From Acidobacteriota bacterium (GTDB lineage Bacteria > Acidobacteriota > Terriglobia > Terriglobales > Acidobacteriaceae): a stretch of 64,000 nucleotides of DNA. This document shows, piece by piece, positions 1 to 64,000 of the stretch. Within the stretch, counting starts at the first letter, position 1. Every line of letters starts with the position of its first letter. The stretch lies in the NCBI GenBank assembly GCA_021806005.1, contig JAJZDM010000003.1, positions 35,979-99,978 of the forward strand, written 5' to 3'. A model generated the notes under the pieces. It ran no database searches. It had not been told where the DNA came from and was given only the letters and a program-made list of their open reading frames with translations. The position numbers were made by a program, and so were the translations under genes.

Positions 1-2
1 CC

Positions 3-956
3 TTCCGCGGCTTCAAACTGGAGACGCTCGAGAACATCCGGCTGGTAGCGCCCCTGTGGATCATCGGGTTGCTGGCTGGAACCTGCCTGAGCTATGGGCT
101 CAGATCCTACCGCTGGTGGCTGATGATGCGCAGCGCAGGATCGCGGCTCTCCACCTGCTTCCGCGTGCTGATGACCTCGCTGGCGGCAAACAACATCCTG
201 CCCCTGCGCATCGGCGATCTGATGCGCATCTTCACCTATGCACCGGATCTGAATGCCTCACCCTCCATCATCCTCAGTACCGTGATCCTGGAAAAGCTCC
301 TGGATGTGTTCACGCTGGTGGTGTTGCTGGTGATGACCGCACACACCGGAGAGGGGCTGCCACCCAAGACCCGGGTCCTCGTCAAGATGCTGCTGGTGAT
401 CTCCGGCACGGGGTTGATCGTGATGATCGTTGGCTCCAGGGCGCTGGTGCGGCCCATTAAAGCGATCTTCGCCAAGCTTCCTCCCAGCCTTGCCAAACTG
501 CACAAGATCGAGCATTGGCTGCTGCTGGCGCTGGACGCCATCCGGCAGATCGGAATGGTGGGCATGGTCTGGCTGTTTGTCCAGAGCCTGGTGATCTGGT
601 TGAGCGAGAGCCTGTTGTACTTCTCTGCCATGCAGATGATTGGGATCAGAACGGAGCTTGGCACACGCCTGGATTGGGGCGCTCCGCTGCAGGCCGTGTC
701 CCTGGCCAACTTCGCATTTCTGGTGCCCAGCGCTCCCGGCGGCATCGGGCCCTTCGAGTGGGCCTGCAAGGGCGCCCTGGTGATACACGGTGTGGCGCCC
801 TCTTCCGCCCTGCTGTTTGGACTTCTGATTCACTTCTGGCTGCTGGTGTCGATTACCGGCGTGGGTGGAGCTTTGTTCCTTGCGCATCGACTGCATCGCT
901 CACGGCGTAAGCCTCTCCTGGAAGAGATTGAGACCCTGCCGGCGGAGATGCCGTAG
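3..956 (+). CDS. Lysylphosphatidylglycerol synthase transmembrane / UPF0104 (AglD-like) family membrane protein, 5'-truncated by window edge
   Basis: Open frame runs from the left edge (FRGFKLETLENIRLVAPLWII...) through the listed ORF; multi-TM; motif 'SLANFAFLVPSAPGGIGPFEWACKGALV' typical of the family. Confidence 0.8.
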   Translation, partial: FRGFKLETLENIRLVAPLWIIGLLAGTCLSYGLRSYRWWLMMRSAGSRLSTCFRVLMTSLAANNILPLRIGDLMRIFTYAPDLNASPSIILSTVILEKLLDVFTLVVLLVMTAHTGEGLPPKTRVLVKMLLVISGTGLIVMIVGSRALVRPIKAIFAKLPPSLAKLHKIEHWLLLALDAIRQIGMVGMVWLFVQSLVIWLSESLLYFSAMQMIGIRTELGTRLDWGAPLQAVSLANFAFLVPSAPGGIGPFEWACKGALVIHGVAPSSALLFGLLIHFWLLVSITGVGGALFLAHRLHRSRRKPLLEEIETLPAEMP

Positions 957-1029
957 AACCAAGGCTCAAAACCCTCACTTGCAGGGCCAGAACGCATAAT
1001 CGGAAACTCAGAATCAGGAAAGAACAGGC

Positions 1030-3078
1030 ATGTATCGGACTTTGCAGTTGCAGTTGCAGACCACAATAGAGGCGCTGCTGAAGGAGCGCTACCAGATCTC
1101 GCTCGAGAATCTCGCCATGGAACTCCCCCCCAGGATTGAGCTCGGAGAGATCGCACTGCCGCTGGCGTTTGAGCTCGCCAAGCGTCTGAAAAAGGCTCCA
1201 CGCATCATTGCGCAGGAGATCCAGGCGGCCGTGGCGAACGCTCCCGGGGTAGCCAGGGTAGAGATCGCAGGTGCAGGTTATCTGAATCTCAAGCTGGACC
1301 GTCCCTCGATGGTGAAGCGCATGGCCGCCGATGAGCACGCCAGGGTAGGCGGCGGCGGATTCCGTTTGGTGGAACATACCAGCATCAATCCCAATAAGGC
1401 GGCGCATGTGGGCCACCTGCGCAACGCGATTCTGGGAGACAGCTTTGCACGGATGCTCAAGCGCGATGAGTACAAGCCGGGCTGGGAGACCGGCGTGCAG
1501 AACTACATCGACAACACCGGCGTGCAGGTCGCCGATATCGTGGTCGCCATCACCGAGTTGCAGGGGATGTCGCTGGATGGCGTGCGCGCCTGGATGGCGG
1601 CGCTGCGGAGCAGCGGCACACGGCTCGACTACGCCTGCTGGGACCTGTATGCGCAGGTCTCCCAGTGGTACCAGGCGGATGCTCCAAGGGTGGCCGAACG
1701 CCGCCAGATTCGCCTGGACACCCTGCATGCCATTGAAGCCGGCGGAAACGAGAAGGCGGAGATCGCGGACCTGATCGCCACCGGAGTGCTGCGGCGGCAT
1801 CTGGAGACCATGGAACGCCTGGGCATCGAGTACGACTTTCTGCCCCGCGAGAGTGAGATCCTGCACCTGCACTTCTGGGAGACGGCGCGCGCCCTGATGG
1901 TGCAGCGGGGCGTGCTCTATCTTGAGACTGCTGGGAAGAACAAGGGCTGTTGGGTGATGCGACGCGCCATCTCAGCCGCTGCCGGAGTCGAACTCTCCAC
2001 GGACGGACCGGATGAGGACGCCAAGATCATCATTCGGTCCAATGGAACCGTCACCTACGTCGGCAAGGACATCGCCTATCACCTGTGGAAGTTTGGCCTG
2101 CTGGGCAAGGACTTTGGTTATGCGAAGTTCCGGGATTACCCAACCCATACCTGCTGGATCTCCACAGTGCACGGTGCCGGAACCGGCTTGGCTCCCGGAT
2201 CGGAAGCAGGGGTTCATCCTGCTCAGGGCTATGGCCATGCCGACGCCATCTACAACGTAATCGACTCGCGGCAGGATGATCCGCAAACCCAGGTGAAGGA
2301 GTCCCTGCGGGCATTGGGGTACGCCGAGGAGAGTGATGCGTACACGCATCTGAACTACGCCTTTGTAGGGCTCACCGCTCGCACCGCCCAGGAGCTCGGA
2401 TATGGGCTCAGCGAAGAGGACCGGGCGCGAAATTTCATTGAGGTGAGCGGACGCAAGGGCTTCGGCGTCAAGGCGGACGACCTCATCGATCGCATGATCG
2501 AGGCGGCCCGTAAGGAGGTTGACGCACGACATCCGGACCTGGACGAGGCGGAGCGCGCCGCAATCGCCAGAACCATCGGCGTGGGCGCCCTGCGTTACTT
2601 CCTGCTGCGTTTCACGCGCAACACCGTGATCGCCTTCGACTATCAGGACGCCTTGGCCTTTGACGGAGAGACCGGGCCCTACGCCCAGTACGCCGCTGTC
2701 CGCGCCGCCAACATCTTTCGCAAGGCTGGCGTTCAGGAGAGTGATGCCTTGGAGGCCATGGCGCATCTGGACCCGAGCCAGGACCTCGCTCCGCTGCTGG
2801 AGGGCGAAGATGGCACCAGCGTCTGGGAGGTCTGGCTCACCGCATCACGCCTTTCGCTGGTTCTGGAACAGGCCATCGCCGCTGCCGAACCGGCCATCCT
2901 GGCGCGCTACGCCTTTCTGCTGGCGCAGCAGTTCAACAACTTCTACCATCGCCACCACATCCTTACGGAGACCGATGCGACCCGCAAGACACTGTTGCTC
3001 TCCACCGCCGCGGTGGCCCGCAGAGAACTGGTGCGCGTGCTGGGCTGGCTCGGGATCGGAGTTCCCTCCGCCATGTAG
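1030..3078 (+). CDS. argS: Arginyl-tRNA synthetase
   Basis: 682 aa; class I signature 'INPNKAAHVGHLRNAILGDSFARML', 'VGKDIAYHLWKFGLL', C-terminal DALR anticodon-binding region. Confidence 0.95.
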   Translation: MYRTLQLQLQTTIEALLKERYQISLENLAMELPPRIELGEIALPLAFELAKRLKKAPRIIAQEIQAAVANAPGVARVEIAGAGYLNLKLDRPSMVKRMAADEHARVGGGGFRLVEHTSINPNKAAHVGHLRNAILGDSFARMLKRDEYKPGWETGVQNYIDNTGVQVADIVVAITELQGMSLDGVRAWMAALRSSGTRLDYACWDLYAQVSQWYQADAPRVAERRQIRLDTLHAIEAGGNEKAEIADLIATGVLRRHLETMERLGIEYDFLPRESEILHLHFWETARALMVQRGVLYLETAGKNKGCWVMRRAISAAAGVELSTDGPDEDAKIIIRSNGTVTYVGKDIAYHLWKFGLLGKDFGYAKFRDYPTHTCWISTVHGAGTGLAPGSEAGVHPAQGYGHADAIYNVIDSRQDDPQTQVKESLRALGYAEESDAYTHLNYAFVGLTARTAQELGYGLSEEDRARNFIEVSGRKGFGVKADDLIDRMIEAARKEVDARHPDLDEAERAAIARTIGVGALRYFLLRFTRNTVIAFDYQDALAFDGETGPYAQYAAVRAANIFRKAGVQESDALEAMAHLDPSQDLAPLLEGEDGTSVWEVWLTASRLSLVLEQAIAAAEPAILARYAFLLAQQFNNFYHRHHILTETDATRKTLLLSTAAVARRELVRVLGWLGIGVPSAM

Positions 3079-3112
3079 CCAACCCAGCTCACGCCGCTGC
3101 GGGGAGGACGGC

Positions 3113-4417
3113 TCAGAAGCTGGCCTTGGCTCCCGCCAGATCCATGATGGACGGGCCCTGCGAGGCCTCCACCTGAACCTTGGTTCCCTGCACCTGGGCA
3201 TAGCTGATGGTGAGGCCGTGGATGGCGCTGATGTGCACGTTGTTGAGCACCACGCCGGTCACTGGGGCCTCAGGAAGCCCGAAGATGGCTCCGGCGGAGG
3301 TGCTGCCAGTGGCGGTCAGGTTCTCAATGGTGATGTCGTGGAAGTGGGGGGTGAGACGAGTGATTGGAGCAGAGGCGACCTCGCCCTTGGGCGCGATCCG
3401 GGGATAGTACTCGCTGATAACCAGAGCGTTCTTCACGTCCTTCATCTGGATATCGCGAAAGACCAGGTTACCCACGTCGTTGCCGCGATCACGGTTCGCC
3501 TTCACCCGGATCCCGTTGCCCGTGCCGTCAAACCGTATGTGCTCGGCCGTGATGTTCTGTGCGCCGCCTGCAATCTCACTGCCGATGGAGAGGCCATGGC
3601 CGTGGAGGAAGGTGCAGTCGCTGATGGTAATGTTGCGGCTGGGCGAGTCGGGACCGGCGGAACCGGGTTCGCCGGACTTGATGGCGATATCGTCATCCCC
3701 TACGTCGGCGTAGGCGTGGTCGATGATCACATTCGACGAGGAGAACGGGTCGATCGCGTCTGTATTAGGAGAGTTGGCCGGAGCAAGTACCTTCACATTC
3801 CGAATGGTCACGTCATCCGTGTAGTAAGGAACAAGCTGCCACATCGGGGAGTTCTGAATCGTAACCCCCTCCACCAGAACATGCTGGCAGTGGTCAAAGA
3901 CCACAAGGCGGGGCCGGGTATGCGAGGAACCCATCGCGCCCGACCCCCGGTAGGAGCGGGCCATCGTCCACCAACTATCTCCTGCCCCGTCGATGACGCC
4001 TTCACCGGTAATGGAGACGTTCTGTGCGCCAGTGGCGCTCACCAGGGCCTGACGGCCGGGAGCGCGAAACTCCGAGATCTCAGGATAGTCAGCTTGGTCC
4101 TGCGAGCCCAGCAGCGTCGCTCCCTTCTCCAGTTGCAGGTTGATATGGCTCTTGAGCACGATCGGCGCGCTGAGATAGGTCCCGGCAGCAAGCAGAACAG
4201 TCCCGCCGCCCTTCTCTTCGCAGGCATCAATGGCAGACTGGATGGCGTGGGTATCCTTGACGACCCCATCGCCTTTGGCTCCGTAGCTGCGAACGTTGCA
4301 GACCGTCTTGCCCTGCGCCAAAGCGTAGCAGGGAATCATGGCGAGAAGAGCGCTGCAGGTGAAGGCCAGTGTCACAGCCAGGGGTGGGCGGAGCGTGGAG
4401 GAGCGCATGCTGATCAC
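3113..4417 (-). CDS. Glycoside hydrolase family 28 (polygalacturonase-like), secreted
   Basis: N-terminal signal-like segment, 'NVRSYGAKGDGVVKDTHAIQSAIDAC', 'NTDAIDPFSSSNVIIDHAYADVGDDDIAIKSG', 'GHGLSIGSE' GH28 motifs. Confidence 0.92.
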   Translation of the reverse strand: MISMRSSTLRPPLAVTLAFTCSALLAMIPCYALAQGKTVCNVRSYGAKGDGVVKDTHAIQSAIDACEEKGGGTVLLAAGTYLSAPIVLKSHINLQLEKGATLLGSQDQADYPEISEFRAPGRQALVSATGAQNVSITGEGVIDGAGDSWWTMARSYRGSGAMGSSHTRPRLVVFDHCQHVLVEGVTIQNSPMWQLVPYYTDDVTIRNVKVLAPANSPNTDAIDPFSSSNVIIDHAYADVGDDDIAIKSGEPGSAGPDSPSRNITISDCTFLHGHGLSIGSEIAGGAQNITAEHIRFDGTGNGIRVKANRDRGNDVGNLVFRDIQMKDVKNALVISEYYPRIAPKGEVASAPITRLTPHFHDITIENLTATGSTSAGAIFGLPEAPVTGVVLNNVHISAIHGLTISYAQVQGTKVQVEASQGPSIMDLAGAKASF

Positions 4418-4552
4418 TTTGAAAACCTCGATCGGGGTCAGATAACTTCGCGATCATGATACTTCAGTGGTCATACCAGTGGCCAGTCCGTCAGGAACGG
4501 AATCTGCAACGCCTCCACTGCCCTGCGGGAGACGCTCCAGAGGCTCTCTGGT

Positions 4553-5359
4553 TCAGGCTGAAGCTGGTGGGTGGTTCGCCTGGCGGGTTTTGGAGGTCGA
4601 CCTGGCCCGGTCGGCTGACTTGCTGGATTTTGCGGACCCCGGTTCAGATGCAGGCAGGGAGACTCTCTCCTTGCCCTGTGCCGACTCCGCCAGATGCAAA
4701 TGCTGCTCCATCAACTTGCGCGCCTCAGAGGCCTTGCCGGAGCGGATCGCGCGATAGATGGCCCGGTGCATCTCGGCAGACTCCCGCAGGTCCAGGGAGT
4801 GCTCCACGGTCTTCCGGCGGTCTTCGTAGAGCGCCGATGTGATGGTCTCCATCAGCGCGGCAAGGATCGGATTGCCTGAGGCCTGGGAGATGATGCGATG
4901 AAAGAGAATGTCATGGACCAGGTACTCGGAGGGGCTGTCGATGGCGGCAAACATCTCCACCACCTCCTCGGAGAGTGCGGCGTGCTGCTCCTGATTGCTG
5001 CGCTCCGCGGCCAGGCCGGCCATCTGGCTCTCCAGAAGCAGGCGGGCTTCAAACATCTGCCACGGCTGGAAGCCATGCAGTGCACCCATGATCCGCAGGC
5101 TGGCCTTGTCGAACTCTGCCGGACCGTCGGCGACAAAGGTGCCCACCCCGTGGCGAACCTTGAGCACACCCATAGCCGCAAGGTAGTTGATTCCCGTGCG
5201 GAGGCTGGCGCGGCTGATCTTCAGTGAACGCGCGAACTCGCGCTCTGAAGGAATCTTCTCACCCGGCTGCAGCTTCCCGCTCTCCAGCAGAGACCGGATA
5301 TGGTTGACCACCTGCATGGTGCGGTGCGAGTCGGGAGTCGGTTGTTTGTTCTCTGCCAT
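4553..5359 (-). CDS. GntR (FadR subfamily) transcriptional regulator
   Basis: wHTH 'VVNHIRSLLESGKLQPGEKIPSEREFARSLKISRASLRTGINYLAAMGVLKVRHGVGTFV' plus FCD-type C-terminal helices; start moved to MAENKQ (inside the longer ORF). Confidence 0.9.
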   Translation of the reverse strand: MAENKQPTPDSHRTMQVVNHIRSLLESGKLQPGEKIPSEREFARSLKISRASLRTGINYLAAMGVLKVRHGVGTFVADGPAEFDKASLRIMGALHGFQPWQMFEARLLLESQMAGLAAERSNQEQHAALSEEVVEMFAAIDSPSEYLVHDILFHRIISQASGNPILAALMETITSALYEDRRKTVEHSLDLRESAEMHRAIYRAIRSGKASEARKLMEQHLHLAESAQGKERVSLPASEPGSAKSSKSADRARSTSKTRQANHPPASA

Positions 5360-5496
5360 CGGTAAATCCGCTTTAGTCGGGGAAGCCGCGAGCTTCACCG
5401 TCCTCTTCACTTTAGCAGCGCGGGGCAGAAGAGGAAAGAGACCCGCCACGCAGTGGTCTCTCCTCTGCTGCCCGTCTGTGCACAGGGTGGGCAACT

Positions 5497-7536
5497 TCAG
5501 ATCGGACGCCGATCGTGCTGCCAGGGTCGGATCGAAGAGACCCGCCGCAGGCCACGTACCGAGTTGCACAACCAGACGGCCTGGGCAGACTGCAGATCGT
5601 CAAGGGTCAGGATTCGCTCCTTGGCATGGGGCAGCGTCTCCAGCAGATGGCGCCGCATGACCCCGGGCAGAACACCGCAGGCGATGGGCGGGGTGTACAG
5701 TCCGCCAGCCATCTCCAGAAAGAGGTTGCTGATGGCGCCCTCGGTCAACTCTCCACGCTCGTTGAGGAAGAGGACCTCGTCGCAGCCCTGGGCGCGGGCC
5801 TCGGCCAGTTGCTGGTCGTAGAAAGAACGCAGGGTCGTCTTGTGACGAAGAAATGGATCGCCAGAGTGGGTCTGATCTGCCGAGATCATGACTGCCAGCC
5901 CGGAGGACTCTCCGGAGACTGTACCTTCCAGCGGCTGGCTGGTAATCTCCATGCCTCCGTTCATGCCATGGAGTAGCCGGACGCGATGCGGCGATGCCGC
6001 GTCCAGCGAACAGGCAAACGCCAGCAGGAGCGCCTCAACGGCGGAGCGGTCGAAGACAAAGTGAAAGTACGCGGAGGAGGATGCCAGGCGGTCCAGATGG
6101 AGATCGAGGCGCTCGAACGAACCCTCCCAGCGCATGGTCTCGATGAGTTGGTAGCTCTGCAGGGGCTGGATGAGGAACGCAGCTTTGAGCAGGCACTCCC
6201 GGTATTCGTCCTCGGCCACAGAGTCAGCGACAATGCCGCCGCCGACGCCCATCTGACCTTGGAGGAGACCCATTTCGCCGCGCAACACCAGGGTGCGGAT
6301 GGCCACGCTGAAGGTTGCATCCCGGTTGGGCGCAATATAACCGATGGCCCCGGTGTAGATGCCGCGAGGACGGGGCTCCATCTCGCGGATGATCTGCATG
6401 GTGCGCACCTTGGGAGCACCAGTGATGGATCCGCAGGGAAAGAGGCTGCGGAAGATCTGGTAAAAAGTGACGCCGCGAAGCAGACTTGCCGAGATCGTTG
6501 AGGTCATCTGCAGGAGGGTCTGGTAGCGCTCCACGGAGAAGAGATCCTCCACCCTGACGCTCCCGGATTCGCTGATGCGGCCAAGATCGTTGCGCAGAAG
6601 ATCGACGATCATCACGTGTTCGCTCCGATTCTTCTCGTCCTGCTGTAGACGCAACGCAGCCTCCCGGTCATCCGCTTCGTCCAGGCCGCGGGGCATCGTT
6701 CCCTTCATGGGACGGGTAGTGATCCTGCCGGAGTCGATGCGAAAGAACAGCTCTGGAGAGAGGGAGAGGATCGTCTGCCCGGGCAGATTGAGAAAGCCAG
6801 CGTAAGCCACAGATTGTCGGCTTAAAAGAGAGGCGAACAGAGTAGACGGGGAGAGTCTGGTCGTGAACTCGACCGCATCGGTGAAGTTCACCTGATAGGT
6901 GTCGCCGGCGGCGATGTACTCCTTGATCTTTGCAATCGAGGCCAGATACTCCGGTTGAGCGATGCCCAGACGGGGATACTCCAGAAGCGGATCCAGACCA
7001 GGGCCCGCCCTGGCCCGCAGGTTGCTGTCGCGATGCGGGACACAATCCGGTGGTAGCTTCGGCTCTGCTCCCAGAAAGCGGCCAAGACGGTGGTCGAAGA
7101 TCACCGGCTCAGCATAGACCCCCAGCCAGGCAAGGGGCAGGTTCTGGGAGAACTCCGCGCGAGCCGTACCGGGCTCAAAGTGTCCTCCGCACTCGTAGGA
7201 CAGGTATCCGGCCACGTAGCGTCCGTCAGCCAGGGCCGCCTCGATCTGCGAAAACAGCCAGGGAATCTCCTCGAGCGCGGCGACGGTAAGAGTCTGTATG
7301 GGTTCGACGAAGAGATAGCTATGGTGGTTGGCGGAGTCGAACCGCGAGGTCTCCAGCAGAATCGAGTTGGGCTGGCTCTCCGCCAGCATACGCATAACGT
7401 CGGGGAGAGCTGCCCACCGCGGCGCTGGCTGATGGCTGGATTGGCCGGAGAGAGTCATGCTGCTACGTTGATGATCGCAGAGCCGGAAGAGCCAGGCAAC
7501 GGACCCCTCGGAGCAGATCAGGAGGTTGCGTTGCAC
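5497..7536 (-). CDS. pabB: Fused aminodeoxychorismate synthase component I / 4-amino-4-deoxychorismate lyase
   Basis: Chorismate-binding domain ('MKGTMPRG', 'HVMIVDLLRNDLGRI', 'PCGSITGAPKVRTMQII') followed by a class IV aminotransferase/lyase domain ('EVLFLNERGELTEGAISNLFLE'). Confidence 0.92.
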   Translation of the reverse strand: MQRNLLICSEGSVAWLFRLCDHQRSSMTLSGQSSHQPAPRWAALPDVMRMLAESQPNSILLETSRFDSANHHSYLFVEPIQTLTVAALEEIPWLFSQIEAALADGRYVAGYLSYECGGHFEPGTARAEFSQNLPLAWLGVYAEPVIFDHRLGRFLGAEPKLPPDCVPHRDSNLRARAGPGLDPLLEYPRLGIAQPEYLASIAKIKEYIAAGDTYQVNFTDAVEFTTRLSPSTLFASLLSRQSVAYAGFLNLPGQTILSLSPELFFRIDSGRITTRPMKGTMPRGLDEADDREAALRLQQDEKNRSEHVMIVDLLRNDLGRISESGSVRVEDLFSVERYQTLLQMTSTISASLLRGVTFYQIFRSLFPCGSITGAPKVRTMQIIREMEPRPRGIYTGAIGYIAPNRDATFSVAIRTLVLRGEMGLLQGQMGVGGGIVADSVAEDEYRECLLKAAFLIQPLQSYQLIETMRWEGSFERLDLHLDRLASSSAYFHFVFDRSAVEALLLAFACSLDAASPHRVRLLHGMNGGMEITSQPLEGTVSGESSGLAVMISADQTHSGDPFLRHKTTLRSFYDQQLAEARAQGCDEVLFLNERGELTEGAISNLFLEMAGGLYTPPIACGVLPGVMRRHLLETLPHAKERILTLDDLQSAQAVWLCNSVRGLRRVSSIRPWQHDRRPI

Positions 7537-7646
7537 CTTTATACTGGTGGAAGGGCCAAGGACTCGCGCGCTGAGACAGCAGGTGACACGCTGGAGGGCG
7601 TGGAAACGTCCTCAGCAAGATTCTGGAAACGTGGCCGGAGGATTTC

Positions 7647-8222
7647 ATGGCAGCACTGATAGAAGCGATTCACGTAAAGCGCAAGATGTTGTTTGAATTT
7701 GAGAATGCCCCCTACGTCTGTCTGGACTCCGACATCACCACACCAACGGCTCGGGGTGGGCAGACGCTGGTGCGATTGAAGATGCGCAACTTGCTGACCA
7801 ACTCCGTCTTTGAGAAGACATTCAAGGCCGGCGACAAGTTCAAAGAGCCGGATATGATGCTGGTTCCTGCCACGTACCTGTACAGCGACGGCGATGGATC
7901 CTACTTTCTGGACCAGGAGAGCTTTGAGACCCTGACGCTGCGCGGCGAGATGCTGGGAGATGCGCTCGATTACCTGATCGACGGGACCGCGGTCCAGATC
8001 CACAAGTACAACGGGAATCCCATTGGGCTGCAACTACCGATCTTCGTTGAGCTGAACGTGTCTTACACCGAACCGGCCGTGCGCGGGGACACCTCCAGCG
8101 GCAGCGGCACCAAGCTGGCGCGTCTCGAGACGGGTCTGGAGATTCGCGTGCCGCTGTTCCTCAAAGAGGGTGAGAAGGTGAAGGTCTCCACCGAACTGCG
8201 GGAGTTCGCCGGCCGAGCCTGA
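7647..8222 (+). CDS. efp: Elongation factor P
   Basis: ~190 aa; 'GGQTLVRLKMRNLLTNSVFEKTFKAGDKF', 'YLYSDGDGSYFLDQESFETLTL', C-terminal OB domain 'TGLEIRVPLFLKEGEKVKVSTELREF'. Confidence 0.92.
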   Translation: MAALIEAIHVKRKMLFEFENAPYVCLDSDITTPTARGGQTLVRLKMRNLLTNSVFEKTFKAGDKFKEPDMMLVPATYLYSDGDGSYFLDQESFETLTLRGEMLGDALDYLIDGTAVQIHKYNGNPIGLQLPIFVELNVSYTEPAVRGDTSSGSGTKLARLETGLEIRVPLFLKEGEKVKVSTELREFAGRA

Positions 8223-8231
8223 ACCAGTGGC

Positions 8232-9131
8232 CTACATCAGCTCCTCCACAAAGGTGCGAGCGATCTCGGAGGGGATCCGGTAGCTCTGGTGGACCAGTGG
8301 GCCATGCTCCAGAACCGGCTCCATCTCCTGGAGCGAGGCTTGCTCCTTCCGCTCAAAGAACCTTCCGATGGGGATCTCTTCTCCCCAGATCTGCGCCTTA
8401 TCCATGGCTGCATCCCAGTTGGAGGCATCATAGCTGGCGTCGTCCTCCAGACGCTTGACCCGCGGCCGGAACCACTGCATGGTGTTGTCGTGGTTGAAGG
8501 TGACGCAGGGGCTGAAGACATCGATGAAAGAAAAGCCCTTGTGCTCAATGCCTCCCTTGATCATCTCGGTCAGGTGCTTCTGGTCCGCGCTGAAGCCGCG
8601 AGCCACATAGGTGGCGCCCGCAGCCAGGGCCAGGGCGACAGGGTTCACCGGATTCTCCACGTTGCCGAACGGCGTACTCTTGGTCTTCATGGCCATGCGG
8701 CTGGTGGGCGAGGTCTGGCCCGTGGTCAAGCCATAGATCTGATTGTCCATCACAATGTAGGTCAGGTCCACGTTGCGGCGCATGGAGTGAACGAAGTGGC
8801 CGCAGCCGATCCCAAAGCCATCGCCGTCACCGCCGGTGACCAGCACGGTCAAAGCATGGTTGGCCATCTTGACCCCGGTAGCAACCGGCAGCGAGCGGCC
8901 GTGCAGGGTGTGCATCCCGTAGGTCTCGATGAACCCGGGAAAGTTCGAGGAGCAGCCGATGCCGCTGATCGTGCAAACCTCATGCTGCGGAATCTGCAGC
9001 TCGACGAGGGCCTTCTGAACCGCGGCAAGAACCCCGTAGTCTCCACAGCCAGGGCACCAGTCCGGTTCCACACGGCCCTTCAGGTCAGCCATTGTGATCG
9101 TGTTCGGGGTGATGATTTCGGTCGCCATCAA
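8232..9131 (-). CDS. korB: 2-oxoacid:ferredoxin oxidoreductase subunit beta
   Basis: 'WCPGCGDYGVLAAVQKAL', TPP-binding 'VTGGDGDGFGIGCGHFVHSMRRNVDLTYIVMDNQIYGLTTGQTSPTS'. Confidence 0.93.
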   Translation of the reverse strand: MMATEIITPNTITMADLKGRVEPDWCPGCGDYGVLAAVQKALVELQIPQHEVCTISGIGCSSNFPGFIETYGMHTLHGRSLPVATGVKMANHALTVLVTGGDGDGFGIGCGHFVHSMRRNVDLTYIVMDNQIYGLTTGQTSPTSRMAMKTKSTPFGNVENPVNPVALALAAGATYVARGFSADQKHLTEMIKGGIEHKGFSFIDVFSPCVTFNHDNTMQWFRPRVKRLEDDASYDASNWDAAMDKAQIWGEEIPIGRFFERKEQASLQEMEPVLEHGPLVHQSYRIPSEIARTFVEELM

Positions 9132-9190
9132 GATTCTCCTGATTATTCTTCTTCCCCCACGGAGATCTCCGCGCGGGTACGCTTTCGCAG

Positions 9191-10969
9191 TTAGACCATC
9201 ACTTCGTGAGTCGGGACAGAGAGCGTCGTCCGGCCGGCCAGTTGCTCCTTGACAGCCGCGACGATATGCTCCGGGAAGAAGGGCTCCCCGTCGTACTTGC
9301 GGATGTGACCGCTGGCAACAAAGCTGGTCTCGCTGCGCAGATAACGGGCAAACTGGCCGCTGAAGTTGTTCTCCACAATGATGGTGCGGCGCGCCTTGCG
9401 GAGAAGATCCAGAATGGCGTCTCCATGCAGCGGAACCAGCCAGCGGATGGGCAGGTGGTTGACGGTAATTCCCTGATCGCCGAGCAGCTCGCAGGCCTCC
9501 CGGATCACTCCGTAGGTTGATCCCCAGCCGATGAGCGTCACCTCGGCATCTTCCGGACCCAGCAACTTTGGCGGCGCAATGGCGGCAGCGATGCCCTCCA
9601 CCTTGCGCATCCGCTTTTCCATCATGGCGCGACGCTTGGCGTGGTTGGTGTACGCGTCGCTGATCAACACGCCATCTTCATCGTGCTCATCGCTGGAGAC
9701 CACGTGGGTGTGGCCGGCGACGCCCGGGATGACACGCGGAGAGACGCCGCTGGGGGTGATCTTGTAGCGTTTGTAAGGCTCACCATCGCCGGCGCCGTTG
9801 CTCGTGATCAACTCCCCGCGATCGACGTGCGGAGCGAAATCCAGAACGGAGGGGTCAACGCTGAGACGTCCTTCCGCGAGCAGAAGATCGCAGAGCACGA
9901 TGCCGGGACACTGGAAACGGTCCGTGACGTTGAAGATCTCCGCCATCAGCGTAAAGCAGTCGGCAATATCCAGAGGAGCGGCGATAACCCGCGGATAGTC
10001 GCCAAAGGCCGCGCCCAGCATCTGCCAAAGGTCGCCCTGCTCAGTCTTCGTGGGCACGCCCGTGGATGGGCCGGCGCGCTGGCAGTCAATGACAACCACC
10101 GGAATCTCCGCCTGCGCAGAGAGCCCCAGCCCTTCACTCATCAGAGCGAAGCCGCCTCCCGAGGTAGCGCACATGGAGCGAGCCCCGGCGTGCGCGGCGC
10201 CGATCGCCATGTTGATGACCCCAATCTCATCCTCCACCTGGCGAACCATAATGCCGGCCTTGCGACCGTTCTGTGCCATCCAATGCAGAACCCCGGTGGC
10301 CGGGCTCATCGGATAAGCGCAGTAGAATTTCACCCCTGCCGCGGCAGCCCCCATCGCCATCGCTGCATTCCCGCTGAGCGCGGCATATCGGTTCTCGGTA
10401 AGAGGAATTGAATTGGCAAAGGGCGCGAAGTTCTGCGACGCATACTCGTACCCGGCGCGGGCCAGGGTAACGTTCTCCTGGATGACGGCAGTGCCCTTGT
10501 TGCGGAACTGTGCCTCCAGAATGCTCTCCAGCGCGTGGAAGCCGATGCCCATCATACTGAGCGCGGCGCCGATGGCCAGCGTGTTCTGCGCGATCTTGTT
10601 GCGGCTGATGTCCGCCAGACTGGAGACCGGCAACGGGCACAGGACAACGCCTTCGGCAGGCGTGCCAGGATGAATGAGGTCGGCGTTGTACAAGCACGCG
10701 CCGCCGGCTTGGAGCAGGCGGAGATGGCGGTCCGCCGTATCCTGGTTTAGCGGGATCAGCAGATCCAGATGGCCGTCGATGGTGCCGATTGCGGATGTGC
10801 CGGTGCGGATAGTCAGAAAGGTGTGGCCACCGCGGATAATCGACTGATACGCGTTGTATGCGTTCAGGTGAAGTCCGCGCCTGGTGAAGATCTTGGCAAA
10901 GATGTCGCCCGGAGAAGCCACTCCCTGACCAGCGGCGCCACCAATACCGATACTGAAGGACTGCTTCAT
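9191..10969 (-). CDS. korA: 2-oxoacid:ferredoxin oxidoreductase subunit alpha (fused gamma/alpha type)
   Basis: 'GIGGAAGQGVASPGDIFAKIFTRRGL' gamma domain, 'FYCAYPMSPATGVLHWMAQ', 'RAGPSTGVPTKTEQGDL'; start placed at MKQSFSIG (CAT at 10967-10969). Confidence 0.92.
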   Translation of the reverse strand: MKQSFSIGIGGAAGQGVASPGDIFAKIFTRRGLHLNAYNAYQSIIRGGHTFLTIRTGTSAIGTIDGHLDLLIPLNQDTADRHLRLLQAGGACLYNADLIHPGTPAEGVVLCPLPVSSLADISRNKIAQNTLAIGAALSMMGIGFHALESILEAQFRNKGTAVIQENVTLARAGYEYASQNFAPFANSIPLTENRYAALSGNAAMAMGAAAAGVKFYCAYPMSPATGVLHWMAQNGRKAGIMVRQVEDEIGVINMAIGAAHAGARSMCATSGGGFALMSEGLGLSAQAEIPVVVIDCQRAGPSTGVPTKTEQGDLWQMLGAAFGDYPRVIAAPLDIADCFTLMAEIFNVTDRFQCPGIVLCDLLLAEGRLSVDPSVLDFAPHVDRGELITSNGAGDGEPYKRYKITPSGVSPRVIPGVAGHTHVVSSDEHDEDGVLISDAYTNHAKRRAMMEKRMRKVEGIAAAIAPPKLLGPEDAEVTLIGWGSTYGVIREACELLGDQGITVNHLPIRWLVPLHGDAILDLLRKARRTIIVENNFSGQFARYLRSETSFVASGHIRKYDGEPFFPEHIVAAVKEQLAGRTTLSVPTHEVMV

Positions 10970-11265
10970 GGAAGACTCTCCCATCCGGCGCCGCACTTGG
11001 AATCGATTCGCGCCGGAAAAATTCGAACAAGGGGATCGTAATGGCAGCCACCAAAAGGTGGCAAGTCGGACGGCTCCTCCTGTTACCGCCAGGCAGATCC
11101 CTTGCCCGCACCATAGGGCATGACGATACCATACTGCTACATTGGTTCCGTGAAGAGGAACATGCTGTCGCTGCGCAGGCAAAACATCCAGAATCAAGCT
11201 CTAAACCATTGCATGCGGCAGAGATAACGCAAGACAAAATCCACCAGAGAGGCATCCCCCCACCC

Positions 11266-14200
11266 GTGTCCCTATCCCGAAGAACGTTCCTGAAGAGCTC
11301 TGTTATGGCAGCAGGAGAAATTGCCCTGCCGGCGATGGCGATCGCGGATCCCAAGACAACATCAGCCAGGGCAGTGGACGCGGACGGCAAAGGGTTGGGT
11401 GCGGACGGACCCTCAGCCGCTGAGGCAGCCGCTGCTCCTCCGGCGGAGTTTACGCGTGGGGTGGGCATCTACCCCGGCATGCCCAGCGATGCCTTCTCAC
11501 CTACGTTCGAACTGGATACCACAACCTATCGCAACCTCGCACTGCGGCGGCCTGCCAGGCACTCCAGCAGCTACGATTACAACCTGACCGCGCAACTGAT
11601 CACGGATGGAATTCGAGAGACGACCCTGCCCCGCTGGATTGCGGTCTCCACCAGCACCGCTGGCGAGCTCTCCAAACCCGACCGCGAGATCATCCTGGAC
11701 CACTTCCCTCCTGTAGGAATCACGCTGGATGGCCCCAAAGTCTGGGTCCAGGTGCAGACCATGGGTGGATCCGCGCCGTTCCCGGTAGACTCGCTGAAAA
11801 TATTCGTAGTGCTCCCAGACTATCTGCCCGCCAAGGATGTGCGCCTCTCCGTAACCGTGTCGGAGGATGGACGCAGATGGGAGACGGCAGGTGAACTGAC
11901 GGCGCCCCAGCCCACCTCAACGGAGGGCTATCCTCCAGATCTGATTCAGGGAGCCCATCTGTTCTATCCGATGTTGCCCTTGAAGCAAACCTGCCGGAGC
12001 CAGTTTTATCGCGTGACATGTGAGCTGTTACAACCTGCCGGTTGGGCGTCCGTCCCCTGGATGATCGGGCAGGTGGAGTTTTACGCTGCCGGACGACGAG
12101 TTCCAATAGGCGGCCCCAGCGAGTTCACTAGCGCTTGGATGAGCGCGGGCTCTGGCCAGGAGTGGGTCTCCGTGGATCTGGGAGCCCGCTGCACGATCGA
12201 CCGCGTCGCGCTGTACTGGATCGCGAAGGCGGCCGAGGGCAAGATTCAGATCTCCGATGACGAACAGAGCTGGGCCGATGTCCAGGCCTTGGGGGCGAGT
12301 ACATCTTCAACTGCTCAGACCCCGGGTGATGCGAGCGCGAGGAGCGGCACAGGAGTCGAGGAGATTCACCTCTCCCATCCGGTGGAGGCGCGCTATGTGC
12401 GCGTCTGGATGTCCCGGCCCGCAACGCCCTATGGTTACCTTCTCAGCGAGTTGGAGGTGTGGGGCCGGGGAGGTCCGGTGGCAGTGGCAGCCCAGGCGCC
12501 GCCCGCAACCAGTGGCCCGATTGGCAGACACGACCGGATGGAGCTTGCCGGTGGCGCGTGGCGCGTTGAACGCAGCAGCGTCGTCAGCAGCGACGGGCAC
12601 GCGATCTCCCGGGTCGGCTTCAGCGACGACTCCTGGCTGGTGGCTACGGTTCCCGGCAGCGTGCTCACCTCCTTTTACAACGCGGGTGCCATCGATGATC
12701 CGAACTTCGGAGAGAACCAGCTCTATGTCTCTGACTCTTACTTCTGCTCCCACTTCTGGTACCGGACGGAGTTTGACGCCCCGCTGGCCGGCGATGACAT
12801 CACGCCCGGCGAGATAACCTGGCTGGATTTCGCAGGAATCAACTGGAAGGCGCGGGTCTTTCTCAATGGAGAGTGGCTGGGCGAGATCCAGGGCGCCTTT
12901 CTGCACAAGCGCTTCAATGTAACTGGCAAGCTGCGGCACGGAAAGAAGAATGCTCTGGCCGTCTGGATCGAAAAGAATCAGACGCCGGGCAGCACCAAGC
13001 AGAAGACCTTTGAGAACCCGAGCCGCAACGGTGGAGCGCTGGGCGCCGATAATCCCACCTTCCACGCATCGATCGGGTGGGACTGGATTCCGACGATTCG
13101 CGGGCGGAACACCGGCATCTGGGCCCCGGTCACGCTCTACCGCACGGGCCGGGTCACCCTGGAGGAGCCATTTGTCACCTCCTCCCTGCCGCTGCCGGAC
13201 ACCTCCCGGGCAGAGATTCATATCGAGGCCAGGCTCCACAACCATGCCGCTGTCGCCGTAGAGACGACACTACGGGCGCGCTTCGGCTCCATCGAGATAC
13301 AGCAGGCGGTACATCTCCCCGCGCAGGCCACGACCCACGTCAGCTTCTCCCCTTCCACGCACCCCGCTCTCCTGATCCAGCAGCCTCGGCTGTGGTGGCC
13401 TGCAGGCTACGGTGAACCCTCGCTGTACCCGGTGGAACTGCGTGTTGAGAGCCCTGCAGGTACGGTGTTGGACAGCAGAAACTTCCAGTTCGGCATCCGT
13501 CAGATGACCTACAGCGAAGACGATGGCATGCTGAAGATCTTCATCAACGGCCGCCGCTTTGTCTGCCGCGGAGGCAACTGGGGGTTCAGCGAGTCAATGC
13601 TGCGTTACCGGGCGCGCGAGTATGAAGCGGCCGTGCGCTACCACCGCGAGATGAACTTCACCATGATCCGCAACTGGGTGGGCCAGATCGGAGAAGAGGC
13701 CTTTTACGAGGCCTGCGATCGGAACGGCGTGATGGTGTGGCAGGACTTCTGGCTGGCCAATCCCTGGGATGGACCAGCCCCGAACGATGACCCCATGTTC
13801 ATGGCCAACGCCAGAGATCTTCTCCTGCGCATCCGCAACCATGCATCGATCGGGCTGTACTGCGGCAGAAATGAGGGCTACCCGCCCAAGGTGCTGGAGC
13901 AGGGTCTGCGCAAGGCGCTGGCGGAGTTGCATCCCGGGATTCACTACATCCCCAGCTCTGCAGACGACGTTGTCAGCGGGCATGGCCCGTACCACGCGTT
14001 GCCCCTGGTGGAGTACGTCCAGATTGCGGACCGCCGACTGCACAGCGAGATCGGCATGCCTAACATACCACCCCTCGAGAGCGTTCAGATGATGATGCCG
14101 CAGGACGCCCTGTGGCCCCAGGGGCTGGAGTGGGGGCTGCATGACTTCTGCCTGAAGGGAGCCCAGGAGGCGGCATCGTTCCGCACCATCATCGACGTCA

Positions 14201-15003
14201 GCTACGGCGGAGCTGAGAGTGCGGAGCAGTGGATCTCGCTGGCACAGTTTGTAAACTTCGAGGGCTATCGGGCGATGTTTGAGTCGCAGAGCCGGTATCG
14301 CGCCGGACTGCTGCTGTGGATGAGCCATCCCTGCTGGCCGTCGTTCGTCTGGCAGACCTATGACTACTTCCTCGAGCCCACTGCGGCATACTTTGGGTGC
14401 AAGCTCGCCTGCGAGCCGCTGCATATCCAATGGAACCGCGATCAGGAGACGCTCGAAGTGGTCAACTACAGCGGCGGCGACCGCCACGGGCTGACGGCCA
14501 CCGTCGAGATCCTGAATATGAGCGGTACCACCATGGAGATTAAGGCGACCACGGTGGACAGCATGGAAGACAGCACGGTGACCGCGATGGCCATGGAGTA
14601 TCCCAAGGGACTCTCCCCGGTGCACTTTCTCCGCCTCCGGCTAAAGGACGGTGACACCGTACTCTCCACCAACGACTACATGCGCGGAGTGGTGGAGGGA
14701 GACTATCGCGCCATCCGCCAGTTGGCCAACGCGCGCGTCACCGCGCAGACGGCGACCGAACGCCTGGGCGATCAATGGCGACTGACGACCCTCCTGAAGA
14801 ATACCTCGGCGTGGCCCGCGTTGATGACGCGGGTCAAGGCCGTGCGCGCGCAAAGTGGAGATCGTATCCTGCCCGCAATCTACAGTGACAACTACCTGAT
14901 GCTGATGCCCGGCGAGCACCGGACCGTGACCACCGAACTGCAGCACGCGGACACCCGGGGCCAGGCGCCGGCGATCGTGGTAAGCGGATTCAACCTGGCC
15001 TGA
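11266..15003 (+). CDS. Large Tat-exported glycoside hydrolase family 2 protein with F5/8C (discoidin)-like domain(s)
   Basis: Twin-arginine signal 'SLSRRTFLKSSVMAAGEIALPAMAIADP' after a GTG at 11266; GH2 segments 'SHFWYRTEFDAP', 'WWPAGYGEPSLYPVELRV', 'GGNWGFSESMLRYRAREYEAAVRYHREMNFTMIRNWVGQIGEEAFYEACDRNGVMVWQDFWLANP'. Confidence 0.88.
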   Translation: MSLSRRTFLKSSVMAAGEIALPAMAIADPKTTSARAVDADGKGLGADGPSAAEAAAAPPAEFTRGVGIYPGMPSDAFSPTFELDTTTYRNLALRRPARHSSSYDYNLTAQLITDGIRETTLPRWIAVSTSTAGELSKPDREIILDHFPPVGITLDGPKVWVQVQTMGGSAPFPVDSLKIFVVLPDYLPAKDVRLSVTVSEDGRRWETAGELTAPQPTSTEGYPPDLIQGAHLFYPMLPLKQTCRSQFYRVTCELLQPAGWASVPWMIGQVEFYAAGRRVPIGGPSEFTSAWMSAGSGQEWVSVDLGARCTIDRVALYWIAKAAEGKIQISDDEQSWADVQALGASTSSTAQTPGDASARSGTGVEEIHLSHPVEARYVRVWMSRPATPYGYLLSELEVWGRGGPVAVAAQAPPATSGPIGRHDRMELAGGAWRVERSSVVSSDGHAISRVGFSDDSWLVATVPGSVLTSFYNAGAIDDPNFGENQLYVSDSYFCSHFWYRTEFDAPLAGDDITPGEITWLDFAGINWKARVFLNGEWLGEIQGAFLHKRFNVTGKLRHGKKNALAVWIEKNQTPGSTKQKTFENPSRNGGALGADNPTFHASIGWDWIPTIRGRNTGIWAPVTLYRTGRVTLEEPFVTSSLPLPDTSRAEIHIEARLHNHAAVAVETTLRARFGSIEIQQAVHLPAQATTHVSFSPSTHPALLIQQPRLWWPAGYGEPSLYPVELRVESPAGTVLDSRNFQFGIRQMTYSEDDGMLKIFINGRRFVCRGGNWGFSESMLRYRAREYEAAVRYHREMNFTMIRNWVGQIGEEAFYEACDRNGVMVWQDFWLANPWDGPAPNDDPMFMANARDLLLRIRNHASIGLYCGRNEGYPPKVLEQGLRKALAELHPGIHYIPSSADDVVSGHGPYHALPLVEYVQIADRRLHSEIGMPNIPPLESVQMMMPQDALWPQGLEWGLHDFCLKGAQEAASFRTIIDVSYGGAESAEQWISLAQFVNFEGYRAMFESQSRYRAGLLLWMSHPCWPSFVWQTYDYFLEPTAAYFGCKLACEPLHIQWNRDQETLEVVNYSGGDRHGLTATVEILNMSGTTMEIKATTVDSMEDSTVTAMAMEYPKGLSPVHFLRLRLKDGDTVLSTNDYMRGVVEGDYRAIRQLANARVTAQTATERLGDQWRLTTLLKNTSAWPALMTRVKAVRAQSGDRILPAIYSDNYLMLMPGEHRTVTTELQHADTRGQAPAIVVSGFNLA

Positions 15004-15104
15004 TGCAATCCCGAACCGACCGTGAAGAGGACTACCGGATGCGGGTGAGCAGAGCCGCGAACCATCTGCAGGAGACGTCTCTGTGAGAACCCTGGCTGTG
15101 GCAA

Positions 15105-15140
15105 GCGGCGCTCAACCTATCGGAATCGGTTGAGCGCCGC
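15105..15140. terminator. Strong intergenic stem-loop, 13-bp perfect stem, 10-nt loop
   Basis: GCGGCGCTCAACC-tatcggaatc-GGTTGAGCGCCGC between the GH2 stop and the next gene; no clear U-tract, so terminator role unproven. Confidence 0.5.
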
Positions 15141-15167
15141 AGCAGGCTGGATCCAGACCACACCGCA

Positions 15168-15977
15168 ATGAGAGGATGTTGTATGTCGTCCTCCCACGCG
15201 CCCGCACCACGTCAGCACGCCTCTTCCGGACCCACGCAGCCGCAACTCCCCGAGCCCGGCTACGCCGAGCGCAGCCGCACCCTGTTCTCTCTGGTGAGCA
15301 TGGGAGTGCTCTCCACCGTCTCGCGCAAGCACGCCGGGTTTCCCTTTGGTTCGCTGATGCCGTTTGCTCTCGACGGCGAAGGGCGGCCAGTGTTTCTGAT
15401 CAGCAGCATGGCGATGCACACGCAGAACCTGCATCATGATCCGCACTGCAGCCTGTTTGTAACCCAACCCTCCGAGGATGGCGATCCGCTCGGATCCGCC
15501 CGGGCTACGCTGATGGGCAACGCGGCCATGTTGACAGGAGACCAGAGGGCCGCGGTGCGGGAGATCTATCTGGCCCGGCATCCGAATAGCCGCCACTGGG
15601 TAGACTTTGCGGACTTCCAGTTCTTCCGCCTTGAACCAGTGGATCTGTATTACGTCGGCGGGTTCGGCGTCATGGGCTGGGTGCAGACGGCCGAGTACGC
15701 GCAGACCTCGCCGGATCCTCTGATGGAGGCGGCTCCGGCGATTCTGGCGCACATGAATGCGGACCACGTGGACTCGATGCTGGTGCTGGCGCGAGCCTTT
15801 GCAGGCATGGAGGCGAGTGAGGCGACGATGACCTCCGTGGACCGCCTGGGCTTCACCCTGCGACTGAAGACAGCGGAGGGCATCAAAGGGCCGCGAATCA
15901 ACTTTCCGCGTGAGGTGGCCAACGCCCAGCAGACCCGCCAGATGCTCGTGGAGATGGTTCGGCAGGCGACGGCGTGA
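15168..15977 (+). CDS. Pyridoxamine 5'-phosphate oxidase-like / DUF2470 (HugZ-like) FMN-binding split-barrel protein
   Basis: 'FPFGSLMPFALDGEGRPVFLISSMAMHTQNLHHDPHCSLFVTQP' split barrel plus C-terminal 'HMNADHVDSMLVLARAFAG' DUF2470 segment. ATG at 15183 is an alternative start. Confidence 0.87.
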   Translation: MRGCCMSSSHAPAPRQHASSGPTQPQLPEPGYAERSRTLFSLVSMGVLSTVSRKHAGFPFGSLMPFALDGEGRPVFLISSMAMHTQNLHHDPHCSLFVTQPSEDGDPLGSARATLMGNAAMLTGDQRAAVREIYLARHPNSRHWVDFADFQFFRLEPVDLYYVGGFGVMGWVQTAEYAQTSPDPLMEAAPAILAHMNADHVDSMLVLARAFAGMEASEATMTSVDRLGFTLRLKTAEGIKGPRINFPREVANAQQTRQMLVEMVRQATA

Positions 15978-16073
15978 GGCAAGCATCGTTAAAATAGATT
16001 CAGCAGAGTTCGCTCGCAATGAAACCAAAGAGCAAAGAACACAGCGTTTCCCCGCAAACGGCAACTGGATCGA

Positions 16074-16775
16074 ATGCTTCCTTGGGAACTCTCTGATCGG
16101 ATTTTGACCTTGACCCTGAGAAAGTTTCTACCCTTACTTGCCGTGGCGATGGCGATGATCGTCTACCAGCCAACCGCCTTGGCAGCTTCGCCGGCTCCCT
16201 CTGCAACCGAACTCGCGCACCGGGTGGATGCGCACTACAACCATCTGCGCTCGCTGACGGCACGGTTTACCGAGCGCTATCGCGGCATGGGGATCGACCG
16301 TTCCGAGACCGGCACTTTGACCCTGAGCAAACCTGGCCGGATGCGCTGGGCCTACGATGCACCCTCCGGAAAGATCTTTGTGCTGAACGGGAAGTTCGCC
16401 ATCAGTTACACACCGGGCGACGCCCAGGCGGAACGAACGCCCGCCAGGGATCTTGACGACCTCCGTTCACCCCTCCGCTTCCTGCTGGGACATACGGAGA
16501 TTGCCAAGGATCTCCGCGGTCTGACGCTGACGCTGGTCCAGGGCGGGTATACCCTCTCCGGCGTACCCCGCGGGATGGAGAAGACCGTGCAGTCGATCGA
16601 CATTACGGTGGATGCGCAGGGACAGATCGACTCTCTTCGTATCGTCGACGCCGATGGCGCCGAGACCACCTTCACCTTCACGGAGATCCATGAGAATGTG
16701 CCGACTCCGGAGAGCGACTTCACCTTCACCCCGCCGCCGGGGGTCACGGTTATCGACGGGGCTGCCCCCATCTAA
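16074..16775 (+). CDS. lolA: Outer-membrane lipoprotein carrier protein
   Basis: Signal-like N-terminus, 'HYNHLRSLTARFTERYRG...SETGTLTLSKPGRMRWAYDAPSGKIFVLNGK', LolA family pattern. Confidence 0.9.
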   Translation: MLPWELSDRILTLTLRKFLPLLAVAMAMIVYQPTALAASPAPSATELAHRVDAHYNHLRSLTARFTERYRGMGIDRSETGTLTLSKPGRMRWAYDAPSGKIFVLNGKFAISYTPGDAQAERTPARDLDDLRSPLRFLLGHTEIAKDLRGLTLTLVQGGYTLSGVPRGMEKTVQSIDITVDAQGQIDSLRIVDADGAETTFTFTEIHENVPTPESDFTFTPPPGVTVIDGAAPI

Positions 16776-16874
16776 CAGCCCTGCATCAGAGCCGATGGAC
16801 AGGCCTGCCTGGCCTGGGGCATCGGATAACTTCATCGCAAAGCCCGTGCTCGGGATGCTGCTTCCCCATCAGAT

Positions 16875-17297
16875 CTACTTCGCGGCGGGGCCGGTTGCAA
16901 TCGCACTCAGAGCGCCGACCTGCTGAACCCGGGGTGGAACAGGGATCAGCTTTCGCCGGGCACGAAGATAGGCGATGAGATCGTTGATCTGGGGAGTGGT
17001 GAGAGCCCGTCCAAAGGAAGGCATCATCATGCCCCCGTTTTGAATCTGGAGGAACATCCGCTGCCTGGTCATGCGCTTGCGCACCGTCTGCAGGTCTGGT
17101 CCTCGCCCTCCACCCACCCCTGCGGGCCCGTGGCAGTGCACGCAACCGCTCTGGGCAAACAACTCTGCTCCGCGCCGCTTGGCCCTGGAACTGGCCTCGG
17201 TTGGCGTGGGAGCCCACAGCCTGCACAGGCTGGCCGCGGCCAGGACTGCCGCCAGGACAACGGCGCACCCCCTGTTGGAAAGAAATAACGTCCGCAT
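16875..17297 (-). CDS. Monoheme c-type cytochrome, exported
   Basis: Signal peptide (MRTLFLSNRGCAVVLAAVLAAASL), single CVHCH motif, distal Met region 'GGMMMPSFGRALTTPQINDLIAYLRARR'. Confidence 0.88.
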   Translation of the reverse strand: MRTLFLSNRGCAVVLAAVLAAASLCRLWAPTPTEASSRAKRRGAELFAQSGCVHCHGPAGVGGGRGPDLQTVRKRMTRQRMFLQIQNGGMMMPSFGRALTTPQINDLIAYLRARRKLIPVPPRVQQVGALSAIATGPAAK

Positions 17298-17304
17298 ATT
17301 CGTC

Positions 17305-19620
17305 CTACTCTCGATCTGACGCCACCGCAGTGGCCCCTCCCTTGTCGGTTGTGGCTGCTGGCGAAGCAGCAGCCGGATAGGCATGGTCCGGAGCAACCTC
17401 GGATAAATCGTGTACGTGCCATGGAACACTCTCCCGCGCGACATCGGCATGCTGGCGCAGGTACTCCAGAGCAAAGGTGCTCGCCGACGGATCGATCTTC
17501 TCATCCGCGAAGAGCGCCTCCTGCACCTTCGATTTCTCCCTCATCCCTAACCTTCGATACAAAATGGCAAGGTTATAGTGCGCTGACAGATCGTCAGGGT
17601 CAATCGTCTGTACATACTCATACTCCGCCGTGGCCAGCCTGTACTTGTGCTCCTGATAATACGAGAACCCGAGCTCGCGGTGCGCATCCTTTGACTGCGG
17701 GAACTGAGCGACCACCTGCTTGAGGCCCTCAATCGCCTCGTTCAACTTGCCCTGATTACGCTGCACCAGCGCCAGGTAGTAGAGCGTCCGCGCATTGTTC
17801 TTATCCAAAGAGATGGACTTCTCGAGATAAGGCTCCGCCTCGTTGTACTTCTCCCACTGGATCAGGGTGATCCCAATGTTGGCTGGAGCGTCGGAGTAAT
17901 CTGGACGCATCTCCGCCACATGCTCAAAGGCGCTCATGGCGGCGGCAAACTGCTGTGCATCCAGTAACGCGATGCCATAGTTATTCCAGCGCATCCACTC
18001 TGGATTCTCGTCGGGTAGCGGCTGGGTGCCCGGGTTCAAGCCGATGTGCAGGGTGCGTGTGGTGCTGCCCATTTGGATCACCGGCTCTGCATAATGCTTC
18101 CCCTGGGGCGTCTTCATCGCATGGTCAATGAAGTATTGATCAAACCTCCGATAGAGCACCGCCGCTGTCACGGTAACGGGTTCGTCCGTGCTGGGCAGCC
18201 TGAAGGCGTAGCGAACCAGTTGGGAGCGTCCGGATGCAATGGTGTTATTGAAGGCTATGACATGCGTATCCCACACCTGATGCAGATGATTGAGCCGTCC
18301 ATCTCGATTGATCAGCCGGTTGGTAAAGCTATGCGCCGCCGGATCCAGATGGCCGTCGGGCTCTAGAAAGCCGCTCCTCGCAATCACTGCGCCAGTTGCA
18401 TCTTTTACCGTGAATGCCACCCATGCCTGATAGAAGTCGCGCTGCTCCGGGACCAGTGTATGGCCGATCCCCTTGTTTTGAATCACAACGGAGACGACGA
18501 CTCGCTGACCGGCGCGCAGTGTGAACGGCTCGGTTCCGAGCGGTGCAATCAACTTTGCCTGATCCTTCCATGCGGGGACCGGCTCCACCGCAAAGATGTC
18601 GATATTGAGCGCCTGGCTCTGCAGGATTGCGGTCACCTGCTTCATCTGTTCCTGGAAGTGGTAGTAGTACGGAATCAGCGTATTGCCGCCCACCCAGCGA
18701 TGCGAGGCAAGCTGGCCGTCCTTGGCGCCGGAGTCTGGGAGCGTCGTCAGCCGCCCTTCCGCCATGTGGCAGGTCTGGCAGGTGGAGACAACAGGCTTTT
18801 TGTAGAACGGCAGCGGAGACTGCTGGGAGAAGGAGGATGCCTGCCACTCGTCATACACGGTGAAGGCCCGTTGCCACTTGTAGAGATTCTCCATGCGCGG
18901 CAGGGCCGCCTTGTGGCAGGCTTCGCAGAACTCCGACGTCTTGTAAAACGACTTCATCACCGCTGCCTTGTGGCGGTCCAGATGCGCAAGAATCTCGGCA
19001 TCCGGCACCGGGCCAACGATCGGCTTTCCGTTGGCATCCAGCAGCGCTGCAGGCTGGGAGAGAACATACCCGCCCGTGCCATACCTGCTCACCGACTGGA
19101 TCGAATGGCAGATCGCGCAGGTGATCCCGTCGCCGTCGTAAGGACGTGTACGCGGCTTCCCGTCAGTGAGCGCGCCTGCAGCCAACGCCACAGGGTTGTG
19201 GCAGCCCTCGCAGTGCCTTGAGAAGCTGATGCCTCTCTCGTCGTTCAGCATATTCACGCTGTACAGGTACCAGGGCGGGCGGACGGAGTTGGAGTGCGCC
19301 GACTGACGCCACTGAGCATAGGACTCCTGATGACAGTGGCCGCAGTACTCGGCGCTGGGAATACTGCTGGGATCGATGAACTGACCGTTGTCCGTGGTCA
19401 TATTGGAGGGCAGGAAGGGACGACCGGCGCCGAAGTCATAGTTATACCCGGCGGCGACCTTCTGGCTGTAGGCGGTGCGCGCCGCGTCCTGCGCATCCGA
19501 GGAAGTCGTCGAACTGGAGCCGGCCTGGGCGTGCAGGGGAGCCGCAAGCAGCATGAAGACCACAGCCAGGCCTGCAGCACCGCGCATGGATTGGTGATGG
19601 GAGAACGAATTAAACTGCAT
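17305..19620 (-). CDS. Multiheme cytochrome c (5 CXXCH) with C-terminal TPR repeats
   Basis: CXXCH motifs CGHCH, CEGCH, CAICH, CEACH, CQTCH in the N-terminal half; TPR-like repeats ('NARTLYYLALVQRNQGKLNEAIEGLKQVVAQFPQSKDAHRELGFSYYQEHKYRLATAEYEYVQTIDPDDLSAHYNLAILYRRLG') in the C-terminal half. Confidence 0.9.
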   Translation of the reverse strand: MQFNSFSHHQSMRGAAGLAVVFMLLAAPLHAQAGSSSTTSSDAQDAARTAYSQKVAAGYNYDFGAGRPFLPSNMTTDNGQFIDPSSIPSAEYCGHCHQESYAQWRQSAHSNSVRPPWYLYSVNMLNDERGISFSRHCEGCHNPVALAAGALTDGKPRTRPYDGDGITCAICHSIQSVSRYGTGGYVLSQPAALLDANGKPIVGPVPDAEILAHLDRHKAAVMKSFYKTSEFCEACHKAALPRMENLYKWQRAFTVYDEWQASSFSQQSPLPFYKKPVVSTCQTCHMAEGRLTTLPDSGAKDGQLASHRWVGGNTLIPYYYHFQEQMKQVTAILQSQALNIDIFAVEPVPAWKDQAKLIAPLGTEPFTLRAGQRVVVSVVIQNKGIGHTLVPEQRDFYQAWVAFTVKDATGAVIARSGFLEPDGHLDPAAHSFTNRLINRDGRLNHLHQVWDTHVIAFNNTIASGRSQLVRYAFRLPSTDEPVTVTAAVLYRRFDQYFIDHAMKTPQGKHYAEPVIQMGSTTRTLHIGLNPGTQPLPDENPEWMRWNNYGIALLDAQQFAAAMSAFEHVAEMRPDYSDAPANIGITLIQWEKYNEAEPYLEKSISLDKNNARTLYYLALVQRNQGKLNEAIEGLKQVVAQFPQSKDAHRELGFSYYQEHKYRLATAEYEYVQTIDPDDLSAHYNLAILYRRLGMREKSKVQEALFADEKIDPSASTFALEYLRQHADVARESVPWHVHDLSEVAPDHAYPAAASPAATTDKGGATAVASDRE

Positions 19621-19683
19621 CCCGGCTCCTCAAGAGTCCTTGATCCTCAACGATGGTAGAGCGTCTCTTTCGTACTTCCATGC

Positions 19684-21651
19684 TCAGGGCTGTGCCGAGG
19701 CGGCGGAGGCAACGGGGCTCGGCGAGGGCTTTACCGGCTGCTTGACGGGCGTGCCCTGCCCCTCCTGCAGCGTCATGATGGTATCGATGTTGGGCACCGC
19801 GAAGCTCTCCACCGCGCCGCTGGGCCATTGCACTTGTACCGAATCAACCCTGCTGGCGGAGCCCAGGCCGAAGTGCGGCCGCATATCCGAACTGGAGGCA
19901 AAGCTGCCGCCGGAGAGGACGTCTTCACGCTGGCGCATTCCGTTGGCGGTCAGGTAGACGATGGCCCCAACGGCGTCCCTTGGACTCTTGGCTCCGCCGA
20001 TCAGATGGAACTCTACCCAGTGATTGCCGTTCTTGTCCACGTCCTGCAGCAGTGCGGGAGGCGAGTCGATGTTATTCACCACCGCATCGATGTGCCCGTC
20101 ATTGAACAAGTCTCCCACAGCCATGCCGCGTGAGGGCATCGGCTCCGCCAGCGCGGTTCCTTCGACGGCCGGCATCAGTTCCAGGCTCTTTCCCTGCAGG
20201 TTATGGAAGAGCAGGGGCCGCTGTGCCCAACTGGTCCCCCAGTTGTTCTCGTCGGCGTTGCGGTAGACGTGGCCATTGACCTCCAGCAGATCCTTCCAGC
20301 CATCGTTGTCATAGTCCAGAAAGGCCGCCCCCCAGCCGAGGAATGGGATGGTCTCATCAGCGATGTGCATCTGATAGCTCACGTCGGTGAAGTTCGCGTC
20401 TCCGTCGTTGCGGTAGAGCACCTTGTAGTCATCCGAGAAGTTGGTGTTGAAGATGTCCATCTGCCCGTTGTTGAGATAGTCTCCTACGGCGATTCCCATC
20501 GAGGCCGTCTCACGCCCCTGTTCATTGAGAGCATAGCCGGAGGCGTAGCTCTCGTCATCGAAGGTGCCGTCGCCGTTGTTCATGTAGAGATAGTTCGGGG
20601 TGGAGTCATCGGCCACCAGCAGATCCACTCTGCCATTGTTGGACAGGTCCACGAAGACCGAGGACAGGCCGTAGTAGCCGGACGGATTACTCACCCCCGC
20701 AGAACTGCTGGTATCGGAAAACGTACCATCCCCGTTGTTGTGGAACAGATGGTCATGCTCACCGGGCAGCCCTCGCGGCCCACAGTAGGTCCTCACCCCC
20801 CGATAGCTGCAGAAGGCCACGGGCATGGCCGCGGCATCCTTCTCCTGCGTCTTCAGATCGAAGTGAACATAGCCGGGTACGAATAGATCCAGCCGACCAT
20901 CTCCATCGTAATCTCCCCAGGTGGCACCCGTGGACCAGATGCCATCCGCGAGGGCGACGCCGGCCTGCTCCGCAACATCAGTAAATGTTCCATCGTGGTT
21001 GTTGTGGTACAGACGGTTCTTGCCATAGTTGCTGACATAGATGTCCGGCCAGCCGTCGTTGTCATAGTCTCCAATGGCCACGCCAAAGCCCCAGCGTCCA
21101 TTGCCCACACCGGCGTGCCCGGTAACATTGGTAAACGTACCATCGTGATTGTTATGGAAGAGAGCGGCTTGCGGGGGTGCTGCCTTTCCTTGTATCGCAT
21201 CCACGGTGCTTCCGTTCACCAGGTAGATATCCAGCCAGCCATCATGGTCGTAGTCCAGCAACGCCACTCCAGAGCCGATGCTCTCCAGGATGAAGCGCTT
21301 CTCTGGCGATCCCATCTGGTGCCGCCAGCTCGTCAATCCCGCCTGCCGGGCGATGTCCTGGAAGAGGATGGGGCCGGTCTTGACCGTGCCGCCCTCCGTG
21401 ATGGGGCGATGCTGTGCATCCAGCACCGGTGCGTAGACGCCGCCCGTGCTGGAACCGCCGGCGAGCGGCGTCTGCGGAGGATGTTGCGCTGTTGTCGCCG
21501 GAGTGCCTGAAGCTCCTGGGGAAGCTGCGGCGGCGGAAGCAGCCTGGGCTGAGCCCTGGGAGCAAAGGGGCGCAGCGCAAAGGATCAGAATCGCACCGTG
21601 CACCAGGGCAGAGAAAAAGGAAGTGCGCACGGCGATGGGAGAAGATGCCAT
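19684..21651 (-). CDS. CRTAC1-type FG-GAP/VCBS repeat protein with C-terminal ASPIC/UnbV domain, exported
   Basis: About seven D-x-[DN]-x-DG-x-x-D repeats (DYDHDGWLDIY, DYDNDGWPDIY, DYDGDGRLDLF, DLSNNGRVDLL, DYLNNGQMDIF, DYDNDGWKDLL, DLFNDGHIDAV) and 'NHWVEFHLIGGAKSPRDAVGAIVYLTANGMRQREDVLSGGSFASSSDMRPHFGLG'. Confidence 0.9.
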   Translation of the reverse strand: MASSPIAVRTSFFSALVHGAILILCAAPLCSQGSAQAASAAAASPGASGTPATTAQHPPQTPLAGGSSTGGVYAPVLDAQHRPITEGGTVKTGPILFQDIARQAGLTSWRHQMGSPEKRFILESIGSGVALLDYDHDGWLDIYLVNGSTVDAIQGKAAPPQAALFHNNHDGTFTNVTGHAGVGNGRWGFGVAIGDYDNDGWPDIYVSNYGKNRLYHNNHDGTFTDVAEQAGVALADGIWSTGATWGDYDGDGRLDLFVPGYVHFDLKTQEKDAAAMPVAFCSYRGVRTYCGPRGLPGEHDHLFHNNGDGTFSDTSSSAGVSNPSGYYGLSSVFVDLSNNGRVDLLVADDSTPNYLYMNNGDGTFDDESYASGYALNEQGRETASMGIAVGDYLNNGQMDIFNTNFSDDYKVLYRNDGDANFTDVSYQMHIADETIPFLGWGAAFLDYDNDGWKDLLEVNGHVYRNADENNWGTSWAQRPLLFHNLQGKSLELMPAVEGTALAEPMPSRGMAVGDLFNDGHIDAVVNNIDSPPALLQDVDKNGNHWVEFHLIGGAKSPRDAVGAIVYLTANGMRQREDVLSGGSFASSSDMRPHFGLGSASRVDSVQVQWPSGAVESFAVPNIDTIMTLQEGQGTPVKQPVKPSPSPVASAASAQP

Positions 21652-21813
21652 GATGAGACCGAAAGATCCCTTTCCAAAGGAACTCAAGCGATCAACCGCA
21701 GAGACAGCGGGTGCTGGTGACCGGGCACGCCGCTGCAACTTCTTGAGCGTGATCCAAATTAACCCGAAAAATCAGGTTTCGGATCAACCTTTCGATGGAG
21801 ATGAAGCAACATT

Positions 21814-24800
21814 TTGCGCTTCAACGTCAGCCGAAGCCGTCCATCCGGTGTCTGTCCATGCTGCCGCCGAAGCGGTCAGCTCCTTCCGTACCCTCCGCTC
21901 CGGGGTTGGACAAACCACAACAGACCAAGCATGCTGGAGTGGACGATGCTGATCGGACGGTTCACTGCTCGCGCTGGGCGCACGGCTCGAACGCAACGGA
22001 CGGCCCGCGCCGGCCTGGCCTGGCTGCTGGCATGGCCGCCGGTCTGGTCGCTGGCCTGCGCGCTTCTTTCTCTTAATGGGACATACCCGTGTCAGGCGCA
22101 GCATCTGCGCTATCTGAGCCAGCAGGCGTGGTCCACTGAGCAGGGACTGCCACAGAGCAGCGTGCACGGCATCACCCAGACTCCCGACGGTTACCTCTGG
22201 ATCGCAACCGAGGGTGGGCTGGCGCGCTTCGATGGAACCTCATTCCGCATCTTCAACCGGAACTCGGAGCCTGCCTTCCACAGCGATGACATCTGTTGCC
22301 TTGCCTCCGGCTCCGAAGGTCTCTGGATTGGTACCGCGGATGGGCTGCTGCTGATGCAAAATGGGATGTTTCGCCGCTTCAGTACCGCTGACGGCCTCCC
22401 TTCTTCGTCGATCCGGTCTCTTGCCGTCGGCGGCTCCGATCCCGGCAGATCTCCACTCATCGTCAACACTGACAGTGGTTGGGCGGAGGGAACGCAGGAA
22501 GGCTTCCGAGCGCTGGCCCGCCCGCCGGCGGTGCTCGGAAGCGAGATCATGGACGCCGCTTCGACCGATGCGGCTCCGAATGCAGCCATGGGTGGAGTTG
22601 GAGAGATATCCAGCCACGTGAACTGGAGCTTCTCCCCCACCGAGGTCGCCGTAGCCGCTGCCGGAGGGCAGCGGACCTGGCGTATCGGCCATGAACTGCC
22701 GTTGGGGCGAGTCCAGACCGTCACCGTCGATCGCGAGGGCCTGGCCTGGGTCGGGATGAATCATGGCCTGTTTGTGTTGCATACCGACCAGGCTCAGGCG
22801 ACGCCGGTCACCCTGCTCGGCGCCAACTCTGTGCTCTCCATCTTCCAGGATGCGGAAGGGGACCACTGGATCGGCACGGAGACCTCCGGGCTGCACATCC
22901 TGAGGTGGCTGGCCTTCCGCAACGAGGCGGCACTGGACGGCCAGGCCGTCACCAGCGTGGTGCAAACCCGGGATGGCGACATCTGGATCGGTACCCGTGA
23001 CGATGGACTGCGCCGCGTACACCACGGCACGGTGGACCAGCCGGTAGCGCAGAGCCGTTTGACCAGCGCGTTCATTCTCTGCATGGCGCCGGGAGCCAAC
23101 GGCGGCCTGTGGGTGGGAACACCGGATGGGCTGAACTTCATCGATGCCAGCCAGCGGGTCCGACAGATCACCTCCTCCGACGGCCTGCCGGACGACGATG
23201 TGCGCGCGCTCGCCACAGCCGGTGATGGATCCCTATGGGTGGGAACCGGCCAAGGACTGGCTCACCTGCGCACGGTTGGATCGCATCTGAAAGTGACCAC
23301 GCTGACCAGAGCGAATGGATTGGGAGGCGATCTCATCGGGGCACTCTACCTGCGCTCCGGAGAGCTCTGGGCGGCCACCTCCGGCGGCTTGTCCGTGATT
23401 CAGGGCAACGGAAGCATTCGCAACTTTACAACCCGGGACGGACTGGGCGCCAACATCGTCACCGCCATGGCCCAGGACAGCCAGGGCCATCTCTGGGCGG
23501 GCAGCAAAGATGGAGGGCTCAGCCTGTTTCAGGGAGACCGCTTCCTCTCCGTGGGCGGCTTCCCCAACCCCACCGCGGACGGCGGCGCGATTGACGGCAT
23601 CACAGCCGACCAGCTCGGGTTTCTCTGGTTCCGGATGGATCGGGGCATCCGCCGCATCGCCGCCAGGCAGTTGATGAGCTGTCTCGGCAGGTCTGGGTGC
23701 ACACCCTCCGGACCGGGAAGATCCGGGAAACGATTCGGCCTGGCCGACGGCTTGCCCAACGACGAAGTCGTAGCGGGTGAACCCTCCATCGGCTGGCTTA
23801 CCCAAAAGGGAGAGATCTGGTTCCCCACCCGCGGCGGCGTTGCCATTGTCGATACCGGTCACCTGCCGGAAGATACCGTCGCCCCTCCCGTGGTGCTGCA
23901 GCAGTTTGTCGTGGACGACGTCTCCGAGCCTCTGGGCAACACCTCGATCCGGTCCGGCGAAGGCAGCCATATCCGGATCCGCATCCCCTTCGGCCATGCA
24001 CGCTTCACCATGGTTTATGGCGGGCTGAGCTTCACCGCTCCCTCAGAGGTTCGCTATCGTTTTCAACTGGAGGGCTTCGACAAGGGCTGGACGGAGGCTG
24101 GAGAGCGACGTTCGGCAAGTTACACCAACCTCCCGCCAGGTGCCTACCTGTTTCGCGTTCAGGCCCGGAATAAGGATGGGGTGTGGAACCATACCGGGGC
24201 GGAACTGGGCTTTCAAATCGTACCCCCGGTTTATCGCAGATGGTGGTTTCTGCTGCTGAGTCTCCTGGCGCTGCTCGTCCTGCTGGCCGGGGTGTACCTG
24301 CTGCGGCTGCAGCGGTTGAAAGGAGAGTTCAACGCCGTACTTGCGGAACGGAGCCGGATGGCGCGAGAGATCCACGACACCCTCACTCAGGACTTCGTAG
24401 GCGCCACACTGCAGCTTGATCTGATCACGCAGCACCTGAACCGCGGCAAGGTGGACCTGGCGCTGGACCAGGTAAAACGCACGCGTCAGTTCGTCTCCGA
24501 GGGGCTGGAGGAGGCCCGGCGAAGCATCTGGGAGATGCGCGCCAACCCTGCGCAGGATAACCTGCCCATGCGCCTCACCCGGATGGTGCAACGGGATACC
24601 TTCAGCGGCCTCAAACCCCGTCTGCGTATAGGGGGCGCTTATCGGGCACTCGATCCTCGTGTCGAGCGGGAGATTCTGCGCGTCGCACAGGAGGCGCTTA
24701 CCAACGTACTGCACCACGCAGCCTCCGCAGAGGTCTCCGTAGAGATGCACTACTCCAGTGATATGCTGATGCTGAGAATTGAGGACAAGGGTGTTGGGTT

Positions 24801-24969
24801 CGATCTGAACGAAGCATCCAGCAAGTCAGCGCACTTTGGTTTACTGGGGATGAAGGAACGAGCCGCTGGGATCGCGGGCGAAATCGAGATCTCCAGTGAG
24901 CCTGGACAAGGCACCACCGTCTCGTTGCGCGTACCCATAGGGCAGAGCGCCAGTCCGGCGCGAGGTTGA
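21814..24969 (+). CDS. Sensor histidine kinase with Reg_prop beta-propeller, Y_Y_Y domain, HisKA_3 and HATPase (start may be internal, e.g. 21931)
   Basis: Repeated 'DGLWIGT/GGLARFDG/DGSLWVGTGQGLAHL' propeller blades; 'LPPGAYLFRVQARNKDGVWN' Y_Y_Y; 'RSRMAREIHDTLTQDFVGATLQLDL' HisKA_3; 'GLLGMKERAAGIAGEIEISSEPGQGTTVSLRVP'. Confidence 0.93.
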   Translation: MRFNVSRSRPSGVCPCCRRSGQLLPYPPLRGWTNHNRPSMLEWTMLIGRFTARAGRTARTQRTARAGLAWLLAWPPVWSLACALLSLNGTYPCQAQHLRYLSQQAWSTEQGLPQSSVHGITQTPDGYLWIATEGGLARFDGTSFRIFNRNSEPAFHSDDICCLASGSEGLWIGTADGLLLMQNGMFRRFSTADGLPSSSIRSLAVGGSDPGRSPLIVNTDSGWAEGTQEGFRALARPPAVLGSEIMDAASTDAAPNAAMGGVGEISSHVNWSFSPTEVAVAAAGGQRTWRIGHELPLGRVQTVTVDREGLAWVGMNHGLFVLHTDQAQATPVTLLGANSVLSIFQDAEGDHWIGTETSGLHILRWLAFRNEAALDGQAVTSVVQTRDGDIWIGTRDDGLRRVHHGTVDQPVAQSRLTSAFILCMAPGANGGLWVGTPDGLNFIDASQRVRQITSSDGLPDDDVRALATAGDGSLWVGTGQGLAHLRTVGSHLKVTTLTRANGLGGDLIGALYLRSGELWAATSGGLSVIQGNGSIRNFTTRDGLGANIVTAMAQDSQGHLWAGSKDGGLSLFQGDRFLSVGGFPNPTADGGAIDGITADQLGFLWFRMDRGIRRIAARQLMSCLGRSGCTPSGPGRSGKRFGLADGLPNDEVVAGEPSIGWLTQKGEIWFPTRGGVAIVDTGHLPEDTVAPPVVLQQFVVDDVSEPLGNTSIRSGEGSHIRIRIPFGHARFTMVYGGLSFTAPSEVRYRFQLEGFDKGWTEAGERRSASYTNLPPGAYLFRVQARNKDGVWNHTGAELGFQIVPPVYRRWWFLLLSLLALLVLLAGVYLLRLQRLKGEFNAVLAERSRMAREIHDTLTQDFVGATLQLDLITQHLNRGKVDLALDQVKRTRQFVSEGLEEARRSIWEMRANPAQDNLPMRLTRMVQRDTFSGLKPRLRIGGAYRALDPRVEREILRVAQEALTNVLHHAASAEVSVEMHYSSDMLMLRIEDKGVGFDLNEASSKSAHFGLLGMKERAAGIAGEIEISSEPGQGTTVSLRVPIGQSASPARG

Positions 24970-24970
24970 G

Positions 24971-25597
24971 ATGGCAGACAAGATCCGCATCATGCTCGTG
25001 GAGGATCACCAGGTGGTCCGGCAAGGCCTGGAGGCCCTGCTCTCCACCACCGAGGACCTGGAGGTGGTTGGTTCGGTTGGAGACGGGGTGGAAGCCATCA
25101 GTCGCTTTCGCTCCCTGCTTCCGGACATTACCCTGATTGACCTGCAACTGCCCCGGCAGGGAGGAGTGGAGACCATCCGGCAGATTCGGGCAGAGTTTCC
25201 CCAGGCGCGATTCATAGTGCTCACCACCTATGACGGCGATGAGGATATCTATCGGGCGCTGCAGGCTGGAGCGCGAGCCTATCTGCTCAAGGGCATTCCG
25301 CTGGAAGATCTCATCACAACCATCCATGCGGTGCAGAACGGCAAGCTGCATATTCCCGCGCCGGTTGCCGAAAAACTAGCCGAGCGCCTCAGCGGCCAGG
25401 AACTCACGGCCCGGGAGTTGAACGTCCTGGAGAGAATCGTCGCGGGACGAGCGAATAAAGAGATCTCCACCGATCTGTCCATCTCCGAGGCGACGGTGAA
25501 GACCCACATCAACAGTCTGCTGGGTAAACTCGGCGTGGCAGACCGCACCCAGGCCGCAACCATCGCCATTCAGCGAGGACTGGTGAGCCACCGATGA
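24971..25597 (+). CDS. NarL/LuxR-family response regulator
   Basis: 'IMLVEDHQVVRQGLEALL' receiver and 'ELTARELNVLERIVAGRANKEISTDLSISEATVKTHINSLLGKLGVADRTQA' HTH. Confidence 0.95.
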   Translation: MADKIRIMLVEDHQVVRQGLEALLSTTEDLEVVGSVGDGVEAISRFRSLLPDITLIDLQLPRQGGVETIRQIRAEFPQARFIVLTTYDGDEDIYRALQAGARAYLLKGIPLEDLITTIHAVQNGKLHIPAPVAEKLAERLSGQELTARELNVLERIVAGRANKEISTDLSISEATVKTHINSLLGKLGVADRTQAATIAIQRGLVSHR

Positions 25598-26196
25598 ACA
25601 TCCAACCGTCTTCCGCATCGCCAGCCACGCCCAGAAGCCCGGGCTTCTGGACATGGCTGCTGTGCGCCGCACTGTGCGCAGCCCCCGTAGCGGCGCCGGC
25701 CTCGAAACTAGCCGCCCATCTGAACCGTGGCAACGACTCCTCCTCCAGGCTGGGATGGCGTTCTGCCACTCCAGCCGAGCTCGAAGCTGTCCTGCCGGAG
25801 CGTGTGCAGGTCGTCAAGGAGCACATCGAGACCGAGACGCGCTCTGCTACCGGAATCATTGACGCCCGTGGACGGGTAGTGGCGGCCGCGGTCCTGATCA
25901 CCGCCGGCTATTCGGCCAGCGGAAAGTACTACTACTACCTGCTGGCCCAGGCCCCCATCCGCCTGGGAGATTCCCTGGAACTCCCACCCGGGTCTTATGC
26001 GGTGGGCTGGACCCGCACGGCCGATGGATTGATGGTTCGGTTTTACGATGCGGAGACCGGGGCGATGCACGGAACGTTCCTGGCCCGGCCGATCACCCCG
26101 CGGGCTCCCATCGTATCGGTAAAGATCTGGCCTCCCTCACAGCGGAGCGTGATCCAGATCGGCCGCTTTGCCGTTCCCTACTCGCTGGGCAACTGA
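25594..26196 (+). CDS. Putative secreted protein of unknown function, overlapping the response regulator stop (ATGA)
   Basis: ORF overlaps the upstream stop by 4 nt; hydrophobic N-terminal segment 'FWTWLLCAALCAAPVAAPASK'; no recognised domain. Confidence 0.7.
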   Translation: MNIQPSSASPATPRSPGFWTWLLCAALCAAPVAAPASKLAAHLNRGNDSSSRLGWRSATPAELEAVLPERVQVVKEHIETETRSATGIIDARGRVVAAAVLITAGYSASGKYYYYLLAQAPIRLGDSLELPPGSYAVGWTRTADGLMVRFYDAETGAMHGTFLARPITPRAPIVSVKIWPPSQRSVIQIGRFAVPYSLGN

Positions 26197-26284
26197 GGCG
26201 AAACGCGCCGTTGGCGGCCATGCGGAATGCCCCGGAGACAGCGCAAAAACAGGATTCCACCGGCGCCTGCCACGCGCATGAAAA

Positions 26285-26361
26285 TGGTGGGCGAGACAGG
26301 GATCGAACCTGTAACCCCGGACTTAGAAGGTCCGTGCTCTATCCAATTGAGCTACTCGCCC
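26285..26361 (-). tRNA. tRNA-Arg(TCT), CCA encoded
   Basis: Reverse complement GGGCGAGTAGCTCAATTGGATAGAGCACGGACCTTCTAAGTCCGGGGTTACAGGTTCGATCCCTGTCTCGCCCACCA folds as a cloverleaf; anticodon loop CTTCTAA gives TCT. Confidence 0.96.
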
Positions 26362-26400
26362 CAAACCATGAAATCCTCGCCATCCACCTGCGGCGATCCC

Positions 26401-27114
26401 TCACTGCCGCTCCGCTGAGCCTCGCAAGGGATCAGGATCCACTGCATCGATTGTAGCCGAGCCGCGCTTGACTTCAAGCTCTTTGCTGCGCAGCAGGCTC
26501 ACCACGTCTTCCATGGCCAGTTCCCAGCGGCGGCGCGCGATCTCCGGCTCCGTACCCAGCGCCGTGAGATAGACGGTCACCGCAAAGCCCTCCAGCGGAC
26601 CGGAGAGATCCAGCAACGCCGGGCGAAGCACGAACTCCAGTGCGGCCTCAGCGTGGACCAGTCGCTGCGCCCTTCTTGCAATCCGGTCCATCCGGTCCTG
26701 TTGCTGATGAGCGGAGGCGAAGACCGAACGCTCCCGCCACAGCAGATCGATGTAGCTGGCAAAGCCATAGCCCGCATCCTCCTCGGGCAGCATCAGTTCC
26801 AGGCGCAGGGCGTCGAGCCTCTCACAATGTTCCGCGTCGGGACCGGCGTCCGCGCCAGACCGCGCCAGCCGCCAAGCGTCACACTTGGCGGTGAGAAACG
26901 GCGATCGCGTGGCGTTGAGCGAGCGCAGCGCGCGGGCCAGGCAGGGGTTCTGTTCCGCCTCCGGAATCTCCGCGATGTCGTAAGGATTGGCGCGAAGGTC
27001 AATGAACCGCATCCCGGCGCCGGTGTTGGGCAGGCTTACGGCTCCCTCGGCGGACCAGGGAACGATCAGCACCGGTGAATCCAGAGAACACTCAGCAGTC
27101 CACTCGCACAGCAT
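26401..27114 (-). CDS. Hypothetical protein
   Basis: 237-aa ORF with plausible composition between the tRNA and a hydrolase gene; no domain recognised. Confidence 0.6.
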   Translation of the reverse strand: MLCEWTAECSLDSPVLIVPWSAEGAVSLPNTGAGMRFIDLRANPYDIAEIPEAEQNPCLARALRSLNATRSPFLTAKCDAWRLARSGADAGPDAEHCERLDALRLELMLPEEDAGYGFASYIDLLWRERSVFASAHQQQDRMDRIARRAQRLVHAEAALEFVLRPALLDLSGPLEGFAVTVYLTALGTEPEIARRRWELAMEDVVSLLRSKELEVKRGSATIDAVDPDPLRGSAERQ

Positions 27115-27154
27115 CAGCCTTTAGGATACTGCACAACCACCGGCTGGCGTTGCG

Positions 27155-28264
27155 TCATGCGTGAGCCAGAACAAAGCGCAACGTGGTCTGCTCGGCCCAG
27201 TATCCGTCGTTACCGGTAGCGGGATCAGATGGCTCCAGAAAGGCGCAGTGACCCCCGTGGCCGGTCATCAGGAACACGATGTTGGGATTCTCTGCGATGA
27301 TCTGGCGAGACTCTGCCCGGATGCGAACAAACGGATCATCCTCAGCATGCAGAAGCAGCGTGGGCACCATAATACGGTCCAGCACGCGTGCGGCAGCCGC
27401 CCGGTGGTAGTAGTCGTCCGCCGACGCAAATCCGCAGTAGAGCGCGGTGATATGCTCATCGAACTCACGCAGCGAACCCACATGGTTCGCACGATGAGGA
27501 TCATAAGCTCGCGGGAAGAGCGCTGCCTTCCGTCGAAAGCGCCGGACCAGATCACGAACGAACTTGCGCTCATAGATGCGGTTCCAGGGCTCATGCAGCG
27601 CATCGGCGGAGGCCGCCAGGTCCAGTGCCGGAGAGACTCCCACCACCGAACGCAGTTGCCGGGGCGCGCTGCTGCCCAGGTCGCCTGCCAGCTTGAGCAC
27701 CAGATTCCCCCCCATGGAATACCCGATCAACGCCACGGACTGCAATCCCTCTGTACTCACAAAGTGGTGCAGCACCCGCTCCACGTCCTGGGACAAGCCG
27801 GAGTGATACAAAGTTGGAGTGAGGCGCAGCATCTCATCTTTATTCCCGGGGCTGCAGTTGCGCATGTTCATACGAACCACATTCCAGCCGGCGCGCCACA
27901 GCTTGTTGGCATTGCCAATCACGTACTGAGAGCGTGACGAGCCCTCCAGGCCATGCAGAATGATCGCCGTCGGGCACTCTGGCCGTTGCGGAAGCGCCTG
28001 CCAGTGGCACTCGCAGAGCACCTGGCTGGATATCTGGGAACCATGCGCGGAAGACACCTCCACCAACTCCGCCACCGGCTCCGGAAGATCATGGGTTCGG
28101 GGCAGAAAGTTGCCAAGGATAGTCTGCAGATGCCCGTTTCTCATCCACCGTCGCGGAGCGAAACGCGGATACTCCGCGGGCCACCCGCTCTGCTCCGCTA
28201 CCTCCAGATCCCGTTCTGTGCTGGTCTTGGCAAGGGTGCCGGGACTCATGCGCCCCCTCTGCAC
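27155..28264 (-). CDS. YheT-like alpha/beta-hydrolase
   Basis: 'RNGHLQTILGNFLPR', 'ILHGLEGSSRSQYVIGNANKLWRAGWNVVRMNMRNC', nucleophile elbow 'GYSMGGN', 'GHGGHCAFLE'. Confidence 0.92.
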   Translation of the reverse strand: MQRGRMSPGTLAKTSTERDLEVAEQSGWPAEYPRFAPRRWMRNGHLQTILGNFLPRTHDLPEPVAELVEVSSAHGSQISSQVLCECHWQALPQRPECPTAIILHGLEGSSRSQYVIGNANKLWRAGWNVVRMNMRNCSPGNKDEMLRLTPTLYHSGLSQDVERVLHHFVSTEGLQSVALIGYSMGGNLVLKLAGDLGSSAPRQLRSVVGVSPALDLAASADALHEPWNRIYERKFVRDLVRRFRRKAALFPRAYDPHRANHVGSLREFDEHITALYCGFASADDYYHRAAAARVLDRIMVPTLLLHAEDDPFVRIRAESRQIIAENPNIVFLMTGHGGHCAFLEPSDPATGNDGYWAEQTTLRFVLAHA

Positions 28265-28351
28265 TGAAAAGTTCCAGCCCCGGAGGGATGGGAAGACAGA
28301 GCGATGCGGCAGAAAGCAGCCTTTGCGAAGACGCTCATGACTTGCTCCCCG

Positions 28352-30022
28352 CTACTCCGCATGCGCTTCTCCCCCCTTCACCATCAGCCAATAGTGGAAG
28401 CCATCGACGATGGCCATGAGTGCGGCCTGGTTGAGATCGCTGCTGACGCCCGCAGTGACCCAGGGTTCATGGCCGTCGGCGTTGAAGCTGGCCGTGACGC
28501 GGACGTGCGCCGCGGAGTCATGGGCCTTGATGTCCAGCGCCGCGACCGTGAAGGTTCCCAGCCGCATCTCGGCGAGTTCCGGATACCACTTGTCCAGTTC
28601 GCTGCGCAATGCTTTGGTAATCGCATCCACCGGACCGGCGCCCTCGCCGCGAGTGGTGGCCAGGGTGGACTCGCCGTTGCGATGACCGACGCTCAGGCTC
28701 ATGAATGCCTGAATGAAGCGCCCCCCGATCTCGTCGGATTCGTCAAACACCCGCCAACTTCTCACCGTGAACCAGTTGCGCCAGCCTCCCAGCGTGCGCA
28801 TGCACGCCAGGCGAAAGGAGACCTCGCTGGAGGTGTATCCACCTCCCTCGACCATCGCCTGGTTGGCATCCATCAGCGACTGCGCCTGAGCGGAGGTCAG
28901 GGGAACTCCAAGTGACTCCGAGAGCAGCATGATATTGGCCCGGCCCGACTGCGCGTTGACCCCGATCACGGGGCTGGCTCCCACCTGGGCAGGATCGCAC
29001 CACAAGTAGGCGCCCGGATCCTTGCGTTCGCTGGAGCCATGCATGCCCGCCCAGGTCCCAAAAGCCCCCAGGCCGACGATCGGAGTTCCATGGGGAGTCT
29101 CAAGTCCAAAGGCAGCGTAGGCGGCGTGGGCCATACCGGTCAGCCCGGTCAGCGCCTCGGGAGAGACAAACTCTGCCTCGCCGCGCAGTTGCATGGCTCC
29201 GATCACGGTGGTGAGGTTCACATTGCCGCAGCGTTCGCCTGTACCGATCAGCGTGCCCTGCACATGCATGGCTCCCGCCTGGATGGCGGCGCGGGTGTTG
29301 GCAACGCCCAGGCCACGATCGGTGTGGCCATGGAAGCCGAAGCTGGCCTGCGGAAACTCCCCGGTCAACCTCTTGAAGGCCTCTCGCACCTCCTCTGGGC
29401 TCGCGCCGCCGTTGGTATCGCAGACCACGATGCGGCTTACCTTCTGACCCACGCACTGCTCGGTCAAGCGATGAAAGTACTCCAGGCTCTGCTGCTCGAA
29501 GTCAGGGTCGCAGGGGCGGCCACACTCCCGTCGTCCGCAACTGGCGTCCATGGCATGTTCCAGGTCGACCAGGACCTCCAGCCCATGCGACTGCAGGCAG
29601 TCAATGGTCTCCCAGGCCATGCGCAGATTCTCCTCCGGCGTAGCCTCCAGCGATCGCTCCACATCCAGCAGCCGGCTCTTAAGCACGATCACCGCGGTGC
29701 GAACCAGATGCCGATGGTGCAACATGAACTTCACGTCGGGCCAGTCCTCCACCCGCGCGCCGCGGCCACGCGAACGGCCAAAGAGCGCCAACTTCATGGC
29801 GCCGGTGTCCACCGAAGCCAAGGCGCCGGCTAACTCCGCAACAAACTGGTTGGCGCCGGCAAAGCCAATCTCCGCATAGCGCACCCCAAACCTGGCCATG
29901 CGCTCCAGCAGACGCACGGCATTGGGGATGGAGATCTCCAGGTTCGGCTGTTGCAGGCCATCCCGCAGGCTGGTATCAAATAACTCGACGAACTTGATGT
30001 TTCCTGGGTTGGCGTCCTGCAT
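28352..30022 (-). CDS. cimA: Citramalate synthase (CimA-type)
   Basis: 'VELFDTSLRDGLQQPN', 'VVCDTNGGASPEEVREAFKRL', 'FGFHGHTDRGLGVANTRAAIQAGAMHVQGTLIGTGERCGNVNLTTVIGAM', C-terminal LeuA dimerisation-like regulatory domain. Confidence 0.88.
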   Translation of the reverse strand: MQDANPGNIKFVELFDTSLRDGLQQPNLEISIPNAVRLLERMARFGVRYAEIGFAGANQFVAELAGALASVDTGAMKLALFGRSRGRGARVEDWPDVKFMLHHRHLVRTAVIVLKSRLLDVERSLEATPEENLRMAWETIDCLQSHGLEVLVDLEHAMDASCGRRECGRPCDPDFEQQSLEYFHRLTEQCVGQKVSRIVVCDTNGGASPEEVREAFKRLTGEFPQASFGFHGHTDRGLGVANTRAAIQAGAMHVQGTLIGTGERCGNVNLTTVIGAMQLRGEAEFVSPEALTGLTGMAHAAYAAFGLETPHGTPIVGLGAFGTWAGMHGSSERKDPGAYLWCDPAQVGASPVIGVNAQSGRANIMLLSESLGVPLTSAQAQSLMDANQAMVEGGGYTSSEVSFRLACMRTLGGWRNWFTVRSWRVFDESDEIGGRFIQAFMSLSVGHRNGESTLATTRGEGAGPVDAITKALRSELDKWYPELAEMRLGTFTVAALDIKAHDSAAHVRVTASFNADGHEPWVTAGVSSDLNQAALMAIVDGFHYWLMVKGGEAHAE

Positions 30023-30167
30023 CTCTTCTACTCGGGCTCAAAGTCTCTGCCGGAAGGCCGACAGGGGGGAGTACTCCTATTTAACCATGCGGCTCAGCCC
30101 GCTGCGGCTGGCCCTGGAGCCGGTCCCGGGCAGGGACGCACCCGGGGAATGCGGCCGCAGCCATCTT

Positions 30168-31658
30168 CTACCCTCGATGCTCCGCGTTAACCAGCCGGGT
30201 CACGATGTTGGTGGTGGAGAATCCCTCCACCGTGGGCACAATCTCCACCCGCCCCCCGGCCGCGAGCACCTCTTCATGGCCCACCACGGTCGCCACCGAG
30301 TAGTCGCCGCCCTTCACCAGAACATCCGGCTTTACCGCTCCAATCAGCTCCAGCGGCGTATCCTCCTCGAAGATCACCACCGCATCCACGGCGGCCAGGG
30401 CTGCCATCACCCGGGCGCGCTCTCGTTCGCCCACCACGGGACGCGAGGGCCCCTTCAGCCGGCGCACGCTCGCATCCGAATTCAGCCCCAGCACCAGCTT
30501 GGTTCCAAAACGGTGGCACTGCTCCAGCAGCGTCACGTGACCCACATGCAGCAGGTCAAAGCATCCGTTGGTAAACACAATTGTCTCCCCGGCCGCCCTC
30601 CACTCGGCCACACGCCTGGCCACTCGCTCCCGGGCAATCACCTTCTCTCCGCCGGTGATTCCGCTGGAGGGGGTCAACGCTGCAATCAGTTCATGCTGGG
30701 CAATGGGCACGGTCCCCATCTTGCCCACCACAATCCCAGCCGCCAGATTCGCCAACTCGACCGCGGTCTGAATCTGCAGACCTCCGCAGAGCGCGGCAGC
30801 CAGGGTAGCGATCACCGTGTCGCCGGCGCCAGAGACATCATAGACCTCCCGGGCGCGCGCCGGGGAGTGAAACTCTCCCCCTTCCCACAGTACCCGGATG
30901 CCTCTCTCGCTCATGGTCACCGCCAGGTACTTCAGCCCGAACTGCTCGCGCTGGGCCTCGCCTGCCTCCAGCAGCGCCGCGGGCAGATCCATCCCCACCC
31001 CGGTCGCAGCCGAGAGCTCATGCAGGTTCGGGCAGACCATCGTCGCTCCCGCATACTTACCGAAGTCTCTGCTCTTGGGATCAGCCAGCACCGGAATCCC
31101 TGCGGCGTTGGCGGCGGCGATGAGGCCGGCGCAGATCTCTGCCGATAAAGCACCCTTGGCATAGTCGGAGAGAACCACCGCCTGCACCTGGCTGACCATC
31201 CTTTGCGCACTCTCCTGCAAACTCCGCTGCTCCTTAGCCGAGGGCTCCTCCCGGCTCTCGACGTCCAGGCGCAACAACTGCTGCTGGCGTCCCACGATCC
31301 GGGTCTTGGATGTGGTTGGCTGGGTGGTGGTCACCACAGAAGATGTGTCAATCCCCGCGGCGGCGAGCAAGGCGGCAAGCTCGTCCTTGTCCTTATCCTC
31401 GCCCCAGAAGCCAGCCAGCACCACCTTGCAGCCCAGCCCGGCCAGATTCATGGCGACGTTGGCCGCACCGCCTGCCCGCTCATAATGCTGGGCGCGGCGC
31501 AGTACAGGTACTGGAGCCTCGGGCGAAATTCTGTCCACCTCTCCCAGAATGTAGCGATCGAGCATCAGATCCCCAACCACCAGCACCGATAAGCGCCCAA
31601 AACCACCCTCCAGCAATCCCAGAACCGCATCCGTCTCTGGCAGCATGATCGTCTCCAC
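30168..31658 (-). CDS. hldE: Bifunctional heptose-7-phosphate kinase / heptose-1-phosphate adenylyltransferase
   Basis: PfkB-type kinase ('GGAANVAMNLAGLG', 'DVSGAGDTVIATLAAAL') followed by a cytidylyltransferase-like domain ('VFTNGCFDLLHVGHVTLLEQC'). Confidence 0.95.
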   Translation of the reverse strand: METIMLPETDAVLGLLEGGFGRLSVLVVGDLMLDRYILGEVDRISPEAPVPVLRRAQHYERAGGAANVAMNLAGLGCKVVLAGFWGEDKDKDELAALLAAAGIDTSSVVTTTQPTTSKTRIVGRQQQLLRLDVESREEPSAKEQRSLQESAQRMVSQVQAVVLSDYAKGALSAEICAGLIAAANAAGIPVLADPKSRDFGKYAGATMVCPNLHELSAATGVGMDLPAALLEAGEAQREQFGLKYLAVTMSERGIRVLWEGGEFHSPARAREVYDVSGAGDTVIATLAAALCGGLQIQTAVELANLAAGIVVGKMGTVPIAQHELIAALTPSSGITGGEKVIARERVARRVAEWRAAGETIVFTNGCFDLLHVGHVTLLEQCHRFGTKLVLGLNSDASVRRLKGPSRPVVGERERARVMAALAAVDAVVIFEEDTPLELIGAVKPDVLVKGGDYSVATVVGHEEVLAAGGRVEIVPTVEGFSTTNIVTRLVNAEHRG

Positions 31659-31682
31659 TCTCAGGGTTCATGACTCGATCCA

Positions 31683-32816
31683 TCATCGCACCGGTTCCGC
31701 CACCATCGCGGCCCGCACCTCATCCATCACCTCGGCGACAGTAATCGACATCAGACACCTCTTCTCTTCTTTGATGCAGGTCTCCAGGCCGCACCCCCAG
31801 CACTCCACCCGGTGGTAGAGCACGCGGTGCCGGGCTCCATAGGGAAACCACTGCCGGGGAATGTTGCGCGCGGAGAAGACCGCTACAACCGGAGTGCCCA
31901 CAGCGGCGGCCAGGTGCATGGGGCCGCTGTCGTGACCAACAAACAGCCTGGCCTGCGCGATGGCCGCCGCACTCTGGCGGGGCGTCAGGCGGCCGCACAG
32001 ATCCAGAACCGGTCCGCCTCCGTTCTCGCTCCATTGCCGGGCGGCCAGGCGGCTGGCCTCACTCTCCTCGCCGGCGCCGATCAGCAGCAGGACGCGCTTC
32101 GGAAACTCCCCCGCCATCCGCCCCAGCAACTCATTCCAGTTCTCCAGGCCCCAGTCCTTGGCCTGCACCTTGGTGCCGACGCTCACCGCGATTCGCTCCG
32201 CCTGCGGATCACTGGTCTGCAGCATCTCCAGCGCGTACTGCTTCTCGGCTCTGCTGAGGTGTAGATCCCAGCTCTGCGGATCGCGCAACCTTCCCGGATC
32301 TGAGATATCGACCACTGTGGCAAGTTCGCCGATACAGCGGGCCAGCCTTCCGGCCTCCGGCTCCAGGTTGCCGTTGCCCATGGCGTGGTCCTTGCCGCCG
32401 GTCACGGCACCATAAAAGTTCCGCTGCATCCCCTCGGTGACAGGAACGCCGATCAGCCGGCGTACGCCGCAGAGCCGAAAAAAAATCTCATCCCGCCGCG
32501 CCGCCTTCACTCCTCGGGCGGCAGCCAGATACACCAGCACCTGGGGCCTCCAGCGCACAAGGGTCCACCACAAGCGCAGCAGCTCAAGCGGGCTTCTGGT
32601 GCCCACACTGTAACGCAGGTAGCCCTCCACCAGCCCCGACCCCTCCAGCACCGCCGCTGCCGCAGGCGCCTTGGCGTTCACCGGAAAGTTGGTTAACATC
32701 CGGCGTTCCGAATCGGGAAACGCCCGCGCCACCAGGTGCAGCGCCGGCAGAGCCACCACCATGTCGCCCAGGCTGCCCAGCCGGTAGATCAACAACCTCC
32801 GCATCCTCTTCGCCAT
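31683..32816 (-). CDS. Glycosyltransferase family 9 (heptosyltransferase-like)
   Basis: 'RLLIYRLGSLGDMVVALPALHLVARAFP', 'VSVGTKVQAKDWGLENWNELL', 'VGHDSGPMHLAAAVGTPVVAVFSARN'; start placed at MAKRMRR. Confidence 0.9.
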   Translation of the reverse strand: MAKRMRRLLIYRLGSLGDMVVALPALHLVARAFPDSERRMLTNFPVNAKAPAAAAVLEGSGLVEGYLRYSVGTRSPLELLRLWWTLVRWRPQVLVYLAAARGVKAARRDEIFFRLCGVRRLIGVPVTEGMQRNFYGAVTGGKDHAMGNGNLEPEAGRLARCIGELATVVDISDPGRLRDPQSWDLHLSRAEKQYALEMLQTSDPQAERIAVSVGTKVQAKDWGLENWNELLGRMAGEFPKRVLLLIGAGEESEASRLAARQWSENGGGPVLDLCGRLTPRQSAAAIAQARLFVGHDSGPMHLAAAVGTPVVAVFSARNIPRQWFPYGARHRVLYHRVECWGCGLETCIKEEKRCLMSITVAEVMDEVRAAMVAEPVR

Positions 32817-33062
32817 AGCCTTCAGTGTCGCATCGGCGCCATCCCTCACCAAGCCTTTGGAACCTGCTTCGGTCACCCGGCTCCGGCCGGTCGCCCAGAC
32901 CGGAAACCTGCGCCCTGGACCCGCAGAATGTCCGAAGTTCCTGCCCTTCCCGGAGTTCGTTGCCCCCACCCTGCTCCCGTCCGAGCCTGGACCCACTCTC
33001 TGGCCTCCAGGCAGCAGCTACCACTTGCACCGCGCCTCCGTTATGCTTGCAATCACCAATCT

Positions 33063-33644
33063 ATGTTGGACGCCTCGCACATCGCCGCCCTGCAGGACGA
33101 GTTCACCGCCCACGGTCATGACCCCTCCCTGCCCGCCGCTATGGCCTCCGGAAGCTTTGACCAACTCGTCCTGGACCAGCATCGGGCCAACTACGACCTG
33201 TGGCACTGCGAAGATCAGGCCCGCGATCCCCAAGCCTCCGATCGCACCATCGTTCAGGTCAAACATCAGATCGATCGTCTCAACCAGATCCGCAACGATC
33301 TCGCCGAGCAGTTGGATCTCACCCTGCTGGCCCGGGCCGAGCAGAACAGTGCGGCCCCGCTCCACTCCGAGTCCCCCGGCCTGATGATCGACCGGCTCTC
33401 CATCCTGGCGCTCAAGATCTTTCACACCCGCGAGCAACTGCACCGCTCCACCCCGGAGCACCAGATGCGCAACCAATCCCGGCTTCTGGTGTTGAAGGAA
33501 CAGCGTACCGATCTGGCCGCCTGCCTGGACACCCTCTGGTCCGACGTCCTCTCCGGCCGCCGCCGTTTCAAGCTTTACCGTCAACTAAAGATGTACAACG
33601 ATCCGGATCTCAACCCGGTGTTCTATACTCGCTCTTCAACCTGA
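33063..33644 (+). CDS. DUF4254 domain protein
   Basis: 'LVLDQHRANYDLWHCEDQARDPQASDRTIVQVKHQIDRLNQIRNDLAEQLD'; ATG at 33063 in frame inside the longer ORF. Confidence 0.85.
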   Translation: MLDASHIAALQDEFTAHGHDPSLPAAMASGSFDQLVLDQHRANYDLWHCEDQARDPQASDRTIVQVKHQIDRLNQIRNDLAEQLDLTLLARAEQNSAAPLHSESPGLMIDRLSILALKIFHTREQLHRSTPEHQMRNQSRLLVLKEQRTDLAACLDTLWSDVLSGRRRFKLYRQLKMYNDPDLNPVFYTRSST

Positions 33645-33767
33645 ACGGTTACAGTCTGATCCCTTATCCGTTACACTCTCATTTGACCACCGTCATCGAA
33701 CCCTCGTATAAAGCCATTGAATACCGAACCAATCCATCTCTCACCTGACTGTGTCCCCGAGAACAAC

Positions 33768-34349
33768 ATGGCAATCAAGCAGTCTTCTTCAACCTCCGAC
33801 ACCAGCGACGCGCAGAAGGCGCACCGAGCCTCGAAAACCCTCGCAGGCAATGCACAGCGCGCCGTTGATCCCGCTCGCAAGTCCACGCTCGCCCTCTACG
33901 AGAGCGCCATCAAGCTGATGCAGACCGGAAAATTCGACAAGGCTCACGATGCCTTCAGTCGGATGCTGGAGTCCGCGCCGCAGGATCTGGCCGACCGCAT
34001 CCGCATGTACATCTCCGCCTGCGTGATCCAGATCGAAAAGAGCTCCACCAGCTTTCAAACTCACGAAGAGCGTTACGACTACGCCATCTCTCTGCTCAAC
34101 CAGGGCAACTATGAGGATGCCCGGGAACACCTCCAGCAGATCCTTGTCGAGGAGCAGGCGGCCGACTACGCCTTTTATGGCCTGGCGCTTCTCGCCAGCC
34201 TGACCGGCGATGCGGATACCTGCATCGAGCACCTGGCAGAGGCGATTCGGCTCAATGGACAGAACCGCCTTCAGGCGCGCCTGGACTCGGACTTCGACGG
34301 CGTTGCCGACGATCCACGCTTCACGGAACTCCTCTATCCGGAGATCTGA
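33768..34349 (+). CDS. TPR-like repeat protein of unknown function
   Basis: 'LYESAIKLMQTGKFDKAHDAFSRMLESAPQDLADRIRMYISAC', 'YDYAISLLNQGNYEDAREHLQQILVEEQAADYAFYGLALLASLTGD' helical repeats. Confidence 0.75.
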   Translation: MAIKQSSSTSDTSDAQKAHRASKTLAGNAQRAVDPARKSTLALYESAIKLMQTGKFDKAHDAFSRMLESAPQDLADRIRMYISACVIQIEKSSTSFQTHEERYDYAISLLNQGNYEDAREHLQQILVEEQAADYAFYGLALLASLTGDADTCIEHLAEAIRLNGQNRLQARLDSDFDGVADDPRFTELLYPEI

Positions 34350-34386
34350 CGCCGCAGCCACTCCTGCTCGCCGACTGTTCTTCCCC

Positions 34387-34413
34387 AGGCCCGCCACTGC
34401 CGCGGGCGGGCCT
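34387..34413 (+). terminator. Stem-loop downstream of the TPR-like gene
   Basis: AGGCCCGC-cactgccgcgg-GCGGGCCT, 8-bp perfect stem, 38 nt after the stop codon. Confidence 0.5.
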
Positions 34414-34619
34414 CCTCATCCTCCTCCGCAATGCCGCAGACTTCAGGCCGTCCTTGCGGCCTGCCATGGCGACGCCAGGTCGCAATCTGAAGCACCATGC
34501 AATCCATGGCCCCGTTTCAGATCTCATTCTCCGGATTGCACTTACCAATTCTGGTTCGCATAGACAAAAATGCGGAAAACGCCGCACCTCACTTCTGCGT
34601 CCGAATACACTGTTAGCCA

Positions 34620-35648
34620 ATGACCCAGTCACGTCAGCTTCGCGTAGTCGCTATCGGCGGTGGAACCGGACTGTCCACGCTCCTGCGCGGGTTGAAGTCC
34701 TATGTAGCACCAGCTTCCGGCACACCCCCACCCGCCTATCCCGCGCCCAATCCGAAGCCCACACTCATCGACGAACTCTCCGCCATCGTTACGGTGACCG
34801 ACGATGGTGGCTCCTCCGGCCGTCTGCGCGAAGACCTGAACATGCTTCCTCCGGGCGATATCCGCAACTGCCTGGTTGCGCTCTCTCCGGATGAGACCCT
34901 CCTCTCTCGCCTCTTCCAGTACCGATTTGCCAACGGCGACCTGCAGGGGCACAGCTTCGGCAATCTCTTCCTCGCTGCCCTCACCGGCATCACCGGGGAC
35001 TTCGGCCAGGCGGTTCAGACGAGTTCGCAGATTTTGAACAGCCGAGGCCGTATCTACCCCTGCACCATGGCCAACGCCACCATCTCAGCGCGCATGGACG
35101 ACGGCTCCATCGTTCATGGCGAGACAAACATTACAGCCTCCCAGCGCTCCATCACCGAGTTGATGCTTACCCCCACCGATGCCCGGGCGCTTCCCGAAGC
35201 CCTGGAAGCCATCGCCTCCGCCGACCTGATCACGATCGGCCCCGGCTCCCTCTACACCTCACTGATCACCAATCTGCTGGTCCGCGATGTTCCCCAGGCC
35301 ATCGCCCGCAGCCACGCAACGCGGGTCTTCATCTGCAATCTGATGACTCAGGCCAATGAGAGCCTTGGTCTGACAGCCTCCCAGCACATCGAAAAGATCC
35401 TGGACCACGCCGGCAGCCAGATCTTCGACTACGCTCTGATCAACACGGGCCCGGTGGACGCCAGGACGCTGGATCAGTATGCCCGCTCCGGACAGTCTCC
35501 CATCGAGGCCGATCTGAACCGTATCCGCGCTCTGGGCGTGGTGCCGATCACTGGCAACTTCGTCCATCAGGGCGACGTCCTGCGCCATAGCTATGACGTT
35601 CTGGCAGAAACTGTCTTGCAACTGGCTCTGGAAACCTCCGCCGTATAA
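34620..35648 (+). CDS. yvcK: YvcK/CofD-family protein (UDP-GlcNAc-binding gluconeogenesis factor family)
   Basis: 'VVAIGGGTGLSTLLRGLK', 'VTDDGGSSGRLREDLNMLPPGDIRNCLVALSPDE', 'GPGSLYTSLITNLLVRDVPQAIARS'. Confidence 0.93.
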   Translation: MTQSRQLRVVAIGGGTGLSTLLRGLKSYVAPASGTPPPAYPAPNPKPTLIDELSAIVTVTDDGGSSGRLREDLNMLPPGDIRNCLVALSPDETLLSRLFQYRFANGDLQGHSFGNLFLAALTGITGDFGQAVQTSSQILNSRGRIYPCTMANATISARMDDGSIVHGETNITASQRSITELMLTPTDARALPEALEAIASADLITIGPGSLYTSLITNLLVRDVPQAIARSHATRVFICNLMTQANESLGLTASQHIEKILDHAGSQIFDYALINTGPVDARTLDQYARSGQSPIEADLNRIRALGVVPITGNFVHQGDVLRHSYDVLAETVLQLALETSAV

Positions 35649-35747
35649 GATCCCGTAAGTCATCTTCGTCAGGCTGTCCTCATCCCAAAATCCCCCTGCG
35701 CATCTCCCGGCCGCGCCATTCCCAGCCGTTCCATCCCCAGCCACACC

Positions 35748-36560
35748 ATGCCCAACTCCGTCTCCTCGCCCCTCGCTACCCTCGGCCGCGTCCTCTATGC
35801 CCTCTCTCTGCTGGGCATCGGCGTGCAATATGCCCTCTACGGGCAACTCCGGCGCGCCCTTCCTCTGTGCCCAACCGGGCTGCCCCACCATCATGTTCTG
35901 GCCTACGCGCTGGCAGCCGTATGCATTGGCTCCAGCCTTTTGCTGCTCGTCTCCTGGCAGACACTCAGCGTCAGCCTGATCCTCGGCCTGCTGCTGCTGG
36001 CCTCGTCCGCGCTCTATCTCTGGCCGCTTCAGGGCAATCTGAACGATACCCTTGGCTATGCCCTCAACAATGCCAACGACCGCACCGTCTTCCTCGAGTG
36101 CCTCTGCTTTGCAGCCACGGCGCTCATCTTGCACGGTCTCTCCGCCGGCGCTCGAGGTCGATACACCCTGATGCCCGGCCGTATCCTCTTCGCCTTCGCC
36201 ATGGTCCTCTTCGGGCTGCAGCACTTCCTCTACGTGCACTACCTGGCCACGCTTGTCCCGCGCTGGATTCACGGCCATCACCTGTGGGTGATCCTTACCG
36301 GCTTCGCGCTGATCGCAGCCGGCATCTCCATCGCCACCACCATCGAAGACAGGTATGCAGCCTACGGACTGTTTCTGCTGTTCGGGGGATGGCTGATCCT
36401 GCTCCACGCACCGCGCATCTTTCACCATCTGCACAGCGGAGAGGAGTGGTCCAGCGGCTTTGTGGCGCTGGGTCTCTGCGGAGCCTCGCTGTTGCTCGCA
36501 ACCGCTTCCGGCGGGACAAGCAAGCCTGCAAAGCGGAAAGAACGCCCCTGGCGCCCCTGA
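35748..36560 (+). CDS. Multi-pass membrane protein, DoxX-like, function unknown
   Basis: 270 aa, several hydrophobic helices; no catalytic motif recognised. Confidence 0.7.
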   Translation: MPNSVSSPLATLGRVLYALSLLGIGVQYALYGQLRRALPLCPTGLPHHHVLAYALAAVCIGSSLLLLVSWQTLSVSLILGLLLLASSALYLWPLQGNLNDTLGYALNNANDRTVFLECLCFAATALILHGLSAGARGRYTLMPGRILFAFAMVLFGLQHFLYVHYLATLVPRWIHGHHLWVILTGFALIAAGISIATTIEDRYAAYGLFLLFGGWLILLHAPRIFHHLHSGEEWSSGFVALGLCGASLLLATASGGTSKPAKRKERPWRP

Positions 36561-36901
36561 ACAATCTTCAGTCCGAGTGAAACGCGGCGTCTGGATTTTC
36601 GTGCGCATCTTCTTCATGGAAAACGCCGCCGCATGCCGGGTCCGGAGCGCCTATCCACACCGGAATGCTACAGGGAAAATGCTGCACAAGCTCCCTATCC
36701 TGGGCCGGGTAGCTGCATGAAAGAGTCCGAAGAGAGATTTGCCACAACAGTGGAGCCTTGCGTGTCGGCCTGGCGTTGAGAAGCACGGCCGGAAGAGCCA
36801 AAGTGAGCTGGCTCTGGATCGGAGAGGGCATGCCTATTTCGATAACGGAATGCCGGCCCACCTCCGTCTTGCGGGAGGTGTATCACCCTTCCGCATCGCT
36901 G

Positions 36902-37384
36902 TCATCGGTGCCCGATGATCTTGCTTACCCGCAGTATTCCGCTGGAAAGGATTCTTGCGCGCAGACCACCTCACCCCTGCAAGGCGGCTTCCGCTCCCGG
37001 AGCAATCGCCGTGTCCATCCAGTAACAGGGCCTGCATTCGCAGATGCCTCCGAATTCAATCTCCTGCAGGGTGAACCTCTTACCGATCAAGTGGTTCAGG
37101 TGGATGCCGCGGGTAATCGCGTTTCTTCTGGTTGCGCCAGGAGAAACCGTCATGACGCCGAGATGCCGACACAGGTCGTCGAAGACCTCGTGTGCAAAGA
37201 AGGTGATCTGGCCCTTGTAGTCTTCCTTAAAATCGAAGAATCGATCGCCGCGAAGGCCGCGCCCAGCAACGCATTCAACCGTATCGACTTCAATCTGCGG
37301 CGACTTGCCGGCCGATTGTCCGTGATGGCCACAAACGTTATGGCCGGGCGAAATATACAGTTGCTCGATGGTCATGGAAGACAT
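36902..37384 (-). pseudogene. MOSC-domain protein interrupted by an in-frame TGA at 36971-36973 (either a true nonsense mutation or a sequencing error)
   Basis: 'MTIEQLYISPGHNVCGHHGQ...VECVAGRGLRGDRFFDFKEDYKGQITFFAHEVFDDLCRHLGV...CRPCYWMDTAIAPGAEAALQG-[TGA]-GGLRARILSSGILRVSKIIGHR*'. The family reads '...GRGGLRARIL...' across this point. Confidence 0.8.
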
Positions 37385-37406
37385 CGCCGTGCAGGCGTGC
37401 TGCAGT

Positions 37407-39203
37407 TCAGTAAACATCGCGATGATATCGATGTTGCTCTTGGAGTGCGCCGACATATTCCTCGGCGGCCGGCGCCGACATCGCACCTTGTTCCCGAGTT
37501 ATGCGGCAAAGCGTCGCATGGACATCTTTTGCCATTCGCGACGCGTCGCCGCAAACATAAACGCTTGCTCCTTCCTGAAGCCAGTTCCAAAACTGTGGCG
37601 CCCGTTCCAGCATCCGGTCTTGGACGTAGATCTTGTGACCGTTATCGCGCGAAAACGCCGTGTCGAAGGATGTCAGGTGCCCATCGGCCTGCATCGATTC
37701 AAGTTCTTCGCGGTAGAGGTAATCGGTAGCCGAACTGCGTTCTCCAAAGAAGAGCCAATTCTTTCCCTTATGCCCCAAAGCCCGGCGCTCATGCAGAAAG
37801 CCGCGAAATGGAGCGATACCGGTTCCGGGGCCAATCATGATCATGGGAGCATCCGGGTTCGCCGGCAGCTTGAATCTCTTGTTGGGCTGAATGTAAATCG
37901 GCAGACGGTCCTCAATGGAAGTACGATCGGCAAAGAACGTAGAACATACGCCGCCGCGGTGACGATTGTGGGCTACGAATCGCACCACCGCAACCGTCGT
38001 GTGAATCTGGCCTGCATGCGCCGCAGGACTGGAGGAGATGGAATAAAGCCTCGGCGCAAGCTTCGGCAGCAAGGTGACCACATCCTCGGGATCGCCAATC
38101 ACCTCCGGGAACTCGATGAGTAAATCGATGAAACCGCGATCGTAGGCATACGCTTCAAGAGCGGTTTGATGCTCAGGTTTCAGCAAATCAAGGAGCTGCG
38201 CGCAGTCTCCCCGCTCGGCGTATCCTTGCATGATCTTGCGATTCAGCCGCGTGATTTCGCGTTCGTGAACGAGCGCGTCGTAGAGTGTTGTCGTTCCTTC
38301 CTTCGCGCTTGACACTCGCTCGTTGCCGTTGAAACGCAGCTTTTGCAGAATCTCAGCGACCAGATTCTGATCGTTGGCCGGAATCACGCCACAAGCGTCC
38401 CCGGCTTCGTAGGACATCCCAGTTCCCTCAATCGAGAATGCGACGTGCAGAGTGGATTTTGTGGATGCGAGATGGGTCAACGATCGCTTGTCGATCACCG
38501 CTGCCAATAGAGGCTGATCGCGTGTGAAGGCCCTCGCAGCCTGCCGCTTCGGGTCCGCGCCGGCGTCAGTAGGCAAAGCCGGCGGTTTCAATTCGGGCAT
38601 TCCCACAGGTGGCCTGGGAGACTGCCAAGGAGAATCCTCGTTCAAACGAGCAAGGATGAATGCCTTCCACTGCGCGAACGGCTCGTCCACATCCACGTCG
38701 CAGTCGATCCGATCCGCCAGCCGGTTGCCTCCAAGTGCAGCCAGTTTTGCGTCAAGGTTCTTTCCGAACTCGCAAAAGTGCTCATAGTGCCGGTCGCCGA
38801 GCGCAAAGACCGCATAGGAAAGCTTATCCATGCGGGGGAAGCGCTCCAGGCAAAGCTGCTCGTAGAAGGGCTCTACGCCATCCGGAGCATCACCATCGCC
38901 ATACGTGCTGGCAAGAATCAATGCGCATGACTCCGCCGCAAGGGATGCCGCTGTGTAACCCACAAGCGTGGAAACAGACGGAATGTATCCCTGCGCTTTA
39001 AGCTCCTTGGCCAGCTTGCGAGCAAGCCCTTCCGCTACTCCCGATTGGGAGGCGTAGAGCACAGCGATGCGCTGGCCCGTTTCCTGCGCAGCCGAATCCC
39101 GCGGAACACTTGAAAACATGCCTGCGAGAAGTCCATTGAGCCACGCACGCTGCTCGGATGTGAATGGAGCATCTTCCGGAATGTAAGGAACGGCAACACT
39201 CAT
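37407..39203 (-). CDS. CysJ-like NADPH flavoprotein (flavodoxin + FAD + NAD(P)H domains)
   Basis: Flavodoxin 'AVLYASQSGVAEGLARKLAKELKAQG', FAD 'RLYSISSSPAAHAGQIHTTVAVV', 'GGVCSTFF', NADPH 'MIGPGTGIAPFRGFLHERRALG', 'VYVCGDASRMAKDVHATL'. Confidence 0.92.
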   Translation of the reverse strand: MSVAVPYIPEDAPFTSEQRAWLNGLLAGMFSSVPRDSAAQETGQRIAVLYASQSGVAEGLARKLAKELKAQGYIPSVSTLVGYTAASLAAESCALILASTYGDGDAPDGVEPFYEQLCLERFPRMDKLSYAVFALGDRHYEHFCEFGKNLDAKLAALGGNRLADRIDCDVDVDEPFAQWKAFILARLNEDSPWQSPRPPVGMPELKPPALPTDAGADPKRQAARAFTRDQPLLAAVIDKRSLTHLASTKSTLHVAFSIEGTGMSYEAGDACGVIPANDQNLVAEILQKLRFNGNERVSSAKEGTTTLYDALVHEREITRLNRKIMQGYAERGDCAQLLDLLKPEHQTALEAYAYDRGFIDLLIEFPEVIGDPEDVVTLLPKLAPRLYSISSSPAAHAGQIHTTVAVVRFVAHNRHRGGVCSTFFADRTSIEDRLPIYIQPNKRFKLPANPDAPMIMIGPGTGIAPFRGFLHERRALGHKGKNWLFFGERSSATDYLYREELESMQADGHLTSFDTAFSRDNGHKIYVQDRMLERAPQFWNWLQEGASVYVCGDASRMAKDVHATLCRITREQGAMSAPAAEEYVGALQEQHRYHRDVY

Positions 39204-40981
39204 CGCGATACTGGCTCCTTGTTCTTAACGAACGATTGCAGTTCGGAAACACTATGCCTGCGGCTAAACGCAAGGAACGATTCATCCGGATGGCGCCTTT
39301 CCTCAAAGGCCGCAAAGAGACCTTCCAACACAGGCGACAGATCACGATACGCTACGGAAGGGATAAGCTCTCGCGCCAGCCCCTGGTCCCGTCCAGATCC
39401 CCCGCCGAGAACCACCTGATAGCCCTCTTCACCATTCACCTTCGTACCCAACAACCCGATGTCACCGACGTAGTGTTGGGCGCACGAGTGCGGACACCCA
39501 GTCACGTGGAGATTCACGGGTTGGTCGATCTTGAATCGCGCGTCGAGCCGTTGGGCAAGTTCTACTGCATGCGCCTTGGTGTCGGTGGCCGCATAGCGGC
39601 ATCCGCGACTTCCCGTACAGGCCACGGTACCGCGCAGAACAGCGCCCGCCGTGCACTCAAGACCCACGGAGCGCAGACGCTCTATCGCCAACGTGACCCG
39701 CTCCGAGGGAACGTTGGGAATGATGAGATTTTGCCAGACGGTCAGGCGCAACTCACCGCTGCCGAACTCCTCCGCCATGTCTGCCAAGGCACGCATCTGG
39801 TTGATGGGCAGCCGGCCGACCGGAACAGAGACGCCGATATAATGCAAGCCGTCCTGGCTCTGCGGGTAGACACCGATGTGGCCGGCGCGGGCGACGGCGT
39901 GATGCTCGAGATCCTCCACTGGAACACGCATCAAGGGAAAGGCCAGGCGCTTTTCGGTCTCCGCAATAAACTTCTCCACGCCCCACTTGTCCACAAGGTA
40001 CTTAAGCCGCGCCTTCCTGCGGTCCGTGCGGTCGCCATGATCGGCAAAGACGCGGATCATGGCCGCGGCAACCGCAACTACCTGCTCAGGATGAAGCAAC
40101 AACCCAGAGTCGCTGGCGAACTGCTTGTGTCCCGTAATGCCACACAGCAGCACGCGGAAGTACACACCCGATGGAACGCCTCGTCCCGCGCCGATGCGGG
40201 CAGCAACAAATCCGATGTCGTTGGTATCGGCTACCACGCTGATGGCGCCTCCCCCGTCAAAAGCGACGTTGAACTTGCGGGGCAATCCGTAGAGGTCACG
40301 CGAGTTCAAAATGTAGTGATCCAGGGCGACCGCGAAGGGGGTGGTGTCGATCCATTCGCGTGAATCAATCCCGGCAAGAGGCGAGGCGGTGATGTTGCGA
40401 ATATTATCCGCACCGGATCCGCGCGACGTGAGCCCAAGGGATTGAACGCCGGTCAATACGCGCACGATGTCCTTCGGCCGGAACTCGCGGATCTGCAGGT
40501 TCGCACGGGTCGTGATGTCAGCCCGGCCCGCGCCCCAACTCCCAGCGATATCGGCCAGGCCGCGCATCTGGTGCGAGGTCATCTTCCCACCCGGGATGCG
40601 CATCCGCAGCATAAAGGAGTCCTGCGCAGGGGCGACGTAAAACAAGCCGTGAAACTTGAAGCGAAAGACGTCTTCAGCCCCGGGCGCGCGATCTTCTTTG
40701 GCATGCACAAGAAGCTTTTCCCAGATGTCCAACGGGTTTTGCTCGTACTTCCAAAGCTCTTCCCTGGAGAGGTCCGAGACCGGTGTTCCGTGAAAGGTCT
40801 CCTCCACCGGTTCGGCACGATTGGCGAAACCTGAGCCAGGATCATCTGTCAGCAGACCAGAGTCAGTGTGGCCCACAAAGGGGCGCACTCCGCGCTGCAT
40901 CGCTCCCGCAAAGAATCCGAGAAGATACTCCTTCTGCCGGGCGCTGAAGGCCGTCGAATTTTCAGAGACAAAAGATTCCAT
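39200..40981 (-). CDS. nirA: NirA-type siroheme/4Fe-4S nitrite (sulfite) reductase
   Basis: Two-fold ferredoxin-like/siroheme repeats, cluster ligands 'CTGSRGC...CPHSC', 'HVTGCPHSCAQHYVGDIGLLG'; start placed at MESFVSENS; 4-nt overlap with the flavoprotein ORF. Confidence 0.9.
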   Translation of the reverse strand: MESFVSENSTAFSARQKEYLLGFFAGAMQRGVRPFVGHTDSGLLTDDPGSGFANRAEPVEETFHGTPVSDLSREELWKYEQNPLDIWEKLLVHAKEDRAPGAEDVFRFKFHGLFYVAPAQDSFMLRMRIPGGKMTSHQMRGLADIAGSWGAGRADITTRANLQIREFRPKDIVRVLTGVQSLGLTSRGSGADNIRNITASPLAGIDSREWIDTTPFAVALDHYILNSRDLYGLPRKFNVAFDGGGAISVVADTNDIGFVAARIGAGRGVPSGVYFRVLLCGITGHKQFASDSGLLLHPEQVVAVAAAMIRVFADHGDRTDRRKARLKYLVDKWGVEKFIAETEKRLAFPLMRVPVEDLEHHAVARAGHIGVYPQSQDGLHYIGVSVPVGRLPINQMRALADMAEEFGSGELRLTVWQNLIIPNVPSERVTLAIERLRSVGLECTAGAVLRGTVACTGSRGCRYAATDTKAHAVELAQRLDARFKIDQPVNLHVTGCPHSCAQHYVGDIGLLGTKVNGEEGYQVVLGGGSGRDQGLARELIPSVAYRDLSPVLEGLFAAFEERRHPDESFLAFSRRHSVSELQSFVKNKEPVSR

Positions 40982-41254
40982 GCCGAATGTCCTTTGCTCG
41001 CGTGATGCGCAAATGCCGACGTGCCGAAGCGATCGCTCAGTCGGCGGTAGCGGGGCAGCCATATACCTTTGCGAGGCCCCTGGAAGGGGCTCTGGAGGCA
41101 TAGCTTAAGTGAGTTTTCAGTTGAAATAACCCTGGCACGGCATGGGCAGGGCGATCTGGATAGGGAGACGTCAGAGTCTCACCTTACGATGCATGCTACG
41201 CGAAGTTGTTTTCGAACACAAGCCGTTGGTTGAGTTCACGAGTGGACTGCCGCT

Positions 41255-42922
41255 TTAGCTAGTGGACGATGAATCGTCCGCAGCCACCTGACCAGCCATA
41301 GACCAGCGAGTCCTGCGCAAGTCGTCGTTCAGCAAGATCGCCTCAGCGATCTCTCGCATCGATTTGCGGCGCTGCCGGCTCTCGCGCTGCATAGCCTTGT
41401 AGGCCGTGTCTTCATCAAGTCCAAAGTCACGCTGCAAGACGCCTTTGGCTTTCTCGATGTGCTTCCGGGATTCCAGTCGGTCGGAAAGCTCCAGATTTTC
41501 GCTCTCCAGCCGGGCGCGCTCCAGTTCAGCTCCAACGAGGTGACCGGCCGCCGTAAGCAGCCGCACCTCTTGCTCGCTGTGGTAGTACGGCTTGCGATGC
41601 TGCAGGTTGATCACGCCAATCAGCTTGCCTCGGCACAGTATGGGCACGGAGAGAAAGGCTTCGAAGGTATCTTCCGGAAGGTTCTTGAATTGCTGGAAGC
41701 GAGGATCTTTCAGGGCCTTCTCAGAGATGGCAACCGGCTCGCGATGCCAGCCGACCCACCCTGTGATTCCCTGGCCCAGCCAGAGGCCAAGATGATCGAC
41801 GATATCGGCGTGAGGATTCTTCGAGGCACGCAGTACCAGTTGATCTCCTTCGAGCACATACACGAAGCAGGAATCGCACCGGATGAGAGTACAGGCAAAG
41901 TCCACGATTCGATTCAGTACGGTGTGCAGTGAATCGGACGCCGCCATACGGCTGCCAATCTCGTGCAGGAAGTCCAGCGCCGAGATCGCCGGCCTGGCAT
42001 TTTGCTCGATTCCATGTTCGATTGTCAGGAGCGGGCTGACAGGCGAGGATATCCCACCCGACACACGGAGCGAGGCCGCCGCATGCTTTTGCTTGAGCAA
42101 CCTGCCGGCATTCTCGGAGATTTCCTTAATGAGGAATCCCATCTTCGACTGCGAGGGTTCGAAGTCGGGCACAAGCCGGTAGATCGAGAGGCCCTCCGTG
42201 GTGCTGGGGCCGATAGAGCCGATCACCGTCGCGCGGAATCCTTCGTAAAGCGCGTCCGTATACTCCATGCGTTCCGCCATCAGGAAGAGATGGGCAACCT
42301 GCCCCGCGTTCATGAACAGCACGAGATCCACATGGCCATGGGCCAGAGCAATGACAGCTTCCCGTAGCGGTTGAACATCTTCAGGCAGTGCCCATTGGTA
42401 GACCGGAACTCGCGTAATCGAGATGCTCTTCTCCGCAAGGGCCGTGAGCAGTTCGGGGTTTGAAGTGCCGTATTCCTGCACTGCGATGTTCATCCCCGTC
42501 AGGTTATCTCCGAACTTTTCTTCCATCGCCTGCACCAGAACGCGCCAGGTAAACGGCTCGGGAGCAACGAGCGTGATGGGAATCCCGAATTCGCGTAACG
42601 CACTGGATGATTTCGGTCCACGCGCGGCAATCATGACCGACCTTAAAGCGTTGAGAACACGCTCCTGGTCGATGTGCTCTGAAGCCGTTTTGATGAGGGC
42701 ACGAACACCAACGCCTGTGGTGAAGATCACCAGGTCAAATGCTCCGGCGATAAGCGCTTCGGCAAACTCGATCACCGGTCCATCAGAACTGATTGGAATC
42801 TCCCGCATCGCGGGAGCGGTAAGCGGTTGTCCCCCATAAGTACGAACCAGCTTGCCCGCCTCCGCGGCACGCCGCGATTCGAGGCTAAGAACGCGAATAC
42901 CGTTGAAGTTTGCTGTCGCCAT
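41255..42922 (-). CDS. HemD-like (uroporphyrinogen-III synthase fold) - GAF - ANTAR regulator
   Basis: N-term 'FNGIRVLSLESRRAAEAGKLVRTYGGQPLTAPAMREIP...VIFTTGVGVRALI'; GAF 'LNRIVDFACTLIRCDSCFVYVLEGDQLVLRASKN...GQGITGWV'; C-term ANTAR 'HIEKAKGVLQRDFGLDEDTAYKAMQRESRQRRKSMREIAEAILL'; start CAT 42920-42922. Confidence 0.9.
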   Translation of the reverse strand: MATANFNGIRVLSLESRRAAEAGKLVRTYGGQPLTAPAMREIPISSDGPVIEFAEALIAGAFDLVIFTTGVGVRALIKTASEHIDQERVLNALRSVMIAARGPKSSSALREFGIPITLVAPEPFTWRVLVQAMEEKFGDNLTGMNIAVQEYGTSNPELLTALAEKSISITRVPVYQWALPEDVQPLREAVIALAHGHVDLVLFMNAGQVAHLFLMAERMEYTDALYEGFRATVIGSIGPSTTEGLSIYRLVPDFEPSQSKMGFLIKEISENAGRLLKQKHAAASLRVSGGISSPVSPLLTIEHGIEQNARPAISALDFLHEIGSRMAASDSLHTVLNRIVDFACTLIRCDSCFVYVLEGDQLVLRASKNPHADIVDHLGLWLGQGITGWVGWHREPVAISEKALKDPRFQQFKNLPEDTFEAFLSVPILCRGKLIGVINLQHRKPYYHSEQEVRLLTAAGHLVGAELERARLESENLELSDRLESRKHIEKAKGVLQRDFGLDEDTAYKAMQRESRQRRKSMREIAEAILLNDDLRRTRWSMAGQVAADDSSSTS

Positions 42923-43059
42923 CGATTGACCTGGAAAACGGAGATGCAAAGCGCGTCCTGGAATCCTTATCCCACACAAGAACGGGAGCAGGGGGACGAT
43001 CTTACCTCCCTGTCCCGGCCCGCGCAAACGGCCTTAACAAGCTTTCGATCTTTGACCGT

Positions 43060-43092
43060 GCAGTTACGCAAAGCGCGCAGTTACGCAAAGCG
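43060..43092. repeat. Perfect tandem 17-bp direct repeat in the divergent nitrate/nitrite intergenic region
   Basis: GCAGTTACGCAAAGCGc GCAGTTACGCAAAGCGg (16 identical nt, period 17); a degenerate relative CGTTACGCTCAAACGC lies near 43192-43207. Confidence 0.85.
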
Positions 43093-43438
43093 GGCTACCT
43101 CCATAGATTCGTCGAATGGAGATAAAGATCCCATAAAGAAACACAGGACAAAGGTGCGATCCAGACACCGCTTGCACAGAATGTAATTTAACGTTACGCT
43201 CAAACGCAACCACCCGGAGGATATGAGCTTCTTCAAGCTCACCCTGTTCTCCACTGGCTCCGCATGCCAGCAGGCCTTTCCGGCAAGGGGTGACGATCCA
43301 ATGGCTCCGTGAAGAGCTTGGCCCGGACGGCCGCAGATTGCATGCACATCCTGAGACACACTCGCGCGTGCGCTGGCACCGCAGTGTACCTGCAGAAACT
43401 TGTGCCTCAACTTCTCTTCGCAACCGACAGGAGTCAAA

Positions 43439-44995
43439 TTGGAACTTCCCCTGCTCACACGAGTTCAGGAAGGCGGAGACCTCTTCCGTCTGGCCACGGC
43501 GGAGACGGTCGCGACGATGACCCCTGCGGATGGCGCCGTAGGCCTCCTGTGCGGCGCAGGCTCGCAGAGCAGACTGCCGCACCCTCCGGGGCCAGGCGAG
43601 CAATATCGCTTTCACTTCGACATGACGAAGTGCATCGGATGCAAGTGTTGCGTCGTGGCCTGCAATGAACAGAATGGCAACCCCGCGGATATATTATGGC
43701 GCCGTGTGGGAGAGATTGAGGGAGGAGTCTACCCGCACACTCAGCGCCACTATCTCTCGATGGGCTGCAACCATTGCCTGGAACCAACCTGCCTCACCGG
43801 GTGCCCGGTGGACGCGTACTCCAAAGACGGCCTTACCGGGATTGTTCGCCACAGTGCGGACGCCTGCATCGGCTGCCAGTACTGCACATGGAACTGCTCG
43901 TATGGCGTGCCACAATACAACCCTGAGCGCGGTGTGGTGGGTAAATGCGACATGTGCTATGGAAGACTGGTGCGAGGCCAGGAGCCGGCTTGCGCCTCTG
44001 CCTGTCCTGAAGACGCAATTCGCATCGAAGTGGTGAAGGTGGCAGAGTGGCGAGAGCATTACCGTACGTCGGCCAACTCTCCCGGCATGCCATCAGCCGA
44101 CGACAGCATCTCGACGACGCACATCCAGCTTCCGCCGAAGATGCCCGGCGACACAGGCAGAGTTGACCTGAGCTGTCTTCGCCCTGAGCACGCGCACTCG
44201 CCGCTGATTGTGATGACCGTCCTGACCCAGCTCTCTGTGGGAGCGTTCACGTCCATCGGGATCCTCCAGGCATTCTCCACGCAACCGCATCGCACCGCGG
44301 CGCTGATTGCATTACTGGTAGCCATGATCGCGCTGGCGGCTTCGACTCTCCATCTAGGGCGGCCCATCCACGCGGCGCGCGCGCTGAAGATGTGGCGCCG
44401 CTCGTGGCTCAGCCGTGAAGTACTGCTTTTCACCCTCTTCGCTTTTGCCGCAACTGCGTATTCGGCTGTGCTGTGGATTGGGATGCGCGGGGCAGCTTGG
44501 CTCGGGCTGCTGACTGTCATCCTGGGAATCTGCGGGGTGAGCGCCAGTGCGAGACTTTATCTGGCGCCGGGACGCCCGGCGTGGAACTCGCCACTCACCC
44601 TCGTGGAATTCTGGGCCACAACCGCATTACTGGGAGCGTGTTGCGCCAGTATTCTCACTCTCGGGGCTGCCAGCACGCGCTATGCTGTGTTGTTGGCTTT
44701 TGGCTTTGCGCTGGTAACCACAGGGCTCAAACTGGCGCGTCTCGCCAGGTCCCGCGTACATGAGTTGCACGGCTCCTGGCAGTTGCTCACTACCGTGCTC
44801 TCCACCCATCTTCTCCTCCGCATCGTATTGCCGTGCGTTGGCCTTGCGCTTCTGCCGCTTGCAGCAACACCGTGGGCGCGAATCGCTACCGCGGTTGTGA
44901 TGATCGGCGGAGAGTGGATGGGGCGCTATCTCTTCTTCGTCTCCGTGGTCCCCTCCAATATGGCCAGCGGGTACCTGACACAGGAGGGGGCATGA
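43439..44995 (+). CDS. DmsB-DmsC fusion: four-cluster 4Fe-4S electron-transfer domain fused to a DmsC-type membrane anchor
   Basis: CIGCKCCVVAC, CNHCLEPTCLTGC, CIGCQYCTWNC, CDMCYGRLVRGQEPACASAC clusters followed by ~8 TM helices; likely TTG start at 43439 after CAGGAG. Confidence 0.88.
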   Translation: MELPLLTRVQEGGDLFRLATAETVATMTPADGAVGLLCGAGSQSRLPHPPGPGEQYRFHFDMTKCIGCKCCVVACNEQNGNPADILWRRVGEIEGGVYPHTQRHYLSMGCNHCLEPTCLTGCPVDAYSKDGLTGIVRHSADACIGCQYCTWNCSYGVPQYNPERGVVGKCDMCYGRLVRGQEPACASACPEDAIRIEVVKVAEWREHYRTSANSPGMPSADDSISTTHIQLPPKMPGDTGRVDLSCLRPEHAHSPLIVMTVLTQLSVGAFTSIGILQAFSTQPHRTAALIALLVAMIALAASTLHLGRPIHAARALKMWRRSWLSREVLLFTLFAFAATAYSAVLWIGMRGAAWLGLLTVILGICGVSASARLYLAPGRPAWNSPLTLVEFWATTALLGACCASILTLGAASTRYAVLLAFGFALVTTGLKLARLARSRVHELHGSWQLLTTVLSTHLLLRIVLPCVGLALLPLAATPWARIATAVVMIGGEWMGRYLFFVSVVPSNMASGYLTQEGA

Positions 44996-47202
44996 AGCTT
45001 GCAGACTGGCTGGCGCGAAAAAGCGGCCTCGACATTGGCTCCTCGAAGTACAGCTACAGCGACGATCCTGTACTGGGCTTTACCTCCTCGGGCAAATGCT
45101 CTGAGCGTTGGGTCAACAGCACATGCGGCTACTGCTCCGTTGGCTGCGGTATGCAACTCGGCGTAAAGGATGGCCGCGTGGTGAGTGTACGCGGCAATCC
45201 CGATCATCCCGTCAACCTGGGCAAGCTGTGTCCCAAGGGACTGGCGGAGCACTATGCGATCGAGGCAGAAGGCCGGGCCAGATATCCGCTGTTACGCAGA
45301 AACGGCCAGCTTGTACGGATAAATTGGGATGAGGCGATCCGCACCATGGTCGAACAGCTCCGCGCCGTGCAAGACAAATATGGACCGGAGTCGCTGGGCG
45401 TGATCAGCACCGGGCAGCTTGTGACCGAAGAATTCTATACTCTCGGTAAATTGGTGCAGCTTGGCTTCGGCACCCGGAATTACGACGGGAACACGACACT
45501 TTGCATGTCCACCGCGGTCTCCGGATACAAGCGGTCCTTTGGCAGCGACGGGCCTCCCGGCGCCTATGAAGATCTCGAGCACGCAGACGTGATTCTGCTC
45601 ATCGGCGCAAACATCGCGGAGAACCATCCGATCCTCTGTACGCGGCTGGAGGCGAACAAAGCCAAGACGCTGATCGTCGCCGATCCTCGCGTGACCAAGA
45701 CGGCCATGATGGCCGACATCTATCTATCCCTGAAGCCACGCTCCGATCTCGCGCTGATCAACGCCATGCTGCGCATCGTGATCGAAGAAGAACGCTATGA
45801 CGCGAATTTTATTTCCAGCCACACCACAGGCTTCGACGAACTGCGCGCATCGCTCGAGCCCTACACACTCGAATACGCCGCGCAGATCACGGGCCTCGAA
45901 CCGGGGATGATCCGCAGGACCGCTCTCCTCTATGCCAACGCAAATGCGGCGTTCATTGGCTGGACGATGGGCGTGAACCACAGCACCAAGGGCACAGAGA
46001 CCGTCAATGCCATGAATAACCTGGCGCTGATTACCGGCAACATCGGGCGCCAAGGTGCCTCGCCGTTCTCTATCACCGGCCAGTGCAATGCGATGGGCAC
46101 GCGCGAGGCCGGATTTACTTCGGGAATTCCGGGGTATCGCAAGTTTGAAGACGAAAAGGATCGTCAGCAGATTGCCGATCTATGGAACCTGCCGGTGGAG
46201 CGCATTCCCACCGGGCGGGGCCTGGCCTATCCCGACATCATTGAAGGCGCTGTGGCCGGCAAGATCCGCGCTCTCTGGATACTCGGGACGAACCCGCTGG
46301 TTTCATTCCCGAACATCGACGTGCTGAAGCGCGCACTGGACAATCTTGATTTTCTCGTGGTGCAGGATGGATTTCATCCCACACCTACCACGGAGTTGGC
46401 CGATCTGGTGCTTCCCACCGCCATCTGGGGCGAAAAGGAAGGCACCTACACCAACTCTGAACGCCGGGTAAGCAAGGTGAATGCCGCGGTTGCGCCACCC
46501 GGAGAAGCCCGCTCCGACTTCGATATCTTTCTGGCCGTCGCTGAGAGCCTGGGATGCAGAGAAGAATTGTTCCCCGGCTGGAGCGATCCGGGCGATGCGT
46601 TCAACGAGTGGCGGCGCGTCTCCGCGGGCCGGCTTTGCGACTACTCCGGCATGACCTATGAACTGATGAATGAAATCGGTGGGATTCAGTGGCCATTCAC
46701 CAGCGAAGCACTCTCCGGCGCCTCTTTGCCCCGCAGGTTGTACAGCGATGGGATCTTTCCAACCGAAGATGGACGAGCACGCTTATTGCCAACGCAATGG
46801 GCCCCGTTCCCCGAGCAGCCAAGTTCAGAGTTTCCATTGATTCTCAACACCGGGCGTACGGTCGAGCATTGGCACACCCGCACCAAGACAGGGGCCATCT
46901 CGATTCTCCAGCGCATGGCGCCGCGCGCCTGGCTCGAAATGAATCCCAAAGATGCGCAGCAGCTCCGCCTACAGGCGCACGACCGTGTCGAAGTGATCTC
47001 GGCTCGCGGCCGGGTGAGTAAGGTCGAGTTGCGCATTACTGAGATTGTGGCTCCCGGACAGGTGTTTCTGCCCTTTCACTTCGCTGAGACGAACGCGAAT
47101 CAGATCACCCAAAGCGCATTCGATCCCATCTCCAGAGAGCCAAACTATAAGCAGTGTGCTGTACGCATCGAAAAATCGTCCGCCAACGCCGCCCATGCAT
47201 AA
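44992..47202 (+). CDS. NasA/NarB-type molybdopterin nitrate reductase catalytic subunit
   Basis: 4Fe-4S motif 'STCGYCSVGCGMQLGVKDGRVVSVRGNPDHPVNLGKLCPKGL', Mo-bis-MGD motifs; ATG overlaps the upstream TGA (ATGA). Confidence 0.9.
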   Translation: MKLADWLARKSGLDIGSSKYSYSDDPVLGFTSSGKCSERWVNSTCGYCSVGCGMQLGVKDGRVVSVRGNPDHPVNLGKLCPKGLAEHYAIEAEGRARYPLLRRNGQLVRINWDEAIRTMVEQLRAVQDKYGPESLGVISTGQLVTEEFYTLGKLVQLGFGTRNYDGNTTLCMSTAVSGYKRSFGSDGPPGAYEDLEHADVILLIGANIAENHPILCTRLEANKAKTLIVADPRVTKTAMMADIYLSLKPRSDLALINAMLRIVIEEERYDANFISSHTTGFDELRASLEPYTLEYAAQITGLEPGMIRRTALLYANANAAFIGWTMGVNHSTKGTETVNAMNNLALITGNIGRQGASPFSITGQCNAMGTREAGFTSGIPGYRKFEDEKDRQQIADLWNLPVERIPTGRGLAYPDIIEGAVAGKIRALWILGTNPLVSFPNIDVLKRALDNLDFLVVQDGFHPTPTTELADLVLPTAIWGEKEGTYTNSERRVSKVNAAVAPPGEARSDFDIFLAVAESLGCREELFPGWSDPGDAFNEWRRVSAGRLCDYSGMTYELMNEIGGIQWPFTSEALSGASLPRRLYSDGIFPTEDGRARLLPTQWAPFPEQPSSEFPLILNTGRTVEHWHTRTKTGAISILQRMAPRAWLEMNPKDAQQLRLQAHDRVEVISARGRVSKVELRITEIVAPGQVFLPFHFAETNANQITQSAFDPISREPNYKQCAVRIEKSSANAAHA

Positions 47203-47261
47203 GGACATGGAAGCAGCTCGCACCTCAGCAAGGCTACGAGAGAACTCAGAATAACTTCAAC

Positions 47262-47316
47262 GTGGGCACCGTGCCGTGCCCACCACTCGATCGAGTTTCC
47301 CCGCTCTCCGCAGAGC
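47262..47316 (+). promoter_or_regulatory. Three tandem short hairpins in the leader of the porin-narK segment
   Basis: GTGGGCAC-CGTGCC-GTGCCCAC (8-bp stem, hexaloop), ACTCGATCGAGT palindrome, GCTCT-ccgc-AGAGC. Confidence 0.55.
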
Positions 47317-47489
47317 ACCCCGACATTCCAGGATGATTGCGTGCGCCAGGTAGACGCCAGCGTGTGCCTGAAGTTGTCCCCGCCGTGGAACCGAGCGGCA
47401 AAGGCCTGAATCAGCTCAAGTCGTTGGGCGCATTCCGCAATTCAAGCGAACGCAATCGCACGTTACACCGATCGCCACAAGGAGAGCCA

Positions 47490-48962
47490 GTGCACAAGAG
47501 TCCTCATATCCCAGGTATCGTTTGGCTTCTAGTGATTGCAGCCGCAACTCTTGCTCCGCTGCAGGCACAGTCCTCGGGCAGTTCCGCTCTCAACGTTTCG
47601 GTATACGATCGCACGCGGGTAAACGCATGGCAATGGTTCGCGGCACCGCCGGAGGCCAACACCTACAGCTACATCGAGTCTTTATTGCGATTGGGCGTCG
47701 CGCAGCGCCTCCACCGGTGGGATTGGCAGCTGGAACTAGCCCAACCGGCGGTGCTGAATGTTCCCGGCGATGCCGTTTCGCCCGTGGCGGCGCAGGGGCA
47801 ACTGGGCCTGGGCGGAAGCTATTACGCTGCGAATGCCAACACCGAGCCAGCCGCCGTGTTTCTTAAGCTGGGCTTTGTGCGTTTCGACGGGAGAGACAGC
47901 CACGCCAGACTTGGCCGTTTTGAGTTCTTCGATGGAGAGGAGACAAAACCGGAAAATACAACCATCCGCTGGCTGCAAACCAATCGCATCGCCCAGCGCT
48001 TGATTGCAAACTTCGGCTTCTCCGACGCCCAGCGCAGCTTCGATGGTCTCGACGCGCAGTGGAATGCGGCGGGGTGGAACATCTCAGCGATGGCGGCGCG
48101 CGCCGATCAAGGCGTCTTCAACATGGACGGCAACCCTGAACTGAACGTCGATGTGCAGTATGTCGCCGCGACACGGTCTCAGTTCAGGCAGCACCTGCTG
48201 TGGCGCGGATTTGCCATCGCCTATCACGATGGCCGAACCGGAGTGACTAAGACAGACAATCGCGCTCTTGCCGTTCGCGAAGCCGATCACCAGAATATTC
48301 GAATTGGAACCTACGGGGCTGATCTGCTCTCTGCTATCCCGGCCGGTCCCGGCCAGTTCGACTTCCTCTTCTGGGGAGCGCTTCAAAATGGAAGTTGGGG
48401 CGAGTTAAGACACGATGCGAACGCGGCGGCCATAGAGGGCGGCTATCAGCTCAGCCACATGACGACCCATCCCTGGCTGCGCGGAGGCTGGTTCCGCTCC
48501 AGTGGCGACAAGAATGCAACCGACGGTATTCATAATACGTTCTTTCAAATCCTGCCGACGCCGCGAATCTATGCGCGGCTTCCTTTCTATAATCTGATGA
48601 ATTCCACTGACGACTTCGTTCAGATCATCGACAACCCGGTGAAGAGAGTTGCCGTCCGATCTGATCTTCACTGGCTACAGCTCACCTCGGCGCAAGACCT
48701 CTGGTACCTGGGCGGTGGTGCGTACGATAACAAAGTCTTCGGCTACGTTGGCCGCCCTTCGAACCAGTCGCACTCTCTCGCCTCTGTTGCAGACGTTAGC
48801 GCTGACTGGAAGACGACGAAGAATATCGATCTCAACTTTTACTACGCGTATGCGCAGGGCAAGACCGCCGTCGCCGCGATCTATCCGTCCGGCCGGAATA
48901 TGCAATACGGGTATGTCGAGTTTGTCTACCGGTGGATTCACTCAGGAGGTGGAACTCCATGA
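47490..48962 (+). CDS. Alginate-export-family outer-membrane beta-barrel porin
   Basis: Signal peptide 'SPHIPGIVWLLVIAAATLAPLQAQ'; 'RTRVNAWQWF', 'GQLGLGGSYY...ARLGRFEFFDGEE', 'LNFYYAYAQGKTAVAAIYPSGRNMQYGYVEFVYRW'; GTG start at 47490 after AGGAGA. Confidence 0.85.
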   Translation: MHKSPHIPGIVWLLVIAAATLAPLQAQSSGSSALNVSVYDRTRVNAWQWFAAPPEANTYSYIESLLRLGVAQRLHRWDWQLELAQPAVLNVPGDAVSPVAAQGQLGLGGSYYAANANTEPAAVFLKLGFVRFDGRDSHARLGRFEFFDGEETKPENTTIRWLQTNRIAQRLIANFGFSDAQRSFDGLDAQWNAAGWNISAMAARADQGVFNMDGNPELNVDVQYVAATRSQFRQHLLWRGFAIAYHDGRTGVTKTDNRALAVREADHQNIRIGTYGADLLSAIPAGPGQFDFLFWGALQNGSWGELRHDANAAAIEGGYQLSHMTTHPWLRGGWFRSSGDKNATDGIHNTFFQILPTPRIYARLPFYNLMNSTDDFVQIIDNPVKRVAVRSDLHWLQLTSAQDLWYLGGGAYDNKVFGYVGRPSNQSHSLASVADVSADWKTTKNIDLNFYYAYAQGKTAVAAIYPSGRNMQYGYVEFVYRWIHSGGGTP

Positions 48963-49033
48963 CGCTCGATGGAGCGGATTGGTTCTCGATCAGAACTAGC
49001 GTTTGAGCCCAGGTTATGCGACACAGGAGAGTC

Positions 49034-50341
49034 ATGACGACGCACAAAGTTGAGCAACTCATTATTGCCACGGCCGGTTTCTTTTGGTGTTTCCTCATGT
49101 GGTTTTCGACCGCCGCCTTCAGTCCCAGCATTGCGGCTGATTACCACCTCAACATCAAGGCGCTCGGGCTTCTCGCGAGTTCGGCCATCTGGATGGCTCC
49201 GGCAGGCAGGGTCCTCGCCGGGTGGGCCTCGGATCGCTTTGGGGCTCCGCGCACCTTCGCTTGTCTTCTCGGCGGATGTGGCTTGATCTCGATTGCCTCA
49301 GGATTCACCACGAACTACAACGTGCTCTTTCTCGAGCGCATCCTGGTCGCTATCGCCGGCGTCTCGTTCGTCGTCGGAATTCAGCATGTCGCGCAGTGGT
49401 TCGATGCGCACGAGATCGGCACGGCGGAAGGGCTCTATGCGGGCACGGGAAATGCCGGAGCGGGCGCCGGAGCGCTGGTGTTGCCGCGCCTGTTCGGCAC
49501 CAACTATCACGCCGCATTCATCGATCTCGGCGTGGTTGCACTGATCATTGCCGCCTGGTACCTCTGGCGCGGAAGAGCTGCAACTTCCGCTGAGCGGAAA
49601 AACCTGGTGCGCGGAAAAAGCGGTCTGCGCGGCACGCTATTTATCTGGAGCCGCTACATCGCCATTGCCCTCATGCTCGCCTATGCGATGTCCTTCGGCC
49701 TGGAGATCGCATTGAATGCCTGGCTTCCAGGCTACTTCATGCGGGGCTTCCACAAAGAGATTCTGGCGCTGGGATTCCATGGCGTTGCCGGCGTGCAGAT
49801 CGCCGCCGGTACGTTCGCGGCAGTCGCATCCTTCACGGCCTCGCTGTTCCGCCCGTTTTCCGGGTTCATGTCCGATCTCTTCCAGCGCCGGGGGTGGGCT
49901 CCGCTGCCCTTCATCGCTAAGACATTGCCATATGCGCCCCGGCTCCATTGGCTTGGGGTTTCCCTGATTCTGATTATTCTGGCAATGTCCGGCCTGACTG
50001 CCAGCGGCCTTTCCGGATCGCTCCATCTGTCAGTGGTCACGCTGGTTGCATTGGGCATATTCATATCATGTGGAACGGGAGGCACATTTGCGCTTGTCCC
50101 TCTGCTCTTTCCAGACCGCCCCGGATCGGCCGCAGGTTTTATTGGCGGCGTCTCAACCGCGGCGGCGATCGTCTATCCGCTCATCTTCTCGAGGGGGGAG
50201 AACCCTCACATCGGATACATCTGCGTAGCGTTTTTCATGTTCCTTCCGTTCATGCTCTTTTACTTCTGGGCCGCGCGCTATGAACGCCATCCGGAAGAAC
50301 ACGGACTCCTGCCAGGCAGATTGGCCCTCGATGAGGCATAG
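49034..50341 (+). CDS. narK: MFS nitrate/nitrite transporter (NarK/NNP family)
   Basis: 12 TM pattern; 'AGRVLAGWASDRFGAPR', 'YAGTGNAGAGAGALVLPRLFG', 'GTFALVPLLFPDRPGSAAGFIGGVSTAAAIVYPLIF'. Confidence 0.87.
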   Translation: MTTHKVEQLIIATAGFFWCFLMWFSTAAFSPSIAADYHLNIKALGLLASSAIWMAPAGRVLAGWASDRFGAPRTFACLLGGCGLISIASGFTTNYNVLFLERILVAIAGVSFVVGIQHVAQWFDAHEIGTAEGLYAGTGNAGAGAGALVLPRLFGTNYHAAFIDLGVVALIIAAWYLWRGRAATSAERKNLVRGKSGLRGTLFIWSRYIAIALMLAYAMSFGLEIALNAWLPGYFMRGFHKEILALGFHGVAGVQIAAGTFAAVASFTASLFRPFSGFMSDLFQRRGWAPLPFIAKTLPYAPRLHWLGVSLILIILAMSGLTASGLSGSLHLSVVTLVALGIFISCGTGGTFALVPLLFPDRPGSAAGFIGGVSTAAAIVYPLIFSRGENPHIGYICVAFFMFLPFMLFYFWAARYERHPEEHGLLPGRLALDEA

Positions 50342-50389
50342 CCGTCACCAGCCACAAGAATCTTGAACCCACCATCAGGAGATTTTTTG

Positions 50390-50548
50390 ATGAAACCGAA
50401 CCTTCCTGCCGAAGATGTGCCGCATGAGCCCTGGTACAAATACGGGGTCATGTTCCTCTTTCTTGAGATGGCAATCGCCCTTGCAGTATGTGGGTACTCA
50501 CTCTACTTGACCTTCCATGGCCTTGGAGGATTTCCGGGCAAACATTGA
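50390..50548 (+). CDS. 52-aa single-TM small protein at the end of the nitrate cluster
   Basis: MKPNLPAEDVPHEPWYKYGVMFLFLEMAIALAVCGYSLYLTFHGLGGFPGKH, CAGGAGA upstream of ATG; one hydrophobic helix. Confidence 0.7.
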   Translation: MKPNLPAEDVPHEPWYKYGVMFLFLEMAIALAVCGYSLYLTFHGLGGFPGKH

Positions 50549-50759
50549 ATCGGAGATCATCTCCCACGATCGGATGGCAAACGGCTGGATTTGCAGGCTG
50601 CACCTCGCCGGTTCTGAATTCGAATGCCGACGCCGGAGGCAAGGCGCCGCAGACTCGATACGTCCGCGCGGGCTGGCCCGCCAGGCATCCCCAGGCGCTG
50701 CTCCGCAGCGAACACACAGCGGCTCAACTCAACCGCAAAGGGACCTCCATCCGCTCGGC

Positions 50760-51986
50760 CTAAGGGTTGATCGCCACCAGCCCGGACTCCCCTGCTACCG
50801 TCCGCTTCAACTGCCCGCAGGCCGCATAGATGTCCCTGCCTCGAGGTCGACGGATGTAGGTCGCCATTCCACCCTCGATCAACATCTTTTGAAATGCCGC
50901 CACATCCTCCGGCGCGGGCTGATGGTAGGCGATCTCCGGCCCGGGGTTCCACACGATCAGGTTCACCTTCGCGCGCATCCCGGCCAGCAGGCGCAGCACC
51001 TCACGCGCATGCTGTGGCCGGTCGTTTACCCCGCCTAACAGGACGTACTCAAACGTAACCCACTCCCGGGTCCGTAGCGGTATCTTTCTCACCGCCTCCA
51101 GCAGTTGGGCGATGTTCCACTTTCGGGTGATGGGCATCATCTCCGCCCGCACCTGGTCGTTGCTGGCGTTCAGGCTCAGGGCCAGCTTGGGCCGCACCGT
51201 CTCGCGGGCAAAGGCCTCGATCCCCGGTAAAATCCCACTGGTGGAGACGGTCATCCGCGACTCCGGCACTCCTATGCCCTCCACCAGCAGCCGCACGCTC
51301 TTCATAAACTCGTCGTAGTTCAGGAACGGCTCACCCATACCCATGAAGACCAGGTTGATGCGGTCCTTGCCCATCTGGATACGGTGCCGGTTCAACACCG
51401 CCGCAACCTGCCCGGCGATCTCACCAGCGGTCAGGTTGCGCCTGATCCCCAGCTTAGCGGTCAGGCAGAACTGGCAGTTCACCGCGCACCCCACCTGGCT
51501 GGAGATGCAGATGGTCGCCCTCCGAAAGCCCTTCTCCGCCAGCGTCCCGAAGTTCGACCGGTCGCGCCCGTTCGCTCTCCGATCCCAGAAGGATGGCTTG
51601 CCCCCCGCAACCGCCTCCGCAGCCGTCTCCTGCTCGCCCGCCTCTTCCTCAGCCGCCTCGCTTCCATCGCCGCGCTCGCCGCCGTCCCCATCCGGCATCC
51701 ACACGGTCTCGACGGTCTCTCCATCCGCCATCCGCATCAGATATCGCTCGGTGCCATCGATGCTCAACGCGGTCTGCGCCATCACCGGCACTCCCATATC
51801 CCACCCCGCCGTGCTCAACTGCTTGCGCAAAGACTCGGGCAGGGTCGTCACCACATCCAGTGAGTTCCATCGCTGTTTGTACAGTGCCTCAAAGAGCTGC
51901 CGCGCACGATACGGCTTCTGCCCCAGCTCGGCCATCAGGCCGGTCAACTCCGCAAGATCCAATCCAAAGAGGGCGCGCGTCTCCAT
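50760..51986 (-). CDS. rlmN: 23S rRNA (adenine2503-C2)-methyltransferase, radical SAM
   Basis: 'ISSQVGCAVNCQFCLTAKLGIRRNLTAGEI', 'LVFMGMGEPFLNYDEFMKSVRLL', 'LSLNASNDQVRAEMMPITRKWNIAQLLEA', 'YVLLGGVNDRPQHAREVLRLL'. Confidence 0.95.
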   Translation of the reverse strand: METRALFGLDLAELTGLMAELGQKPYRARQLFEALYKQRWNSLDVVTTLPESLRKQLSTAGWDMGVPVMAQTALSIDGTERYLMRMADGETVETVWMPDGDGGERGDGSEAAEEEAGEQETAAEAVAGGKPSFWDRRANGRDRSNFGTLAEKGFRRATICISSQVGCAVNCQFCLTAKLGIRRNLTAGEIAGQVAAVLNRHRIQMGKDRINLVFMGMGEPFLNYDEFMKSVRLLVEGIGVPESRMTVSTSGILPGIEAFARETVRPKLALSLNASNDQVRAEMMPITRKWNIAQLLEAVRKIPLRTREWVTFEYVLLGGVNDRPQHAREVLRLLAGMRAKVNLIVWNPGPEIAYHQPAPEDVAAFQKMLIEGGMATYIRRPRGRDIYAACGQLKRTVAGESGLVAINP

Positions 51987-52017
51987 CCCTTCAGTTTACT
52001 TCCCCTACAATCGCCCC

Positions 52018-52428
52018 ATGCTCGCTCCCAGCGCCTTCACCCACACCAGCCCAGAACTCCTCCCCATCCTCCAGGATCTCCGCAGCCGCGAACCCATCTT
52101 CCATCGCCCCGGCGAGCCCACTACCATGGCACCCACCTACTGGGAGGTGGGCGCCTCCGGCCGCCGCTACAGCCGCCAGTTCATCCTGAAACACCTCGCA
52201 GCGTCTCCGCCCCTCGACGCTCTTCAGGCCGGCTGGAAGACCTCCGACCACGCCGTCGTGCGCCTGAGCGCGGACACGTTTCTCTTCACCTACACCCTCC
52301 AGCAGCCCCAGCGCCTGACCCGCCGCGCAACAATCTGGCAACAAACTCCATCCGGCTGGCAGGTTCTGTTTCACCAGGGCACAATCGTCACCACCGATCA
52401 GGATGATGTCGCGCCCAGGCAATCATGA
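52018..52428 (+). CDS. DUF4440/nuclear transport factor 2-like small protein
   Basis: 'HTSPELLPILQDLRSREPIFHRP...YWEVGASGRRYSRQFILKHL...LSADTFLFTYTLQQPQRLTRRATIWQQTPSGWQVLFHQGTIV'; ATG at 52018. Confidence 0.75.
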   Translation: MLAPSAFTHTSPELLPILQDLRSREPIFHRPGEPTTMAPTYWEVGASGRRYSRQFILKHLAASPPLDALQAGWKTSDHAVVRLSADTFLFTYTLQQPQRLTRRATIWQQTPSGWQVLFHQGTIVTTDQDDVAPRQS

Positions 52429-52441
52429 AACAATGGGCGGG

Positions 52442-53770
52442 ATGCCCATCTCCGTTCCCGTCGCCGAGAATGCGACCGTCTCCGCCTCCGCTCCTCACCT
52501 GCGTGACATTCGCACCACCACCCTCCCCAACGGCCTCCTGGTTCTCACCGAGCGCATGCCCCATCTGCGCTCCATCGCCATGGGTGTCTGGATCGATTGC
52601 GGCTCCCGCGATGAACCCCTGGAGGTCAATGGCATCTCCCACTTCATCGAACACATGGTCTTCAAGGGAACCACGACGCGCTCCGCCCAGCAGTTCGCCC
52701 GCGAGGTGGACGCCATCGGAGGCAATCTGGACGCCTTCACCGGCAAGGAGACCATCTGCTTCAGCATCAAGCTCCTGGACCAGAACCTGCCTGCTGCGCT
52801 GGATCTGCTGACAGACCTGGTGCTCCACCCCACCTTCACACCGGAGGACATCACACGGGAGCAGGGCGTCATCCTGGAAGAGATCAAGATGGACGAGGAC
52901 AACCCCGACTACCTGGTCCACGAACTCTTTACCCGGAACTTCTGGCCCGAAGATGCTCTGGGCCGTCCCATCCTTGGAACCGCGGCCTCTGTCGCCAGCT
53001 TCACCGAACTCATTGTGCGCTCCGAGTACTCCCGTCGCTTTACCCCGGCCAACATGGTCTTCTCCGCGGCGGGCAACCTTCACCACGATGAATTTGTGGA
53101 CCGGGTTGCAGCCTGCTTCGCCTCCCTGGCCCCAGGCTCCGGAGAAAAGATGGCGCGCGCTCAGGCTCCGCAGACATCACCCCACATCACCCTTAAGCGG
53201 AAGAAGTCCCTGGAGCAGGTGCAACTCTGCCTGGCCGTTCCCGCGCCTCCTGTGGCCTCGCCCCTGCGCTACACCGCCTATCTGATGAACTCGATCCTGG
53301 GTGGCGGCATGAGTTCGCGGCTCTTCCAATCCATCCGCGAGGATCGCGGCCTGGCCTACAGCATCTACTCCGAACTCAATCCCTTCCGCGACACCGGGTC
53401 CCTGGCCGTCTATGCGGGCTGCTCGCCGGCGAACACCCGCCAGGTGCTGGACCTCACCCTGGCCGAACTCAACCGCATCCAGCAACAGCCCGTAACCCGC
53501 GAGGAACTCCAGCGCACCAAGTCGCAGTTCAAGGGCAACATGGTTCTGGGCCTGGAGACCTCCGGCTCCCGCATGTCCTCGCTCGCCCGTCAGCAGATGT
53601 ACTGGGGCCGTTTCTTTTCGCTGGATGAAATCACCGCAGCAATCGACGCGGTGACGGCAGAGGATGTCCAGATGCTGGCCGGCCAACTCCTCCAACCCGG
53701 ACACATGGCACTGACGTTGCTGGGCAACGTTGGCCCGATGAAGCTCACCCGTGCCGACCTCGGGTGCTAG
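52442..53770 (+). CDS. M16-family zinc metallopeptidase (processing peptidase-like)
   Basis: 'GSRDEPLEVNGISHFIEHMVFKGTTTRSAQQFAREVDAIGGNLDAFTGKE' with HxxEH; 'REDRGLAYSIYSELNPFRDTGSLAVYAGCSP'. Confidence 0.93.
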   Translation: MPISVPVAENATVSASAPHLRDIRTTTLPNGLLVLTERMPHLRSIAMGVWIDCGSRDEPLEVNGISHFIEHMVFKGTTTRSAQQFAREVDAIGGNLDAFTGKETICFSIKLLDQNLPAALDLLTDLVLHPTFTPEDITREQGVILEEIKMDEDNPDYLVHELFTRNFWPEDALGRPILGTAASVASFTELIVRSEYSRRFTPANMVFSAAGNLHHDEFVDRVAACFASLAPGSGEKMARAQAPQTSPHITLKRKKSLEQVQLCLAVPAPPVASPLRYTAYLMNSILGGGMSSRLFQSIREDRGLAYSIYSELNPFRDTGSLAVYAGCSPANTRQVLDLTLAELNRIQQQPVTREELQRTKSQFKGNMVLGLETSGSRMSSLARQQMYWGRFFSLDEITAAIDAVTAEDVQMLAGQLLQPGHMALTLLGNVGPMKLTRADLGC

Positions 53771-53919
53771 TGGGCGATCTCCGGCCAACGGACCTCCACC
53801 ATCCCTGCGGATAGCTCCCGCGGATAGTCAGATGAGGAGATGCTGTCATCGCGACACCGGAAACGTCTATACTTTGAATCTGGAAAATCTGAGCGCACGT
53901 CCGGCTCTGCGAGGCATGC

Positions 53920-54423
53920 ATGAACACTCCGAACCATCGTCACGAATCCGGCTTCACGCTGGTTGAACTGCTGATCGTCATGTCAGTGATTCTGATCCTG
54001 CTGACACTGGCGATCCCCGCCATGCAGTCGGTGATTCGCCGCGGCAACGAGACCTCGGCCATCACCAGCCTGCGCATGCTCAATGAGATGGAAGGCCAGT
54101 ATGACTCCACCTATCCCGACCACGGCTTCGCCTGTTCGCTGACCGCACTGGGAGGCAAGATCGGCTCCGGACCACCCACCGCCGAGGCGGCGCAACTGAT
54201 CCCCGATGACCTTGCCAGCGGCCACAAGGCAGGCTACACGTTTACCGTGAGCAACTGCGCCAAGACCACCATCAATAACGTGGATCAGTACAACAGCTAT
54301 CAGATCACCGCCGTGCCCAACTCCGTAGGACATAGTGGTAACCGCGGCTTCTGCACCGACGAGAACGGCGAGATCCGCTACGACCCCAAGGGCGGCACCA
54401 ACTGCACGGAACTGCTGCAGTAG
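53920..54423 (+). CDS. Type IV pilin / prepilin-like protein
   Basis: N-terminal prepilin signal 'ESGFTLVELLIVMSVILILLTLAIPAM'. Confidence 0.92.
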   Translation: MNTPNHRHESGFTLVELLIVMSVILILLTLAIPAMQSVIRRGNETSAITSLRMLNEMEGQYDSTYPDHGFACSLTALGGKIGSGPPTAEAAQLIPDDLASGHKAGYTFTVSNCAKTTINNVDQYNSYQITAVPNSVGHSGNRGFCTDENGEIRYDPKGGTNCTELLQ

Positions 54424-54447
54424 AACTGCTGACCGCTTCGAGCACCC

Positions 54448-54469
54448 GAGGCCGCCCACGGGCGGCCTC
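54448..54469 (+). terminator. Intrinsic-terminator-like hairpin after the pilin gene
   Basis: GAGGCCGCCC-ac-GGGCGGCCTC followed by tctacttttg. Confidence 0.7.
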
Positions 54470-54783
54470 TCTACTTTTGCCCCACAGAGTTCATCGTGCC
54501 GGCGGTGGTCTTCAAAGCCTCCCAATCGATAAGCCGCTGCCGCCCGCCACGAGTAGAGACTCCACACCCCCCGCAGTCGATCGCCGCTTCCATTGGATTC
54601 CACTCAAAACGGCTCGTCAGAGCCTGCTGCAAACGGCAAACCGCTCTTTCCGCATCTAACTTCTCTTTGACTCGCTGGCGTCCTGGCGATGATCTAATGA
54701 CCAGAGCGAGTTCGACATCCCGAGCCGCCCAATCTGGTTTGCGGCTCGTCCGGTTCACGCCCAACCATCAGGAGAGGAAGTAC

Positions 54784-56415
54784 ATGACGGATCAAATCAC
54801 TCCCCTGGCCTCCCGGCCAGCCTGGAAGGCCCTTCAACAACACGCTGAAACGCTTCGTCCCCAGCATCTGCGCGAGATCTTCCAAGCCGACCCCACGCGC
54901 GGTGAACGCTTCACCGCCCAGGCCTGCGGCCTCTTCCTGGACTACTCCAAGAACCGCATCACGGACGAAACATTGAGACTCCTCATCGAGTTGGCCAAAG
55001 AGTCCGGGTTGCGCGAGCGCGCCGAGGCCATGTTTACCGGGGAGAAGATCAATACCACCGAGAATCGCGCCGTCCTCCATGTGGCCTTGCGTGCTCCCCG
55101 ATCGGAGTCCATCCTCGTCGACGGGGAGGATGTCGTGCCGGGCGTTCATCAGGTTCTGGACAAGATGGCCGCCTTCGCCGAACAGGTGCGCTCCGGCGCA
55201 TGGCTCGGATACACCGGAAAGCCCATACGGAATGTCATCAACATCGGCATCGGCGGCTCTGACCTGGGACCGGTGATGGCCTACGAGGCCCTCCGCCATT
55301 ACTCCCAGCGCGACCTCAACTTCCGCTTCGTCTCCAACGTGGACAGCACCGACTTCGCGGAAGCCGTGCACGAACTCAACCCGGAAGAGACCCTGTTCCT
55401 CGTAGCCTCCAAGACCTTCACAACCCTTGAGACCATGACCAACGCCCACTCTGCCCGGGCCTGGACACTGGGACAACTCAAGCAGACTGAGGCGATCGCA
55501 CGCCACTTTGTGGCCATCTCCACCAACGCAGAAGCCGTATCGAACTTCGGCATCGATACCGCCAACATGTTCGGCTTCTGGGACTGGGTGGGCGGCCGCT
55601 ACTCCATGGACTCCGCGATCGGCCTCTCCACCATGATCGCCATCGGTCCGGAGAACTTCCGCGCCATGCTGGACGGCTTCCACGCCATGGACGTCCACTT
55701 TCGGACAGCCCCGCTGGAGCAGAACCTTCCGGTTCTGCTTGGACTGCTTGCTGTCTGGTACAACGATTTCTTCAACGCCCAGACCGTCGCCATCCTGCCC
55801 TACGAGCAGTACCTGAAGCGCTTCCCTGCCTACCTGCAGCAACTCACCATGGAGTCCAACGGCAAGCACGTCAGCCTCAACGGCACACCGGTAACCACCG
55901 ATACCGGGCCAATCTACTGGGGTGAGCCCGGAACCAACGGTCAACACTCCTTCTACCAGCTCATTCACCAGGGAACCCGCCTGATTCCCTGCGACTTTAT
56001 CGGCTTCTACAAGAGCATCAACCCTCTGGGCCGGCATCACGACATGCTGATGGCCAACGTCTTCGCCCAGGCCGAGGCGCTGGCCTTCGGCAAAACCGCC
56101 GCCGAGGTTCGCGCCGAAGGTGTTGCGGAGGCACTGGTTCCCCACAAGGTCTTCGAGGGCAACCGCCCCTCCAACACCCTGCTGGCAGAACGCCTCACCC
56201 CCTATACCCTGGGTACGCTGGTTGCGCTTTACGAGCACTCTGTCTTTACCCAGGGTGCGATCTGGTCTATCGACTCCTTCGACCAGTGGGGCGTAGAACT
56301 TGGCAAAGTGCTGGCCACGCGGATCCTGGGGGAGATTGAGTCAGCCTCCGAACCACCCCTGGCTCACGACACATCCACCTCGAATCTGATTCGGCTCTAT
56401 CGCAGCCACAAATAG
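54784..56415 (+). CDS. pgi: Glucose-6-phosphate isomerase
   Basis: '[21 protein letters not shown]', '[13 protein letters not shown]', '[23 protein letters not shown]', '[28 protein letters not shown]'. Confidence 0.96.
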
Positions 56416-56549
56416 AGGAATTCTCCGCGAAGATCACCCCATTGAGACGATTACCGATACTTCCCACGAGTGACTTGCCGTATATCGGACACAAGTACAA
56501 GGCAAGTTATTGCATGGAAACGATCGTGCGTTTATCGTAGAAACTGAGC

Positions 56550-56586
56550 GGCAATCGCCTGGGTTCCTGAGTCCCAGGCGGTTGCC
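56550..56586 (+). promoter_or_regulatory. 14-bp stem-loop in the leader of the IclR-type gene
   Basis: GGCAATCGCCTGGG-ttcctgagt-CCCAGGCGGTTGCC (one G.U wobble), ends 38 nt before the start codon. Confidence 0.65.
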
Positions 56587-56624
56587 TCGCCCAGAACACT
56601 CGGAGTATCTCGAGGAGGTCTCGT

Positions 56625-57464
56625 TTGTCACCCGCCGCCGCAACCGCTTCACCCGCACCTCCTGCCAAAGCCAAGATTCTTCCCGGTGTAGCCCTTGACT
56701 CCTACACCGGTGACCCAAACTTCATGGCCTCCTTGGCCCGGGGCCTGGTGGTGATCGAAGCCTTCACACCGCAGACGCCACAGATGACCATCTCGCAGCT
56801 CTCCCTGCGCACCGGCCTCTCCCGAGCGGCTGTACGCCGTTGCCTTTATACACTCGTCAAGCTTGGCTTCGCCGGCGCCGATGAATCCCAGCGCTACTCC
56901 CTGCGTCCCAAGATGCTCTCCCTGGCCAACACCTACACGGCCTCCAGCACACTGGCCAACGCCGCGCAACCGGTTCTGGAGCGCATGTCCAACACCTACC
57001 ACGAGAGCTTCTCCGTGGCCACGCTGGACGGCGACCAGATTGTCTACATCGCTCGCAGCAGCGTTACCCGCGTAATGTCCGTCGACCTGCACATCGGCTC
57101 ACGCCTCCCGGCCTTTTGCACCAGCATGGGCCGCGTCCTCCTCGCCTACCTTCCCCAGGACCAGCTTGAGGCCACACTCTCCCGTCTGGTTCTTACCCAG
57201 TACACACCCCGGACCATCAACTCCATCGACAAGCTCCGCCTGGCGCTGCGCAACGTGCGTCGCAACGGCTACGCCCTGGTGGATCAGGAGTATGAGATCG
57301 GTCTCCGCTCCATCGCGGTACCCATATACGCAGGAAACGGCCGCGTGGTCGCCGTGGTCAACCTGAGCGGCCACGCCCCCCGCATCCCCATGCTGGAGAT
57401 GCAGACTCGCTTTCTGCCTCCGCTGCGCGCCGCTGCCGCTGAACTGAGCGTCTTTCTGCGCTAA
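56625..57464 (+). CDS. IclR-family (PcaR-like) transcriptional regulator
   Basis: 'MASLARGLVVIEAFTPQTPQMTISQLSLRTGLSRAAVRRCLYTLVKLGFAG' wHTH and IclR effector domain 'ALVDQEYEIGLRSIAVPIYAGNGRVVAVVNLSGHAPRI'; TTG start after GAGGAGG. Confidence 0.92.
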   Translation: MSPAAATASPAPPAKAKILPGVALDSYTGDPNFMASLARGLVVIEAFTPQTPQMTISQLSLRTGLSRAAVRRCLYTLVKLGFAGADESQRYSLRPKMLSLANTYTASSTLANAAQPVLERMSNTYHESFSVATLDGDQIVYIARSSVTRVMSVDLHIGSRLPAFCTSMGRVLLAYLPQDQLEATLSRLVLTQYTPRTINSIDKLRLALRNVRRNGYALVDQEYEIGLRSIAVPIYAGNGRVVAVVNLSGHAPRIPMLEMQTRFLPPLRAAAAELSVFLR

Positions 57465-58107
57465 AGCATCTTCAGTGCAGGTGTACCCAACGCCTCGATC
57501 TTGATGGGCGTTTTCCCCCAATGAAAACGCCACATTAAGCCCTCTTCGGGACACCCATCCAAACTGAAAATGCTATAGAAGCGGTGCCCCGCAGGGGTGA
57601 CGTGGGACACCGAAATGAATGAGCGCAATGGATGAGCGCACACCGGCAGACTCGCCTGCTGGAGTGCCAAAACGCCACAGCATGCCCTCCCCGGCAGTCC
57701 CGGCGCCGAAAAGACGTCTCACCGCCTGGCGCTGTTCGGCAGCTCCCTGACCCAACGCCCTCCACCGTACGAACTTCTGCCCACTCCGACCTTGTTCACT
57801 TCGGGGAAGATCCAGCACGCGTGGACCTGTCTCGCCGCAGCGCACAGAATCACCGCTGCCACCTGTCAGCGGTGCCACTTTTCACGAACAGATAGCGTCT
57901 ATCCAGATGTGCTCAACCTTCCATGCCGCAGCGATCTTCCTATCACCAAGACCCTGTCGTCAGATACAGCCGGAAGAGATCGTTGGCAATTCACCTTTGG
58001 CCGCCATGGAAACCGGGAGAAGCACCGATGCAGAACGGATAAAAGACAGTTAATTCAGTATGATCCGGGCTTAAGCCCCCTAGCCGGAGGGTAGTAGAAT
58101 CAGCGCA

Positions 58108-59370
58108 ATGTTACTCACAACCAGGTGTCGCACCATAGCCATCGTGTTCTGGCTTTGTGCCTTCGTCACCATTCCGATATGGACCCGGACGGATCAAGCC
58201 GGTTATGACATCGTGTTCTATCACAACGCGATCACCTCGCTCCGCGCCGGTCACGACCCCTACCTGGATGCCATACAGCGCCAGCAGACCTTTCACCAGA
58301 CTCTCGCCCAGCATCCCGACGCCTACCCACCCTGCAGCTACGTTTACTCGCCGATTACGCTTCCGCTTCTGCGTCTAATTGGCCTTCTCCCCGAGGGATT
58401 GGCCTACACCCTCTACTGGCTCATTCTGGTCGCTGGCGTCTTCGCCGTTCTTTGGGTAACCACCAGCGCCCGGGAGCAGACGGAACGCACCTTCATTACC
58501 CTGGTTGCTCCGCTGGCCGCCTTCTGCCCCGGCCTGCTGGCGCATGACACCATTCTGAGCGGGAATGTAGCCTTTATCCTTTATGCCCTGATCCTGCTCG
58601 GAGCCGCCTATGGCTGGCGGCATGGGATCTGGCGCTGGTGTTACCTTGCTATCTTCATCGCATCCTGCTTCAAGCCGCCGTTGCTGACACTGCTGGCCAT
58701 CCCCTTGTTCTCCTCCCGCCGCCCGTGGCTGCCGGTTGGCGCCACAGCCGCTCTGGGCCTGGGAGTCTTCGCAATACAGTCCCGCCTGCTACCCACGCTC
58801 TTCCTTCACTTTTTGCAGGCCGTGCAACTGCAGTTCACCTACAACCACGACTTCGGCTCCAGCCCCGCCGGCATCTTCAGCGATCTGCTGGTTCACTACG
58901 GCCGATCGTACATGCCGGCTTCAGTCGTCTTTTACATGCTCTACGCCGCCGTCATCGTCGGCCTGCTCTTCCATCTCTCCCGCCAATATCTGGCCGGCAG
59001 GCTCACCCTGCAGCAGTGGATGCCCGTTCTGCTGATCGGCGCCATCCTGCTCAACCCGCGCATCATGGAGTATGACGCGGCTCCCCTGGCGATTCCCATG
59101 GCTCTGGTCGCCTGGCGGTTCTTTACCCGCCATGGCGTCACCGCCCGCGCTGTCATCACCTATCTGGGCGCCTTTCTGCTCGCCAATCTGATCGCCGTGA
59201 ACCTCCACGACGCATGGAAGCCGACAGAGTGCCTTCTGTTGACCACCATCTTCTCCACTGGAGTCTGGAGTCTGCTGCAGCAGGCCGAAGCCGCCATCCC
59301 TCTGGCGCGAATCGATCGAACGGAAGCACTCGAGGAGCCGAACCCAGATCAGGATCTGGTCCCCGCCTGA
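58108..59370 (+). CDS. GT87/DUF2029-type polyprenol-linked glycosyltransferase, membrane
   Basis: 'DIVFYHNAITSLRAGHDPYLDA...YPPCSYVYSPITLPLLRLIGLL', multi-TM, GT-C-like organisation. Confidence 0.75.
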   Translation: MLLTTRCRTIAIVFWLCAFVTIPIWTRTDQAGYDIVFYHNAITSLRAGHDPYLDAIQRQQTFHQTLAQHPDAYPPCSYVYSPITLPLLRLIGLLPEGLAYTLYWLILVAGVFAVLWVTTSAREQTERTFITLVAPLAAFCPGLLAHDTILSGNVAFILYALILLGAAYGWRHGIWRWCYLAIFIASCFKPPLLTLLAIPLFSSRRPWLPVGATAALGLGVFAIQSRLLPTLFLHFLQAVQLQFTYNHDFGSSPAGIFSDLLVHYGRSYMPASVVFYMLYAAVIVGLLFHLSRQYLAGRLTLQQWMPVLLIGAILLNPRIMEYDAAPLAIPMALVAWRFFTRHGVTARAVITYLGAFLLANLIAVNLHDAWKPTECLLLTTIFSTGVWSLLQQAEAAIPLARIDRTEALEEPNPDQDLVPA

Positions 59371-59736
59371 CCGTCATCTTCCCGATCTCGTTCAGAGCCG
59401 TCACTGCCGCAGCGTCTTTGCCCAGGGAGCCTCTCCTGCGACTGTCGTCGCGGTGCTCATCCCGGCGATGCTCGTCTGGAATCAGCCTCTTGCCGGCCGG
59501 TTTCGCCACCGGATCCGGGCGTCCATCCATTCGCTTGATACCCGATCCTCGCACCTGGATACCCGCAGGAAATCCTTGTCCTCAAAAGCGGAGCAGATCC
59601 CCCTCCGCCCGCTCCCCGCTCCGGCATCCACGCCTCGCCATTACAAATGTCTTACACACGGCGGTCTGGCGCCCGAGTATCGTGAGCAACAGGACGAGGA
59701 AAAGTCCAACTTACTCCCAAGGACGATATCCCCAGA

Positions 59737-60714
59737 ATGAATTCAACCTTACTTGACGTTGAACCGGGAACCGACACCCCAGCCAGCGCTCTCCTGGCCG
59801 CTCAAGAGATCCAGCTCAAGGTCAAGCAGGACCTCCGCATGGGCCGCCAGTACCAGGAGGGCCGCGTGAATTGGATTACGGCCGTCGCCATGGGGCTGTT
59901 CCATGTCGGCGCCGTTGCAGCGCTCTTCTTCTTCTCCTGGAAGAATCTGGCCGCCTTCTGCATCATGTACTTCTTGGCCATCAACGTCGGAATTGGCATG
60001 GCCTACCATCGGCTGCTCACGCACCGCGGTTACAAAACTCCAGCGTGGCTGGAGTATCTGCTCACAACGTGCGGCTGTCTTGCCCTGGAAGGCGGTCCCA
60101 TCTTCTGGGTGGCCACCCATCGCGTCCATCACCAGAACTCCGATCAGGAGGGCGACCCGCACACCCCGCACGACGGTACCTGGTGGGCGCACGCCGGCTG
60201 GATTCTCTCCGGCCGCGCCCTGCACTCGGAGACCGCACTGCTGGGCCGCTACGCTCCGGACCTTACCCGCGACCGCGTTCACGTCTGGCTCTCCAAGTAT
60301 CACTACATCCCCCTGATCCTCACCGGTCTGGCCCAGCTCGCGCTGGGCGCCGCGCTCACCCCCAACCATCGCCTCACCGGTGCCATCGGGATGCTGCTGT
60401 GGGGAACATTCCTGCGCGTCACCCTCGGCCTCCACGCCACCTGGCTGGTTAATTCCGCAACCCATTTATGGGGCAAGCGCCGCTTTGAGACCAAGGACGA
60501 TTCGCGCAACAACTGGTGGGTCGCCCTTCTTACCGGCGGCGAAGGATGGCACAACAACCACCACGCCCATCCTGTCAGCGCCCGCCACGGCCTGGCCTGG
60601 TACGAATTCGATATCAACTACTACGGTATCTGGCTGCTATCCAAAGTCGGACTCGCCAAAAGAGTCCAGATCGCCCGCTTCGACCCGGCCGACCCCAGAC
60701 CCGCCGGAGCATAG
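59737..60714 (+). CDS. Acyl-CoA/acyl-lipid fatty acid desaturase (delta-9 type)
   Basis: Three histidine boxes 'HRLLTHRG', 'HRVHHQNSD', 'HNNHHAH' and TM pairs. Confidence 0.93.
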   Translation: MNSTLLDVEPGTDTPASALLAAQEIQLKVKQDLRMGRQYQEGRVNWITAVAMGLFHVGAVAALFFFSWKNLAAFCIMYFLAINVGIGMAYHRLLTHRGYKTPAWLEYLLTTCGCLALEGGPIFWVATHRVHHQNSDQEGDPHTPHDGTWWAHAGWILSGRALHSETALLGRYAPDLTRDRVHVWLSKYHYIPLILTGLAQLALGAALTPNHRLTGAIGMLLWGTFLRVTLGLHATWLVNSATHLWGKRRFETKDDSRNNWWVALLTGGEGWHNNHHAHPVSARHGLAWYEFDINYYGIWLLSKVGLAKRVQIARFDPADPRPAGA

Positions 60715-60732
60715 AACTCAGCACAGATCACC

Positions 60733-60788
60733 GGCGGCGCATCTGCGCGCCGCCTTTCAGGCCCACCCGGTTCAACCGTGTGGGCCTG
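60733..60788 (+). terminator. Two adjacent hairpins after the desaturase gene
   Basis: GGCGGCGC-atctgc-GCGCCGCC then tttc; CAGGCCCAC-(ccggttcaaccgt)-GTGGGCCTG then tttgct. Confidence 0.65.
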
Positions 60789-60810
60789 TTTGCTCTATGC
60801 TCAATAGTGC

Positions 60811-61737
60811 ATGAACCTTACCCGGCGCCGCGGAGCCAAAGCGTTTTTCATTACGCTGGGCGTGTGTCTTACCGCCGTGGCGGTCATCCTGAACATTACC
60901 TGGATTCATCACAACAGCCGGCGCATCGCCATCGACCTTCTGGGCGTCGTTCTCTTCTCCATCCTGATCGCCGGTCTGGTGCTCAACACCGTGTTTCTGG
61001 TTCGCGAGGTGCGCCGCAACGAGCGTCAGGACTCATTTCTCAAGGCAGTCACGCACGAGTTGAAGACTCCCATCGCCAGCATCCGGCTCTACCTGGACAC
61101 CCTGGAGCGCCATCCCGGCGACGAGCAACAACGGCAGCGCTTTTACGCCATCATGCGCGAGGACAGCGACCGTCTGCTGGCCACTGTGGAGACCGTCCTT
61201 AAAGCCGGCGAACTCGGTCAGCGCCAGCGGGTCCAGCAGCGCACCCGCATCGAGCTTTATCCCCTGGTTGCCGACTGCATCTCTACTGTGCTCACCCGTC
61301 ATCACCTGCCCCAGGAGAGCATCACCCTGGATGAGATCCCGGGCAGCGTCCGACTCTTCGTGCTGGCCAACATCGATGACCTTCGTACCGCCATCCTCAA
61401 TCTGCTGGACAATGCGGTGAAGTACTCTCCTCAGGGCATCCACATCCGCTGCAACCTGGCCATAGAACGTTACACCTGGGTGGTCCTCTCTATCTCTGAC
61501 ACTGGACTCGGCCTGCTTCCCCGGGAGCTGAAACGCATCTTCAAACGCTTCTACCGAGTTCCATCCAACGACCAGGTTAAAATCAAGGGGACTGGTCTTG
61601 GTCTCTTCCTGGTTCGCACCATCGTCCGTCAGCATGGTGGCAGCATCCACGCCAGCAGCGAGGGCCAGGGCAAGGGATGCACCTTCAAACTCAAACTTCC
61701 TCTCTTCATCGGTAACCTGCCTCCGAAAACGCCATGA
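60811..61737 (+). CDS. Sensor histidine kinase
   Basis: Two TM helices, 'FLKAVTHELKTPIASIRLYLDTLERH', 'NLLDNAVKYSPQG', 'GTGLGLFLVRTIVRQHGGSI'. Confidence 0.94.
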   Translation: MNLTRRRGAKAFFITLGVCLTAVAVILNITWIHHNSRRIAIDLLGVVLFSILIAGLVLNTVFLVREVRRNERQDSFLKAVTHELKTPIASIRLYLDTLERHPGDEQQRQRFYAIMREDSDRLLATVETVLKAGELGQRQRVQQRTRIELYPLVADCISTVLTRHHLPQESITLDEIPGSVRLFVLANIDDLRTAILNLLDNAVKYSPQGIHIRCNLAIERYTWVVLSISDTGLGLLPRELKRIFKRFYRVPSNDQVKIKGTGLGLFLVRTIVRQHGGSIHASSEGQGKGCTFKLKLPLFIGNLPPKTP

Positions 61738-62432
61738 AACTTTTCAACATCTTTCTACTTTGGAAGTTCTTTGCCCTCGCGTTCAGCGCACTTCTCCCGC
61801 TGGTCAATCCGCTGGGCTCGGCGTTGCTCATCGTCGGCTTCGTGGGTCCGGTGCCCATGCACCTTTATCACTCACTGGCGAAACGAATTGCCATCAACGT
61901 CCTCATCTTCTTTGGCACCATTGAGCTGGTTGGCTCGGCCATCCTCAACTTCTTCGGCATCTCGCTTCCCATCGTGCAGGTCTCCGGTGGGCTGGTGATC
62001 GCCGCGATGGGCTGGTCTCTGCTCAACCAGGCCAGCACCGCCTCCAGCACCGATCAGCAGAAATCCCAGGTGGAAGCCGGCGACGTCGAAGTTCTCTCCA
62101 CCTCTCTGACCGAGAGATCCTTCTATCCCTTCACCTTTCCGCTCACGGTCGGGCCAGGCTGCATCGTTGTCACCCTCACGCTCAGCGCGCAGGCCACCCA
62201 GGATACGCTGTACCGCACGCTGATTGCGCATAGCGGCATCATACTGGCCACCATCTCGATGGCCATTCTCATCTTCATCACCTACGCAAACGCTCCCCGC
62301 ATCACCAAGGCCATCTCGCCGTCGACGGCGCATGGCATCCTGCGCGTTGTTGCCTTCTTCCTCTTCTGCATCGGCGTACAGATCACCTGGACAGGCCTGA
62401 GCGCACTCCTCAACTCCTTCCTTCATCCCTAA
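61734..62432 (+). CDS. MarC family integral membrane protein
   Basis: 'ALLPLVNPLGSALLIVGF', 'LNFFGISLPIVQVSGGLVIAAMGWSLLNQ', 'YPFTFPLTVGPGCIVVTLTL', 'RVVAFFLFCIGVQITWTGLSALL'; ATGA overlap with the kinase gene. Confidence 0.9.
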   Translation: MKLFNIFLLWKFFALAFSALLPLVNPLGSALLIVGFVGPVPMHLYHSLAKRIAINVLIFFGTIELVGSAILNFFGISLPIVQVSGGLVIAAMGWSLLNQASTASSTDQQKSQVEAGDVEVLSTSLTERSFYPFTFPLTVGPGCIVVTLTLSAQATQDTLYRTLIAHSGIILATISMAILIFITYANAPRITKAISPSTAHGILRVVAFFLFCIGVQITWTGLSALLNSFLHP

Positions 62433-62455
62433 CCCTGTTCATTGACGTTATCTCC

Positions 62456-63220
62456 ATGACTCTGCCCCGTCCCATCATCGCTGTGATCGAAGACGAAGAG
62501 CACCTCGCCCAGGGACTCATCTTCAACCTGGAAGCGGAAGGGTACCGCACCCATCATGAGGCGGACGGAGAGGCCGCGCTGCGCTGGCTCCTGAAGGCAA
62601 CCGATCCTGCGTCCGGCGACCGTCCCGCCGCCATCCTGCTGGATGTCATGCTGCCCGGCCGTGACGGGTTCTCCATCGCAAGCACCCTTCGCCAGGCTGG
62701 CCGCTACACCCCTGTTCTGATGCTCACGGCGCGCGGCCGCAGCGAAGATATCGTCGCCGGCTTCGCCGCCGGCGCGGATGACTACCTTCCCAAGCCCTTT
62801 GACCTGGGCGTCCTTCTGGCTCGTCTCTCCGCATTGCTGCGCCGCATGCAGTGGCAACAGCCCAGTTCCCTCCCAGCGCAACCAACCGCCACCGGCAAGA
62901 GCTTCACCCTGTCCGGCCACATCATCGACCTGGACGCCCTGGAAATTCGACCCCTTGATCCGACGGGCATCGGGGCAAAGATCGTCCATCTCACCCTGAT
63001 GGAGGCCGAACTGCTGCGTTATCTGCTCGATCATCCCGGCAAGATCATCTCCCGGTCCGAACTCCTGGAGAACGTCTGGCACGTCCGGGAAGATACGGAC
63101 ACGCGTGCGATCGATAACTTCATTGTCCGCCTGCGCCGCTACCTTGAACCAGACCCGGCCAAGCCCATCCACCTGCTCACCATTCGCGCCGTCGGCTACC
63201 GCTTCATCCCCGAGCCTTGA
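62456..63220 (+). CDS. OmpR-family response regulator
   Basis: Receiver 'IIAVIEDEEHLAQGLIFNLEAEGY', 'LLDVMLPGRDGFSIASTLR', wHTH 'LTLMEAELLRYLLDHPGKIISRSELLENVWHVREDTDTRAIDNFIVRLRRYLEPDP'. Confidence 0.95.
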   Translation: MTLPRPIIAVIEDEEHLAQGLIFNLEAEGYRTHHEADGEAALRWLLKATDPASGDRPAAILLDVMLPGRDGFSIASTLRQAGRYTPVLMLTARGRSEDIVAGFAAGADDYLPKPFDLGVLLARLSALLRRMQWQQPSSLPAQPTATGKSFTLSGHIIDLDALEIRPLDPTGIGAKIVHLTLMEAELLRYLLDHPGKIISRSELLENVWHVREDTDTRAIDNFIVRLRRYLEPDPAKPIHLLTIRAVGYRFIPEP

Positions 63221-63554
63221 TGTAAGCGCTGAAGAACTGCATCCCGAAACCGCCTCCCTGCAGCCGGCGCGACCAGCAAACAGCTTAGCCCCGACGCAGA
63301 GTCTTTACAGCCAGAGAGGTTGCCGGTCCGCCAATGGGCAACATCCTTGCCCGCGGAGTGCGGAGACTCAACCGAGACTGACGGCTTCTCCAGGGGACCC
63401 CTCGCGACTGGCCTGCTCCGACACCCCCATCAAAGGGCAATATCGCCCAGAGGTCCCCTCCTCACGTCCTCCGCCCTTTGCGCATCTCCCTCCTCTGCCA
63501 CGCAGGGAAACTACGCTGCGCGATTACCGCGTCTCTCTTCAAATTCATCTTTCT

Positions 63555-63570
63555 TGTGACAAATATCACA
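63555..63570. promoter_or_regulatory. CRP/FNR-superfamily-type palindrome TGTGA-CAAATA-TCACA
   Basis: Exact TGTGA-N6-TCACA inverted repeat in the 538-bp spacer upstream of the acetate transporter gene. Confidence 0.7.
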
Positions 63571-63758
63571 GCCAATGCTGCGCTCAAAAGCTGATCGTTC
63601 CCCAATCAACTTCATCGGTTCGCATCGCACGCAGTAAAACCGCAGCTAACCACTATCCATCGTCACAGCGAGCTTTCGTGTCGTGATGATGGCAAAACCA
63701 TGGCCGCTAACTCTGCCGCGCGGACAAGGAAAGACAAGAACAGCAAGAGGAGTCCATC

Positions 63759-64000
63759 ATGAGCCAAACCACCCCCGTGCCTGTTACACCCACCGTCAAA
63801 GCCGCCAACCCCGGTCCACTTGGACTCTTCGGCTTCGGTCTCACCACACTGCTTCTTTCCTCAATCAATGGCAGCTTGCTGCCCCCTGAAGCCCTCGCGG
63901 CCGTCGTTCCTCTGGCCTTTGCCTACGGAGGCACCGCTCAGTTTGTAGCAGGCGTCTTCGAGTTCAAATTTGGAAACACCTTTGGCGGCGTTGCCTTCTG
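63759..64000 (+). CDS. Acetate uptake transporter (GPR1/FUN34/YaaH, SatP family), 3'-truncated by window edge
   Basis: ATG at 63759 after AAGAGG: MSQTTPVPVTPTVKAANPGPLGLFGFGLTTLLLSSINGSLLPPEALAAVVPLAFAYGGTAQFVAGVFEFKFGNTFGGVAF; not in the ORF list because there is no stop. Confidence 0.88.
   Translation, partial: MSQTTPVPVTPTVKAANPGPLGLFGFGLTTLLLSSINGSLLPPEALAAVVPLAFAYGGTAQFVAGVFEFKFGNTFGGVAF

Follow-up and report, generated by a model that had tools for sequence, protein, structure and literature searches.

NnaR, described in Streptomyces and Mycobacterium (PMC6277429, PMC11162112), is composed of a HemD-like part joined to a response-regulator DNA-binding domain, and the Streptomyces protein was reported to be devoid of HemD activity (PMC6277429). 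In Klebsiella, nitrate assimilation is controlled by the one-component protein NasR (NIT-ANTAR), for which R340, K345, K347 and an aromatic residue at position 362 are required for RNA binding (PMC7496416). In the NasS-NasT system of Paracoccus and others, an ANTAR protein acts on the nas leader in response to nitrate or nitrite (PMC3795266). The targets of NasR and EutV are hexaloops with a closing C:G pair and fixed positions 1 and 4 (PMC7496416, PMC3369931). Canonical ANTAR targets carry A at loop position 1, which is important for both EutV and NasR, and in eut leaders the linker measures 5-12 nt, a 14-nt linker being non-functional (PMC3369931). For fusions of HemD with ANTAR, nothing relevant was found in the open-access literature.

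The window analysed here, a stretch of 64,000 nucleotides from an Acidobacteriaceae genome, encodes such a fusion, designated HGA, with the following gene and domains.

41255..42922, minus strand: HGA (HemD-GAF-ANTAR fusion protein), 555 aa, single ORF with ATG at 42922, kept in 19 relatives
42128..42853, minus strand: HEM4 (HemD-like) domain, aa 24-265, NnaR-type branch, Pfam E 5e-33
41522..41929, minus strand: GAF domain, aa 332-467, Pfam E 3e-17, fold match 3ci6
41333..41491, minus strand: ANTAR RNA-binding domain, aa 478-530, Pfam E 2e-17

In the domain search, all three domains scored far over their Pfam gathering scores. The first-pass annotation had described a single ORF joining HemD-like, GAF and ANTAR modules; this was borne out by Pfam and by conservation across the 19 relatives, and the C-terminus indeed scored as ANTAR (PF03861, 63.1 bits against a gathering score of 27.3). 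The homologue search returned 20 loci, one of which was an unrelated Vibrio ANTAR match. As the other 19, all from Acidobacteriaceae, encode HGA (71-87% identity, one locus reaching a contig end), an assembly artefact can be dismissed as the origin of the fusion.

When searched with phmmer, HGA matched Rv1626, EutV-type proteins, NasR and AmiR. The RNA-binding residues of NasR (R340, K345, K347, aromatic 362, R366 and N373) were compared with those of HGA: counterparts of the first four are retained, the aromatic one being Y508, while R366 and N373 are replaced by Q512 and R519, as in Rv1626. A search of the source genome revealed no ANTAR protein other than HGA. The AlphaFold2 model was of moderate confidence (mean pLDDT 65.6, higher in the HEM4 part). 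Its top Foldseek match was Thermus uroporphyrinogen III synthase (U3S, 1wd7), in line with the HemD fold annotated at first pass; the GAF structure 3ci6 appeared lower in the list. In alignment A4, the GAF domain contains an invariant CDxC motif (aa 349-352) and a third invariant cysteine (aa 430), which may form a metal or redox site.

Among NCBIfam models, the HEM4 part of HGA was best matched by the NnaR-type model PRK07239 (133 bits, below the full-length cut-off of 273, only the HEM4 part being matched), closely followed by PRK05928.2-1 (130 bits). The objection that the fusion might be the only functional HemD does not apply, since a search of the source genome for a second, stand-alone hemD, as suggested at first pass, found a separate HEM4 protein, whose top models, unlike those of HGA HEM4, are of the HemD/HemX type. 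No DNA-binding family exceeded its cut-off in HGA (Pfam/NCBIfam), and GAF and ANTAR stand in place of the C-terminal DNA-binding domain of NnaR. Because its HEM4 part best matches the NnaR-type model, HGA looks like an NnaR-like sensor fused to an RNA-binding output. With NnaR it would share a HemD-like sensor of the same branch (PRK07239), the control of nitrate/nitrite assimilation and the presence of a separate HemD in the genome; it differs in its output, where a GAF is inserted and ANTAR, an RNA-binding domain with putative leader-RNA targets, takes the place of the DNA-binding domain of NnaR.

Four cleft blocks (TTGVGV, ARGPK, QEYGT and IGPSTTE) do not vary across 19 aligned HGA sequences and, in the active-site comparison with HemD proposed at first pass, a conserved Tyr aligned with that of QLYG in Thermus U3S. 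Such strongly conserved blocks, together with the aligned Tyr, could also be the mark of a bifunctional protein in which HEM4 serves as a second, active uroporphyrinogen-III synthase and raises the siroheme supply for NirA. We consider this improbable in view of the NnaR-type top match, the lack of HemD activity reported for NnaR in Streptomyces (PMC6277429) and the separate stand-alone HemD. For a regulatory HEM4 domain, the invariant blocks would be compatible with ligand binding and are silent on which ligand is bound; that it binds a tetrapyrrole is put forward tentatively.

HGA is surrounded by the following genes.

39200..40981, minus strand: nirA, siroheme nitrite reductase (NCBIfam NirA family NF007126, 802 bits, cut-off 523)
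37407..39203, minus strand: CysJ-like NADPH flavoprotein (domain/family match), probable electron donor of NirA
43439..44995, plus strand: nasB-like DmsB-DmsC iron-sulfur/anchor fusion, TTG start taken from the alignment
44992..47202, plus strand: NasC/NapA-like molybdopterin oxidoreductase (domain/family matches), probable assimilatory nitrate reductase
49016..50341, plus strand: NarK-family nitrate/nitrite transporter (TIGR00886, 148 bits, below cut-off)

HGA is followed by nirA and then by the CysJ-like gene; the opposite strand carries nasB, the NasC/NapA-like reductase, an alginate-export-like porin and the NarK-like transporter. This gene set is an assimilatory nitrate/nitrite cluster, and the identification of the neighbour as a siroheme nitrite reductase was upheld by the family score. 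The start of nirA called by the program (41101) is too early: the alignment placed the conserved start, which has a ribosome-binding site, at ATG 40981, and positions ~40982-41192 are nirA leader, not coding sequence. In the HGA-nasB intergenic region, positions 43062-43096 contain a near-perfect direct repeat, GCAGTTACGCAAAGCG, absent in the aligned relatives, and a third GTTACGC is found at the nasB promoter. Elsewhere in the window, an ORF at 34620-35648 appears by eye to be YvcK/CofD-family-like and is unrelated to HGA.

Full-length HGA was present in 45 of 251 sampled Acidobacteriaceae genomes; in two others it was split by a frameshift (G102) or matched over aa 1-436 only (G017). A phylum-wide sample of 396 genomes gave 22 matches at the strict cut-off, every one of them within Acidobacteriaceae. 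NirA was found in 34 of the 251 family genomes, 33 of which also have HGA (Fisher p 5e-30 without correction for phylogeny), and in this family HGA usually adjoins siroheme nitrite-reductase genes. That the three domains are present in HGA, and the linkage, can be taken as virtually beyond doubt. In the clade of the window, HGA is followed by nirA and the nasB operon is divergent; in a second arrangement (group 2), HGA is divergent from a single nirA-cysJ-nasB-nasC operon.

Several further observations concern the history of the locus. At 1129 bits, the score of the window HGA (G000) is similar to those of genomes from other genera (g46, g9), and genomes of its own genus (G159, G202, G227, G245) scored 665-768, in a scan whose alignment A4 was built from window-like sequences and favours such sequences in bit scores. 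The nas cluster and its regulator may thus have been transferred between genera, as far as such scores can indicate. In one genome (L017/L037), an intact HGA lies next to mere fragments of cysJ and nirA; this locus is a decaying nas cluster in which the regulator ORF is still open. Three genomes (G034, G234, G520) contain two full-length HGA copies each, one copy per pair being flagged with a stop codon by the scan.

In the NasS-NasT system, where an ANTAR protein likewise acts on a nas leader in response to nitrate/nitrite, the sensor NasS is a separate protein, whereas sensor and ANTAR are fused in HGA. This difference is qualified by the many Acidobacteriaceae genomes in which HEM4 and GAF-ANTAR are separate ORFs. 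At L050, L051, L052 and L053, for instance, separate genes for HEM4 (~285 aa) and GAF-ANTAR (~237 aa) are located away from nas genes, and in two genomes the split genes are 2-3 kb apart or less. As none of these split genes, found in other genera, adjoin nas genes, they were set aside as support for nas regulation.

Between HGA and nirA, the following leader elements were recognised.

41193..41221, minus strand: putative sigma70 promoter of nirA, TTGTGT-17-TAGCAT (by eye on the alignment, conserved in relatives)
41162..41185, minus strand: hairpin P1, GAGAC-UCUGAC-GUCUC, hexaloop with U1 and G4, C:G closing (RNAalifold ab initio, 10 loci)
41130..41152, minus strand: hairpin P2 (element A), loop CAUGCC with C1 and G4, C:G closing (RNAalifold, alignment)

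The putative promoter was not called by a generic promoter scan. The window-clade consensus shows P1 (GAGAC-UCNGNN-GUCUC) and P2 (GCAC-CAUGCC-GUGC), separated by ~10-13 nt, directly after a promoter-like TTGTGT-17-TAAGAT, and RNAalifold found both hairpins in 10 loci without any supplied structure. Compensatory changes affected 5 of the 17 pairs of P1 and P2 (four of them in the P1 helix), more than in any of 500 shuffles or any slid control, and G at loop position 4 was invariant in both alignment columns. Furthermore, a leader model built from the 10 loci recovered the nirA leader in 3 loci left out of its building. Under strict filters, the covariance model R1 matched only 3 of the 251 family genomes, and leaders were thereafter read directly.

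In the group-2 nirA leaders, element A (e.g. GACAC-CACGCC-GUGUC) is followed ~25-30 nt later by an element B, GCUC-CNNGNN-GAGC; when 13 of these leaders were submitted unprompted to RNAalifold, exactly A and B were obtained, and the compensatory change in element A exceeded nearly all shuffles. Upon folding of isolated leaders, hairpin B was often not the favoured structure. The nirA leader of the window has no B hairpin, and its P2 is weakened by a one-base stem deletion relative to its relatives.

The nasB operon of the window is preceded by comparable elements.

43172..43200, plus strand: putative sigma70 promoter of the nasB operon, TTGCAC-17-TACGCT, TATGCT in relatives (by eye, alignments)
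43254..43270, plus strand: hairpin P1', CUGGC-UCCGCAU-GCCAG, seven-base loop with U1 and G4, C:G closing (RNAalifold ab initio, 15 loci)
43303..43318, plus strand: hairpin B, GGCUC-CGUGAA-GAGCU, hexaloop with C1 and G4, C:G closing (RNAalifold, 15 loci)

Here too, the putative promoter was not called by the generic scan. RNAalifold gave, unprompted and from 15 loci, the consensus CCGGC-YCNGNNN-GCCGG plus GGCUC-CNYGAW-GAGCC, with compensatory pair changes. The nasB hairpin B is the same element as that found in 27 of the 30 family nirA leaders; it was not the favoured fold when the window leader was folded alone. Intact hairpins in the window are nirA P1 and nasB B; nirA P2 is weakened and nasB P1' has a seven-base loop. 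Within the source genome, the nasB leader illustrates the layout better than that of nirA, because P2 of the window nirA is one stem base short and hairpin B is missing there. Finally, paired hairpins also precede nirB, a non-orthologous siroheme nitrite reductase, in three HGA-carrier genomes (NirB identity confirmed by NCBIfam for two of the three loci).

The loops obey a distinct code. The pattern GCUC-N6-GAGC occurred in 27 of 30 nirA leaders, with C1 and G4 in all 27 and variable positions 2, 3 and 6; in leader loops outside B, position 1 is U or C. Two C:G-closed Y1/G4 hexaloops were found in 15 of the 30 nirA leaders, against 0.17 in shuffles, and hexaloop pairs of the A1G4, R1G4, Y1A4, Y1C4 or Y1T4 type were found in none of them. 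Around the locus, canonical A1/G4 dual hexaloops amounted to a single intragenic pair, attributed to chance; four further matches to the B pattern in the same genome, inside coding sequences, were dismissed likewise. When a stringent paired pattern was searched in the 251 genomes, 13 matches lay by nitrite-reductase genes (three of them ahead of nirB), each in an HGA carrier; about a dozen others were scattered, as were those of the reversed control. The hairpins are almost certainly real, conserved RNA elements.

Like the EutV-type dual-hairpin motif (PMC3369931), they consist of two small C:G-closed hairpins with hexaloops in which positions 1 and 4 are conserved, the latter as G; they differ by a pyrimidine instead of A at position 1, a longer A-B linker and some seven-base loops. 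The A-B loop-to-loop distance is 33-40 nt in most leaders, compared with a canonical linker of ~5-12 nt. On their sequences, the leader hairpins thus resemble ANTAR targets yet break two canonical rules, A1 being replaced by C or U and most linkers being longer. These two departures, together with the absence of any Rfam family match to the hairpins (the Rfam search returned tRNA only), would also suit a different explanation, in which some other RNA-binding factor recognises the hairpins or they form a cis-acting, riboswitch-like attenuator, with HGA acting on other RNAs. Against it, ANTAR targets are known by just this signature of C:G closing, six-base loop, G4 and tandem layout, the genome has no ANTAR protein besides HGA, and within the sample the element is found ahead of nirA and nirB in HGA carriers only; we regard it as quite unlikely. 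Because HGA and its leaders usually adjoin, neither their linkage nor their co-occurrence amounts to independent proof that HGA binds them. In our judgement, the hairpins are probably the targets of HGA.

The question of how binding would affect expression was addressed from the sequences that follow the hairpins. Two nirB leaders contain stem-loops with long T runs, i.e. clear intrinsic terminators, directly 3' of the paired hairpins. In the 30 nirA leaders, no conserved intrinsic terminator was found, and terminator-like hairpins after the pairs were not enriched (7/30 against 4.75 in shuffles, by a crude terminator scan). The proposal made at first pass, that ANTAR controls nitrate/nitrite transcripts by antitermination, thus stands as regards conserved, ANTAR-target-like paired hairpins in the leaders, and falls short as regards terminators in the nirA leaders. 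The main alternative is that HGA controls the leaders through translation or Rho-dependent termination, with no intrinsic terminator involved. The barely elevated terminator count is in its favour, as are the 70-190 nt that separate hairpin B from the start codon and the description of actinobacterial ANTAR RNAs acting on translation (PMC8164766). However, the two nirB leaders show the classical layout, hairpin B is distant from the ribosome-binding site and the scan behind the 7/30 count is crude, so that we hold this alternative to be rather unlikely.

Leader-RNA control by HGA, most likely through antitermination, was therefore adopted, given an anatomy like that of NasR and EutV and the terminators of the two nirB leaders; antitermination rather than translation control is preferred with some reserve. 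HGA is likely to be an RNA-acting one-component regulator of nitrate/nitrite assimilation. As their mRNAs start with conserved, putative paired binding-site hairpins, the neighbouring nitrite- and nitrate-reductase genes are probably switched on by HGA at the RNA level. In the proposed scheme, the NnaR-type HEM4 and the GAF would receive a signal, most likely the nitrate/nitrite status, a tetrapyrrole of the siroheme route or both, upon which the C-terminal ANTAR domain would be freed or dimerised. The ANTAR dimer would then grip two hairpin loops, themselves recognised by conservation, in the nascent nirA, nirB and nasB leaders, thereby allowing expression of the downstream genes, most likely through antitermination of transcription in the manner of NasR and EutV.

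HGA would resemble NasR as a one-component ANTAR regulator of nitrate assimilation with key residues kept and paired hexaloops. It differs in its sensor (HEM4 and GAF instead of NIT), in its loops (C or U at position 1 instead of A) and in that no conserved terminator was found in the nirA leaders. A bolder version, in which the HemD-derived sensor gates the RNA-binding domain so that leaders of the siroheme enzymes NirA and NirB directly read the availability of a siroheme-pathway tetrapyrrole, and in which ANTAR reads C1/G4 hexaloops rather than the canonical A1/G4, is speculative and, as a whole, doubtful.

The combination of an NnaR-like sensor with an ANTAR output and with a C1/G4 variant of the target code is real and conserved, and apparently undescribed. 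It suggests that, within the same nitrogen pathway, one HemD-like sensor module drives a DNA-binding output in Actinobacteria and an RNA-binding output in Acidobacteria. The defined RNA targets offer a way to examine which signal HemD-like regulatory domains receive, a question which is the same for NnaR. Searches for such RNAs use the A1/G4 motif; if ANTAR domains recognise a broader set of loops, as these leaders suggest they may, other ANTAR targets may have been missed.
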